NCBI GenBank assembly: GCA_016124735.1
Contig: WGMZ01000031.1
Span: forward strand, 1 to 52,146
Source of the DNA: Bacteroidota bacterium
GTDB taxonomy: Bacteria; Bacteroidota; Bacteroidia; UBA8524
DNA: 52,146 nt
Direction: 5' to 3'
The notes below the pieces were generated by a model that was given only the letters and a program-made list of their open reading frames with translations, searched no databases and had not been told where the DNA came from. A program made the translations under genes and the position numbers. This document shows positions 1-52,146 of the stretch, one piece after another. Position 1 is the first letter of the stretch; the number at the start of each line of letters is the position of its first letter.

Positions 1-58
1 AACCACTTCAGACCACATGACAGTCTGGGAAACTTACCCCCTGTAGTTTATGCCGCAA

Positions 59-92
59 AATTCCTCTCTGGGGCTAGCCCCAGAGAGGAATT
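59..92. repeat. 34-bp perfect palindrome
   Basis: The two 17-base arms (59-75 and 76-92, left arm starting AATTCCTCTCTGG) are exact reverse complements with no spacer and centre on GGGGCTAGCCCC. No T-run follows on either strand, so it is not a typical intrinsic terminator. It resembles in design the GC-centred palindromes at 45015-45032 and 45119-45148, though the sequence differs. Confidence 0.75.
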
Positions 93-369
93 AGATAAAG
101 AAATTATAACTTAGCTCTGTCCTAAAGAAGGGAAGCCTACAACACAGCTGTTTAAGGAAAGCATTAGCACCAATCCGGTGCCATAGAGACTGCGATTTTT
201 CATAAGGTTTAGCTATAGAGGGTTAAAAGGTTTGTTACTCGATATTATGGAAATTCCACCAATTGCACTATGTTAATTTTCTGAAAACCAATAAATTCAG
301 AAAGAGAAACAGTGCGGGATAAAGTGAGAAATAAGAGTGAAAAAGAGCACGAGAGCAGAGGCTTATTAT

Positions 370-429
370 GGGTTTGAGTCTGAGTACGGAGTTTGAGTTT
401 CTTTACTCTGAACTACGAACTCCAAACCC
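370..429. repeat. Imperfect inverted repeat
   Basis: The stretch starts GGGTTTGAGT and ends ACTCCAAACCC, so the outer 7 to 10 bases can pair; internal pairing is patchy. It is similar in style (G-rich arm with GAGTTT, reverse complement later) to the inverted repeat at 49742-49831. No function can be assigned. Confidence 0.35.
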
Positions 430-532
430 GAACTGTTTCCGGTGTCCACTTCTCTATCCACCCTGTCCACAACTTTTCAGTAGATTCAACGGATGCACAG
501 CATATGCTCTTTAATTTTGCGTTACTATAATA

Positions 533-2998
533 ATGAGGCGAATACTGCGAATAGGTGCTTGGACAATCGGGTCACTGCTGGCTCTGTTTTTATTGTTGTT
601 AGCTTTTCTCTACCTGTACTCCGATACGATTAAAAATTCTGTCGTGGCGGAGGTCAATAAAAACCTGAAAGCCAAAGCCACCGTAGGCGACATTCAACTA
701 TCAGCCATCGAGCATTTTCCCCGGATAAGTGTCAGTTTTGAGCAGGTGAGTATTGAAGAATCCACACCAATACACGACAGTGCCCTGGCCAAACTCGAAA
801 AAGTGAGCCTTAGCATGGACCTTTGGGACGTGCTCAATAAAAAATACCTAATCAAAGGCCTGGACATTGAAAACGGGTACCTCAGTCTGGGTCACAATAA
901 AACCGGGATTGACAATTTCTCCATCTTTGAAATAGATAGCAGCAAACAAAGGGAAGCCACGCCACTCTCTTTTGAGAAAATCAGCCTTCGGAATGTGACG
1001 GTGGTTTATACCAAAGAAAATGACGCCTATCATTTTCAGGCTGAACATCTCATATGCAAAGGCGATTTCAGTCATGCGCAGTTCAAAGCCCACCTCAAAG
1101 GAGATATTCTTAGCGAGATAATCGTTGACAGCCATCATATGTTCAGACCCAAAATGGTGCACCTGAACAGTGCCATCCTCGTCGACCAGGAAAAAGAGAT
1201 CCTGCAATTTGAAGAGACTTTTCTTGGGCTGGAAGATCTGGCTTTTGCCATTAACGGCGAATGGAGCATTGGAGAAAAGAGCGGAGGCAAAATTAAAATC
1301 GAGACCCGGGATGCGGAAATTAAAAAACTTCTGAGTTTGCTTCCCGGAGAAATCAAGAAAAAAGTCAAAGACTATGAAAGTTCAGGCACACTTCAGCTAA
1401 AAGGAAGTATTGAACAAAAACATGATAAACCTGTAGAATTGGCCGCTCGATTTTCCATTGACAATGGAACGCTTTATCTCCGGGAATTTGGAGAAGGTCT
1501 CCGCGGAATACGCCTTTCCGGATCGATGAATTATTCAACAAAAAAGGAGTTCATCTATTTAGAAAAATTCGAGGCCCGATTGATGGATGACAAAGTAAAT
1601 GGCAGCCTGAAAATGGACGGCTTTGATGATCCTCTGTTCGATGTCTCATTGTTTGGCGATTTCAATCTTAAAAATATAAAAAGGATTATCGATCTGGGCG
1701 ATTACAATGGAAGTACTGGAAAATTACTGGCAGACATCAATCTAAAAGGCAAACTGAGTGAGCTCAAAAATCCGCAAAAATATCAGTCACTGTTTCTGGA
1801 TGGAAAGATCAAAGGAGAACACCTCAGCATCGGTTCAGACAGCCTGAAAAACGAATTTTCGGATGTCAATGCCTTCATCGAGTTGAAAGCCTCCATCTGC
1901 AATATTCATCGTTTAGATGCCAATTGGAATGGCCAAAAAGTGCAGATTCAGGGAAAGGCGGAGAATTATATGGCTTATCTCTTTAACGAAGGAAATCTCA
2001 CTCTCCTGGGACGTTTGAAATCCCCTTCCCTCCAATTTAATATATCAAAGGCTGCAACATCCTCCAAGCTAAATGATACGGCAGAATTCGAGGTTCCAGA
2101 CCGCATACACCTGGAAACAGAAGTAGAAATCGGTCAATTGCAGATAGATGATTTTATCGCTACTAATATCCTTGGGCGTGTTTCTGTCAATAAAGACCGG
2201 CTGGATGTAAAAAAGCTTCAGTTCGAAAGCTGCAACGGAAATGTTGATCTTAATGGCAATTGGTCTAAAAACAAAGACGGAAAACAGCCCATGATCATCC
2301 ATGCCGTGTTGCAGAAGGTGGACATCAATCAGCTTTTTATCCAACTAAGAAATTTTGGTCAGGACGCCATCACCGATAAAAACCTGAAAGGTCTGTTAAG
2401 CGGTAAAGTTGACGTGGCCTTTTTCCTTGACAGGCAATTTCAGTTCGACTCAAAATCACTCTATTCGTTTCTTGACCTGCAGATTGAGGGAGGTGAGCTG
2501 AACCGCTATGCACCATTGAAGTCATTGTCTAAATTTGTTCGCATTGAGGACTTGGAAAATGTGAAGTTCAATACCCTGGCCAATCAAATAGAAATACGCG
2601 ACGAGGTGATTTATATCCCCTCGATGGAAATTCAAAACTCGGCCATGAATCTTTTTCTTGAAGGCAAGCACGACTTCAAGAATAATATGGATTACAGCAT
2701 AAAAATTCAGCTGAAGGATGTGATGGCCGGTCGTTACATGAAAACACATGATGAAGAAGACTTCCAAAAAGAAGAAGATGGTATCCATGTATTTGTTCGA
2801 ATGAGTGGCACTCCGGATAAGCTTTCCATTCGCTACGACTCAAAAAAAGCGAGGAAAAATTTCAAACAGGAAATGAAAAAGGAACAAAGAACCGTTAAAG
2901 ATATATTGAAGCAGGAATTCGGCATAGACAAAAAGGATCCATCCGAAGATCATCCCGAAGAAGATGTTCCGGATTGGGAAGACGATATTCCTGAATAA
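533..2998 (+). CDS. AsmA-like inner-membrane/periplasmic protein
   Basis: The 821-residue protein has one N-terminal membrane segment (about residues 9-30, leucine-rich) followed by a long region of alternating beta-strand pattern, as in the AsmA/YhdP/TamB class. It opens with the usual AsmA phrasing (SVSFEQVSIEE near residue 65). In the C-terminal third it has the repeated 'G.L..NRYAPLKSL..F' type text of the AsmA C-terminal domain. It ends in a highly acidic tail (about residues 800-821). In other bacteria this class sits in the inner membrane and is linked to lipid transport to, or biogenesis of, the outer membrane; that role is inferred here. The ATG at 533 is the only sensible start. The lytic transglycosylase follows 87 bp downstream on the same strand. 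Confidence 0.8.
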   Translation: MRRILRIGAWTIGSLLALFLLLLAFLYLYSDTIKNSVVAEVNKNLKAKATVGDIQLSAIEHFPRISVSFEQVSIEESTPIHDSALAKLEKVSLSMDLWDVLNKKYLIKGLDIENGYLSLGHNKTGIDNFSIFEIDSSKQREATPLSFEKISLRNVTVVYTKENDAYHFQAEHLICKGDFSHAQFKAHLKGDILSEIIVDSHHMFRPKMVHLNSAILVDQEKEILQFEETFLGLEDLAFAINGEWSIGEKSGGKIKIETRDAEIKKLLSLLPGEIKKKVKDYESSGTLQLKGSIEQKHDKPVELAARFSIDNGTLYLREFGEGLRGIRLSGSMNYSTKKEFIYLEKFEARLMDDKVNGSLKMDGFDDPLFDVSLFGDFNLKNIKRIIDLGDYNGSTGKLLADINLKGKLSELKNPQKYQSLFLDGKIKGEHLSIGSDSLKNEFSDVNAFIELKASICNIHRLDANWNGQKVQIQGKAENYMAYLFNEGNLTLLGRLKSPSLQFNISKAATSSKLNDTAEFEVPDRIHLETEVEIGQLQIDDFIATNILGRVSVNKDRLDVKKLQFESCNGNVDLNGNWSKNKDGKQPMIIHAVLQKVDINQLFIQLRNFGQDAITDKNLKGLLSGKVDVAFFLDRQFQFDSKSLYSFLDLQIEGGELNRYAPLKSLSKFVRIEDLENVKFNTLANQIEIRDEVIYIPSMEIQNSAMNLFLEGKHDFKNNMDYSIKIQLKDVMAGRYMKTHDEEDFQKEEDGIHVFVRMSGTPDKLSIRYDSKKARKNFKQEMKKEQRTVKDILKQEFGIDKKDPSEDHPEEDVPDWEDDIPE

Positions 2999-3085
2999 AT
3001 TTGCACCATAGAGAAAATCAGGCATTGAATCTGTATATTCTCTCGCTTACATTTGAATACCCGCCAGGGAATTGGTTTGAATACA

Positions 3086-4540
3086 ATGAAAATACATCTG
3101 TTTATAGCACTTATAAGTTTCGGTTTAAGCAGTAGCGCTTTCGCTCAGGTTTTGGAAGAACAAGAAAGTGCCACCCCAATTTTAGCTACCTTAGACAGCC
3201 TCACGGAGCTGCTTCATCACAATGGATTTATGCAAAATGCAGAATACGTTCAGGTAGACGAATTGGATTTCAATCCAGGTAAGGATCTGCCGCATTATCC
3301 TGCTACCCTGATTCAGGACCGGATGAATAGCATAGGCTCTGAAATTGCTCTTGAATACAATAGTTATGTAAAGGGGTTCATCGATCTCTACGGGGTAAAA
3401 AAGAAAGAACTCACCTCTAAAATGCTGGGGCTTTCCGATTATTACTTCCCTATTTATGAAGAGATTCTTGATAGAAACAATTTGCCCCTCGAGCTAAAAT
3501 ACCTCAGCGTTGTTGAATCTGCACTCAATCCCAAAGCAACTTCCTGGGCCGGAGCAAGTGGTCCCTGGCAATTCATTTACTCGACAGGAGTTCGTTATGG
3601 ATTGACCATCAATTCCTATATAGATGAGCGCCGTGATGTATTCAAATCTACGCAGGCCGCATGCGACTATTTTAAGGATAGTTATGCCCTCTATGGCGAT
3701 TGGCTTTTGGTAATCGCATCGTATAACTGCGGCCCCGGCAATGTAAATAAAGCAATTCGCAGAGCGGGTGGTAGCAAGAATTTTTGGGCCATTCAAAGAT
3801 TTCTTCCCAGAGAAACCAGAGGTTATGTTCCCGCCTTTATTGCTGTCGCATATCTAATGAATTTTGCAAAAGAACACGGGATCGCTCCAACTCCCGGCGA
3901 CTATATTCCGTTAATAGAGTCAGTGGAAGTCAATGGACTGCTTACGTTTGAACAAATGGCCTCAGCGCTTCATATGAGCGTAGATAAAATCTATGATTTG
4001 AACCCGCACTACCAGAAAGAGTTGGTTCCGGATTTTGAAGGAGGAATGCAGGTTTACCTGCCACTCCAACAAGCCATGCTGTTTTCTGAAATTCATGATA
4101 GTATAGCAGAAATGCCGCTGATTGACGAACTAGGAAAACCCTACAGACTGGATCTGAGCATTGAAAAAATTCGTTACAAGGTTAGGAAAGGAGATAATCT
4201 TTATTCGATTGCCCGCAAATACCATGTAAGCACTTCAGATATCAAAGAATGGAATGTAATTCATAGAAACAGAGTGGTTCCTGGTCGTTACCTCACCATT
4301 CACATTGATAAAAAAGAAAGAGTTTATCTCGACCTGCCTGAACAAGCGGTTCTGGCGCAGCAAGTTGATGATAGAGGCCATTGTGCGCGCTTCCACACTA
4401 TCAAATCGGGCGACACCCTTTATAGTATTTCAAAACAATACGAAGGAGTGACCGTCGAAATGTTAAAAAAATGGAACAACCTGGCTGACAACAGCACCCT
4501 TATGCCGGGCCATGTTTTGAAAGTCGCGGAAGGAAGCTAA
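3086..4540 (+). CDS. Lytic transglycosylase with two LysM domains (MltD-like)
   Basis: I place the start at ATG 3086, directly before a clear signal peptide (MKIHLFIALISFG..SSAFAQ); an upstream TTG would add eleven unlikely residues. The product is 484 residues. Residues ~130-290 form an SLT goose-lysozyme-like domain with catalytic glutamate in VVESALNP, then the conserved SGPWQFI and ASYNCGPGNV motifs. Two LysM modules follow near residues 368-410 and 440-482, each with a 'V..GDTLYSIS..Y' core and ending on 'W N'. This architecture is that of MltD: it cleaves the glycan strands of peptidoglycan, producing 1,6-anhydro-muropeptides, with LysM anchoring it to the wall. The stop shares a base with the next start (TAATG), so it is probably co-transcribed with the lipoprotein gene downstream. 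Confidence 0.9.
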   Translation: MKIHLFIALISFGLSSSAFAQVLEEQESATPILATLDSLTELLHHNGFMQNAEYVQVDELDFNPGKDLPHYPATLIQDRMNSIGSEIALEYNSYVKGFIDLYGVKKKELTSKMLGLSDYYFPIYEEILDRNNLPLELKYLSVVESALNPKATSWAGASGPWQFIYSTGVRYGLTINSYIDERRDVFKSTQAACDYFKDSYALYGDWLLVIASYNCGPGNVNKAIRRAGGSKNFWAIQRFLPRETRGYVPAFIAVAYLMNFAKEHGIAPTPGDYIPLIESVEVNGLLTFEQMASALHMSVDKIYDLNPHYQKELVPDFEGGMQVYLPLQQAMLFSEIHDSIAEMPLIDELGKPYRLDLSIEKIRYKVRKGDNLYSIARKYHVSTSDIKEWNVIHRNRVVPGRYLTIHIDKKERVYLDLPEQAVLAQQVDDRGHCARFHTIKSGDTLYSISKQYEGVTVEMLKKWNNLADNSTLMPGHVLKVAEGS

Positions 4541-5589
4541 TGAAACAATTTTTCACCACCACCCTCCTTATTATACTCTTTGTGGCCTGCAAAGAAAATG
4601 GGAGTAAAATTCAGCCGGTGTCCACCGGGAAATTTGGAGAGGCCTTTGTCATTATAGACCAAGACCTGCTCACCGACGGATTACGCAGTACTTTGCATCA
4701 AGCTTTTGAGAGACCTCAAATGCTTTATGGGGGTGAAGAACCGTATTTCAAACTTATCTATTTGACTCCTTCCCAGGCCAAGGGTAGCCTCATCTATGAA
4801 GGCACCAATCTGATCATCACTCATTCCGGAATGAAGTCGGATGTAAGAAGATTGCTGCCACCAAAAATCGACAGCATGGTGACCCTCAGAAAACGCGAAG
4901 GCATCCATACTGTGCTAAAGGAAGATGTTTGGTCCTCTCCACAAGAAGTTCTTTTTGTGCTGGGCGACAATGTTGATTCCATCCGGGCATTTATACAAGA
5001 GCATTCGGATGAGTTTCTCGCAAAAATGCTGAAGATGGAGAGAAAAGAAGCGGTGGGTCGAATGACTGCTCTGCCCAATCAGAAAATTCGCAAAGAGATT
5101 CTTGACAAGCATCAAATTGATATCAAAGCTCCTATCTCCTACCATATCGCAGCCAATAGCAAATTTGGCAATGGACAAGGGTTTATCTGGCTCCGCAATG
5201 CAGATGTGGAGTACGACCTTAACCTTGTAGTGCATTACGAACCCTATACCGATACCAGTCAGTTTCAACTTGACAGCCTGATCGCACGGAGAGACTCCGT
5301 TGAGAAACGATTTATCTCAGGAGATGTAAAAGGTTCGTATATGGCCACTGACACGCAGTTCCCCTATTTCACCACTACCACCGATTTTAATGGCCATTTT
5401 GCCAGGGAATACAATGCCCTTTGGACCATGAAAAAAGACTTTATGGGTGGCCCCTATTATAGTATAACGGTTTTAGATGAAGCCCATAAACGGCTCATCA
5501 CCATGGAAGGTTTTGTATTCGCTCCCTCAAAAGAGAAAACAAGCTACCTGAGAGAGTTACAGGGCATCATCTACGGAATTACGTTCTAG
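4540..5589 (+). CDS. DUF4837 family lipoprotein
   Basis: The 349-residue protein begins with a lipoprotein signal peptide; the lipobox LFVAC puts the lipidated cysteine at residue 17. The body matches my memory of the DUF4837 family, which is nearly confined to Bacteroidota: an early 'STGKFGEAFVIID' segment and a late 'YNALWTMKKDFMGGPYYS' segment. The start ATG overlaps the stop of the transglycosylase by one base, which implies translational coupling and a possible shared role in the envelope. No biochemical function is known to me. No lysis or enzyme motif is visible. Confidence 0.85.
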   Translation: MKQFFTTTLLIILFVACKENGSKIQPVSTGKFGEAFVIIDQDLLTDGLRSTLHQAFERPQMLYGGEEPYFKLIYLTPSQAKGSLIYEGTNLIITHSGMKSDVRRLLPPKIDSMVTLRKREGIHTVLKEDVWSSPQEVLFVLGDNVDSIRAFIQEHSDEFLAKMLKMERKEAVGRMTALPNQKIRKEILDKHQIDIKAPISYHIAANSKFGNGQGFIWLRNADVEYDLNLVVHYEPYTDTSQFQLDSLIARRDSVEKRFISGDVKGSYMATDTQFPYFTTTTDFNGHFAREYNALWTMKKDFMGGPYYSITVLDEAHKRLITMEGFVFAPSKEKTSYLRELQGIIYGITF

Positions 5590-5624
5590 GCATTCATTTC
5601 CTATAAGGGATGTGAATGGACCAA

Positions 5625-5657
5625 TTGATCTATATTCAATGATGCTTCCTATTTTTG
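5625..5657 (+). promoter_or_regulatory. Predicted Bacteroidota-type promoter of purN
   Basis: TATTTTTG at 5650-5657 matches the TAnnTTTG -7 box exactly, and a TTG at 5625-5627 lies 22 bases upstream, a spacing acceptable for the -33 element. It would give a leader of roughly 60 nucleotides before the purN ATG at 5722. Prediction from motif only. Confidence 0.45.
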
Positions 5658-5721
5658 TGTTGAATCCTTTCTGTACTTTCCAATGCAGGTTCAGGATGTA
5701 TTCGGATGAAATTGCCTCTTC

Positions 5722-6291
5722 ATGAAAACAAGAATTGCCCTTTTCGCTTCCGGTAATGGGAGCAATGTTCAGCGCATCGCCGAATATTTTGATAAACACC
5801 CGTCTATTGAGGTGGCAGCGGTGTATTGCAATAAACCCGATGCCTATGTTTTAGAAAGAGCCAAAAATCTTCATTTGCATTCGCGGGTATTCGACCGCGA
5901 AGAATTTCGCTCTGGCGACGTGCTGGGAATGCTGGTTGCAGATCATATTGACTGGATTATCCTTGCCGGCTTTTTGTGGCTGGTGCCCGAAAATCTTGTG
6001 GAGGCATTTCCGGGCCGAATAATCAATATTCATCCGGCCCTTTTACCGAAATATGGTGGTAAAGGCATGTACGGACATCATGTGCATGAGGCAGTGGTGG
6101 CAAACAAAGAAAAGGAAAGTGGCATTACCATTCATCTTGTAGATGAAGCTTACGATCATGGTGTTCATCTCTATCAGGCGCACATTGCCCTGGACCCAAA
6201 CGAGACAGCGGAGTCTTTAGCACAGAAAATTCATCATCTGGAATACCTACATTATCCGGAAATCATCGAAACCACAATTCTTGAATCCTAA
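5722..6291 (+). CDS. purN: Phosphoribosylglycinamide formyltransferase (GAR transformylase)
   Basis: The 189-residue length fits PurN. It transfers the formyl group of 10-formyltetrahydrofolate to glycinamide ribonucleotide, step three of purine synthesis, in the cytoplasm. Visible markers are the phosphate-binding loop FASGNGSN near residue 9, the catalytic set in NIHPALLPKYGG (Asn and His of the family) and the later catalytic aspartate in HLVDEAYDHG. The gene stands alone rather than in a pur operon. Its TAA overlaps by four bases the stop of the convergent UbiB-type gene, leaving no room for a terminator between them. Confidence 0.95.
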   Translation: MKTRIALFASGNGSNVQRIAEYFDKHPSIEVAAVYCNKPDAYVLERAKNLHLHSRVFDREEFRSGDVLGMLVADHIDWIILAGFLWLVPENLVEAFPGRIINIHPALLPKYGGKGMYGHHVHEAVVANKEKESGITIHLVDEAYDHGVHLYQAHIALDPNETAESLAQKIHHLEYLHYPEIIETTILES

Positions 6292-7943
6292 CGTCGGGTA
6301 TTGCTGGTAATCAAATAGCGGATAATAAGAACCATTGCCAATACAGAGGATCCGATAAAAATGGCTCTTGCATATACATGCGTTGGATCATTAGTTATCA
6401 GGAGGGTACTGGTAATCAGCAATGCAGCCATTAGCAACGACATAGAAATCCGGCGTGTGATAGCCCGGAGCACTCTTCCTGTGGCTTCGGTATCATGGAG
6501 ATTGATTTCATGAACCAGTTTTCCATCTTTCGCTTTGCCCAGAATTTCATTCAACTCGTTAGGCAAGTTTCTGAAGAATGACAGGTAATCGCCAATGGCA
6601 TTGTACATCGCACCGGCCATTTTCTTCGGCGTATATTTTGAGAGAATCAACTCTTTCGCATAGGGCAATATTGTTTCGGCAAAACTTATGTCTGGCCCCA
6701 ACTTCTCCGCAAAGCGCTGAATGGTAGCAAGAGATTTCAAGAGAAGATAAATGCTGGAGGGAAGATGGAGTTTATACTTCAGAACAATATTGATACATTC
6801 CATAAGCAATTCTGCAAAATCCATTCGCTCATAGGGCAGATAGCTATTGCGTTTGATCAAATCCTCCACCTCAAACTCCAACTCTTCCGAATATTCATAG
6901 AACTTTTTCCCACTGAGGCGAAGCAAAGCTCTGGTAATCATTTTCGGATCGTGTTTGGCAAAACCCAGTATGAAGCCCGCGAGGAAGTCCATGTGTGCGG
7001 GTTTCAGAGTACCTACCATTCCGAAGTCGATAAATGCCACAACATTGTTCCTCATCACGAAGATGTTTCCCGGATGAGGATCGGCATGAAAATATCCATG
7101 AACAAAAATCATCTGCAAAATGGCTTGCGCACCATTTTTCGCTATTTCATTCAGATCGTATCCCCTTTCCAGAAGCTTATCGATATCATCCGGAGGGATG
7201 CCATCGATATGTTCCATAATCAGGATTTTCCGGGTGGTGAATTCGGTATAAACCCTCGGAATATGGACATTTGGATCCATCTTGAACATCTCGCCGAAAC
7301 GAATTTGGTTCGACGCTTCATTCAAATAATTCAGTTCACGCAAAAGTGTATCACCAAATTCAGAGATGATTTCTTCAAAACCCATGAATGCCAGCTCAGG
7401 ATAGTTTTTTGTAACCTGGTTGGCCATGAAGCGAAGAAGCAACAGATCGAGCTTAATCTTGGCTTCGATATTTGGCCGTTGAACTTTGATTACCACGCGT
7501 TCGCCTGTAATCAACTTTCCCACATAGGTCTGACCAATGGATGCCGAGGCAATATGCCGCTTGTCAAACTCAAGGAAAACCTCTTCAAGCGGAGCTCCGA
7601 GCTCTTTTTGTAAAAGATTAACACATATATTGTCGTCGATAGGACGCGCTGTGCTTTGCAGTTTCTTCAGCTCTTTGCGCAAGGACTCTGAAATCAGGTC
7701 GGGACGATCGGCCAGTATTTGTCCGAATTTGATATACGTGGGCCCTAAATCCTCAATGATGAGCCGAATCCGCTCTTCGGTTGATCGTACAATATGTTTA
7801 TCCCGCTTTTTCCGGCTCACCACAAAATGGGTGTATCGGTTACTTACCAGCAGCTCATATAAACCATGATGGAGAAGAACACCAATAATGCCCAATGCCC
7901 GCCAGAACTGATGCCAATAGGTGCGTAATCGAAAAATGAACAT
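6288..7943 (-). CDS. UbiB/AarF/ABC1 family protein kinase-like protein
   Basis: This 551-residue protein shows the full set of UbiB-family signatures: the KFGQ motif in PTYIKFGQILADRPD (about residue 72), the ASIGQ nucleotide-loop variant, the VIKVQRP lysine, NYLNEASN, the catalytic HADPHPGNIF and the metal-binding FIDFGMVG. Two membrane helices lie at the C-terminus (about residues 495-515 and 525-545). In proteobacteria UbiB supports ubiquinone synthesis through an ATPase activity. Most Bacteroidota use menaquinone, so the substrate here is unknown; a lipid or quinone role is inference. It is immediately downstream (1 bp) of the small helical protein at 7945-8247 and probably co-transcribed with it. 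Confidence 0.9.
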   Translation of the reverse strand: MFIFRLRTYWHQFWRALGIIGVLLHHGLYELLVSNRYTHFVVSRKKRDKHIVRSTEERIRLIIEDLGPTYIKFGQILADRPDLISESLRKELKKLQSTARPIDDNICVNLLQKELGAPLEEVFLEFDKRHIASASIGQTYVGKLITGERVVIKVQRPNIEAKIKLDLLLLRFMANQVTKNYPELAFMGFEEIISEFGDTLLRELNYLNEASNQIRFGEMFKMDPNVHIPRVYTEFTTRKILIMEHIDGIPPDDIDKLLERGYDLNEIAKNGAQAILQMIFVHGYFHADPHPGNIFVMRNNVVAFIDFGMVGTLKPAHMDFLAGFILGFAKHDPKMITRALLRLSGKKFYEYSEELEFEVEDLIKRNSYLPYERMDFAELLMECINIVLKYKLHLPSSIYLLLKSLATIQRFAEKLGPDISFAETILPYAKELILSKYTPKKMAGAMYNAIGDYLSFFRNLPNELNEILGKAKDGKLVHEINLHDTEATGRVLRAITRRISMSLLMAALLITSTLLITNDPTHVYARAIFIGSSVLAMVLIIRYLITSNTRR

Positions 7944-7944
7944 C

Positions 7945-8247
7945 TTACTTCTCTTTAGACTTGCTTAATTCCTCGTTCAGTTTTCTGATCTCTTCCGCAA
8001 GCGCCTCGATTTGCTTTTCCAGAGATGAATTGGCATTCTTTTGCGCATCTTCCATAACATCCGACATGTTCTTTCTGTCGCGCCAACCTTCCAGTTCCAT
8101 CATTATGGCTTCTGTAATTTTATTGAGCTTCTCGCGGTCCATATTGTATTTCTCAAACAAATGGGTGAACCTTTCCGTGAACTCTTCTCTGTTCATCATG
8201 GCATAACTCACACCCAAATTAACCAGAAGCCTTGTGATATCCGACAT
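7945..8247 (-). CDS. Small helical protein, phasin-like, unknown function
   Basis: The 100-residue protein starts at ATG 8247. It is predicted to be almost all helical and ends in a coiled coil (about residues 62-100) rich in Glu, Lys and Leu. This resembles poly(hydroxyalkanoate) granule-associated (phasin-like) proteins often annotated beside UbiB-family genes, but the match is from composition and context only. Only one base separates it from the downstream UbiB-type gene, so the two are likely translated from one message, and the small protein may be a partner or regulator of the kinase-like protein. No cysteine, metal or nucleotide motif is visible. Confidence 0.7.
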   Translation of the reverse strand: MSDITRLLVNLGVSYAMMNREEFTERFTHLFEKYNMDREKLNKITEAIMMELEGWRDRKNMSDVMEDAQKNANSSLEKQIEALAEEIRKLNEELSKSKEK

Positions 8248-8312
8248 ATCTGCAAGATACAGAAATTAAATACCACCCGAGATACAAGCGCCCCATTCCC
8301 TTCAAATTTTAG

Positions 8313-8320
8313 TAGTTTTG
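8313..8320 (+). promoter_or_regulatory. Predicted -7 box of the paaN-like gene
   Basis: TAGTTTTG matches TAnnTTTG exactly, 19 bases before the ATG at 8340. No clear TTG lies at the -33 distance. The leader would be about 13 nucleotides. Confidence 0.4.
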
Positions 8321-8339
8321 TGCTCCCAAAAATAAAATT

Positions 8340-10007
8340 ATGACACAGGCTCTTTCTTTATTTGAAAAGCACGAAGCCACTCTTCGTGCAGCCATCGAAG
8401 CAATACATGACCGTGGATTCTGGACTCCATATCCTGAACACCCTAAAGCGTACGGTGAAAATGGGGATGAAGAAGGCAAGGCTGCCTTTAGCAGAATGAT
8501 GAATGAAGATTTCACAGAACTGCTTCAGAAAGGTGAAAAAGGATATATCGGAGAAGAAGTATCTCCTTACCTGCAGCTTGGTTTGGGAATTCGCTATCCG
8601 GAATTCAATGCAGATGATTTGATCAATAAGGCCGAAGCCGTTAAAAGAAGCTGGGCTCATACGAATAAAGAAAGCAGAGCAGGAATACTCATTGAGGCGC
8701 TCGACCGTGTCAAAGCACGGTTTTTTGAAATTGCTTACGCTACCATGCACACAACCGGGCAATCGTTTATCATGTCGTTTCAAGCTTCCGGCCCTCATGC
8801 CAACGACCGCGCTCTTGAAGCTCTGGCTGTGGCATACGATGAATTGAGCCGCATTCCTGCAGAAAAAGAATGGGTGAAGCCCATGGGAAAATTTGAAATC
8901 CGTCTGGACAAAAACTGGAAAGCCATACCCAAAGGAATTGCCATGGTAATTGGTTGCTCCACTTTTCCTACCTGGAATACCGTGCCTGGAATGTTTGCCA
9001 GTTTGATGACCGGTAACCCTGTCATTATCAAGCCACATCCAAAAGCTGTGTTGCCTATTGCTATTGTTATTGCTGAAGTTCAAAAAGTGCTTCAGGAAGC
9101 TGGTTTGAGTCCTGATATCTGCCAATTGGCTGTGGATACACAATCCAATCCTATCACTAAAAAACTTGCTGAAAATCCCAAAGTTAAACTCATCGACTTC
9201 ACCGGAAGCAGCGCCTTTGGAGAATACGTGGAAAGTTTGCCAGGCAAAACAGTATTTACAGAAAAAGCCGGCGTGAATTCATGTCTGATTGACTCCGTGT
9301 CTGATTTAAACGCTGTTGTTCAGAATATTGCTTTTGCACTTTCTCTGTATTCCGGTCAAATGTGCACTGCGCCACAAAATATCTTTATTCCTGAAGGCGG
9401 CATTGAAACCGCAGAGGGACATAAATCTTACGACGAAGTTGTAACTGCGTTATCTCAAGCTATTGCCGGACTCGTAAATCATCCAAAAATGGGAGCCGGC
9501 ACCCTGGGAGGTATCCAAGCAGAAGCTACTTTCGAGCGAGTTAAAAATGCTTCTTCATTAGGAGGAAATATGCTTGTGAAAAGTGAGGCCATCATAAATC
9601 CGGAATTCGATGGAGCACGCGTGGCAAGTCCCGCTTTGATTGAACTTCATGCCAAAGACACGGCTACATATTTTGGCGAATGTTTTGGACCTATCGGGTT
9701 TATCATCAAAACAAAAAATTCAGATGAATCGCTCGCATTGATGAAACAAGCCGCCGAAGAAAAAGGCGCGATTACCTGTTCAGCATATACGACGAATGAA
9801 GCCATGATGGAAAAAATTGAAGAGGAGATGAATGAAGTTTTTACTCCCGTTTCCTTTAACTTCACCGGAGCTATTTTTGTGAATCAGCATGCTGCATTCT
9901 CCGATTTTCACGTGACGGGTGGGAATGCTGCAGGCAATGCAAGCTTTGCAAATGCTGATTTTGTGAACCGCCGATTTGTTTGGGTAGGTAACCGTAAAAT
10001 TAAATAA
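8340..10007 (+). CDS. paaN: PaaN-type aldehyde dehydrogenase
   Basis: The 555-residue protein belongs to the aldehyde dehydrogenase superfamily and resembles proteins annotated 'phenylacetic acid degradation protein PaaN'. Visible features are the ALDH substrate/cofactor region PKGIAMVIGCSTFPTWNT, the glycine motif FTGSSAFGEYVE near residue 290, the general-base glutamate in FTEKAGVNS, and the catalytic cysteine in SGQMCTAPQN (about residue 341). It should oxidise an aldehyde to the acid or CoA-linked product. No paaABCDE, paaZ or paaK genes are nearby, so a role in phenylacetate breakdown is not supported by context; stand-alone copies are common in Bacteroidota. Family assignment is firm, substrate is not. 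Confidence 0.85.
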   Translation: MTQALSLFEKHEATLRAAIEAIHDRGFWTPYPEHPKAYGENGDEEGKAAFSRMMNEDFTELLQKGEKGYIGEEVSPYLQLGLGIRYPEFNADDLINKAEAVKRSWAHTNKESRAGILIEALDRVKARFFEIAYATMHTTGQSFIMSFQASGPHANDRALEALAVAYDELSRIPAEKEWVKPMGKFEIRLDKNWKAIPKGIAMVIGCSTFPTWNTVPGMFASLMTGNPVIIKPHPKAVLPIAIVIAEVQKVLQEAGLSPDICQLAVDTQSNPITKKLAENPKVKLIDFTGSSAFGEYVESLPGKTVFTEKAGVNSCLIDSVSDLNAVVQNIAFALSLYSGQMCTAPQNIFIPEGGIETAEGHKSYDEVVTALSQAIAGLVNHPKMGAGTLGGIQAEATFERVKNASSLGGNMLVKSEAIINPEFDGARVASPALIELHAKDTATYFGECFGPIGFIIKTKNSDESLALMKQAAEEKGAITCSAYTTNEAMMEKIEEEMNEVFTPVSFNFTGAIFVNQHAAFSDFHVTGGNAAGNASFANADFVNRRFVWVGNRKIK

Positions 10008-10110
10008 TACAACCGCGACAAATAATTAAACGTTAGACTAGGTGATGAGGTGAATGCTTAACCTCTAAACCATCTAAAATTTGTATAATTGCGCAAAGAA
10101 GATCATCCGC

Positions 10111-10644
10111 ATGGAAAAAACGCTCAGAATTGTTCTTCCAATTGTAATCCTTGGACTCATTTATCTGGTCTATGATTCGATTGCTCGTCCCATTCGCGAA
10201 CAGAAGAAGATTGATTTTATCGAAGGAAAAATCAAAACACGATTGCTCGAAATTAAAGCCGCCCAATTCGCTTACCGCGATCAGAAAGGCACATTTGCCA
10301 ATAATTTCGATTCTCTTACTAATGCATTGAAAGATGAGAAATGGAGAATCATCAAAACCATAGGAGACCCAAACTCGGATTCGGCCTCTGAAGTGTCTTA
10401 CGATACTTTGTACGTTTCGCTGTATGAGCACGCTTTCCCAATGAAAGATGTCAATCTCGATTCTCTGGCATATGTACCAATGAATCCAAATGGCGCCAAA
10501 TTTGAAATTGAGGCTAATATCATTTCGATCAATGGGACCAATGTACCTGTATTTCAGGTAACAGATCCCGAACCGATCAATAAAGCAAGGGCTTTGACGC
10601 TTGGAGACTTGAGTCAACCCGTTTATTCAGGTAATTGGGAATAA
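10111..10644 (+). CDS. Single-pass membrane protein of unknown function
   Basis: I choose the ATG at 10111, which gives 177 residues beginning MEKTLRIVLPIVILG; a TTG at 10081 would add ten residues that disrupt the N-terminal membrane helix (about residues 6-24). The rest is soluble and presumably periplasmic, with a pilin/pseudopilin-like feel: an 'AAQFAYRDQKGTFANNFDSL' stretch near residue 50 resembles the region after the helix in type II secretion pseudopilins, but there is no prepilin peptidase site. I do not recognise the family. It precedes the DUF3822-rsmD-coaD run and its stop lies right where that frame opens. Confidence 0.7.
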   Translation: MEKTLRIVLPIVILGLIYLVYDSIARPIREQKKIDFIEGKIKTRLLEIKAAQFAYRDQKGTFANNFDSLTNALKDEKWRIIKTIGDPNSDSASEVSYDTLYVSLYEHAFPMKDVNLDSLAYVPMNPNGAKFEIEANIISINGTNVPVFQVTDPEPINKARALTLGDLSQPVYSGNWE

Positions 10645-10645
10645 T

Positions 10646-11449
10646 CTGAAAGAAATATTCTTATATAAAACCTTAACTCCGGATCAGGTATCCGGAAAAG
10701 CACTTGCTCTTGATGTTAGCGTCAGGAGCAATTTGCTTTCATATGCAGTCTATGCGAAAGAAAGGCAGTTACTCAGAATTAGAACATGCCTCCTCGAAAA
10801 ATCTCTTTTTGAAGATGAGTCGCAACTCCACGACTGGGTTCGCGACGACGAATGGTTCAAACTGAGCTTTGGTCAGGTGAATATACAGTGGAATGATTCC
10901 CGGATATCTGTTGTGCCTGCTTCCTTTGCCTTGTCTGGAAAAACAGATGTCTTGAGCAAACATCTCTTCGATATAAGCCATCAGGAGATGATACGATTCA
11001 GCGATTGTGGTGAATTGCAGCTGATGTACGCATTGAGTGATAAAGCCTATTATGCGAGCAGAACACGCTGGAGTGAAGCGCATCATGAACATCTGGCCGG
11101 AAGAATACTGAATTGGTACATGGATCCTAACATGGATCAAGATCCTTTGATAGTGAATCATGGTGATTATCTCCAGATGTTGTATCGGGATGGTAACAAA
11201 CTACAATTTTGCCAAAGTTTCCCCTACACCAGTACTAACGAAGCTGCCTACTTTGTTTTAAACAGTATGGAGAAATTGTCCATTCGCAGGGAGCAGGTTA
11301 CAATTCGCACATTAGGTATTGACCCGAATTCAGAGCTTTTTCAACTTTTGGATAGCTACATCCGAAAAGTCAAAGAAGTTCGCCTGCCTCTGCCGGAAAG
11401 CCTGAAAAAAGAATATTCGCTCCATCCCCTGCTCATCTCTTTGCTATGA
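10646..11449 (+). CDS. DUF3822 family protein
   Basis: The protein precedes rsmD with an ATGA overlap, the usual setting of DUF3822 in Bacteroidota. The family is ~260 residues with an actin/ASKHA-like fold prediction and no assigned function. The start is uncertain. The first ATG/GTG/TTG codon in frame is TTG 10733, but that falls inside what looks like the first conserved strand (LDVSVRSNLLSYAVYA), and the frame upstream reads as good coding sequence (FLYKTLTPDQVSGKAL). I therefore favour a non-standard start near 10646 (CTG), just after the stop of the previous gene, giving ~267 residues. An ATA or ATT start nearby, or coupling to the upstream stop, is equally possible. Confidence 0.75.
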   Translation: MKEIFLYKTLTPDQVSGKALALDVSVRSNLLSYAVYAKERQLLRIRTCLLEKSLFEDESQLHDWVRDDEWFKLSFGQVNIQWNDSRISVVPASFALSGKTDVLSKHLFDISHQEMIRFSDCGELQLMYALSDKAYYASRTRWSEAHHEHLAGRILNWYMDPNMDQDPLIVNHGDYLQMLYRDGNKLQFCQSFPYTSTNEAAYFVLNSMEKLSIRREQVTIRTLGIDPNSELFQLLDSYIRKVKEVRLPLPESLKKEYSLHPLLISLL

Positions 11450-12003
11450 GGATAATTGCCGGAAAATATAAAGGGCATGTGATTCATGCGCCCAAGGCTA
11501 TCCCTGCGCGCCCAACGACCGACCGATCCAAAGAATCATTGTTCAATATTCTACTCAATAAAATGGATCTGGAAGGCATTCGCGTACTGGATTTGTTCAG
11601 TGGCACCGGTAATATGGCCTATGAATTTGCTTCCAGGGGAGCCAAAGAGGTAATCGCTGTCGATCAAAATGCCACGGCTGTGAGGTTTATATCCGATACC
11701 TTTAAAAAACTTGGTGTTGAGGGCAGAGTCGTTCGAGCCAATGCGATGAGCTACCACAAAAAAGTTCAGGAAAGTTTTGATTTGATTTTTGCAGACCCGC
11801 CCTATGCACTGAAGGGAATCGCAGAACTTCCTCAAGCTGTCCTTGAATCCCAGGCATTGGAAGTTGGTGGATGGTTTATAATGGAGCATGGTACCCAATT
11901 AAAACCCGGCAACGAATATCTGACCGAACAGCGTGTTTATGGTCAATCTGCATTCAGCTTTTACCAAAAAACGCCTACTTTTGACCAAATACTGGAATCA
12001 TGA
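11446..12003 (+). CDS. rsmD: 16S rRNA (guanine(966)-N2)-methyltransferase
   Basis: The 185-residue protein has the RsmD layout: an N-terminal RIIAGKYKG start, the PTTDRSKESLFNIL segment, the S-adenosylmethionine motif LDLFSGTGNMAYEF (about residue 45) and the catalytic amine-methylation motif FADPPYAL (D/NPPY, about residue 115). It methylates N2 of G966 in 16S rRNA on assembled 30S particles. The start overlaps the DUF3822 stop (ATGA) and its own stop overlaps the coaD start (ATGA), so all three are probably one translationally coupled operon. Confidence 0.93.
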   Translation: MRIIAGKYKGHVIHAPKAIPARPTTDRSKESLFNILLNKMDLEGIRVLDLFSGTGNMAYEFASRGAKEVIAVDQNATAVRFISDTFKKLGVEGRVVRANAMSYHKKVQESFDLIFADPPYALKGIAELPQAVLESQALEVGGWFIMEHGTQLKPGNEYLTEQRVYGQSAFSFYQKTPTFDQILES

Positions 12004-12455
12004 AAAGAGCGGTTTTTCCCGGCACATTCGACCCGATTACCATTGGGCATGTAGATATTATTAGAAGGGCACTTCCCCTATTTGACGAGATTGTTATTGG
12101 CGTGGGAAGAAATAACGATAAAACACATTTATTTGAGCTGGATACCCGTTTGAACTGGATTCGGGAAATATTTAAAAATGAGCCGAAAATTAGTGTGGAT
12201 CATTACCCGGGACTTACTGTAGACTTTGCTCGCTATAAAAATGCCCAGTGCATCCTGCGCGGATTGCGCTCCGTGACCGATTTTGAATACGAGTTTCAAA
12301 TAAGTCAGGTCAACAAGGCCCTGAATCCTGAAATAGAGACCTGTTTCATTATGGCTACTCCCGCATTTACTCCGATTAGTTCCAAAATAGTGCGCGATCT
12401 GATTATCAAAGGAGGCGACTACAAACCTTTTGTGCCGGATGAGGTGCGCGTTTAG
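12000..12455 (+). CDS. coaD: Phosphopantetheine adenylyltransferase
   Basis: At 151 residues this is slightly shorter than E. coli CoaD (159). It catalyses ATP + 4'-phosphopantetheine to dephospho-CoA, the penultimate step of coenzyme A synthesis. Nucleotidyltransferase signatures are visible: FPGTFDPITIGHVDII (TxGH motif) at residues 6-21, RGLRSVTDFEYE near residue 87, and the second motif ISSKIVRDLI (ISSxxxR). Its TAG overlaps by four bases the stop of the convergent Nudix gene. Confidence 0.95.
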   Translation: MKRAVFPGTFDPITIGHVDIIRRALPLFDEIVIGVGRNNDKTHLFELDTRLNWIREIFKNEPKISVDHYPGLTVDFARYKNAQCILRGLRSVTDFEYEFQISQVNKALNPEIETCFIMATPAFTPISSKIVRDLIIKGGDYKPFVPDEVRV

Positions 12456-13072
12456 CTTTTTAGCACGCGCTGAAGTAAATCGCGGATTGAATTATAGGTG
12501 TTCAGGGAATCCAGATCGATTTCCTTTGGATAAAACCATTTCAATTCAGTAATATTCTCCTCCAACTGCGGCTGCATGTTCGAGTAATCGTTGGTATACA
12601 TCCGGAACCAGTGGGTGGTTTTCAAAACACGCTTGTGTTCCATTGAATACGTATGGTACGTCTTACCCAAAGATTCCTGTAGGGTGATTTTACCAATCAT
12701 GCATTCTTCCTGTACTTCCCTGACTGCGGCTTCTTCGATTGTCTCTCCATCATCTACCTTCCCTTTGGGCAAATCCCATTTCCCCTGACGCATAATCAAA
12801 AGTAACTCTTCCTTTTCATTGAAGATGATTCCACCGGCTGCCGCGATTTTTTTGTATGGTTTGGCGAAACTACGAAAGCAGGCCTCTTCATCGTCTGTCA
12901 TTACCATAACACCGAAGTTCCCAATTGTTTTATACGAGCCTTCCAGTGTTTCAACCGCACCGACAATGCCCTCTTCTGAATCATCGGCCAGTTTGAAGTT
13001 CCCACCCTGATAAAAGTCCTGTTCGTTGGCAGTCAGAATCAGGGGATACTCGTTGATGAATATTTTATACAT
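12452..13072 (-). CDS. Nudix hydrolase family protein
   Basis: I choose the ATG at 13072 (MYKIFINEYPLIL), giving 206 residues; a longer frame would run through the pyrE promoter and start region. The C-terminal ~135 residues form a Nudix domain. The Nudix box reads GKVDDGETIEEAAVREVQEE followed by CMIG, close to GX5EX7REUXEEXGU, with a Met at the usual Gly. It would hydrolyse a nucleoside diphosphate linked to another moiety; substrate unknown. The N-terminal ~70 residues are a separate small domain common in Bacteroidota homologues. The gene is divergent from pyrE, with only 10 bp between start codons, so their promoters must lie inside each other's coding sequence or on the leaderless side. 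Confidence 0.9.
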   Translation of the reverse strand: MYKIFINEYPLILTANEQDFYQGGNFKLADDSEEGIVGAVETLEGSYKTIGNFGVMVMTDDEEACFRSFAKPYKKIAAAGGIIFNEKEELLLIMRQGKWDLPKGKVDDGETIEEAAVREVQEECMIGKITLQESLGKTYHTYSMEHKRVLKTTHWFRMYTNDYSNMQPQLEENITELKWFYPKEIDLDSLNTYNSIRDLLQRVLKS

Positions 13073-13082
13073 TTGCCGCGTT

Positions 13083-13721
13083 ATGCAGGAATCGATTGAC
13101 GCAGCGAAAATAGCAGAATATCTGCTCCAAATCAAAGCCATTAAGCTTCAACCCAATACCCCGTTTACTTGGGCCTCCGGGTGGAAAAGCCCCATTTACT
13201 GCGACAACCGTATTAGCTTATCTTACCCAGCTATAAGAAAAGACATTAAAAATGCACTGGCTGCGAAAATCAAGGAAGTTTATCCCGATGCAGAGGCAAT
13301 CGTAGGCGTTGCCACTGCCGGTATCCCTCAAGGTGCACTGGTAGCTGATGCTTTGGAACTGCCTGCGGCTTATGTTCGTCCAGAGCCCAAAAGCCATGGC
13401 CGTCAGAATCAACTTGAAGGTGACCTTGCCCACGGGACCAAAGTGGTGGTGCTGGAGGATCTGATTTCAACGGGGAAAAGTAGTTTAAAAGCGGTGGAAG
13501 TGCTTCGCCAAATGGGATTGGAAGTGATTGGTCTAGCAGCAATTTTCACCTATGGCTTTCCATTGGCGGAAGAAAATTTCAAAAATGCTAACTGCCTCTG
13601 GTTTGCATTGAGCGATTACAATACCTTGATCGACACGGCTATCAAAACCGGTTATGTAGCACAAGAAGATGCAAGCAAATTAGCCGAGTGGCGGAAGGCT
13701 CCAGCTACCTGGGGAGTTTAA
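13083..13721 (+). CDS. pyrE: Orotate phosphoribosyltransferase
   Basis: From ATG 13083 (MQESIDAAKIAEYLLQIKAI) the protein is 212 residues, the normal PyrE length. It joins orotate to PRPP to form orotidine 5'-monophosphate in pyrimidine synthesis. The PRPP-binding signature VVVLEDLISTGKSS is at about residue 120 and the phosphate loop GVATAGIPQGAL at about residue 73; the PEPKSHGRQNQLEG loop carries the catalytic lysine and histidine. The divergent Nudix start is 10 bp upstream. Its 3' end runs into the minisatellite. Confidence 0.95.
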   Translation: MQESIDAAKIAEYLLQIKAIKLQPNTPFTWASGWKSPIYCDNRISLSYPAIRKDIKNALAAKIKEVYPDAEAIVGVATAGIPQGALVADALELPAAYVRPEPKSHGRQNQLEGDLAHGTKVVVLEDLISTGKSSLKAVEVLRQMGLEVIGLAAIFTYGFPLAEENFKNANCLWFALSDYNTLIDTAIKTGYVAQEDASKLAEWRKAPATWGV

Positions 13722-13738
13722 CTCAACTGACGTAATCC

Positions 13739-13850
13739 TTTTGCTCATTCAAAATTTTAACGCAAAGCCGCCAGAAGGTCAGGCTGACGGACAACACTGG
13801 TGCAGTCTTTTTGTAGCGGAATAATTTTGCTCTTTCAAAATTTTAACGCA
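13739..13850. repeat. Degenerate 86-bp-spaced direct repeat beside the minisatellite
   Basis: A 26-base segment at 13739-13764 (TTTTGCTCATTCAAAATTTT then AACGCA) recurs at 13825-13850 with one mismatch, 86 bp apart. The period is close to the 88-89 bp of the array that follows, and the motif AATTTTAACGCA is similar to the reverse complement of the GCGTTTATAATT part of each unit. I read this as an older, diverged edge of the same array. Confidence 0.6.
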
Positions 13851-14023
13851 CCCTTCTTCACTAAAGATCCGACGGACAAGAAAGGCGCAAAGTCTTCGTC
13901 GCGGATTGATTGTCTGATATCGGGAACGGATTACACAAATTTCACGGAATTAATGGTTCATCTGAATTACTCGGAAGCAAACGAATTGTTAAGGATTATT
14001 CGTCGGGATTCGTATCGCATATG

Positions 14024-14515
14024 CCAAAATCATCTGCGACTCCGCGTTTATAATTCACGTGCGACAAAAACATATTCGTCGCAAACAAACCGCGGCTCCG
14101 TCATGCGCAAGCCAAAATCATCTGCGACTCTGCGTTTATAATTCACGTGCGACAAAAACATATTCGTCGCAAACAAACCGCGGCTCCGTCATGCGCAAGC
14201 CAAAATCATCTGCGACTCTGCGTTTATAATTCACGCGCGACAAAAACATATTCGTCGCAAACAAACCGCGGCTCCGTCATGCGCAAGCCAAAATCATCTG
14301 CGACTCTGCGTTTATAATTCACGCGCAACAAAAACATAATCGGCTGCAAACAAACCGCGGCTCCGTCATGCGCAAGCAAAAATCATCTGCGACTCCGCGT
14401 TTAAAATTCACGCGCAACAAAAACATAATCGGCTGCAAACAAACCGCGGCTCCGTCATGCGCAAGCAAAAATCATCTGCGACTCCGCGTTTAAAATTCAC
14501 GCGCGACAAAACCAA
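14024..14515. repeat. Minisatellite of 88-89 bp units
   Basis: The marker CAAAATCATCTGCGACT (or CAAAAATCATC) recurs at about 14024, 14112, 14200, 14288, 14376 and 14465: three steps of 88 bp, then two of 89 after a one-base gain (CATATTCGTCGC becomes CATAATCGGCTGC). About five and a half units are present. Each holds a short inverted repeat (GCGAC near GTCGC) and GC-rich text around ACCGCGGCTCCGTCATGCGC. The two rightmost units share private changes (TTTAAAATTC, AAGCAAAAATC), as expected from local duplication. An ORF of 113 codons crosses it but is an artefact. It fills the gap between the converging ends of pyrE and rlmN, where no other terminator is visible. Confidence 0.9.
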
Positions 14516-14516
14516 A

Positions 14517-15557
14517 TTAGTTTTTAATGGCCAGTTGCCCGCAAGCGGCATCGATATCCTTGCCACGGCTTCTTCGCACATTAACAATCACCTTTTTCTT
14601 TTCTAAGTGATGGATAAAGGCATCCAGTTTTTCATCTGAGGTATTTACAAAATCAGCGAATTCAATCGGGTTGTACTCGATAATATTGATTTTACTGGGC
14701 ACGCGTCTCCAGAATCGATACAGCTCTTCGGCATCTTCAATCCCATCATTCACATTGTTGAACACGATGTATTCGAACGTGACGCGTGTGCCTGTTTTAT
14801 CATTGAAATATTGAAGCGCTTCCGCGAGTACATCGAGATTGTTCGACTCATTGATAGGCATGATTTCGTTTCGCTTGGCGTCATTCGCCGCGTGAAGAGA
14901 CAGTGCCAGGTTGAAACGCACGCCATCATCTCCAAGTTTTTTAATCATCTTCGCCACTCCGGCTGTAGAAACGGTAATCCGCTGAGGGCTCATTCCCAAT
15001 CCATCCGGAGAAGTAATGCGGTCAACCGAATACATCATCCCCGAATAATTCAGGAGAGGTTCACCCATTCCCATATACACAATATTCGATAGCGGAATGC
15101 TGTAATGCTCAAGAGCAGCGCGGTTGATCAGCACTACCTGGTCGTATATTTCATCTCCGGTCAGGTTCCGTTTGCGGTCCATAAATCCTGTGGCACAAAA
15201 CTTACAGCTTAAACTGCAACCGACCTGTGAAGAGACGCAGGCCGTCATTCGGTCTTTGGATGGGATCAACACTCCCTCGACCAAATGACCATCGTATAAA
15301 CGGAATCCGAACTTGATGGTTTTATCCTTACTGATCTGCTGAGTGGCAATGCTAACCGCATGGATTTCGAAATGATCGTTCAGAAGGGCACGTAAATCCT
15401 TGCTCAGGTTAGTCATTTCCTCAAAAGAATGTGCAGATTTCTTCCATAGCCACTCATAGACTTGCTTGGCCCGGAAAGGTTTTTCTCCCAATCCGGTTAA
15501 TATTTCAGTCAGTTGGACTGGTGAAAGTGCACGAATATCCTTTTTCCCGATTTCCAT
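14517..15557 (-). CDS. rlmN: Dual-specificity 23S rRNA/tRNA adenosine C2-methyltransferase
   Basis: I choose ATG 15557 (MEIGKKDIRALSP), giving 346 residues; the frame remains open upstream but that part is not conserved-looking. RlmN is a radical SAM enzyme that methylates C2 of A2503 in 23S rRNA and A37 of some tRNAs. The radical SAM cluster motif CSLSCKFC is near residue 107, followed by GFMDRKRNLTGDEI. The GMGEP motif is present and the C-terminal RSRGKDIDAACGQL holds the cysteine that forms the methyl-enzyme intermediate. It is divergent from the dioxygenase gene, with 198 bp between starts. Confidence 0.95.
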   Translation of the reverse strand: MEIGKKDIRALSPVQLTEILTGLGEKPFRAKQVYEWLWKKSAHSFEEMTNLSKDLRALLNDHFEIHAVSIATQQISKDKTIKFGFRLYDGHLVEGVLIPSKDRMTACVSSQVGCSLSCKFCATGFMDRKRNLTGDEIYDQVVLINRAALEHYSIPLSNIVYMGMGEPLLNYSGMMYSVDRITSPDGLGMSPQRITVSTAGVAKMIKKLGDDGVRFNLALSLHAANDAKRNEIMPINESNNLDVLAEALQYFNDKTGTRVTFEYIVFNNVNDGIEDAEELYRFWRRVPSKINIIEYNPIEFADFVNTSDEKLDAFIHHLEKKKVIVNVRRSRGKDIDAACGQLAIKN

Positions 15558-15709
15558 GAAGATGCAAAGGTAGGTCAATATTCTTTTAAGCATTCGCCAG
15601 AAACGTCTAAACACCAATGCTTCAAACCTATTTGAAGCTCATGACTTTACTAATTTCGTTTCAATTCAATACGCACCAATGGAATAAGTCTACCAAAACA
15701 GGCAGAAAA

Positions 15710-15740
15710 TTGACTATAAAAGTCCGAATTCCTACCTTGC
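15710..15740 (+). promoter_or_regulatory. Predicted promoter of the 3-hydroxyanthranilate dioxygenase gene
   Basis: TTG at 15710-15712 and TACCTTGC at 15733-15740 are 20 bases apart and resemble the Bacteroidota -33/-7 pair, although the -7 box differs from TAnnTTTG at its last two bases. The ATG follows at 15756. Confidence 0.35.
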
Positions 15741-15755
15741 AGGAAAATAGAAATC

Positions 15756-16280
15756 ATGGCCGTAGCAGCTCCTTTTAATTTCAAGAAATGGATAGATGAA
15801 CACCGTCACCTTTTAAAACCCCCTGTTGGAAATGTGCAGGTTTGGGAAGATTCTGAGTTTATTGTGATGGTAGTTGGAGGGCCGAATTCTAGAAAAGATT
15901 ACCATTATAATGAAGGAGAAGAATTTTTCTATCAGCTGGAAGGAGATGTAGTCGTTAAAATTATTGACGATGGTAAGCCTCGTGATATCCATATCAATGA
16001 AGGAGATATTTTCCTGCTGCCACCGAGAGTTCCACATTCTCCACAACGCGGACCAAATACTGTCGGACTTGTAATTGAAAGAAAGCGCGATACCAAAGAG
16101 CTGGATGGCTTTCAGTGGTATTGTGAAAACTGCGGCGAAAAGCTGTACGAAGAATTTGAATATGTTACGGATATTGTCAAGCAACTTCCACCTATCTTCG
16201 AGAGGTTCTATGACAACCCGGATCATTCCACCTGCAAAAAATGCGGGACGCGAATGGAGCGCCCGGTGAAAAAATCCTAA
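15756..16280 (+). CDS. nbaC: 3-hydroxyanthranilate 3,4-dioxygenase
   Basis: The 174-residue cupin has the bacterial enzyme's full set of residues: the substrate/metal segment RKDYHYNEGEEFFYQ (His and Glu iron ligands), the third iron ligand His in PPRVPHSPQRGPN, and the C-terminal rubredoxin-like four-cysteine site, CENC at about residue 124 and CKKC at about residue 160. It opens the ring of 3-hydroxyanthranilate, leading to quinolinate for NAD synthesis or to further degradation. No kynureninase or kynurenine monooxygenase gene is adjacent, so which fate applies cannot be told here. The next gene starts one base after the stop, suggesting one transcript. Confidence 0.93.
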   Translation: MAVAAPFNFKKWIDEHRHLLKPPVGNVQVWEDSEFIVMVVGGPNSRKDYHYNEGEEFFYQLEGDVVVKIIDDGKPRDIHINEGDIFLLPPRVPHSPQRGPNTVGLVIERKRDTKELDGFQWYCENCGEKLYEEFEYVTDIVKQLPPIFERFYDNPDHSTCKKCGTRMERPVKKS

Positions 16281-16281
16281 G

Positions 16282-16896
16282 ATGAAACTGGACATACACC
16301 CTGTTAACCCAGAGCCTAGAAAAATCGCGCAGGCCGCGGAAATTATTCGACGGGGCGGGGTGGTTATTTTTCCAACAGATACCATCTATGCCCTGGGCTG
16401 CGACCTGAACAATAGCAAGGCGATAGAAAAAGTTTGTCGGATTCTGGGTAAAAAGCCGGACCGTGCCAATCTCTCCTTGATTTGTGCCGATTTAAGAGAT
16501 TTAAGTGCTTACTCCGCTCCCATCAACTCGACCATTTTCAAGTTGATGAAACACTGTTTGCCGGGGCCTTATACCTTTATCCTGCGGTCAAGCCGCCTGG
16601 TACCGAAACTTTTTCAGACCAATAAAAAGACGGTGGGTATCCGGGTACCCGACAATACCATCATCCACTCCTTATTAGAGCAATTGGAACATCCTATTGT
16701 TTCTGCTTCTGTGCATGCCGAAGATGAGATTATCGACTACCTTACCGATCCGGAAGAAATCTACGAACAATTCAACTCAGTGATCGATTTGATGATTGAC
16801 GGAGGCACGGGGGATAACCAACCTTCCACGATTATCGATTGTACGGATGGAAGTGCTGTAGTTGTTCGCGAAGGGAAAGGGGAAGTGGATTTCTAA
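16282..16896 (+). CDS. Threonylcarbamoyl-AMP synthase family protein (Sua5/YciO/YrdC)
   Basis: The 204-residue protein opens with the YrdC-domain pattern VVIFPTDTIYALGCDL at about residue 25 and keeps KPDRANLSLICADLRDLS, LPGPYTFIL and GIRVPDN. It is expected to make threonylcarbamoyl-AMP for the t6A modification of ANN-decoding tRNAs. The length is that of the YciO/YrdC short form, without the Sua5 C-terminal domain, and KPDRANLS is nearer to YciO, whose own role is less certain. It is one base downstream of the dioxygenase gene and overlaps the convergent barrel-like gene by four bases. Confidence 0.85.
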   Translation: MKLDIHPVNPEPRKIAQAAEIIRRGGVVIFPTDTIYALGCDLNNSKAIEKVCRILGKKPDRANLSLICADLRDLSAYSAPINSTIFKLMKHCLPGPYTFILRSSRLVPKLFQTNKKTVGIRVPDNTIIHSLLEQLEHPIVSASVHAEDEIIDYLTDPEEIYEQFNSVIDLMIDGGTGDNQPSTIIDCTDGSAVVVREGKGEVDF

Positions 16897-17549
16897 TTTA
16901 ACCTGTAAGTAAGTCCAAAATGTATGCTCTGGCTGATTGGAAGAATATCACCAATATAATCGCCTAAATGGGTGAATTCAGGCGCAATTTGATACCTGGC
17001 CGAAATAGAAACATTATAAGGAAGCTGGTACCTTAACCCAAAAGAGACCGGAGCTCTTAAAGTAACAGGATGAATCAACTGGTCCCTTGCTATAGGCTTA
17101 TCGTTATAAGTAGATGGAGGCCCATATTGATAGGAAAAGATATTCAGTCCTGAATGCACTCTGATGCCCAATTGGATTCCACCGGCAACATAGAACTGGA
17201 ATTTATTTCCCCAATATTTTTCAAAACCGGTTCCGAGATAAAGGTAATTCGCCTTAATCTGCCCCTGGATTGTATTCCCGCTGCCAAGCCCGCCTTTGGT
17301 AGCGACACCCGTGTAAATACGAGAAAAGTATTGCGCCTGATGAACCAAATTCCATTGTTTGCCAATGGAATGACTGAACGCCGCCTCCAATATATCTGTT
17401 GTGAAAAGGTTCGACGAATTCATGCGGTAATCTTTACCATACATATAGGGTGGTGTCTTCTGACTGAAACCATACCCGATGTACACAGAACGTTGGGCAG
17501 ATGACTTCAAACAAATTATGATGACCGATACAAACAATAAATACCTCAA
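16893..17549 (-). CDS. Secreted outer-membrane beta-barrel-like protein
   Basis: This 218-residue protein has a signal peptide (RYLLFVSVIIICLKSSAQ) and then strands with alternating Tyr/Gly-rich text such as YLGTGFEKYWGNKFQFYVAGG and SFGLRYQLPYNVSISARYQI, ending HFGLTYRLN; an aromatic or hydrophobic C-terminal strand is typical of outer-membrane barrels. The start codon must be TTG at 17549: no ATG or GTG lies between it and the in-frame stop upstream. The function is unknown. Its stop shares four bases with the stop of the threonylcarbamoyl-AMP synthase gene. Confidence 0.7.
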   Translation of the reverse strand: MRYLLFVSVIIICLKSSAQRSVYIGYGFSQKTPPYMYGKDYRMNSSNLFTTDILEAAFSHSIGKQWNLVHQAQYFSRIYTGVATKGGLGSGNTIQGQIKANYLYLGTGFEKYWGNKFQFYVAGGIQLGIRVHSGLNIFSYQYGPPSTYNDKPIARDQLIHPVTLRAPVSFGLRYQLPYNVSISARYQIAPEFTHLGDYIGDILPISQSIHFGLTYRLN

Positions 17550-17692
17550 CCCGAATGCTTTATTAAATGACTCCTCAATATACGAATTAGTTGCCCTTAG
17601 TATTATAGACCATGATTAACTGTATGTCAGGTATGAATCTCAGATGGATCTGGATGTTATTCAATGCAATGTTTATTAGGTTAATTATTCCC

Positions 17693-17777
17693 GTTTGAAT
17701 CCGGTAGCAACGCAATGTCAGAAAATATCCTTACAGTTTGAATCCGGTAGCAACGCAATGCATTGCGTTGCTACCGG
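17693..17777. repeat. REP/BIME-like palindromic element beside the RAYT gene
   Basis: A 25-base unit (GTTTGAATCCGGTAGCAACG then CAATG) occurs at 17693-17717 and again at 17736-17760. The second copy is followed at once by CATTGCGTTGCTACCGG (17761-17777), the exact reverse complement of its last 17 bases, so 17744-17777 is a perfect 34-bp palindrome. Paired head-to-tail and head-to-head REP units next to a REP-associated tyrosine transposase are the standard BIME arrangement. The unit ends about 40 bp from the 3' end of the RAYT gene. Confidence 0.8.
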
Positions 17778-17817
17778 AACAAGGCTAATGTAATTTCTTC
17801 TCCCATCTCATCGGGTT

Positions 17818-18294
17818 TTAACGAATATAATTTTTGGCAATCCAAATCGATTCAGCTGAAAATAATTGACGTTCAAAATAACGAGGGTGCCATATTTTCC
17901 CGTGACATCCCAATTTTCTTGCAATGACTGTAACAGAGGCCTTTATACCACGCACAACCGAACCAAGGTTTTTAGATTGAACTCCAAACTGATTTGTTTG
18001 GATGGAATAGTAGTCACCCGTATTATAAAGGTTCTCCCCAATGTCAATTAGGCCATGAAAATGATCTGGCATTACCACCAAATCAGCCATGTATAAATGC
18101 ATATCCGGCCGGATTAGCAAACTATTCATCCATGTTTTATGTACTGCCATTCCTATACCTGTCAAGCAGACATGTCCATCAACAATTTGACTTAAAATTT
18201 GCTCCCGTTTATAAGTTGCGACAGTAATGAAATATGTGCCAGCTCTTCGGTAGTCTCGATCCTGAAAACGGCCTCGACTTAATGGTAAGTCCAT
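17818..18294 (-). CDS. REP-associated tyrosine transposase (RAYT), with a late premature stop
   Basis: The 158-residue protein is a Y1/HUH single-strand nuclease of the RAYT type. The HUH motif reads VVMPDHFHGLIDIG (about residue 74); an N-terminal GTYFITVATYKRE segment and SVVRGIKASVT are also family-typical. The frame ends ...IAKNYIR-stop, but reading on past the TAA gives NPMRWEKKLH-stop, so the family's usual 'YIxxNPxxWE' ending is cut by one in-frame TAA, most simply a GAA-to-TAA change. The nuclease core is complete, so activity is uncertain rather than excluded. RAYTs are domesticated single-copy enzymes thought to mobilise REP sequences; matching palindromes lie just downstream at 17693-17777. 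I cannot assign the catalytic tyrosine with confidence. Confidence 0.85.
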   Translation of the reverse strand: MDLPLSRGRFQDRDYRRAGTYFITVATYKREQILSQIVDGHVCLTGIGMAVHKTWMNSLLIRPDMHLYMADLVVMPDHFHGLIDIGENLYNTGDYYSIQTNQFGVQSKNLGSVVRGIKASVTVIARKLGCHGKIWHPRYFERQLFSAESIWIAKNYIR

Positions 18295-18558
18295 GCCTCA
18301 ATCTCCCAAAAAAAACACAGAATAACCTCTCAGGTATGTCAAAATCAAAATTTCTTTCAACAGAAATGCATTGCTAACAGGAAAGACCAATCTTATTTCT
18401 TTGCTGGCAAATGTCCGCATAATTGGATTAACGAAGTTTCAGTTGATTAAGATGCAGCGATGCTTTTTACGGCAATTCTCATCTTAAACATGCCGGGTAA
18501 ACAGGGGGTGCATCTTAATTTTCTTTGTTAACTTGCGCCCACTTTTAAAATCGTATAT

Positions 18559-19947
18559 ATGAATTTTGATCTGATCGTAATTGGTAGTGGTCCTGGCGGG
18601 TATGTAGCCGCCATCCGTGCTGCTCAGTTGAAAATGAAAGTAGCCATCGTAGAGAAAGAAAGTCTCGGTGGAATCTGTCTGAACTGGGGATGTATCCCTA
18701 CCAAAGCCCTGCTGAAATCAGCTCAGGTTTTTGAATATATCAATCACGCTGCTGATTATGGCATTACCGTTAAAAATGCAGAAGCAGATTTCGACGCGGT
18801 GATCAAAAGATCACGTGGCGTTGCCGAAGGAATGAGCAAAGGTGTACAGTTCCTGATGAAGAAAAACAACATTACTGTTTTGAACGGCTATGGCAAACTT
18901 ATCGCCAAAGGCAAAGTAGAAGTGGCTGCAGAAGATGGAAAGAAAGAAGTTCATGAGGCCAAAAACATTATTCTGGCCACAGGTGCTCGTTCACGCGAAC
19001 TTCCTTCATTGAAAATAGACTGCAAAAAGATTGTGGGTTACCGCGATGCCATGGTATTACCAAAACAACCAAAATCAATTGTTGTGGTAGGTTCCGGAGC
19101 GATCGGATGCGAATTCGCTTATTTCTACCATGCGATGGGCACCAAGGTAACGATCGTAGAGTTCCTGCCAAATATTCTTCCATTGGAAGATGAGGAAGTA
19201 TCAAAGCAGCTTTCTAAAATTTATAAGAAAAGCGGCATCAGTATCATGACTGAATCCGAAGTAACCAAAGTGGATACCGCGGGTGCTGGCTGCAAAGTAA
19301 CCGTCAAAACAAAAAAAGGCGACGAAGTGCTTGATTGTGATGCAGTGATTTCTGCAGTAGGTGTACAAACCAATTTGGAAAACATCGGATTAGAAACCCT
19401 CGGCATCAAAACTGAAAAAGGGAAAGTTCTTGTCGATGATTATTACAAAACCAATGTTGATGGTGTTTATGCCATCGGTGATATTGTAAAAGGGCCAGCC
19501 CTTGCTCACGTAGCATCCGCTGAGGGAATCATCTGCGTAGAAAAAATCGCGGGTCACAACCCTGAGCCACTGGACTATGGAAATATCCCAAGCTGTACCT
19601 ATTGCTCTCCTGAAGTTGCTTCAGTGGGCATGACTGAAAAGCAAGCCAGAGATGCCGGTTACGAAGTCAAGGTGGGTAAATTCCCATTCTCCGCTTCGGG
19701 TAAAGCCTCTGCAGCAGGTGCGAAAGATGGATTTATCAAAGTAGTATTTGATGCAAAATATGGCGAGTGGTTAGGCGCTCACTTTATTGGTGCTAATGTA
19801 ACCGAGATGATTGCCGAGGTGGTTGTTGCAAGAAAACTGGAAACTACCGGTCACGAAATCATCAAATCCGTTCACCCTCACCCGACCATGAGCGAGGCCA
19901 TTATGGAAGCCACCGCACAAGCTTACGACGAGTGCATTCACTTGTAA
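18559..19947 (+). CDS. lpdA: Dihydrolipoyl dehydrogenase (copy 1)
   Basis: The 462-residue flavoprotein reoxidises the dihydrolipoyl arms of 2-oxoacid dehydrogenase complexes or the glycine cleavage system with NAD+. It shows the FAD loop VIGSGPGGYVAAIRAA at residues 6-21, the redox-active disulfide GGICLNWGCIPTKALL (CX4C), the NAD loop VVVGSGAIGCEFAYF, the second FAD motif YAIGDIVKG and the C-terminal catalytic HPHPTMSEAI. The disulfide context LNWGCIPT differs from copy 2 (LNVGCIPS at 35312-36712), so the two copies are distinct lineages and may serve different complexes. No E1 or E2 gene is adjacent. An intrinsic terminator follows at 19985. Confidence 0.95.
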   Translation: MNFDLIVIGSGPGGYVAAIRAAQLKMKVAIVEKESLGGICLNWGCIPTKALLKSAQVFEYINHAADYGITVKNAEADFDAVIKRSRGVAEGMSKGVQFLMKKNNITVLNGYGKLIAKGKVEVAAEDGKKEVHEAKNIILATGARSRELPSLKIDCKKIVGYRDAMVLPKQPKSIVVVGSGAIGCEFAYFYHAMGTKVTIVEFLPNILPLEDEEVSKQLSKIYKKSGISIMTESEVTKVDTAGAGCKVTVKTKKGDEVLDCDAVISAVGVQTNLENIGLETLGIKTEKGKVLVDDYYKTNVDGVYAIGDIVKGPALAHVASAEGIICVEKIAGHNPEPLDYGNIPSCTYCSPEVASVGMTEKQARDAGYEVKVGKFPFSASGKASAAGAKDGFIKVVFDAKYGEWLGAHFIGANVTEMIAEVVVARKLETTGHEIIKSVHPHPTMSEAIMEATAQAYDECIHL

Positions 19948-19984
19948 GATTAAATTTGAGACTCAGGATAAGACTGAGATTGAT

Positions 19985-20018
19985 AAAAAAAGCCCTGCTG
20001 ATTCAGTAGGGCTTTTTT
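19985..20018 (+). terminator. Intrinsic terminator after lpdA copy 1
   Basis: Arms AAGCCCTGCT (19990-19999) and AGTAGGGCTT (20005-20014) pair over ten positions with one G-T wobble around a GATTC loop, followed by a T-run and preceded by an A-run. It lies between two converging genes and could act on both strands. Confidence 0.9.
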
Positions 20019-20035
20019 GGTTGAAAGTAGGCTGA

Positions 20036-20764
20036 TTAAAGTTTCATTCCGATTCCAAGCCTTCCGCTAAAAACCCTGGGAAAACTATTGAAATCAATAG
20101 TTCCATATACTTGTTGGCTTCGGGTGAATGCTGGATTTTTCACACTATTGCGGTTATAAGCCATATCGCTTAAACAGATGGGAATATTTAAATCCAAGAA
20201 GAATTTGGAATTAAAGTAATACGAGATTCTGGGAGTGACATACAATTTCATTCCCATATTCAATTGGGAAACAGGAAAAGAATGGCTTGTTACAGGTTGA
20301 AAATTTTTGAGAAAGAAATAAGGACTGCCAGCAAATCCAATGGATGGGGCAAATTTACTCTCTACATTTCTCCTCAGGTTGATGATGTACTCATAACGAA
20401 GAATAAAACTCGTTTCAAAGACCTTCTGTCCACCATCAACCAGACTCGAATTAGTCTGGCCATTCTTAATCTCAGACAGGTCATGTTGGCTGTGCAATTG
20501 CACCTGTCCAATTGCCACTTCATGAAAATTATTCTTTTTAGTTTTCCATTGATAGGCAAGGCTTGGCTGAATCAGCTGGAATGACTTGGAAGAAATCGCT
20601 CGGTAGTTTCCAAGTGTGTCGAAGATGCTTAATTGCTGAGAGGTAGAAGTGTAAGAAGTTTGACTGTACAACTTGATAGCATGATGGTAATCAAGATTTG
20701 AATTTTGCGACCACCCTGTATGGAACAGGAAGATCATCATGAAACATAAAATGGTAGATTTCAT
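20036..20764 (-). CDS. Secreted protein, possible outer-membrane barrel, unknown function
   Basis: From the ATG at 20764 the protein is 242 residues, beginning with a signal peptide (MKSTILCFMMIFLFHTGWSQ). The rest has many short amphipathic strands (SYYFNSKFFLDLNIPICL, VFSGRLGIGMKL at the C-terminus), compatible with a small outer-membrane barrel. I recognise no family. The longer frame start at 20803 would place extra polar residues before the signal peptide and is unlikely. It lies downstream, on the same strand, of the LamG gene but is separated from it by a terminator. Confidence 0.65.
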   Translation of the reverse strand: MKSTILCFMMIFLFHTGWSQNSNLDYHHAIKLYSQTSYTSTSQQLSIFDTLGNYRAISSKSFQLIQPSLAYQWKTKKNNFHEVAIGQVQLHSQHDLSEIKNGQTNSSLVDGGQKVFETSFILRYEYIINLRRNVESKFAPSIGFAGSPYFFLKNFQPVTSHSFPVSQLNMGMKLYVTPRISYYFNSKFFLDLNIPICLSDMAYNRNSVKNPAFTRSQQVYGTIDFNSFPRVFSGRLGIGMKL

Positions 20765-20851
20765 ACGGATAGGTTTACATGAAGAACGCAATTGTGTGGG
20801 CATTATTTCCTAAACCATTAACAATGGAAGTAATCCTCATTCATTCGAAAT

Positions 20852-20880
20852 AAAAAAGCCCGGCAGAACCAGGCTTTTTT
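20852..20880 (-). terminator. Intrinsic terminator of the LamG/T9SS gene
   Basis: AAAAAAGCC (20852-20860) pairs with GGCTTTTTT (20872-20880); after one C/A mismatch GG pairs with CC around a CAGAA loop. U-runs are produced on both strands. It is 20 bp past the stop of the LamG gene on the minus strand. Confidence 0.85.
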
Positions 20881-20899
20881 ATTTTAAGTTATTATCAGA

Positions 20900-22135
20900 T
20901 CAATAAATCACAACTCTTTGAGTACCCAGGCTTTGTCCAGCCTTTTTCAATTCTACAAAATAAGTACCTGGACTCAGATGTGTTGATACTGTATTAGATT
21001 GATAGGTTTGTTTGTAAACTTCTTTCCCCAACATATCCATGACACATATTTCTGTTGGCTCATCTTTAATCTCAATAGCAAAGGTTCCATGCGAAGGGTT
21101 CGGATATATTCTCCATGGCATTTCACCAGGGCTGTTTGGTATTTGAACAGATGTAAGTGCCTGATACCAAGCCAGAATTTGACTTTCATCCAAGGCCCTG
21201 TTGCAGAAATGCAAATCATCGACGGCACCGTTAAAAAAGGATCCTGCACCCAATCTTGCACCAACCCATAATTTGTTTCCACTTTGATCAAAACCCGCAG
21301 GTGCATTTGTTAATTCAAATCCAACCAATTGACCATTAATATAGAATCGATGAACCGAGTCATTACGCGACATGGCCAAATGATACCACCCATTCATGTT
21401 TACGGGAACTAGTACCGCTGAATCGTATGCCTTTGCATTTGAATTCGGAGTCGTATACGACCAGGTAGTGAAGCCGTTATACACTCCCAGATAGCCATTC
21501 GCCAGATTAAAACCATGATCATAGGTTCCATCACCAAGGTTAACAATATCCCCTTGCTGTCCACTACCAGGCAGATGATAAGGTTTTACCCATACTCCAA
21601 TAGACAATTCTCCAGTTGTTGCAAGTGAATCGGCATTGCTCAATTCCAAATATTGATTGACTCCATTGAACTGAATGGCTGAATTTGGGTTACCAAATCG
21701 GTCCTGAGTAAAGGTACCTCCATGATTCGTTAAGTTATAACCTTGTCCACCGGAATCCAGGGTATTATTCTGAAATTTATAATCCAGACAAACAGGTCCA
21801 GGTAAGACAGGTCCATGTGAATAGGGTTGATACCATGCTTTGATTTGTGCCTCATCTAATGCCCTATTGCAAATATGTATGTCATCTACTGCACCGTTAA
21901 AATAGGAGCCTGTACCAAGCCTCACTCCAATCCATAATTTATTACCCGTGGTATCAAAACCGGCAGCCGCGTTCACCAACTCATAGCCTACCAAAATGCC
22001 ATTAATATAAAAACGATGTACCGAATCATTGCGCGACATTGCCAAGTGATACCACTCATTCATGTGAATAGGCACGTTGCCTGCCGAATCATATGCCTTC
22101 GCATTAGAGTTCAGCGTTGTGTACGACCATGCAGT
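20900..22135 (-). pseudogene. C-terminal fragment of the IS-interrupted LamG/T9SS surface protein
   Basis: These 411 codons continue, in frame, the protein that starts at 24209; the IS element at 22144-23147 separates them. The fragment holds the second half of LamG domain 2, a complete LamG domain 3 and a C-terminal type IX secretion sorting domain (from WRIYPNPSHGTFAI to QRVVIY). Domains 2 and 3 are very similar (both contain FQNNTLDSGGQGYNLTNHGG and NSNAKAYDS), pointing to an internal duplication. The open frame here reaches back into the IS as far as 22315, but no natural start or signal peptide is present, so this half is unlikely to be secreted. Removing the IS and one target copy restores a 765-residue ORF. 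Confidence 0.9.
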
Positions 22136-22143
22136 AAATCCAT
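22136..22143. repeat. Target-site duplication, left copy
   Basis: AAATCCAT is repeated directly at 23148-23155 on the far side of the IS. Eight bases is the usual duplication length for IS1595-family elements. Confidence 0.92.
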
Positions 22144-22202
22144 CATGAGTCTCCGTTTCCTTACCACTACGTCGAGTTATGGCGGTCTGAGTTGAGATAT
22201 TG

Positions 22203-22218
22203 CCTGTAAAAATACAGG
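22203..22218 (+). promoter_or_regulatory. Hairpin just before the transposase start
   Basis: CCTGTA and TACAGG are exact complements around an AAAA loop, ending two bases before the ATG at 22221. Such a hairpin can form in read-through transcripts and reduce initiation; that effect is inferred. Confidence 0.45.
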
Positions 22219-22220
22219 AT

Positions 22221-23135
22221 ATGACACATTTAGAGTTCTTTACACTTTTCGGAACAGAGCAACAATGCAAGGCACACTGGATAGAATTACGTAAAAAGCA
22301 AGGGGTTATTTGCAAGAAGTGTGGTTGCCAGAAGCACTATTGGCTTTCTAAAAAGGAGCAATTTCAGTGCGCTAAATGCAGGTTTAGAACAACCTTACGA
22401 AGCGGAACTATCTTCGATTCCAGCCATTTACCCTATCGAGATTGGTATATCGCTATGTATCTGATGACCTCCAGCAAGAAAGGAATATCTGCATTAGAAC
22501 TTCAACGACAGTTGGGGCGCAAACGGTATGAACCAGTTTGGTGTCTGATGCATAAGATTAGGGATTTAATGGCTTACCGTGAAGATCAATACAAGTTAAA
22601 TGGAGAGATTGAGGTAGATGAAATCTTCATTCGAGTAGCCAATACCCTTGAAGTGGATGAAAAGCTCCAGGCTGGTAAGGGAAGTCAGCGTCAGGCCACG
22701 GCTATCATCGCTATTGAATCATCCAAAGAAAATGACAAAGGGCCCAAAGGAGGAAAAAGAATGGGCTATGTAAAAGTTCAACCAATCAAAGGTCACGGGG
22801 CTATTGTGGCAAAACGGGCATTAGAAAAGATGACAGAAACTTTGCGGAAAATTGTAAGCGACAAAGGACATGAGTTCGGAACCCTCTCAACTTTAGCAGA
22901 GCATGAGGCAGTACTGTCTACACAGGAAAATAATGACGAACATTTGCCTTGGATAGGCGTAATAACAGCGAATATTAAACGGGCCTTTCTCGGAATCTAC
23001 CACTCAATAAAAAGAGAGAACCTCGCGCGGTATTTAGCCGAATTCTGCTATAAGGTTAATCGGAGAAAGTTTGGGATGGAAATCTTTGAAAGACTTCTAA
23101 ACATAAGCGTTCTGCCTAAATTCGTGGTAAACTAG
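22221..23135 (+). CDS. IS1595-family transposase
   Basis: The 304-residue protein starts at ATG 22221 (MTHLEFFTLFGTEQQ). Residues ~30-55 form the zinc ribbon of this family (CKKCGCQKHYW, then CAKCRFRTT), followed by SGTIFDSSHLPYRDWYIAMY. The catalytic ISXO2-like DDE domain begins at GEIEVDEIFI (first aspartate) with the second acidic residue probably in VSDKGHEFGTL; the C-terminal helix RENLARYLAEFCYKVNRRKF is family-typical. The usual 'VDEtyvGG' is here VDEIFIRV, a mild departure. A TTG at 22200 could add seven residues but would pass through the hairpin. Confidence 0.92.
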   Translation: MTHLEFFTLFGTEQQCKAHWIELRKKQGVICKKCGCQKHYWLSKKEQFQCAKCRFRTTLRSGTIFDSSHLPYRDWYIAMYLMTSSKKGISALELQRQLGRKRYEPVWCLMHKIRDLMAYREDQYKLNGEIEVDEIFIRVANTLEVDEKLQAGKGSQRQATAIIAIESSKENDKGPKGGKRMGYVKVQPIKGHGAIVAKRALEKMTETLRKIVSDKGHEFGTLSTLAEHEAVLSTQENNDEHLPWIGVITANIKRAFLGIYHSIKRENLARYLAEFCYKVNRRKFGMEIFERLLNISVLPKFVVN

Positions 23136-23147
23136 CGGAGACTCATG

Positions 23148-23155
23148 AAATCCAT
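23148..23155. repeat. Target-site duplication, right copy
   Basis: AAATCCAT, identical to 22136-22143. On the minus strand it encodes part of an Asn-Gly-Phe run and the reading frame of the host gene resumes exactly after the left copy. Confidence 0.92.
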
Positions 23156-24209
23156 TGTATGTATTCAAGTACCCGTTCGCCAGATTCAATCCATGATCAT
23201 AATTTGCATCTCCCATATTGACAATATCTCCCTGCTGTCCATTCCCTGGTAAATTGTATGGCTTTACCCAGACTCCAATCGTCATTTCTCCGGTGGTAGC
23301 AATCGAATCTGCATTGCTTAATTCCAGGTATTGATTGATTCCATTGAACTGAATGGCTGAGTTCGGGTGACCGAATCGGTCCTGAGTGTAAGTTCCTCCA
23401 TGATTTGTTAGGTTATATCCTTGTCCACCAGAATCCAGTGTATTGTTTTGAAACTTGTATTCAATACATGCCGAATTTGGCACATGGAACGGAGGAGGCA
23501 CAATCTCATCTGAATATTGGTATAAATTGTTTACTTCCGTTGCACTTAAACTTCTGTTATATGCCCTGAAATCATCGATTGCTCCATTGGCAAACATGTT
23601 ATTTCCAATTCTACAGCCTAACCATAGTTTTGTGATACTCGTAAAGGCCGGATTACTGGAAGCAACATCAGTGTCCAATAATTGGCCGTTAGCATAGAAC
23701 TTTAATGTATTTCCATCTCTCACGAGAACAATATGGTACCAGTGGTTGAGGCTAACAGCGAAAGTTGGATCATAGGCCGAGGCATTTCCAGAACCCGAAT
23801 TATAACTGAAAACTGTAAAGCCACTATATCCCAAATATCCATTCGCCAAGGTTGTTCCGTGGTCGTAGGTGGTATTGCCAAGATTGACAAACATTGCATT
23901 TTGTCCACTTCCTGGCCAGGCATCTGGTCGAATCCATGCCGCCATACTGAAAGAATTGGTGGCCATGAAATCGGCATTATTCAATAACAGGTAATCATTC
24001 TGCCCGTCAAATTTGATCGCCTCATTTTGGTGACCAAATCGATCAGTAGTATAAACCGGTCCATTGTATGCATTGAATACTCGGTTATGACCACTGTTGT
24101 CATTTAAATTATTGCCAAACTTCAGAAAAATCTGCAAGCTATCTGTCAATGATTGACCAGAAGAGGCAAGAACAATAAGAGAAAAAAGGAGAGTAAAATA
24201 TTTACGCAT
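23148..24209 (-). pseudogene. N-terminal fragment of the IS-interrupted LamG/T9SS surface protein
   Basis: The natural start is ATG 24209 with signal peptide MRKYFTLLFSLIVLASSGQS. The 354 native codons cover LamG (concanavalin-like jelly-roll) domain 1 at about residues 25-235 and the first half of LamG domain 2. Translation would run on into the IS for 16 foreign residues and stop at 23097. The product lacks the T9SS sorting domain, so it could reach the periplasm but should not be exported or surface-attached. LamG domains generally bind glycans or act in adhesion; the true ligand is unknown. The other half is at 20900-22135. Confidence 0.9.
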
Positions 24210-24337
24210 AAGTTATCTATTAGAGTAATCGAGAAATTTCTCATAAGAAATAACACATCCCGATTACTTACCAAGTATAACAAGTTGATTGAAATATCGT
24301 TACAGTAATCCATCTTAATTTTTGACACGCCTTTGGT

Positions 24338-25879
24338 TCACCCACCCCACACTTCCTTATCCAGACTCCTGAAATGTATCGCCTCCGCGAGATGTTCCAT
24401 CTTGATATCAGTGCTTCCCGAAAGGTCAGCAATGGTGCGGCTTACTTTCAGAATACGATCATAGGCTCTGGCCGAAAGTCCGAGGCGTTCCATGGCTGTT
24501 TTCAATAATTTTTCACTTGCCTGATCAATCCGGCAAATTTCACGGACCTTATTGTTCGGCATCATTGCATTGCAATAAACTTCCCGCTGCTCGGAAAATC
24601 GCGATTGCTGTTTTTCTCTTGCCTGAATCACCCTTTCCCGAATTTGTTCACTGGAATCGGATTTTCTATCGGACGACAACTCATCAAATCCGACAGGGGT
24701 TACTTCAATGTGAATATCGATACGATCCAATAGTGGTCCGGATACCCTGCTCAAATATTTTTGTACGGTGCCCGGCGCACAAACACATTCCTTTTCTGGA
24801 TGATTGAAATATCCGCAGGGACATGGATTCATGCTTGCCACCAACATAAAACTAGCTGGATAATCAACCGATAGTTTCGCTCGGGAAACAGTCACTCTTC
24901 TTTCCTCCAGAGGTTGGCGCATGACTTCAAGAACCGTCCTTTTGAATTCAGGTAGCTCATCCAAAAACAAAACCCCATGGTGAGCCAATGAAATTTCTCC
25001 CGGTTGCGGGTTTCCGCCTCCTCCCACCAAGGCCACATCGCTTATTGTATGGTGCGGTGATCGAAAGGGTCGCTGAGAAATGAGTCCCACATGTTCGCCC
25101 AACCGTCCCGCTACTGAGTGAATTTTGGTCGTCTCTAACGCTTCATGCAAAGTCAGGGGTGGCAAAATGCTGGGTAGGCGTTTGGCGAGCATGGTTTTAC
25201 CCGCTCCCGGCGGACCAATCAAGACTACATTATGTCCGCCCGCCGCGGCAATTTCCAAAGCCCGTTTAATGTTCTCCTGTCCGCGCACATCGCTAAAATC
25301 TTCTTCAAAATCGTACGCACTTTCTTCAAACTGTTGGCGGGTATCGATGGTGAAACGTTCCAGCTCCACCCCATTGGCGAAAAAGTTCACCACATCATTT
25401 AAATGCTCTGCTCCCAACACTTCCAGATCAGCAACTATTGCCGCTTCCTTTGCATTTTGAACAGGTAAAATAAAGCCTTTGAATCCTTCCTTTTTCGCTT
25501 GAATCGCAATGGGTAGCGCTCCTCGAATAGGCTGCAGTCTGCCATCAAGCGATAATTCTCCCATGATCAGGTATTTCTCGATCTCCTCCGGCTCAATCTG
25601 CTCAGAGGCTGCCAATATTCCCATAGCAATTGTCAAGTCGTAAGATGAACCTTCTTTTCGCACATCCGCTGGAGCAAGATTAACCACGACCTTCTTTCTC
25701 GGGAATTTGAGCCCTGTGTTTTTGAAAGCGGTCTCAATGCGTAAATACGATTCCTTGATTGCATTGTCTGGTAAGCCTACCAGATGATACCCCACCACTC
25801 CATCACCGCAATTGACTTCCACGGTAATCGCCATTGCCGACACTCCAAAAACTGCACTTCCAAAACTTCGAACTAGCAT
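24338..25879 (-). CDS. comM: YifB/ComM family Mg-chelatase-like AAA+ ATPase
   Basis: At 513 residues this is the normal length. The N-terminal ChlI-like domain opens MLVRSFGSAVFGVSAM..VEV; the AAA+ core carries Walker A GPPGAGKTMLAKRL (about residue 222) and Walker B VLFLDELPEF. A zinc-finger-like insert, PCPCGYFNHPEKECVC, is typical, and the C-terminal helical domain SARAYDRILKVSRTIADL matches the family. ComM is a bidirectional helicase that drives branch migration during natural transformation in Vibrio and relatives; in Bacteroidota the role is not established. No competence genes are near. The gene is monocistronic by spacing. Confidence 0.92.
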   Translation of the reverse strand: MLVRSFGSAVFGVSAMAITVEVNCGDGVVGYHLVGLPDNAIKESYLRIETAFKNTGLKFPRKKVVVNLAPADVRKEGSSYDLTIAMGILAASEQIEPEEIEKYLIMGELSLDGRLQPIRGALPIAIQAKKEGFKGFILPVQNAKEAAIVADLEVLGAEHLNDVVNFFANGVELERFTIDTRQQFEESAYDFEEDFSDVRGQENIKRALEIAAAGGHNVVLIGPPGAGKTMLAKRLPSILPPLTLHEALETTKIHSVAGRLGEHVGLISQRPFRSPHHTISDVALVGGGGNPQPGEISLAHHGVLFLDELPEFKRTVLEVMRQPLEERRVTVSRAKLSVDYPASFMLVASMNPCPCGYFNHPEKECVCAPGTVQKYLSRVSGPLLDRIDIHIEVTPVGFDELSSDRKSDSSEQIRERVIQAREKQQSRFSEQREVYCNAMMPNNKVREICRIDQASEKLLKTAMERLGLSARAYDRILKVSRTIADLSGSTDIKMEHLAEAIHFRSLDKEVWGG

Positions 25880-25984
25880 AAGAGCAAGTTATAAAGGAGT
25901 CATCTTGACATCCAAGCACTGCTGGACCTTTTGACAGAACCCCGACAGAATTCGATAATGAATTGACAAAATTGTGACTTAAAC

Positions 25985-26929
25985 CTAAAGCCAACCTTTT
26001 CTGCGAAAGATGAAAAGGGTCGTTGCGCTGGATAAAATCATCAACCCGATGGCAAATGGGTACCCATCTTCCCAGTTAAGCTCAGGCATCATCCGGAAAT
26101 TCATTCCATAAATGCTGGCAATTAACGTAGGTGGCATAAAGATGACAGATACCAAAGTAAATATCTTGATGATTTTATTTTGCTCTATATTGATCAAACC
26201 CAGGAAAGTATCCTGCAGGTATTCCAGACGCTCAAAATTGAAGGCTGTATGTTCGAGCAAAGAGTTGACATCCTTGATGATGATTCGAAGCTTATCCTGT
26301 TCCGAAGCTTCAAACTTATCACTGCGAAGCATCGCCGAAACCACCCTTTGCTTGTCAAAAATGTTCTCACGCAAGGCCATGGTGAGCTCCTGAAATTCAG
26401 AAATACGCAAGAGCACATCCTCATTTACCCGCTTGTTGATTCCTAAACCTTTCGACAGGGACGCAATTTCACGCGAAATATGTTCAATCATGTCTGCATC
26501 CAAGTCAATCCTCGACTCGAATAAACTCAACATCACCTGAGCTCCATTATGCGAAAAAGAAGAGAGTTGCTTGATCTTCCGGACCGTATCAGCGAAACTC
26601 CTCAAGTCGCTGTCGCGGTATGTGAATAGAACCTGATTCTTTAAAAGAAAACTGACAGGATAATTTCGAAACTCGCTTCCTTCGGTCTGCAAGAAATTGG
26701 AGTTGGCAATGATACGCTCGCTGGTTTCTACATAGCGGGAAGAAGTCTCAATCTCCGTCTGCTCCTGCTCACTCATAAAGTTGACCAGGAATCGGGTTTC
26801 CACTTCCGCAACCTGCGTGGGTGTTGGGTCCTGAAGGTCAATCCAGATGGCTTCCTGAAGATCATCCGCCTCGGACAAGCTTTCCAGCTTCTGCGTGTAA
26901 CGCTCTCCCTTTCTTAAGACCCGGATCAT
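25985..26929 (-). CDS. corA: CorA-type magnesium/cobalt transporter
   Basis: The 314-residue protein has a cytoplasmic N-terminal domain, a long stalk helix and two C-terminal membrane helices (about residues 255-277 and 288-308). The channel signature YGMNF, diagnostic of CorA, is at the end of the first helix (PTLIASIYGMNFRMM), and the tail FIFRRKGWL is basic as expected. It forms a pentameric inner-membrane channel for Mg2+ and Co2+. It lies 9 bp after the Ldh gene on the same strand, so it may be carried on the same transcript. Confidence 0.93.
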   Translation of the reverse strand: MIRVLRKGERYTQKLESLSEADDLQEAIWIDLQDPTPTQVAEVETRFLVNFMSEQEQTEIETSSRYVETSERIIANSNFLQTEGSEFRNYPVSFLLKNQVLFTYRDSDLRSFADTVRKIKQLSSFSHNGAQVMLSLFESRIDLDADMIEHISREIASLSKGLGINKRVNEDVLLRISEFQELTMALRENIFDKQRVVSAMLRSDKFEASEQDKLRIIIKDVNSLLEHTAFNFERLEYLQDTFLGLINIEQNKIIKIFTLVSVIFMPPTLIASIYGMNFRMMPELNWEDGYPFAIGLMILSSATTLFIFRRKGWL

Positions 26930-26938
26930 GCAGGTAAA

Positions 26939-28021
26939 TTACAGACTTAAACCGAATTTGCCGGCCAATCCTTCCAAATCTTTTACAACAGCCTCCACAA
27001 GAGGAATCCCATTCACTTTTCTATCGGTCTGTAAGGCAGCTTCCGGTTCTCCGGGAATTATAACTGGCACACCTGGGTCTTTTCTTTCTGCCTTTTGAAA
27101 TCTATTAATCCACTGCTCCATGGACTTGAAATAATCTTCTTTCGGGCGAAATGCATCCACACGCAGAACCCCAAAGAAATGACCCAGGCCTTTTCCAGGC
27201 AAATCTGGCTGAACTGGAAGAAAGCTCACAAAAGGAGGCACCCAGGGACCAAAATTAGCTCCACTCAGCACTCCGCTGAACAAATCGACCACCGCAGAAA
27301 GGGCGTAGCCTTTATGGCTTCCATTGTCAACCGTGCTACCCAGAGTAAGGAGTGAACCTCCCTTTTTCAATTCGTTGGGATCACTGCTCACTTCTCCGTT
27401 TCTGCCTTGAACCCAGGTGTCTGGAATTTTCTTGCCGGTGCGTTGAGCAATTTCCAGCTTTCCATTGGCAGCCGCAGCGGTAGCTAAATCTGCAACAAAT
27501 GGAGCGTGTCCCTTGGCTGGCCAGGCGAAACACATGGGATTCGTACCCAACATTCTTTCGATGGAATGTGTCGGCGCAACCAATGGACTCGCATTGGTCA
27601 TGGCTATGCCGATCATGTCTTCTTCCAGGGCCATCATCGCGTGGTAGGCCGCAATGCCAAAATGGTTGGAATTTTCGACAGCCACCCAGCCACTTCCCAC
27701 ATTCCTTGCCTTCTCCATCGCAATCTTCATTGCATACGGACCGCTAACCAGCCCGAGGGCTTCATCGGCATCAAGAGTAGCCGTAGATGGTGTTTCATGC
27801 ACTACTCTCATGTCCGGTTTGGTTCTGACACGTTCTGCTTCATGCAATCGAACGTACCCCGACAAACGAGCCACTCCATGGGAGTCAATTCCGCGCAAAT
27901 CTGCACAAATCAAAACATCTGCTGCCTGAATAGCGTCCTCATTTGAACATCCAATCTTGCGAAATACCTTTTCAGCGAAGCTTCTGAGTTGTGCTTCACT
28001 ATACACCTGCATTGCACTCAT
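26939..28021 (-). CDS. Ldh-family malate/L-lactate/2-hydroxyacid dehydrogenase
   Basis: The 360-residue protein belongs to the NAD(P)-dependent Ldh_2 family (malate/ureidoglycolate/L-sulfolactate type), not the classical LDH fold. Typical text includes DLRGIDSHGVARLSGYV with the catalytic histidine (about residue 51), VENSNHFGIAAYHAMMA, and DLATAAAANGKLEIA. Substrate cannot be fixed from sequence. The start abuts the stop of the upstream CCG-domain gene with no spacing (TAA then ATG), so the pair is a tightly coupled unit. A second ATG three codons in is also possible. Confidence 0.88.
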   Translation of the reverse strand: MSAMQVYSEAQLRSFAEKVFRKIGCSNEDAIQAADVLICADLRGIDSHGVARLSGYVRLHEAERVRTKPDMRVVHETPSTATLDADEALGLVSGPYAMKIAMEKARNVGSGWVAVENSNHFGIAAYHAMMALEEDMIGIAMTNASPLVAPTHSIERMLGTNPMCFAWPAKGHAPFVADLATAAAANGKLEIAQRTGKKIPDTWVQGRNGEVSSDPNELKKGGSLLTLGSTVDNGSHKGYALSAVVDLFSGVLSGANFGPWVPPFVSFLPVQPDLPGKGLGHFFGVLRVDAFRPKEDYFKSMEQWINRFQKAERKDPGVPVIIPGEPEAALQTDRKVNGIPLVEAVVKDLEGLAGKFGLSL

Positions 28022-28744
28022 TTATAACATACTTTCAGCGAGTAAATCAATGAAATGAAGTACCCGCACTGGATAAGAATTCATTTTAATTATGGAATCA
28101 AGGTGAATCAGACAGGCTGTATCTGTGCTTACCAAATAATCTACTTTGGCCTCTTCGGCTAATTCGAGTTTACGTTTTCCAAACGTTACAGAATTTTTTT
28201 CATCCCGAAGAGAAAATATTCCTCCGAATCCACAGCACTGCTCTTGTTCATCCAATTCAACCCAGTTCAAACCTTCAATCCGGTCCAGAAGTTTTCTTGG
28301 ACCTTCTTTTATCTTGCATTCCCTGACCGCCTGACATGAGTCCATCCATGCGATTCGCGCATTGGATTTAAACCGGAGCCCATTAAGATCGACTTTATCA
28401 GTTAAAAGTTCAGTGAACTCCAACAGATTTTTTTGCAATTGTTTGCATTGATTGTGGACCACAGAATTGTGAAAAAGCTTACTGTAATCGTTGCGCACCA
28501 TTCCGGTGCAGGCTCCTCCGATTCCAACAGTTGGACGGTCCTTGTGAAATTCCGTGATGAACTTTTCGCCGACTTCCTTTGCCTGGTCCCAGTGACCTGC
28601 ATTGTAAGCCGCCATCCCGCAACAAGTCTGATCTGTATTGTAATGCACCTTGCATCCGGCAGCTTCCAGAATACGCACCATATTTCTGGCCGTTTCCGGA
28701 TGGAATTGATCTACATAACAAGGCACAAACAAATCGACCTGCAT
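28022..28744 (-). CDS. CCG-domain Fe-S protein, LutA/YkgE-like
   Basis: The 240-residue protein has two cysteine-rich CCG domains of the heterodisulfide reductase B type: CGMAAYNAGHWDQA preceded by CC at residues ~38-39, and EQCCGFGGIFSLRDEKN near residue 178, plus DSCQAVREC between them. This is the layout of LutA/YkgE, a subunit of lactate oxidation complexes, or of the GlcF-like glycolate oxidase. lutB and lutC are not present here. Instead an Ldh-family dehydrogenase starts directly after it, suggesting electrons from a 2-hydroxyacid may pass between the two; that is inference. The start at ATG 28744 is clear. Confidence 0.87.
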   Translation of the reverse strand: MQVDLFVPCYVDQFHPETARNMVRILEAAGCKVHYNTDQTCCGMAAYNAGHWDQAKEVGEKFITEFHKDRPTVGIGGACTGMVRNDYSKLFHNSVVHNQCKQLQKNLLEFTELLTDKVDLNGLRFKSNARIAWMDSCQAVRECKIKEGPRKLLDRIEGLNWVELDEQEQCCGFGGIFSLRDEKNSVTFGKRKLELAEEAKVDYLVSTDTACLIHLDSIIKMNSYPVRVLHFIDLLAESML

Positions 28745-28796
28745 GGCTGCAAATTAAAGGAAAAGTACCTGCTCATTTCATGTCGGAAGTCATTTC

Positions 28797-28827
28797 TAAA
28801 AAAAAAGGGAGACCGAAGCCCCCCTTT
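28797..28827 (-). terminator. Strong intrinsic terminator with a UUCG tetraloop
   Basis: Read on the minus strand, a ten-pair stem (AAAGGGGGGC with GTCTCCCTTT, two G-T wobbles) closes a TTCG loop with a C-G pair, and a run of about ten T follows. It ends the CHRD-protein transcript, whose stop is at 28848. Confidence 0.9.
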
Positions 28828-28847
28828 GGATGATATAAACCAGTCTA

Positions 28848-30683
28848 CTACTGCTTTTGTACTTTAAATGTTTTCACTCCTTTAGGACTGATTACCTGGA
28901 GGAAATACACGCCTACTTTGCAGGCATTGAGATCAACTTGCCCTGACTGAATCATCTCGCCAGCGGCAATTTCTTTTCCGGTCACATCCACCACGCGGTA
29001 TTGTATTGCTTCGGAAGTTTCTATGTTCAACACATTTCTGGTTGGGTTAGGATAGATACGAATCTCGCCCGGTTGAGGCATTGCAATTCCGGTCGGATCT
29101 GCCGGTGCCATACCGCATTTAGAGCTGCGTTCAATCTGACCTCTGATTTCACCATTTGCGAACATGTCGGTATGAATATTGAGATACATCATACCGTTTC
29201 TTAGATCCGTTGCTTGTTGTGGATCCGAAATCATCTCATATCCCATAGCCATATCGTTCATGCCTGTTTTCATAAACCAGTCGCTCAGATTGAATGTAAC
29301 TGCTCCGTCGATTCCCCGTGCCCCGGTATGAATATGCGCACCGGTAATCTTTCCGCTCAGACCCGTTACATTTACGGCCACGAACATATTCGATTGATCT
29401 CGGTCAACGGATACGAAACCAATTCCCCGTGCCGCAGAACCTACATGCGCAGTTTCTTGCAAAGCATCCAATTCAATTGGGTAACCTTCTCGTAAGTAAC
29501 GATATACCTGGCCACGGATTTCTCCATTTGGATTCAATGCGGTGTGCACATTAAGGTATACCTCTCCGGAGAGCATTTTACTAATAAAATCAGGATTGAT
29601 TTCTGCTCCGCTTACCACTCCCGTGATAATATTTCCAGTGACAAAAGGGGTTAGACTTACCAGAACATTTCCGCTTGTTCCCATGGCTCCGTCGTGTAAA
29701 TGAGCTCCTGTGATATCGCCAGACATTCCGGATACCTGAATCAAAAAATGGAGAGAGTCCAACCCCTGATACAAATGGAAATGTGCCACACCATGCGGAT
29801 CATTCATTCCCATCACCATTGAAGTTTCCTGTGCTTTATCTAAAACGGCATCAAATCCAAGCGTTGGCAGTTTGGCAATTTGACCACGAATTTCACCTGC
29901 GGGGTTCATTGAAGTGTGCAGATTTATATAAGCCATGCCACTCATTAATGAATCCACCAAGCCGGGAGTCACTTCTTTCATGCCATGAATTCTATTTCCG
30001 TCTATCAAATCAGTGAGACTTAATATAACAGGTCCGGACATTCCTTCAGCAGCCCAGTGAATATGTGCACCGGTAGGATTTTCAGAGAGACTGTCGGCAA
30101 TCACTTCAATCCAAAGCCATTTCTTGTCGCGACTTGCTTTCATAACAGCAAGTCCTGTTGCCATTGAGCCCATTACTCCATCTGTTTCCTGTGAGGTAGT
30201 CAAGAAAGAATAATAGCCAAAATCCGTTTCAGCCATAACCTGGCCACGGATTTCGCCATTTGGATTTGATGCGGTGTGAAGATTCAGATAGGTATTACCG
30301 CTCAACATATCTGCAATAAGGGCCGGATTGAGGTCATTCCCTGTAACCATCCCATAGATTTGTTCCTTGTCTATGTCACCACTCAAATTGACAAGCACAT
30401 CTCCATTCATTCCCATGGCTCCATGATGAATGTGAATACCGTTTGCATCTCCGCTCAACCCAAACCAACTCAGGCGCACACATAGCGTATCTCTGGTTTC
30501 ATTTAGATAGAGGGTTGCAATACCATTTCCATCTGTGGTTACAGCTGGAACTTCCTGGTCGCCACTGAGGTGAGCAGTAAATAAGATCTTAGGGCCCAGA
30601 TGAGAGGCGAATGTTGAAGTTGCTACAATAAATGCCAGCAACAGTAGGTACATTTTCTTCATAATTGACATTGTTTCCTTCAT
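28848..30683 (-). CDS. Four-CHRD-domain secreted protein with T9SS sorting domain
   Basis: The 611-residue protein has a signal peptide (MKKMYLLLLAFIVATSTFAS) and four CHRD repeats beginning at about residues 33, 155, 280 and 400. Each shows the family core 'GaHIH.G..G..G.vlv.L' and ends '..YlNlHT..nPnGEIRGQv'. A C-terminal type IX sorting domain starts at IRIYPNPTRNVLNIE and ends KTFKVQKQ. CHRD domains occur in chordin and in bacterial extracellular proteins; no activity is established, though their paired histidines suggest metal binding. The start could be any of three close Met codons (30683, 30671, 30662). The lower flank has a strong terminator, so this is probably a single-gene transcript or the end of the dsbD-gmhA one. 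Confidence 0.88.
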   Translation of the reverse strand: MKETMSIMKKMYLLLLAFIVATSTFASHLGPKILFTAHLSGDQEVPAVTTDGNGIATLYLNETRDTLCVRLSWFGLSGDANGIHIHHGAMGMNGDVLVNLSGDIDKEQIYGMVTGNDLNPALIADMLSGNTYLNLHTASNPNGEIRGQVMAETDFGYYSFLTTSQETDGVMGSMATGLAVMKASRDKKWLWIEVIADSLSENPTGAHIHWAAEGMSGPVILSLTDLIDGNRIHGMKEVTPGLVDSLMSGMAYINLHTSMNPAGEIRGQIAKLPTLGFDAVLDKAQETSMVMGMNDPHGVAHFHLYQGLDSLHFLIQVSGMSGDITGAHLHDGAMGTSGNVLVSLTPFVTGNIITGVVSGAEINPDFISKMLSGEVYLNVHTALNPNGEIRGQVYRYLREGYPIELDALQETAHVGSAARGIGFVSVDRDQSNMFVAVNVTGLSGKITGAHIHTGARGIDGAVTFNLSDWFMKTGMNDMAMGYEMISDPQQATDLRNGMMYLNIHTDMFANGEIRGQIERSSKCGMAPADPTGIAMPQPGEIRIYPNPTRNVLNIETSEAIQYRVVDVTGKEIAAGEMIQSGQVDLNACKVGVYFLQVISPKGVKTFKVQKQ

Positions 30684-30722
30684 ATACGGAAGGATGTCAA
30701 TCCTGGTTTTTCAAAAATGAAA

Positions 30723-31295
30723 TTATTTGGAAATCGAGGTTTCGATGTAGTCTATTAGAGCATGAATCACCTTGATATGAATTTCCTGCGCACGGTCCGC
30801 ATAGTCGCTGTGCGGCGCCCGGATTTCAATATCTGCCATTTGGGAAATCTTCCCCCCATCTTTTCCTGTCAGTGCTATGGTGTGCATCCCCTTTGCCCTG
30901 GCCGCTTCAATAGCAAGGATTACATTTTTTGAATTCCCACTGGTAGAGATGGCCAGCAATACATCCTCTTTCCTACCAAGACCTTCCACATATCTTGAAA
31001 ACACCCGATCGAATCCATAGTCGTTGCCTACGCAACTCATGTGAGATGGATCGGAGATAGATACTGCCGCCAGTGCCGGACGATCATCCCGGTAGCGACC
31101 ACTCAATTCCTCTGCAAAATGCATTGCATCGCACATGGATCCGCCGTTTCCACAGGAAATAATTTTTCCGCCGTTTTGCAGGCTATTTACCATGGCGGCA
31201 CCCGCGTTTTCTATCGCGAGCATATTTGCATCATCCGAAAGAAAAGCTTCCAGTGTTTTTTGTGCTTCAGTAAAATGTTGGCGGATACGGTTCAC
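30723..31295 (-). CDS. gmhA: D-sedoheptulose 7-phosphate isomerase (SIS domain)
   Basis: The 190-residue SIS-domain protein matches GmhA in length and key text: [21 protein letters not shown] (residues ~46-66), [16 protein letters not shown] and the zinc-binding [15 protein letters not shown] at the C-terminus. It converts sedoheptulose 7-phosphate to D-glycero-D-manno-heptose 7-phosphate, first step to the heptose of lipopolysaccharide. The start is GTG at 31295 and shares its G with the TAG stop of the upstream DsbD-type gene. No other heptose genes are near. A Met-Cys pair replaces the more usual Ala-Ala after GGS, a small deviation. Confidence 0.88.
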
Positions 31296-33454
31296 TATTT
31301 TTTTCGGGCATTAAAGGCGGCAACACCATCATCTATAAACTTAGCAAATCCTTCCGGATCATTTTTATATCCATTGAATTTACTCAGAATCTTGCCTTCT
31401 TCATCCACAATGAAGTACATGGGTTGGGCATTCTCATCGAACTGCAATATTTCCCGGTCCAAATTCTGGTCTCCAACCGTTTTCATGGTTCTCCCATTCC
31501 TTTCGGACTTATACCACCTTTCTTCCGGAAGTTCTCTTTTTTCATCTGTATAAAGTGATACAATCACCACATCATCTTTCAATCGACGAGCAATTTCCGG
31601 GTTTGGCCAAACATCTTCTTCCATCTTTCTGCAATTGGCGCAAGAATGACCCGTAAAATCAAGGAAAGCCGGTTTACCCAGCTGCCGCACAGCATTGAGC
31701 CCCTGCTCGTAATCGAAGTATCCGGGCAGCCCTAAGGGAATATGAAGAATATCGGCATGAAGAATTGTGTCCTGTCCTGGCTGTACTTCCTGATGTTGTG
31801 TATTGTTTCCACCGCCACCCACAAAGTCCTGAGTAGTAAGTGGAGGCATGATTCCCGCCAATGGTTTTAATGGGGCTCCAAATAGTCCCGGGAAAATGTA
31901 AATCGCAAATGAGAACGACATGAGCGCAATAAAAAATCTACCTACAGATACATATTTCACTTCGCTGTCATGGGAGAATTTGAGTTTCCCCAGAAAATAA
32001 AATCCCATGAGTACAGCCAACATGATCCAGATGGATAAAAACACATCCCGATCAAGGATTCCCCAATGATAAGCCAGGTCGGCCTGAGAGAAAAATTTAA
32101 GAGCCAATCCAATTTCCAGGAATCCAAAAAATACTTTTACAGAATTTAACCAGCCACCCGATTTCGGCAATTTGTTCATCAGGCCCGGGAAGAAGGCAAA
32201 CAAGACAAAAGGCAATGCAAATGAGATAGAGAATCCAAGCAAAGCTGCTAATGGACGAACAATCTCTCCATTCTCGGCTAAAATGGCAACAAACCCAACA
32301 ATTGGAACAGTGCAGGAGAAGGAAATCACCACCAATGTCAAGGCGATAAAAAATACGCCCACATATCCTCCTTTATCTGATTTTTGATCAATCCTATTGA
32401 CGAATGAACTAGGCAATACCAATTCAAAAGCACCGAGGAACGAGATCCCGAAAATCAGGAAGATGATGAAGAATAAAATATTTGGTAACCAATGAGTACT
32501 AATGGTATAGCCAAATGTTGCCCCGAAGAGTGATGAAAGTAACAGGCCAAAGGAAGTGTAGATGAAAACGATACTAAAGCCATAGAATAAAGCCATTTTG
32601 CGCGCCTGACCTTTTTCGTGTCTTTTGGTAAAAAAGGCAACCGTCATTGGAAGCATGGGAAACACGCAAGGCGTCAATACTGCACCAAATCCAACAGCAA
32701 AACCCAGCAAGAACAGAGCAATAAGCCCTTTCTTTTTCAGATCGTCATCATCGTCCGTAGAGGCAGTGGGAGACACTGCTTTGCTGCTGTCTTGAGAAGC
32801 TTCCAAATCTTCGTCCGGAGTAGCTATTGTTTTTCGAGTCGTTGTATCAATCTCAGGATTTTCAGGCTCCGCAGGCGGTTTAGTTGGAGTTGGCTCCTCC
32901 ACAATCTGATTTTGCTTTTTATTGTCTTCGACCGGAACAGGTTTAACCACCGGATTTACTTTCAGTCCTTTGAATTCAAAGGAAGGGTCAAAGTTTACGC
33001 AAGACTGATCTGAACAGGATTGAAAATAGAGTATTCCCTTGATAACCGGATCCTTCGCCAATATTTTCACTTTTTGACGGAACTCCGCCTTTTTATGAAA
33101 TATAGAAACTTCGCCTTCCCAAACATCATCGTATTTTTTATGAGCTCCAACCGGAATCAAGCCCCCAACTAACTCGAAACTCGGGTGTTTCTCAAATTCG
33201 ACTTCAGTTATTTGAGGGCCCAGGTTCGGGTCGAAATCATTCGAATACACATAAAATCCGTCCTGTATTGTCGTTTTAAAGAGTAATTCCACTACCTCAC
33301 CCACCGCAACCTCCGTTTTTGAAAAGGTATATGTCCAGGTTGGTTCCGGGATTTTCTGGGCCTCAGATTGTTGACCCATTAGTCCAAACAGCAAAAAGGC
33401 TAATACCTTATAGAGAGTTGGCAATCCTGTTTTTAGTCGTAAACTCTTCTTCAT
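31295..33454 (-). CDS. dsbD: DsbD-type protein-disulfide reductase
   Basis: From ATG 33454 the protein is 719 residues. A signal peptide leads to an N-terminal immunoglobulin-like DsbD domain (about residues 35-175), a low-complexity Pro/Thr/Asp linker (about 185-245), the transmembrane core with eight or nine helices (about 245-530) and a C-terminal thioredoxin domain (about 590-719). The redox cysteines are in [14 protein letters not shown] and [10 protein letters not shown] in the core and HSCANC in the thioredoxin domain. It carries reducing power from cytoplasmic thioredoxin across the inner membrane to periplasmic disulfides. It is coupled to gmhA by a one-base overlap. Confidence 0.93.
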
Positions 33455-33566
33455 CCGCGACAAATTTAACTTTTTATAAAAAGGATGGAATTATTTTCAA
33501 TACACCCCGTGCATATTCCTGTGTATAAGTGAAAAACCCAAGGGTTCCTGACACATTCGATATCAA

Positions 33567-33574
33567 TAGCTTTG
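33567..33574 (+). promoter_or_regulatory. Predicted -7 box of the glucosaminidase gene
   Basis: TAGCTTTG matches TAnnTTTG exactly, 21 bases before the ATG at 33596; the -33 position has TTC rather than TTG. Confidence 0.4.
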
Positions 33575-33595
33575 CCAAAAGCGTTTTGTATCTGT

Positions 33596-35233
33596 ATGAA
33601 AAGATGGTATTGGATATTAAGTCTCGGCATTTTCGCGTCCTTTCAAAGCGGAAACGAAAACCTTTCACCGATTCAATACATCGAGCTGTATAAGGAAATT
33701 GCCATTAATGAAATGTTTCGTACGGGCATACCTGCCAGTATCACGATGGCCCAGGGTCTGTTAGAATCCGGAAACGGAAATTCGCGTTTGGCCCGTCAGG
33801 GAAACAATCATTTTGGGATTAAGTGCAAAACAAGCTGGACCGGAAAAACCATTTATGAAGATGATGATGCTCCGGGAGAATGTTTTCGCGCATACGATTC
33901 TGCTTATCTTTCCTATATCGATCATTCGGAATTTCTGCTCGGAAATCAGCGCTATGCTTTTCTTTTTGAATACGACCGTACCGATTATAAAAGCTGGGCA
34001 AATGGGCTTAAAAAGGCTGGTTATGCCACCAACCCCAAATACCCCAATCTACTTATTACTATCATAGAGCGTCATGAGTTACACAAACTCGACCACATGA
34101 AACCGGAAGACCTGAAGATGAAAGAAGAGCCTATAATTGCTCGACAAGACAGTCTGCGCGATGCCACAGTCGTCGTGTTTAACGAAATTCCGGCTACCCG
34201 TGTTCAACCCGGAGATAATATCGTGGGACTTGCCAAACGGAATGAAATGGGAGCCTGGCAGGTGAGGCGCTACAACGACCTGCCTAAAGATCAGGAACTG
34301 ACCCCAGGAGAAATACTCTATCTGAAACCAAAGAAACGCAAAGGTTCGGTGCCTTATCATGTGGTTCAGCCAGGAGAAACCATGTGGTCCATTAGTCAGA
34401 TGTATGGCATCAAGTTGAAACACCTTTACAGAAAAAATCATCTGAATAGAAAAGAAGATGAACAACCTGTGGCAGGACAAACCCTATATCTCCAGCAGAA
34501 TAATCCGGGCTTACCATTAAAAAATGTGGAAAAAGACAGTGTTTCCAACCCTCCGATTAAGGTAGTATTGCCTTCAAATCCGGAAGTTCCGGGAGATACC
34601 ATTACGGTTCCTGAAATAGCACCGGAAAAACACGACGAACCTACTCCTAAATTCAGCAATGAACCAGCTATCAGTCCGGAAGAGGTAAAAGACACATTGA
34701 ACATCCCAAGAGAAAAAGAAGATCCCAGCAAAGGAATCAGTGTTCATACCGTTTCTCCAGGAGAAACCTTGTTCCGTATTGCCAAACAGTATCAAGTCAG
34801 TGTGGAACAATTGAAAGAACTCAACGGATTAACAAGCTATTCCATACAAATTGGACAGGAATTAATTATTAATGGACGTGCGGAGGAATTTACTCAAGAC
34901 ACCATTGCAATGGTCTTTACGCATACCGTTAAAAAAGGTGAAACCCTCTACAGTATTTCAAAACAATACAATTTACAGGTGGAAGATCTGAAAGAACTGA
35001 ATAAGCTTAACTCAAATGAACTAAGCATCGGACAAAAGCTCAAACTGAATGCGGCTCCCAAAACAGCTCCCGAAAAAGCGGTGGATGAATTGCCAGCCAG
35101 CCATACTGTAGAGAAGGGTGATACTCTGTATGGCATATCCAGAAAGTACAATGTGAGTGTTGAAGACCTGAAACGCTTAAATCATCTTGCAGATAATGCA
35201 ATCAGTATCGGACAAGTACTCAAGTTGAAATAA
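33596..35233 (+). CDS. Glucosaminidase-domain peptidoglycan hydrolase with LysM repeats
   Basis: From ATG 33596 (MKRWYWILSLGIFASFQSG, a signal peptide) the protein has 545 residues. An N-acetylglucosaminidase domain (FlgJ/mannosyl-glycoprotein endo-beta-GlcNAc type) fills about residues 25-165, with catalytic Glu in QGLLESGNGNSRLARQGNN and the HFGIKCK motif. Four clear LysM modules follow: one at about 245, then three at about 380, 448 and 502, each 'HTV..GdTLy.Is.qY.vsve.LK.LN.L'; a weaker fifth lies at about 200. A Pro-rich spacer (about 300-375) separates them. It should cleave the glycan strands in the periplasm. The start lies opposite the DsbD gene, 141 bp away. Confidence 0.93.
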   Translation: MKRWYWILSLGIFASFQSGNENLSPIQYIELYKEIAINEMFRTGIPASITMAQGLLESGNGNSRLARQGNNHFGIKCKTSWTGKTIYEDDDAPGECFRAYDSAYLSYIDHSEFLLGNQRYAFLFEYDRTDYKSWANGLKKAGYATNPKYPNLLITIIERHELHKLDHMKPEDLKMKEEPIIARQDSLRDATVVVFNEIPATRVQPGDNIVGLAKRNEMGAWQVRRYNDLPKDQELTPGEILYLKPKKRKGSVPYHVVQPGETMWSISQMYGIKLKHLYRKNHLNRKEDEQPVAGQTLYLQQNNPGLPLKNVEKDSVSNPPIKVVLPSNPEVPGDTITVPEIAPEKHDEPTPKFSNEPAISPEEVKDTLNIPREKEDPSKGISVHTVSPGETLFRIAKQYQVSVEQLKELNGLTSYSIQIGQELIINGRAEEFTQDTIAMVFTHTVKKGETLYSISKQYNLQVEDLKELNKLNSNELSIGQKLKLNAAPKTAPEKAVDELPASHTVEKGDTLYGISRKYNVSVEDLKRLNHLADNAISIGQVLKLK

Positions 35234-35311
35234 GCAAAAAAGCCCTCTTTCCAATAGCCCGAAAAACGGGAATTCCTTTATCTTCGCAGGGCTTAACAGA
35301 ATTATCCGAAT

Positions 35312-36712
35312 ATGTCACAATACGACGTGGCCGTTATCGGCTCAGGACCAGGCGGATATGTGGCAGCTATCCGCTGCGCACAACTCGGTCTAAAAACCGC
35401 CATCATCGAGAAATATGCAAACTTAGGAGGCACCTGCCTGAATGTGGGTTGTATCCCTTCCAAGGCATTGCTTGATTCCTCTGAACACTATCACAATGCC
35501 CAGCACACCTTTGAAATACACGGCATTGAGCTTCAAAACCTGAAAGTGAATCTGAAGCAAATGATCGATAGAAAACGTGACGTGGTAAAACAAAATACCG
35601 AAGGGGTAAGCTTCTTGATGAAGAAAAACAAGATTGATGTACACACCGGAGTAGGTTCATTTTTGAGCAATACCAAAATTCAAATCACGAACGGTAAAGA
35701 AAGCAAAGAGATTGAGGCGAAATATTCCATTATCGCCACCGGTTCCAAACCAAGTTCTTTGCCTGGTATTACCATCGACAAAAAACGAATTATTACCTCA
35801 ACCGAAGCGCTCGAATTGCAGGAAATCCCCAAGCATTTAATCATTATCGGCGGAGGAGTTATCGGCCTTGAACTGGGATCCGTTTATGCTCGTTTGGGAG
35901 CTAAAGTATCCGTGGTCGAATACACAGACTCTTTAATTCCGACTATGGACAGAGCCTTGGGCAAGGAACTCCAAAAAGTGTTGAAGAAAGAAGGCTTTGA
36001 ATTCTTCTTCAATCATAAAGTAACCGGCGCTTCTGCGAAAGGTAAAGCCGTTACTGTAACGGCAGAAGACCCTAAAGGAGCCCCGGTTGAATTCAAGGGC
36101 GACTATTGTCTGGTAGCCGTTGGTCGCAGACCTTATACCGATGGCCTTGGTTTGGACAAAGCAGGAGTGCAGATGGAAGACCGCGGACGGATTGCCGTTA
36201 ACGATCATCTTCAAACCAACGTGCCGAATATTTATGCCATTGGCGATGTAGTGCGCGGAGCCATGCTGGCGCATAAAGCGGAAGAGGAAGGCGTGATGGT
36301 TGCCGAAATATTAGCAGGTCAAAAACCGCATATCAACTATAACTTAATTCCTGGAGTTGTTTACACCTGGCCGGAAGTGGCAGGAGTTGGATTGACTGAA
36401 GAGCAACTCAAAGAAGCTGGAAGGAAATATAATGTGGGTAAATTCCCATTTCTGGCATCAGGAAGGGCTCGTGCTTCCATGGACACCGCGGGTTTTGTAA
36501 AGGTACTCGCAGATGCCAGCACCGATGAAATTCTCGGCGTTCACATGATTGGACCCCGTGCAGCAGATATGATTGCAGAAGCTGTTGTTGCGATGGAATA
36601 CCGTGCCTCTGCAGAAGATATTGGAAGAATCAGTCACGCGCACCCAACGTATACAGAAGCATTGAAGGAAGCGGCTTTGGCTGCAACCGGAAATCGTTCC
36701 TTACATCTTTAA
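35312..36712 (+). CDS. lpdA: Dihydrolipoyl dehydrogenase (copy 2)
   Basis: The 466-residue flavoprotein carries the FAD loop VIGSGPGGYVAAIRCAQLG, disulfide GGTCLNVGCIPSKALL, NAD loop IIGGGVIGLELGSVY, YAIGDVVRGAMLAH and the catalytic SHAHPTYTEALKEA. The LNVGCIPS form is the mitochondrial/alphaproteobacterial-like type, whereas copy 1 (18559-19947) has LNWGCIPT. The usual split is one copy for pyruvate and one for 2-oxoglutarate dehydrogenase or glycine cleavage, but which is which cannot be told. It is preceded by a short gap with a TATCTTCG box at 35279-35286, one base off a -7 element. Confidence 0.95.
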   Translation: MSQYDVAVIGSGPGGYVAAIRCAQLGLKTAIIEKYANLGGTCLNVGCIPSKALLDSSEHYHNAQHTFEIHGIELQNLKVNLKQMIDRKRDVVKQNTEGVSFLMKKNKIDVHTGVGSFLSNTKIQITNGKESKEIEAKYSIIATGSKPSSLPGITIDKKRIITSTEALELQEIPKHLIIIGGGVIGLELGSVYARLGAKVSVVEYTDSLIPTMDRALGKELQKVLKKEGFEFFFNHKVTGASAKGKAVTVTAEDPKGAPVEFKGDYCLVAVGRRPYTDGLGLDKAGVQMEDRGRIAVNDHLQTNVPNIYAIGDVVRGAMLAHKAEEEGVMVAEILAGQKPHINYNLIPGVVYTWPEVAGVGLTEEQLKEAGRKYNVGKFPFLASGRARASMDTAGFVKVLADASTDEILGVHMIGPRAADMIAEAVVAMEYRASAEDIGRISHAHPTYTEALKEAALAATGNRSLHL

Positions 36713-36744
36713 TTTTCTAAAGCCGATTTTGTAAACTTGTCATT

Positions 36745-37722
36745 ATGATCACACACCATAGCTCTCTCGAAGTATTTTACGAACAACTCGAATTTGTGCA
36801 ACGGGAGTACCGTCCTCATGGCCTGAAGGCAAAATCCTTCTCAAATGTTGTCATTGGCGGACTAGGCGGTTCTGGAATAGGTGGCACTATTACAAAATCC
36901 TATTTCATTCACGAGTTTCCGATTCCGGTGGAGGTAATAAATGATTATTTCCTGCCCGCCTATGTCGACTCGAACTCGCTTGTGGTGCTTGGATCTTATT
37001 CAGGTAATACGGAAGAAACTTTGAGCATGTTGGAAGATGCACTGAAACGAAGTGCAAAAGTTCTGATTATTTGCTCAGGTGGTCATTTAATGGAAAAAGC
37101 CAAAGAATTAAATCTGATCCATTATGCCATTGAACAGGGATACCAACCCAGAATGGCTCTGGGGTATTCACTTGGTTTCCTTTTGAAAGTTTTCGGTGAA
37201 CTTATTGGAAAAGATTTAACCGAAGATTTTAATTCTGCAATCGCAGGATTAAGCGACAATGTCAGACTTAAGCAGGCGGCCGAAAATTTGGTGACCAAAT
37301 TTCAGAGTACTCTCAACCGGAGGTACACCATCCTTACCGATGCTGCCTTTTCAGGTATAGCCTGGCGTTTTGCTCAGCAATTGAATGAAAATTCAAAGAT
37401 GGAGGCGTTTGTAAGTACATTGCCTGAAGCGAATCACAATGTGATTGAATCGTATTACGGGCAACTGCCCTCTAATTTCATCGTGTTGAATAGCCATAGC
37501 AATGAACGGGTAAGTGCGCGATTTGACTTCATTACAGCTTTGCTGGAACGCGAAAACAACAAAGTTGCCGTGCTCGAAACACAACAACTCGATATTCCGA
37601 CTCTGTTTGAAATCATCTACATCCTGGATTGGTTTACCATTAACATTACCGAACCATTGAATGTAGATCCGATGCAAATTGCCAATATCATTTCACTCAA
37701 AGAATTTCTAAGCGAAATCTAA
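36745..37722 (+). CDS. Bifunctional phosphoglucose/phosphomannose isomerase (SIS domain)
   Basis: The 325-residue protein has a double SIS fold: GGLGGSGIGGTI at about residue 34, GSYSGNTEETLSM at about residue 92, LGYSLGFLLKV at about residue 142 and the helix PEANHNVIESYY near residue 230, the signature of the short bifunctional isomerase found in Bacteroidota and archaea. It interconverts glucose 6-phosphate or mannose 6-phosphate with fructose 6-phosphate. Its stop shares one base with the start of the PHP phosphatase gene (TAATG), so the two are co-translated; both could feed exopolysaccharide precursor control. Confidence 0.87.
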   Translation: MITHHSSLEVFYEQLEFVQREYRPHGLKAKSFSNVVIGGLGGSGIGGTITKSYFIHEFPIPVEVINDYFLPAYVDSNSLVVLGSYSGNTEETLSMLEDALKRSAKVLIICSGGHLMEKAKELNLIHYAIEQGYQPRMALGYSLGFLLKVFGELIGKDLTEDFNSAIAGLSDNVRLKQAAENLVTKFQSTLNRRYTILTDAAFSGIAWRFAQQLNENSKMEAFVSTLPEANHNVIESYYGQLPSNFIVLNSHSNERVSARFDFITALLERENNKVAVLETQQLDIPTLFEIIYILDWFTINITEPLNVDPMQIANIISLKEFLSEI

Positions 37723-38489
37723 TGGGAATCGTTTCCAAAATAAAGGATGCCTTCGACCGGGAAAAAGCTCCGGGGAAGGCAGCCTCTGCTTTGGAAGTAG
37801 ACCTGCATTCGCATATGCTTCCCGGGATTGACGACGGAGCAAAAAACCTTGAAGACAGTCTCGACCTGATTGAACGTACCATCAAACCCGGGGTTAAAAA
37901 AATAATCACCACGCCTCATATCATGTTCGAATTTTACAGGAATACTCCGGAAATTATCCGTGAAAAACTGGAATTCGTGCAAGAAGCATTGCAGGAAAGA
38001 GGCATACAAGTCGAATTGGAGGCCGCGGCAGAATACTACCTCGACGATGCCTTTATCGGGATGGTTAAGAACAACGAGGAGTTACTCACCTTTGGAGACA
38101 AAATGATTCTGATTGAGACGAATTACATTCAGAGCCATCCGGAATTGCTTCAGGTATTTTTTGACTTGAGAATTCAAGGCTATAATCCCGTATTTGCTCA
38201 CCCTGAACGGTATGCATATTTGACCAAACCCAGAGATAAAGAGACTTTGGCAGCTTATGAACGAATTTTTAATTCAGGAGCATTATTTCAATTGAATCTT
38301 TTGTCCTTCACTGGGTATTACGGACCACAGATTAAACATACCGCCAATCTACTACTAAAAGAAGGGATGATTCATTTGGTGGGTTCCGATGCGCACAAAT
38401 CCGAGCATGTTCGAATGATCAATAAATTGAAGGAAACTAAGTTGTTTGAGCGCATCATGGATGCCGGCGTCCTCAACAATACCCTTTGA
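37722..38489 (+). CDS. CpsB/YwqE-type PHP-domain tyrosine-protein phosphatase
   Basis: The 255-residue PHP protein shows all metal motifs of the CpsB/YwqE group: DLHSHMLPGIDDGAKN (residues ~27-42), ITTPHIM, the EAAAEYYLDD strand, AHPERYAYL and GSDAHKSEH. These Mn-dependent phosphatases dephosphorylate the tyrosine kinases that control capsule and exopolysaccharide export. No kinase or wza/wzc gene is within the window, so its partner must be elsewhere. It is coupled by a one-base overlap to the isomerase gene upstream. The convergent histidine kinase gene ends only one base past its stop. Confidence 0.87.
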   Translation: MGIVSKIKDAFDREKAPGKAASALEVDLHSHMLPGIDDGAKNLEDSLDLIERTIKPGVKKIITTPHIMFEFYRNTPEIIREKLEFVQEALQERGIQVELEAAAEYYLDDAFIGMVKNNEELLTFGDKMILIETNYIQSHPELLQVFFDLRIQGYNPVFAHPERYAYLTKPRDKETLAAYERIFNSGALFQLNLLSFTGYYGPQIKHTANLLLKEGMIHLVGSDAHKSEHVRMINKLKETKLFERIMDAGVLNNTL

Positions 38490-38490
38490 T

Positions 38491-39603
38491 TCAACGTGCA
38501 AACTGCACGCAAAATTCACTTCCCTGGCCTGGGGTACTTGCAACAGAAATCTCCCCTCCCAGCGACTCTACCTGGTTCTTCGTGATAAACAATCCAATTC
38601 CCTTGGCATCTTTATTTCCATGGAAGGTTTTATACATCCCAAATACCTTCGAACCATATCGATCCAAATCAATTCCTTTGCCGTTATCCCTAACCAGCAG
38701 GCATTTCTTGCCGTTTCGGAAGATGGTCTGCAGCTGAACTTTTAGTGGCACATCCGGACTGCGGTATTTCAAAGAATTGGAGATCAAGTTAAATAGGATG
38801 CTGTCAAGATATGCGGGTTCAAACAAAACATCATCCCAATCTTCAATAAGCACCTCAATTTCTGCCTTCTCTTTTTTGATGAGTCCATGGAGATTGTGAA
38901 TGGTATTCTCGATGGCGTCACTGATCTTTAAAATGATTGGACTTAAATCTTCAGAATCGAGCTTAACTACCTCCTGCAAATTTTGTATGGTATCACTCAA
39001 GCTTACAGCTATTTTGTCTAATTGATTAAGATACAATGACTTTTCATCTTCGTCAGCCTCTTTCATCATATTCAGCATCAGCTCAATATTCCCGGCATGC
39101 GACCTAAGATTATGAGATACAATATGGGCAAATTGCTGCAATCGTTCATTCTGAGTGGCCAACTTATGCATTGCTCCTCTCAATTCAACTTTTTGAAGTT
39201 TTTCGGTATGTATGTTTTGAAAAATACCTCGAATCTGAATAATCTTTCCGTTTTCATCGAATACGGGCTTGCCTTGAGCCCTCACCCAAATGCGGTTTTT
39301 CTTAGCTGTAATAATCTCCAAATCGACATCATAAGGTTTCCCTTGTTCCATGAGCTTATCAAGGCAAAAAGAAATCACGGGCACATGCTCTGGCACATAA
39401 AATTCTATCGCAGTTTCAACCTCCGGATCGTATTCATTCTTGTCTAACTCATGAATGGAAAATACTCCATCGGTCCAGGTTAATTTCATGTCACTAAGAT
39501 TGACCTCCCAAATTCCGAATTCGGCCATTTTCTCCGCTTCAGCAAAAAGGATTTCCAAATGATTCTTCGGAGGCGATTCTATTTCTGCACTACTCGTATT
39601 CAT
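38491..39603 (-). CDS. PAS-domain sensor histidine kinase, cytoplasmic
   Basis: The 370-residue protein has no membrane segment. Residues ~20-130 form a PAS domain with a PAC tail (QIRGIFQNIHTEK). The dimerisation helix carries the phospho-acceptor in HIVSHNLRSHAGN (about residue 167), a histidine followed by N rather than the common E, as in the HisKA-like 'SHNLR' type frequent in Bacteroidota. The ATPase domain has NLISNSLKYR, DNGKGIDL and KGIGLFITKNQVESLGG. No response regulator is adjacent, so the partner is unknown. The start codon is the ATG at 39603; the downstream neighbour on the other strand (FAH-family gene) begins 136 bp away. Confidence 0.88.
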   Translation of the reverse strand: MNTSSAEIESPPKNHLEILFAEAEKMAEFGIWEVNLSDMKLTWTDGVFSIHELDKNEYDPEVETAIEFYVPEHVPVISFCLDKLMEQGKPYDVDLEIITAKKNRIWVRAQGKPVFDENGKIIQIRGIFQNIHTEKLQKVELRGAMHKLATQNERLQQFAHIVSHNLRSHAGNIELMLNMMKEADEDEKSLYLNQLDKIAVSLSDTIQNLQEVVKLDSEDLSPIILKISDAIENTIHNLHGLIKKEKAEIEVLIEDWDDVLFEPAYLDSILFNLISNSLKYRSPDVPLKVQLQTIFRNGKKCLLVRDNGKGIDLDRYGSKVFGMYKTFHGNKDAKGIGLFITKNQVESLGGEISVASTPGQGSEFCVQFAR

Positions 39604-39739
39604 AGGGGACTGAACTTCAGGGATTATCCAAAATTAGCATTTAAATTTAAATCACTGTCAACTGCAATGGATGACATCTTAGCTCAGATGTTCATGCCTT
39701 CCACTCGCAGAAACTTATATTTGTCCAAAATTTCAATCC

Positions 39740-40759
39740 ATGAAACTGGTAACATTTTTCTTTCAGAATAAGGCACATCTCGGAATCTGTCATAACGATC
39801 TGGTTTATCCTGTAAATCGCCTGGATCATTCTCTTCCAGATGAAATAATCGAATTTCTTCGTCAAGGCAACAATGCAATGAACAGAGCCAAAGAGCTCAA
39901 TGCGCAAATTCTAAAAGGAGATTATCAGGAGATGGCAGTACCTGTTTCGAATGGGACCCTGCTTGCTCCAGTTCCACATCCAAGCTCCTGCCGCGACGGA
40001 TATGCATTTCGTCAGCATGTGGCAGCGGCCCGCCGCAATCGCCGGGTGGAAATGATTCCTGAGTTTGATGAATACCCAATTTTTTACTTTACCAATCATA
40101 ATGCGATTCAGGGACCAGGGTCAATTGAATGCATGCCAGATCATTTTAACAAGCTGGATTTCGAATTGGAAGCGTCGATCGTTGTCGGGAAAAAAGGCAG
40201 GAATATCAAAGCCGAAGATGCAGATGATTACATCGCCGGGTATATGATCATGAATGACATGAGCGCCCGAACATTGCAGATGGAAGAAATGAAACTGAAT
40301 CTTGGCCCCGCCAAGGGAAAAGATTTCTCTACGGTAATCGGGCCTTATTTAGTTACTCCCGACGAATTAGAACCTTATAAAATTCAAGCCAAACCAGGAC
40401 ATATAGGAAACAATTACAATTTAAGCATGAAATGCTGGGTAAACGGGAAACAAGTTTCCGAAGGAAATATGGGCGATATGGACTGGACCTTCGCAGAAAT
40501 CCTTGAACGTTGTGCGTATGGCGTGGATATTCTGCCAGGCGATGTCATAGGATCCGGTACAGTTGGAACCGGTTGCTTTCTTGAATTAAACGGTACCGGC
40601 CTCCTGAATGATCCTAATTATCCTGTGCAGTGGTTACAGGATGGTGACGTGGTTGAAATGGAAATCGATGGACTCGGACATTTGAGTAATACCATCCATG
40701 CGGTTGACACCGATTTTTCAATACTCGCACTTAAAAAATCCGCAGCCAGCGAGAAGTAA
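39740..40759 (+). CDS. Fumarylacetoacetate hydrolase family protein
   Basis: The 339-residue protein carries the FAH C-terminal fold: LDFELEASIVVGKKGRNI (metal-ligand Glu), YMIMNDMSARTLQ, GKDFSTVIGPYLVTPDEL and the late GDVIGSGTVGTGCFLELN. Family members cleave C-C bonds or decarboxylate/hydrate 2-oxo-3-enoic acids, for example in tyrosine or hydroxyphenylacetate breakdown. Residues 1-90 form a separate N-terminal domain, longer than in the minimal family, nearer to fumarylacetoacetase-like enzymes. The tail has no clear motif. It is followed at once by the GNAT gene (ATG one base past the stop). Confidence 0.85.
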   Translation: MKLVTFFFQNKAHLGICHNDLVYPVNRLDHSLPDEIIEFLRQGNNAMNRAKELNAQILKGDYQEMAVPVSNGTLLAPVPHPSSCRDGYAFRQHVAAARRNRRVEMIPEFDEYPIFYFTNHNAIQGPGSIECMPDHFNKLDFELEASIVVGKKGRNIKAEDADDYIAGYMIMNDMSARTLQMEEMKLNLGPAKGKDFSTVIGPYLVTPDELEPYKIQAKPGHIGNNYNLSMKCWVNGKQVSEGNMGDMDWTFAEILERCAYGVDILPGDVIGSGTVGTGCFLELNGTGLLNDPNYPVQWLQDGDVVEMEIDGLGHLSNTIHAVDTDFSILALKKSAASEK

Positions 40760-40760
40760 C

Positions 40761-41207
40761 ATGAGTGAATTGATCATCCGGCTCGTTGACTTCGAATCGC
40801 CCGAATATACTGAAACAGTGGATTTACGGAGTCGCATACTTCGTGAACCTCTCGGTTTGAAATTCTCGGAAGAAGAGCTGAAAAATGAAGGCAACCAATA
40901 CCATGTTGCCGCATTTTTGAATGGAAGAATCGTTGCCTGCATGGCATTGGTTCCTCTTGATAATAAAACTCTCAAAATGCGTCAGGTAGCCGTAGACACC
41001 GAACAGCAGGGGCAAGGGATCGGAACCCGGCTTGTTTCATTTGCTGAAGAATTTGCCATTAAAAAAGGCTTCTGCTGCATAGAATTGCATGCCCGGAATG
41101 TGAGCAAACAATTCTATGACGATTTGGCGTATACTACCATAGGAGAAGAATTTACTGAAATAGGAATTCCTCATTTCAAAATGGAGAAGAATTGGTGCAG
41201 TAGCTAA
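40761..41207 (+). CDS. GNAT family N-acetyltransferase
   Basis: I choose ATG 40761 (MSELIIRLVDFES), one base past the stop of the upstream hydrolase gene; the longer frame overlaps that gene. The product is 148 residues. The acetyl-CoA motif is VAVDTEQQGQGIGTRLVSFAEEFA (Q/RxxGxG/A core QQGQGIG), followed by the ELHARN and FYDDLAYTTIGEEF strands. Acceptor substrate unknown. Probably in one transcript with the FAH-like and YdeI-like genes on either side. Confidence 0.85.
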   Translation: MSELIIRLVDFESPEYTETVDLRSRILREPLGLKFSEEELKNEGNQYHVAAFLNGRIVACMALVPLDNKTLKMRQVAVDTEQQGQGIGTRLVSFAEEFAIKKGFCCIELHARNVSKQFYDDLAYTTIGEEFTEIGIPHFKMEKNWCSS

Positions 41208-41218
41208 TTTTAAATGGA

Positions 41219-41830
41219 ATGGCTAAAGTAAAAAATACCGAAGATTATATTGAACAGGCAGCTGCTTTTGCTCAGCCTGTTTTACGTCATCTACAATTCT
41301 TGGTACATGCTACAATTCCGGCTGTTGAAGAACAAATCAAGTGGAATTTCCCCTGCTTCATCTACAAAGGAAAAATCCTCTGTCACATGGCTGCTTTCAA
41401 AGGCCATTGCGCATTCGGATTTTGGCTGGCGCCATTAATGAATGACCCCTCCGAAATCCTGGAAAAAAGAGATGAAGGTTCTGCCATGGGACAACTCGGC
41501 AAAATCAGCAGTTTTCAGGATTTACCAGATGATGCCATTTTGAAAGCTTATCTGTTGGAAGCTGCATCTTTAATAGATGAAGGAAAAACCTTGCCTAAAA
41601 AAGAAGCCGTTCCTAAAAAGGATATAGACATGCATCCTGCATTTCGGAAAGCTTTGGAAAAACATCCTTTAGCAATGGAAGCCTTTCAAAACATGTCGGC
41701 TTCTCATCAGAGAGAATATCTCCTTTACATTGATGAGGCGAAGAAAGAAGAGACGAAAATTAGAAGGATTGAAAAGTCAATAGCCCTCCTGCTCGATGGG
41801 TTAGATTTGAACTCCTCTTACCGGAAATAA
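41219..41830 (+). CDS. YdeI/OmpD-associated (DUF1801-type) protein
   Basis: The 203-residue protein has an N-terminal DUF1801-like domain (VEEQIKWNFPCFIYKGKILCHMAAFK, residues ~37-62, beginning with conserved E-x-I-x-W) and a C-terminal YdeI/OmdA segment (HPAFRKALEKHP and YIDEAKKEETKIRRIEKSI). Family members are small cytoplasmic proteins; YdeI in Salmonella is linked to polymyxin resistance, but no mechanism is known. Eleven bases separate it from the GNAT gene. Confidence 0.85.
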   Translation: MAKVKNTEDYIEQAAAFAQPVLRHLQFLVHATIPAVEEQIKWNFPCFIYKGKILCHMAAFKGHCAFGFWLAPLMNDPSEILEKRDEGSAMGQLGKISSFQDLPDDAILKAYLLEAASLIDEGKTLPKKEAVPKKDIDMHPAFRKALEKHPLAMEAFQNMSASHQREYLLYIDEAKKEETKIRRIEKSIALLLDGLDLNSSYRK

Positions 41831-41852
41831 CCAGAAAAAAGCCTCTTAATTC

Positions 41853-41860
41853 TATCTTTG
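41853..41860 (+). promoter_or_regulatory. Predicted -7 box overlapping the dxs start region
   Basis: TATCTTTG matches TAnnTTTG exactly but ends only four bases before the GTG start of dxs at 41865, so transcription would start at or very near that codon. No clear -33 TTG is present. Confidence 0.35.
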
Positions 41861-41864
41861 TGAC

Positions 41865-43760
41865 GTGAGAAAATTGTGTCCTACCTTATCAAGGATTTCT
41901 AACCCGGCTGATTTACGAGAATTAAATAATTCCGAACGAAAATCTCTGGCAACAGAACTTCGCGATTTTCTCATAGATACAATTTCTCAGGATGGCGGAC
42001 ACTTTAGCGCCAACCTCGGCGTCGTTGAATTAACCGTGGCTTTGCATTATGTTTTCAATACGCCGGATGATAAATTGGTTTGGGATGTAGGTCATCAGGC
42101 GTACGCCCATAAAATTCTTACCGGAAGAAAAGATGTGTTTTCGGGCAACCGCAAAAAGGGAGGGATCAGTGGCTTTCCTAAAAGAAGCGAATCTGAATTC
42201 GATGCATTCGGTACCGGACATTCCTCTACTTCCATTTCTGCCGTTCTCGGGATGGCTGTAGCGGATAAACTCAGAGGCATTCATAACAGACAACATATTG
42301 CGGTCATTGGAGATGGAGCACTGACCGGAGGCATGGCCTTCGAAGGACTGAATCACGCCGGTTCCCTGGATACCAATATCCTGGTTATCCTCAACGACAA
42401 TTCCATCTCCATCGATCCAAGCATGGGGGCTTTGAAAAACTACCTGAACAGTTTGGCCAGAAATGAAGCCAATACCGCTTTCAGAGAGGGAGTAGCCAAT
42501 GCAATAGGTCAGGCCCGGGATCAAGGCGTAGCCGAATCCGTGCTGAAGAAGATGGAAAGCACAGCCTATCAACTCATGGGCAAAGAGGGAAATTTCTTCG
42601 AATCGCTGAACTTCCAGTATTTCGGACCTGTAGACGGACATGATCTGGATGGTCTGTGTTCCGAATTGGAGCGTTTAAAACATATTCCAGGACCTAAGTT
42701 GCTACATGTGCTTACCCTGAAAGGTAAAGGCTTTGAACCGGCGGAAAAGGAACAAACCCTTTGGCATGCTCCCGGTACGTTTGACAAACTGAGTGGAAAA
42801 ATCATTCAAAAAGAAAAACCCAGCACTCAACCGCTCAAATTCCAGGATGTCTTTGGTCATACCCTGCTCGAGCTTGCCGAACAAAATGATAAAATAGTTG
42901 GGATCACTCCGGCCATGCCAACAGGATGTTCCATGAATATCATGATGGACGCCTTGCCGGAACGCGTCTTCGACGTGGGAATTGCAGAGCAACATGCAGT
43001 TACTTTTTCGGCAGGTCTTGCAACAGAAGGCATCATTCCTTTTTGTAATCTTTACTCCACTTTCGCTCAACGCGCATACGACCAAATCATTCACGATGTC
43101 TGTGTGCAAAATCTTCCTGTTCGGTTTTGCCTTGACCGGGCCGGACTTGTCGGTTCAGACGGTCCAACCCATCACGGTGCATTTGATATCGCTTTTCTCA
43201 GGGCAATCCCTAATTTGGTGGTAGCAGCTCCCTTAAATGAGCATGAATTGCGTAACATGATGTTTACGGCAGCTCATTACAATGACGGTCCTATCTCTAT
43301 CCGGTATCCCCGTGGCAACGGTTCGCTGCCAGAATGGAGAAACAGGATGGAGAAGTTGGAAATCGGAAAGGGACGAATTATCCGGCAAGGAAAGGGAATC
43401 GCAGTTCTGTTTGCTGGCGCTATAGGAACCAATGCTATTGAAGCGGCCAGTGTACTTCAAGAAAACGGAACCTCTATTACACTGGCGGATATGCGTTTTA
43501 TTAAACCCCTGGATGAATATTTATTGATGCAATTGGCATCAGAACATGGCACTCTCGTAACACTAGAAGATGGATGTCTCGACGGAGGGTTTGGCTCGGC
43601 CGTTCTCGAAGCCATGAATCGTCGTCATCTCGACAATCGTGTGTTGCGATTGGGTATCCCCGACGCATTTATCGAACAGGGTTCTCAACAGGAGTTGTAT
43701 AAGTTATGTGGCATGGATGCAGATTCCATCGTATCCTTGATTCAGAATTTGTCCTCATGA
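41865..43760 (+). CDS. dxs: 1-deoxy-D-xylulose-5-phosphate synthase
   Basis: The 631-residue protein joins pyruvate and glyceraldehyde 3-phosphate with thiamine diphosphate to start the MEP route to isoprenoids. Seen are the N-terminal HFSANLGVVELTVALHYVF (with the catalytic histidine), the TPP-binding GDGALTGGMAFEGLNHAG and LNDNSISIDPSMG, the transketolase C-half EQHAVTFSAGLATEG, and VGSDGPTHHGAFDIA. The start is GTG 41865; TTG 41874 is the only other candidate before the conserved part. The stop overlaps the start of the SprT-like gene (ATGA). Upstream spacing to the YdeI-like gene is 34 bp, and a -7 box lies within it. Confidence 0.95.
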   Translation: MRKLCPTLSRISNPADLRELNNSERKSLATELRDFLIDTISQDGGHFSANLGVVELTVALHYVFNTPDDKLVWDVGHQAYAHKILTGRKDVFSGNRKKGGISGFPKRSESEFDAFGTGHSSTSISAVLGMAVADKLRGIHNRQHIAVIGDGALTGGMAFEGLNHAGSLDTNILVILNDNSISIDPSMGALKNYLNSLARNEANTAFREGVANAIGQARDQGVAESVLKKMESTAYQLMGKEGNFFESLNFQYFGPVDGHDLDGLCSELERLKHIPGPKLLHVLTLKGKGFEPAEKEQTLWHAPGTFDKLSGKIIQKEKPSTQPLKFQDVFGHTLLELAEQNDKIVGITPAMPTGCSMNIMMDALPERVFDVGIAEQHAVTFSAGLATEGIIPFCNLYSTFAQRAYDQIIHDVCVQNLPVRFCLDRAGLVGSDGPTHHGAFDIAFLRAIPNLVVAAPLNEHELRNMMFTAAHYNDGPISIRYPRGNGSLPEWRNRMEKLEIGKGRIIRQGKGIAVLFAGAIGTNAIEAASVLQENGTSITLADMRFIKPLDEYLLMQLASEHGTLVTLEDGCLDGGFGSAVLEAMNRRHLDNRVLRLGIPDAFIEQGSQQELYKLCGMDADSIVSLIQNLSS

Positions 43761-44380
43761 CAAAAACTGAACTGGTAAAAGGTCTTACCCGATATATCCC
43801 GCTAAGTACGGTTGATCCCATTGCGGAACTGATCGTAGAGTTGAAGGTGCATCTCCGTGTAAGCAAGCAACGTAGCACCAAGTTAGGCGACTACCGCCAC
43901 CCCCATGGAAATCACGGACATCGTATTTCGGTAAATCATAACCTGAACCAATATGCCTTTTTCATTACTCTGGTTCATGAATTGGCCCATCTCCTTACCT
44001 GGAACCGATACCAAAATCTGGTCGACCCTCATGGAAAAGAGTGGAAAGCCTTTTTTCAAAACCTGATGGTCTCCTTCCTGAACAAATCCATCTTTCCAGA
44101 GGATGTCGAACATGCACTCAGTCGCTATCTGCGAAATCCAGCCGCCTCAAGTTGCAGCGACCCTCATCTGTTCAAGGTGCTGAGTCGATATGATGAACAT
44201 CCTGTTATCCATCTCGACGACCTACCGGCCGGAGCCAAATTTGGTTTATCCAATGGGATGGTCTTTGTTAAAGGAGAAAAACGCCGGACCCGCTACCGCT
44301 GCATCGAACAAAGGAGTGGCCGGGCCTATTTTGTGAGTGGAATTGCAGAGGTGGAAATTTTGGATGATGATGCAGGTTGA
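43757..44380 (+). CDS. SprT-like zinc metalloprotease-family protein
   Basis: From ATG 43757 (overlapping the dxs TGA) the protein has 207 residues. It carries the zinc-binding helix LVHELAHLLTW (HExxH, about residue 78) with a histidine a short way downstream (VDPHGKEWKAFF), as in the SprT/Spartan N-terminal domain; KLGDYRHPHGNHGHRISVNHNL matches the strand before it. The C-terminal ~70 residues hold FGLSNGMVFVKGEKRRTRYRC, a small beta domain. Spartan cleaves DNA-protein crosslinks in eukaryotes; bacterial SprT-like proteins are uncharacterised. It is translated with dxs, an arrangement I have no functional explanation for. Confidence 0.87.
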   Translation: MTKTELVKGLTRYIPLSTVDPIAELIVELKVHLRVSKQRSTKLGDYRHPHGNHGHRISVNHNLNQYAFFITLVHELAHLLTWNRYQNLVDPHGKEWKAFFQNLMVSFLNKSIFPEDVEHALSRYLRNPAASSCSDPHLFKVLSRYDEHPVIHLDDLPAGAKFGLSNGMVFVKGEKRRTRYRCIEQRSGRAYFVSGIAEVEILDDDAG

Positions 44381-44548
44381 AACCTTCAGCTATAGCGTTT
44401 GTTGAATGTGGTTTATGCATCATGAAGGATATTCAATCCTATCAGAATATGCAGGATATGTCTGGTTCCTGTAAATTGGATGTCATCGCTTTGTAAAATG
44501 GCTATTCCGCCATTCTAATTGAATAATTCGGTGGCTTGGTTTTGAGTT

Positions 44549-44794
44549 GTGAGCCAAGTCAACATTACACTTCACTTTGCGTTTTCAACAAAAAACAGGA
44601 TACCCTATTTAGAAAACTCTTTGTTAAGCGAGCATGTTTTTAAGCATATCAGATTGTTTTACTTTCAAAAGAAAATATTCATCATTGAAATAAATGGATG
44701 GACTAATCATTCGTATGTGCTTCTAAATTTACCGTCAACACAGCAAATTTGTGATGTCGTTCAACAAATCAAGGAGAATCTTCCTGATGGATAA
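44549..44794 (+). pseudogene. Degenerate IS200/IS605-type (Y1) transposase remnant
   Basis: The 81 codons start at GTG with text typical of TnpA-like Y1 transposases (SQVNITLHFAFSTKNRIPYL) and continue to the HUH region. There the usual 'GGxxDHVHxL' reads NGWTNHSYVLLNL: the second histidine is Tyr and the Asp is Asn, so the metal site is gone. The frame stops after KENLPDG, about half the normal length of ~150 residues; no C-terminal half with the catalytic tyrosine is recognisable downstream in any frame. I read it as a dead remnant. Palindromic DNA fills the following 500 bp. Confidence 0.75.
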
Positions 44795-44992
44795 GCACCA
44801 AATTCAATAAATAATTCGCCCGTCAGCGCCGGTATTTTATTGAATCTGTAGGAAAGGCCGATTTGAAACGAATTACCAATTACATGCGTATCCGTTTATT
44901 TCCCACAATACCTTTTTATTGAAGGATTCATCATCCATTTTTCTTTTTTTTAGATAAAAAGGAAGAAAAAAATCGCGCTTGCTTCCTCAATG

Positions 44993-45055
44993 ACCCGCTG
45001 TGCCTTCCTTCGCTATCCCGCACGTGCGGGATTGCCGCTCCTTCAGGCAGCGGGT
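44993..45055. repeat. Composite nested palindrome
   Basis: Outer arms ACCCGCTG (44993-45000) and CAGCGGGT (45048-45055) enclose a perfect 18-bp palindrome, ATCCCGCACGTGCGGGAT (45015-45032). It looks like a repetitive intergenic element; similar T-rich plus GC-palindrome text is, from memory, dispersed in other Bacteroidota genomes. Confidence 0.6.
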
Positions 45056-45118
45056 ACCCTCATGACCAATTATAGTAGAAATCAGGAAGAACATCATTCA
45101 AAGGACAAGTATTAAAAC

Positions 45119-45148
45119 ATTGGCTGCGGGTTTAAACCCGCAGCCAAT
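45119..45148. repeat. 30-bp perfect palindrome
   Basis: ATTGGCTGCGGGTTT is followed directly by its exact reverse complement AAACCCGCAGCCAAT. A diverged relative, GCTGTGGGCCCAAGCTCGCAGC, lies at about 45212-45233. Neither is followed by a T-run, so termination is not implied. Confidence 0.75.
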
Positions 45149-45249
45149 AATGAGTTTGAATTGTATTGATTTCACCATGCAACTGAGAACACCCGATTCG
45201 AATCAATAATTTTAGCTGTGGGCCCAAGCTCGCAGCACATTTAATCACA

Positions 45250-45275
45250 AAAAGCCGGAGTCTCCTCCGGCTTTT
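45250..45275 (-). terminator. Intrinsic terminator of katG
   Basis: A perfect eleven-pair stem (AAAAGCCGGAG with CTCCGGCTTTT) encloses a TCTC loop, 25 bp past the katG stop on the minus strand. The A/T ends supply a U-tract on either strand. Confidence 0.92.
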
Positions 45276-45300
45276 ACCCAAATTATCTGCTCATTAGCAG

Positions 45301-47550
<2,250 letters not shown>

Positions 47551-47602
47551 TTAATCTTTACAAAGGTTATAGGTCATGTAATATTTATCAAACTGATATT
47601 TT

Positions 47603-47627
47603 CTATGTTTGCATAGATTTATTCTAT
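47603..47627 (+). promoter_or_regulatory. Predicted OxyR operator over the oxyR start, with overlapping -7 box
   Basis: CTAT (47603-47606), ATAG (47613-47616) and CTAT (47624-47627) lie with spacers of six and seven bases; the last pair is a perfect ATAG-N7-CTAT half of the OxyR consensus. The fourth element expected upstream is not recognisable. TATGTTTG at 47604-47611 matches the TAnnTTTG promoter box, so the regulator would sit on its own promoter and, at the far side, near the divergent katG promoter. Confidence 0.6.
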
Positions 47628-48566
47628 ATGAATATTCAACAGTTGGAATATATTCTTGCCGTGGAGGAGCATCGTCATTTTGTTCGTGCAGCAGAAGCTT
47701 GCAACATAACACAACCGACCCTGAGTGCCATGATTCAAAAACTCGAGGAAGAATTAGGCCTCCTCATTTTCGATCGGAGCAGACAACCCGTAATGGCAAC
47801 GGAAGAGGGGGATCGTATTTTAGAACAAGCCCGGGTAATTATTCAAGAGGTGCACAGATTGCACGATATCGCTTCTGAAAAAGGAGAAGCCCTGCAAGGA
47901 AGTTTAAAGCTGGGTATCATCCCCACTTTAGCGCCCTATCTATTGCCCTTGTTTCTCAAACAATTTACAGAGACCCATCCTAAGGTAAACCTGACCGTGC
48001 AAGAGCTCAATACGGATGAAATTTTGCGCAGGCTGGAGCGCAATGAGATTGATGCGGGACTATTGGCCACGCCCACCAAGCGCATCGGTTTTGATGAATT
48101 GCCGGTATTCTATGAGAAATTCCTGGTCTATGCCGGACGAGGTAGAGCCATGCCCAATAAGCAGTTTTTATTGGCAGATGACATTGATCTGGATCATCTC
48201 TGGCTGTTGGAAGAAGGCCATTGCCTGCGCACCCAGGTGATTCGCCTGTGTGAGTTAAAAAAGCAAAAAGCCCCGAAACAGGGACTTCAATATGCGTCCG
48301 GGAGTATTGATGCGCTAATTCGTATGGTGGACACCTACCAGGGAATCACGATCCTTCCTGAACTGGCTGTGCTCGATTGGGACAAACAGCGGCGCACCCA
48401 TTTGCATCTTTTTGCCGATCCGGTGCCGGAAAGAGAAATCAGTATCGTGCGCATTCGAAAGCAACACAAGAAAAAAATCGTGGATGAGCTAAGTCGGAGT
48501 ATCCTGGAGAATTTGCCAGATGACATTGCCCGGGGGAAGAGTGGGGCTATTATTCCGATTGTGTGA
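47628..48566 (+). CDS. oxyR: OxyR-type hydrogen peroxide-sensing LysR regulator
   Basis: The 312-residue LysR protein has an N-terminal winged helix-turn-helix (residues 1-60, with FVRAAEACNITQPTLSAMIQ) and a periplasmic-binding-like effector domain. Its EEGHCLRTQVIRLCELKK carries two cysteines nine residues apart (about 202 and 211), exactly the spacing of Cys199 and Cys208 of E. coli OxyR, and the GHCLR context is also conserved. It should form the disulfide on peroxide exposure and activate transcription. The gene is divergent from katG, its expected target. The 3' end overlaps that of the convergent PIN toxin gene by 17 bases. Confidence 0.93.
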   Translation: MNIQQLEYILAVEEHRHFVRAAEACNITQPTLSAMIQKLEEELGLLIFDRSRQPVMATEEGDRILEQARVIIQEVHRLHDIASEKGEALQGSLKLGIIPTLAPYLLPLFLKQFTETHPKVNLTVQELNTDEILRRLERNEIDAGLLATPTKRIGFDELPVFYEKFLVYAGRGRAMPNKQFLLADDIDLDHLWLLEEGHCLRTQVIRLCELKKQKAPKQGLQYASGSIDALIRMVDTYQGITILPELAVLDWDKQRRTHLHLFADPVPEREISIVRIRKQHKKKIVDELSRSILENLPDDIARGKSGAIIPIV

Positions 48567-48993
48567 TACAGGATGCAAGAAATGCCGAAGGACTTAGGAC
48601 GGAAATTTTTGCAGCTTTAAAATCTGCGGGGTTTCGGGTAAGCAAGATGGATGCTCCAGCCTCAAGGGCAGAATAATATTGGATGGCATCTTCCAGATCG
48701 GCAAAGCCGCCAGATAAAGCTCGATTCAGAATTATATCATTGGTATGAATAATTTTCACCAGGCTGGCAAACATGCTCAGCTTTTTTCGGAGTATTTCGT
48801 CCCTTTCCAATCGGCGCATCACGTAAGCGACATTCGAAAAGCTAAGAGAAGAAACAGATATTTCTATTTCTCCCCTGTCGCACATACTCGCTATCAAGGC
48901 TGCATCTACATAAAACGGATCTCTTTCAGCCAATAAATCCACCAGCACATTCGTATCCCAGAATATCCTCTTTTTCTCAGGCTTCGTAATCAT
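48550..48993 (-). CDS. PIN-domain toxin (VapC-like)
   Basis: From ATG 48993 (MITKPEKKRIFWDTNVLVDLL) the protein has 147 residues. The PIN-fold motifs are WDTNVLVDLLAERDPF (first catalytic Asp, residue ~13), the central acidic cluster in FADLEDAIQYYSA (about residue 97) and LTRNPADF near residue 117. PIN toxins are Mg-dependent ribonucleases that often cut initiator tRNA or rRNA. The start lies inside the end of the upstream antitoxin gene (17-base overlap), the usual toxin-antitoxin arrangement. The longer frame from 49041 would overlap the antitoxin much more and is less likely. Confidence 0.87.
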   Translation of the reverse strand: MITKPEKKRIFWDTNVLVDLLAERDPFYVDAALIASMCDRGEIEISVSSLSFSNVAYVMRRLERDEILRKKLSMFASLVKIIHTNDIILNRALSGGFADLEDAIQYYSALEAGASILLTRNPADFKAAKISVLSPSAFLASCITQSE

Positions 48994-49210
48994 CTCGCAT
49001 TTGTTTCTTGTATTCCAATGGACCATCGGCAACAGTGCCACTGGCGATACTTTGAATGAATGGGGAGATTTTCAAACGCTGCTCTTCGGCTTCGAGATGA
49101 TTGAAATAATTTTCAATTAGCCTACTTAAACTTAAGCCGTGCTTCAACGCATAGGATTTGGCTCTTTCGATAGCTTCCTGATCTAATTTAAGTGTTAGCT
49201 TGGCATCCAT
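48977..49210 (-). CDS. Antitoxin (DUF6364/VapB-like) of the PIN toxin
   Basis: The 77-residue protein begins MDAKLTLKLDQEAIERAK..LKHGLSLSRLIENYF, the ribbon-helix-helix pattern of DUF6364-type antitoxins (strand of alternating Leu, then two helices). The C-terminal part (residues ~45-77) is polar and acidic, as expected for the toxin-binding segment (LEYKKQMRDDYEA). It precedes and overlaps the toxin gene by 17 bases. An inverted repeat covers its start codon, consistent with autoregulation. The antitoxin class is inferred from pattern and context. Confidence 0.85.
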   Translation of the reverse strand: MDAKLTLKLDQEAIERAKSYALKHGLSLSRLIENYFNHLEAEEQRLKISPFIQSIASGTVADGPLEYKKQMRDDYEA

Positions 49211-49240
49211 ACGTACGAATATACTTTATTTATACGTATG
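49208..49240 (-). promoter_or_regulatory. Inverted-repeat operator candidate of the toxin-antitoxin pair
   Basis: CATACGTA (49208-49215) and TACGTATG (49233-49240) are exact reverse complements 17 bases apart; the left arm contains the antitoxin start codon (minus strand). An operator bound by the ribbon-helix-helix antitoxin is the natural reading. Confidence 0.55.
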
Positions 49241-49341
49241 AAAGAATGGCAGGAATCTAAAAATGGTAAAGCATTTGCAACAGGATTAGCAACAGAAGGA
49301 AAAAAATTGGACCTTTGTTCTTCTGTACACCAAGCAAATAT

Positions 49342-49710
49342 GGGGCTGACAGGTATCGACGGGATGTAGAGTGAAGGTGTAAGCATGCAGAGCTTTGGTT
49401 TCCATGCTCTTTAAAATCGGAAATCAAACAACAACTGGCGAAAATAACTTCGCTATGGCTGCCTAATCCGGAGGATTACGCAAATGCCATCCGTTTCGGT
49501 CGGGTCTATCTGACAGCCTGATCAACACGAAACGGTCGACCATGTCGGGTATTCAGCAGGGATAGTTTCGACCTGCTTGTCTTACCAGAAGCATAAGGAA
49601 AAGCTCAGGCGGTGGTAGTCCGTACTTTTCCCGACAACAAGTACCACTAAGCATGTAGAAAGCGCCATTTATTCCTTCTCCGGACCCGGGTTCAAATCCC
49701 GGCAGCTCCA
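49342..49710 (+). ncRNA. ssrA: Transfer-messenger RNA (tmRNA)
   Basis: The 5' end GGGGCTGACAGGTATCGACG and 3' end CGGGTTCAAATCCCGGCAGC plus TCCA form the tRNA-like domain: GGGGCTG pairs with CAGCTCC with one G-U, the T-arm GTTCAAATC is present, and A at 49710 is the discriminator; CCA is not encoded. The tag-reading frame (49419-49463, then TAA) encodes GNQTTTGENNFAMAA. tmRNA rescues ribosomes stalled on broken messages and marks their products for proteolysis. Length is 369 nucleotides. The tag ends in AMAA rather than the widespread ALAA; see findings. The resume codon is probably the GGA at 49419, but that is inferred from the family pattern. Confidence 0.97.
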
Positions 49711-49716
49711 CTAACT

Positions 49717-49738
49717 AAAGCCCGCGATGCGGGCTTTT
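49717..49738 (+). terminator. Intrinsic terminator of ssrA
   Basis: A perfect nine-pair stem (AAAGCCCGC with GCGGGCTTT) with loop GAT and a final T directly follows the tmRNA. Confidence 0.9.
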
Positions 49739-49741
49739 ATG

Positions 49742-49831
49742 TTTAGGGTGGAGCGTGTAGAGTTTAGTGTTTTCGTTGAATAAAATTAATTACTCTACAG
49801 CAACGCTAAACTCTCCACATTAAACCCTACA
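49742..49831. repeat. Long imperfect inverted repeat after ssrA
   Basis: The 30-base arms (49742-49771 and 49802-49831) match at 23 of 30 positions when one is reverse-complemented, with TAGAGTTTAGTGTT opposite AACGCTAAACTCT. The central 30 bases are AT-rich. It could be a folded RNA or a decayed transposable element; no gene is present. A second hairpin (CCCCGGCATAGC with GCTATGGCGGGG, one mismatch) follows at 49897-49925. Confidence 0.5.
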
Positions 49832-49952
49832 CTGTTTCGGCTTAGCGGGCGCAGCGGCACCCCGCAGCGTAGCGAGGAGTACAGCGCAGCACGCGACCCC
49901 GGCATAGCCAAAAGCTATGGCGGGGAAAGCCCCAATATTCTATCTTCGCTCC
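49832..49952. other. GC-rich intergenic stretch with hairpin before the Lys1-like gene
   Basis: No gene is seen. The bases 49897-49908 and 49914-49925 form a twelve-pair stem with one G-G mismatch and a CAAAA loop; it lacks a T-run and ends 27 bases before the ATG at 49953. The G+C-rich text around 49850-49895 (CCCCGCAGCGTAGCGAGGAG) looks like a repeat remnant. Confidence 0.45.
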
Positions 49953-51161
49953 ATGTATAAACTGGCCCTTATCCGGGAGGAGAAAAAACCATACGATCGC
50001 CGTGTGGCATTAACTCCGGCACAATGCCGGGATATTTTGGACGCCTATAAAGAGGTGGAAATTCTGGTGCAGCCTTCGACACATCGTTGTTTCCCGGATG
50101 CAGCGTATGCGGCGGCAGGATGTAAGCTGCAGGAAGACCTTTCGGAGGCTTCTTTTCTAATAGGCATTAAAGAGGTGCCGAAGGAAAATCTGCTGGATGA
50201 GAAAACCTATCTATATTTCTCGCATACCATTAAAAAGCAGGACTACAACCGGGCAATGCTTCAGGAAATACTGCGGAAAAATATCCGACTGATCGATTAC
50301 GAATGCCTGACCTGGGAAAATGGTGGGCGTATTATTGGTTTTGGCAGATTTGCCGGCATTATAGGCACCCATGAAGGCTTGAAGGCATATGGATTCAAAA
50401 GCGGAGCCTACACTTTGAAACCTGCCAACCAGTACCAAACGTATCAGGAAATGCTGAGCGGCTACGCCAGCACAAAGCTGCCGGCTATGAAAATTGCACT
50501 TTGCGGAGATGGACGTGTGGCCCACGGGGCATTGGAATTGTTGAACAAACTCAAGATTCGCGAAGTGACCAGCCGTGCTTTCTTGTACGACACCTTCGAC
50601 GAGCCGGTTTATGTGCACCTGCGCATCGACCAGCTTTACGAAAACACGAACAATTCGCCTTTCGATAAATCGTATTTCTACCGGAACCCACAGGAATATT
50701 TCTGCACCTTTAACCAGTATTACCCGGTAACAGATTTAATGATTAACGCTATTTACTGGAACGAGGAAATTCCACGTTTTTTTGAATTGGATGATATGCA
50801 GCGGCCCGATTTTCGGATCCAGACCATTTCCGATATTACCTGCGATATTAATGGCTCCGTTCCATGTACCGTTCGCGCCAGCACGATAGACGAACCCGTA
50901 TATGGATGGGATCCATTCTTAAAGCAGGAAACAGCTCCTTACCAGCAAAAAACCATTGATATAATGGCTGTTAGCAATCTGCCTACCGAATTACCCAAAG
51001 ATGCCAGCGAAGAATTCGGCTCTCTCTTTGTGCGGCACGTTCTGCCCAGCCTTTTTGGACCAGACCGCGAACGCATTATTGAACGGGCTACCATTGCCGA
51101 AGAAGGAAAGCTGACCAAGCGATTTGCCTATTTACAAGACTATGTAGAAGGCCGGGACTAG
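49953..51161 (+). CDS. Saccharopine dehydrogenase (Lys1)/alanine dehydrogenase-like NAD(P) oxidoreductase
   Basis: I choose ATG 49953 (MYKLALIREEKKPYDRRVAL), giving 402 residues; an upstream ATG lies inside the hairpin. The first ~130 residues match the alanine dehydrogenase/PNT N-terminal fold (DRRVALTPAQC, LIGIKEVP, YLYFSHTIKKQ), which also occurs in the lysine-forming saccharopine dehydrogenase Lys1. A nucleotide-binding segment ALCGDGRVAHGALELLNKL (about residue 182) departs from the usual GxGxxG in having GDGRV. C-terminal text (ITCDINGSVPCTVRASTIDEP) resembles the Lys1-like branch. Substrate is not settled: lysine/saccharopine or another amino acid. The stop overlaps by four bases that of a convergent hypothetical gene. 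Confidence 0.78.
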   Translation: MYKLALIREEKKPYDRRVALTPAQCRDILDAYKEVEILVQPSTHRCFPDAAYAAAGCKLQEDLSEASFLIGIKEVPKENLLDEKTYLYFSHTIKKQDYNRAMLQEILRKNIRLIDYECLTWENGGRIIGFGRFAGIIGTHEGLKAYGFKSGAYTLKPANQYQTYQEMLSGYASTKLPAMKIALCGDGRVAHGALELLNKLKIREVTSRAFLYDTFDEPVYVHLRIDQLYENTNNSPFDKSYFYRNPQEYFCTFNQYYPVTDLMINAIYWNEEIPRFFELDDMQRPDFRIQTISDITCDINGSVPCTVRASTIDEPVYGWDPFLKQETAPYQQKTIDIMAVSNLPTELPKDASEEFGSLFVRHVLPSLFGPDRERIIERATIAEEGKLTKRFAYLQDYVEGRD

Positions 51162-51625
51162 TGTTCAGTCAAGCGAATACTTTTGGCATACATGAAAGCC
51201 ACCAAAGGCACCTGACTCAGGGGAAAAGAATAAAAAGAATAGCCTTGCTGAACCATAACAAGGCTGGAGTTCCGCACATTGTCCGAATAGATGACTTGTC
51301 CGCTGGCATCCAACAACTCCAATGTATAGACCGGCGCTAAGAAGCGTCTTTTATTGCTACCGAACTGCTTTGATGTAGCGAACTCAAAAAAATACTGCAC
51401 CTGCGTCGAGGTATTGCTGCCTGAAATCTGGTTGTTATTGGCATTGGTATAAGTAGGGTATTTGTAATGGATGAAGGAAACGGTACTCAGGGTATCGGCA
51501 TCGCTAAGGACAGGAATTCCGGTGGGAAAGACAGGCAGGTTTGCTGGGGCTGGAACGGGAACTTGCCCCCGGGCTGAAGCAGCGAAACAGAAGAGAATCA
51601 GAAGGATGAAATAGTATTTTTTCAT
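51158..51625 (-). CDS. Small secreted protein, unknown function
   Basis: The 155-residue protein has a signal peptide (MKKYYFILLILFCFAASARG) and a Pro-rich start to the mature part (QVPVPAPANLPVFPTG). The remainder is beta-rich with no cysteine (VQYFFEFATSKQFGSNKRR, YTLELLDASGQVIYSDNV) and no motif I recognise. It lacks a T9SS sorting domain. The gene overlaps the convergent dehydrogenase by four bases. Confidence 0.65.
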   Translation of the reverse strand: MKKYYFILLILFCFAASARGQVPVPAPANLPVFPTGIPVLSDADTLSTVSFIHYKYPTYTNANNNQISGSNTSTQVQYFFEFATSKQFGSNKRRFLAPVYTLELLDASGQVIYSDNVRNSSLVMVQQGYSFYSFPLSQVPLVAFMYAKSIRLTEH

Positions 51626-51671
51626 GGCGGCTTTTTCAATAATAAAAACGAAAAGAGTGCCAGAGTCTATC

Positions 51672-51693
51672 CGTATATAAACGGATATATACG
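51672..51693. promoter_or_regulatory. Inverted repeat upstream of ssb
   Basis: CGTATAT (51672-51678) and ATATACG (51687-51693) are exact complements eight bases apart and lie just before the predicted -33 element of the ssb gene. Possibly an operator. Confidence 0.3.
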
Positions 51694-51701
51694 TTTATTA
51701 A

Positions 51702-51732
51702 TTGCTGCCCTCAGTCCTAGCATAAAACTTTG
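51702..51732 (+). promoter_or_regulatory. Predicted promoter of ssb
   Basis: TTG at 51702-51704 and AAACTTTG at 51725-51732 (TAnnTTTG with one mismatch) are 20 bases apart. The ATG is at 51756. Confidence 0.4.
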
Positions 51733-51755
51733 CTCTACTAAAAATTATTTCAATT

Positions 51756-52094
51756 ATGAATCAAGTACGTAACAGCGTTCGGTTGATTGGCCATCTCGGC
51801 AACGATCCCGAGCTCAAGGAAGCCGGTAAAAGCAAACTGGCAAAAATCAGACTCGCCACCAATGAGGTTCACAAGAATGAGGCAGGCGAAAAAGTAGAAG
51901 AAACCCAATGGCATAATTTGATAGCCTGGGGTAAACAGGCAGAAATTGCCGACAAGTACCTGAAGAAGGGAACTGAGATTGCTATTGAGGGCAAGCTGAC
52001 GAGTCGTTCTTATGAAGATAAGGAGGGTAACACGAAGTGGGTGACAGAGATCATCGTTCGCGATTTCAGCTTTTTAGGAAAAAAGTCGAGCTAA
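51756..52094 (+). CDS. ssb: Single-stranded DNA-binding protein, OB domain only
   Basis: The 112-residue protein begins MNQVRNSVRLIGHLGNDPEL, and shows the OB-fold text KIRLATNEV, ETQWHNLIAWGKQAEIA, YLKKGTEIAIEGKLTSRSYED of bacterial SSB. It stops after FSFLGKKSS. The normal bacterial SSB is ~140-180 residues with a flexible linker and a C-terminal acidic tip (DDDIPF type) that recruits repair and replication proteins. Here both are missing. The stop is followed by a standard terminator, so this is a genuinely short protein and not a cut by the window edge. It may be an accessory SSB. Confidence 0.93.
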   Translation: MNQVRNSVRLIGHLGNDPELKEAGKSKLAKIRLATNEVHKNEAGEKVEETQWHNLIAWGKQAEIADKYLKKGTEIAIEGKLTSRSYEDKEGNTKWVTEIIVRDFSFLGKKSS

Positions 52095-52115
52095 TCCAAC
52101 AAGCAATTCAATTCC

Positions 52116-52146
52116 TCCCGGTTTCATTTCGAGACCGGGATTTTTT
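52116..52146 (+). terminator. Intrinsic terminator of ssb
   Basis: TCCCGGTTTC (52116-52125) pairs with GAGACCGGGA (52131-52140) over ten positions with one T-G wobble, loop ATTTC, and the window ends in a T-run. Confidence 0.92.

Follow-up and report, generated by a model that had tools for sequence, protein, structure and literature searches.

The window analysed here, a stretch of 52,146 nucleotides from a Bacteroidota genome, contains a minus-strand gene that is split in two by an insertion sequence (IS) of the IS1595 family. The N-terminal part of the gene (23148..24209, codons 1-354) codes for a hydrophobic N-terminus that resembles a signal peptide by eye, a first LamG repeat (about 23529-24008), and the first part of a second one. 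The C-terminal part (20900..22135, codons 355-765 plus the stop), delimited from domain matches and from the joined frame, codes for the rest of LamG repeat 2, for LamG repeat 3 (about 21176-21664), and for a type IX sorting tail (Por_Secre_tail, 20906-21109). Between them lies the 1004-bp IS (22144..23147, plus strand, antisense to the broken gene), which we recognised by reading of the sequence, by its ends, and by domain matches.

Direct reading shows that the inverted ends of the element match at 12/12 bp (CATGAGTCTCCG at 22144..22155 on the plus strand and CGGAGACTCATG at 23136..23147 on the minus strand), and that the same 8 bp, AAATCCAT, flank it on each side (22136..22143 and 23148..23155), which is the target duplication expected of the IS1595 family. 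The extent and the 8-bp target copies that had been proposed in the initial annotation are correct to the base. The boundary at CATG is independently fixed by a cousin IS of this genome that also has CATG ends, and whose flanks diverge exactly there. In a distant relative (G404), two elements have ends ATGAATGTCCG and 8-bp target copies, while a scripted search for the ends of ISBbi1 (L093) and of the copies in two further genomes (G157 and G357) found none.

The transposase gene (22221..23135, plus strand) codes for a protein of 304 aa with no internal stops and two IS1595 domains, Zn_ribbon_IS1595 (28.5 bits, Pfam cut-off 25.4) and DDE_Tnp_IS1595 (60.9 bits, curated Pfam cut-off 27), and it matches the NCBIfam IS1595 transposase model NF033547 with 152.6 bits (cut-off 75). 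These matches support the IS1595 type suggested earlier, and the ends (12/12), the stop-free transposase frame, and the identical AAATCCAT copies are all intact, as had also been stated. In an alignment with six blastp-confirmed relatives (30-39% identity; of ten loci, L078, L082, L087, and L084 were left out for a wrong or missing frame), the transposase retains E-x-DE, the second D, and N-x-K-R, the N being common to 5/6 relatives and the K to 6/6. We take DDNK to be the subgroup label for this transposase. Close relatives were found in none of the searched collections, the best full-length identity outside the genome itself being ~41%. Among 72,556 plasmid records, 292 match the transposase, all below 60% identity, and the best of them (41%) are ISBbi1-type elements of Bacteroides, Myroides, and Sphingobacterium. 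In a sample of the phylum, matches at E 1e-30 occur in 9/395 genomes, own genome included; at the DNA level, fragments of the element are present in one of the 59 relatives searched beside the own genome (G004, 69-71%), and no match to the transposase was confirmed in viral contigs. According to PMC8101967, an N-terminal zinc ribbon is found in every IS1595 group except IS1016. Judged by its sequence, the window IS adds a new member to an IS family that is already known.

Concerning the broken gene, the N-terminal part (24209-23148) is 1062 nt or 354 codons long, and the C-terminal part (22135-20900) is 1236 nt or 412 codons long, stop counted. When they are joined, the only stop among the 766 codons is the last one, which leaves one open frame of 765 residues. 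This agrees with the uninterrupted 765-codon frame that had been claimed to follow from removal of the element and of one AAATCCAT, and the codon count confirms that the N half ends on a codon at 23148 and the C half resumes at 22135. In the present allele, the N half reads 16 codons into the element, up to a stop at 23097 (370 aa), and the C half is open from 22315, its first ~57 residues being derived from the element. Laminin_G_3 and Por_Secre_tail both exceed their Pfam cut-offs: the N half has one complete Laminin_G_3 repeat, and the C half has two LamG stretches and a Por_Secre_tail (40.4 bits against a cut-off of 27 in Pfam, 40.6 against 23 in NCBIfam). Pfam and NCBIfam matches in the halves therefore uphold the previous description of a LamG surface protein with a T9SS tail. 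The signal-like N-terminus (by eye) and the sorting tail lie in separate frames in the present allele, and in one polypeptide only in the joined frame. Two other domain candidates were rejected: the toxin domain Toxin_R_bind_N in the N half (17.0 bits, below its cut-off of 23.8, against 110 bits for Laminin_G_3 on the same stretch), and TafC, whose NCBIfam match reaches merely 39-40 bits against a cut-off of 410.

The insertion site lies in the second of the three Laminin_G_3 repeats. The 5' half of LamG repeat 2 (23170..23468, minus strand) is an 81% identical direct repeat of the 5' half of LamG repeat 3 (21492..21790, minus strand), which lies on the opposite side of the element and is an internal paralogue with an uninterrupted arrangement. 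Read across the junction, repeat 2 aligns without gaps to the intact repeat 3, which lies 222 codons further on; pN and pS are 0.08 and 0.70 for the N side, and 0.16 and 0.76 for the C side. Such a gap-free alignment, with pN far below pS, indicates strong purifying selection on both parts before the break, and that the junction reproduces the original coding order. The alignment with repeat 3 takes the place of an empty site within the gene itself. By simple arithmetic (equal base frequencies), the odds of finding an exact 8-bp repeat where the boundaries were predicted are about 1 in 65,000; as the interrupted LamG repeat also matches its intact counterpart to either side of the junction, a chance origin is excluded. 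No same-species genome with an empty site was found, and the polarity of the insertion is read from the target duplication and the internal paralogue.

We could not find a second intact copy of the window IS in the genome, and its donor was not seen. The next-best copies are an 81% match that ends at 451 bp (C22), a decayed 66% copy (C28), and cousins at contig ends. The cousin IS, whose ends (CATGA...) are ~75% identical to those of the window IS, is present at eight contig ends. Each of its three left-end junctions has a partner among the five right-end junctions that shares the identical 8-bp copy with it (AAAAATTA, AATAACTA, and TAAAATTT). This multi-copy cousin IS breaks the assembly, and the 8-bp copies link contigs C42/C53, C14/C7, and C32/C24, while right-end junctions on C20 and C8 have no partner among the junctions seen. 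In one place (L010, C32 near 14017-14035), a cousin IS has landed no more than a few bases from the terminus of a transposase-less element.

The arrangement might be an assembly chimera rather than a real insertion, as the genome is a draft of 53 contigs, many of which end in the cousin IS. We regard this as extremely unlikely: the window element is single-copy, which makes a repeat-driven misjoin improbable, and a misjoin would not yield 8-bp copies at both ends or a paralogue alignment across the junction. The locus might also be an old pseudogene whose frames stayed open by chance. We addressed this with a simple model of drift, run with a transition bias of 2 and with indels set at 5% of substitutions, in which the probability that both halves stay open falls from 43% at 0.5% neutral drift to 20% at 1%, 6% at 2%, 2% at 3%, and 0.25% at 5%. 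Identical target copies add little to the age estimate, since they have a 17% chance at 10% drift and taken alone would allow an old event of up to about that divergence; however, the low chance of two open halves at 2% and 3% drift makes an old pseudogene very improbable. Because both halves are unlikely to be open (about 6%) beyond about 2% drift, the insertion can be considered recent within limits. By this simple model, it would lie at about 2% neutral drift or less, a bound that does not allow dating, and the young event proposed earlier is supported as relative youth.

The initial annotation had further suggested that the gene may be phase-variable or present in a mixed population, which would call for precise excision of the IS at sufficient frequency. 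Intact target copies and transposase, together with a restorable frame, are compatible with such a switch, and reversible inactivation by IS elements has a general precedent in Pseudomonas atlantica and with IS1301 in siaA of Neisseria meningitidis (PMC5493358, which also discusses IS5). However, a search for the joined junction, tolerating up to 3 mismatches in the own assembly, gave 0 matches there and 0 in viral contigs. The N half matches in 20/60 genomes, own included, at E 1e-10, the best-scoring ones outside showing 30-33% identity, and among the 59 relatives searched for an empty-site orthologue none has a close copy of the gene. A search of the genome_contigs collection gave 4 distant loci (24-32% identity). 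In the syntenic interval of the same-genus genome G001, both flanking genes are present, as well as a 42% relative of the 20036-20803 gene, with neither LamG half, and in G003 and G004 the arrangements at the corresponding interval differ. Moreover, an excision that left both target copies in place would shift the frame and introduce a stop at residue 364, so that precise excision alone restores the full protein, and we saw no sign here that IS1595 elements excise precisely at useful rates. A reversible switch is therefore very unlikely, and the earlier suggestion found no support in these searches. Slightly less probable still is a repair by recombination between the direct 5' halves of LamG2 and LamG3, which would delete the IS along with 222 codons. 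These halves are 1678 bp apart (666 nt, or 222 codons, without the IS), are 81% identical over 299 bp, and would yield an in-frame product of 543 residues with two LamG repeats; however, efficient exchange would call for a higher identity and for longer exact tracts than the 21 bp seen here, and no such product was encountered. As a side observation in G001, a CorA-like gene (L042, 12081-13029) is spread over two frames, which may reflect either a frameshift or an error of assembly.

We consider it very probable that a recent IS1595-family insertion knocked out a gene for a type IX surface protein with three LamG repeats, in a way that is practically irreversible. A member of the family would have transposed into codon 354, copying 8 bp of target (AAATCCAT), and the gene would now be a null allele. 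The N half would give an exported fragment of 370 residues that has a single complete LamG repeat but lacks the sorting tail, and the C half would have neither an export signal nor an evident start. It is a sound expectation from the domain layout that neither half would be displayed at the surface, as had been anticipated. The genome has 104 matches to Por_Secre_tail, 101 of them over the cut-off, and at least two other tailed LamG genes, both single-LamG, are present on contig C28 (at 109703-110650, and at 70197-71129, where the matched stretch contains one stop). Given ~101 T9SS-tailed reading frames, the loss of this one LamG protein is probably tolerated, as many similar cargo genes would remain, and the change would in practice be one-way. 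The most fitting reading of the gene is a plain knock-out by an ordinary insertional event. It would be a textbook example of how an insertion sequence causes the loss of a gene, in which the prior state is visible in an internal repeat without the need for a sister genome. Elsewhere in the window, a nearby T9SS-tailed gene (28848-30683) has four CHRD stretches.

The 3.11-Mb genome contains 18 exact occurrences of the 12-bp end of the IS and 17 more that differ from it by one mismatch, against 2 occurrences in all for the backward control and ~0.4 exact matches expected by arithmetic. Many of these matches are the left ends of ~500-bp elements without transposase. With a 512-bp copy as query, and with 40 of the 63 first-look candidates scored, the own genome yielded at least 54 matching pieces, at least 15 of which, query copy included, span at least 490/512 bases with 74-100% identity. 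Examples are L095 (C6:25476-25987), L096 (C49:882-1395), and L111 (C24), and a fragment corresponding to positions 365-512 of the 512-bp copy lies in the window itself (44883..45016, minus strand, by sequence match). Of the four relatives searched from the bacterial family of this genome, G001, G002, and G003 gave no matches, and G004 has one 100-bp piece. Target copies are identical (8/8) in 6/16 of the elements checked and nearly so (7/8) in 3/16, the remaining 7/16 having no clear pair, and a transposase-sized frame is absent from the one copy checked for it. The left 24 bp are up to 22/24 identical to those of the window IS (L096 copy), whereas the two are different on the right (CGGATACACATG in the ~500-bp elements, CGGAGACTCATG in the window IS). 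The family has the IS-like ends, the absence of a transposase, and the target copies that characterise MITEs. A search of Rfam with three loci gave 0 matches, and folding of one 512-bp copy gave a z of -1.84. Very short elements with the same ends were also observed, one of 87 bp (L067, C19:28236) with a perfect 8-bp target copy, ATTAATTT, and one of 99 bp (L045, C4:19354-19452).

The similarity of the ends suggests that the window IS may mobilise these ~500-bp elements. It might even be the last intact autonomous copy in the genome, driving a large, lineage-private family of transposase-less elements, a tentative proposal to which we give somewhat less than an even chance. If true, the breakage of the surface gene would be a by-product of the same machinery that expanded this family. 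The wider value would lie in an IS1595-ended non-autonomous family that is abundant here and may help explain the rearrangement of this genome. In the literature on IS1595 with MITE or with Bacteroidetes, the two topics covered, we could not find any description of it.

With respect to known systems, the broken gene resembles T9SS surface proteins with Laminin_G_3 and Por_Secre_tail in having both domains and, by eye, an exported N-terminus, but differs from them by its three LamG repeats and by the lack of a close orthologue in the searched relatives. The window IS shares with the IS1595 family, and with ISBbi1-like elements of Bacteroidota, a zinc ribbon together with DDE_Tnp_IS1595, 8-bp target copies, and a single gene. 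However, its transposase has only ~41% protein identity to the plasmid copies annotated as ISBbi1 family, and its ends start with CATGA, whereas ISApl4 starts with GG (GGGGCTGTACTAGA). For the ~500-bp elements, a comparison is offered by MITEs such as MITEPye1 (PMC11578231), which are mobilised in trans by IS transposases and are, like the ~500-bp family, short, transposase-less, with IS-like ends and flanking target copies. MITEPye1 is tied to IS1182, whereas the present family shows IS1595-like ends and is found in many copies within a single genome.
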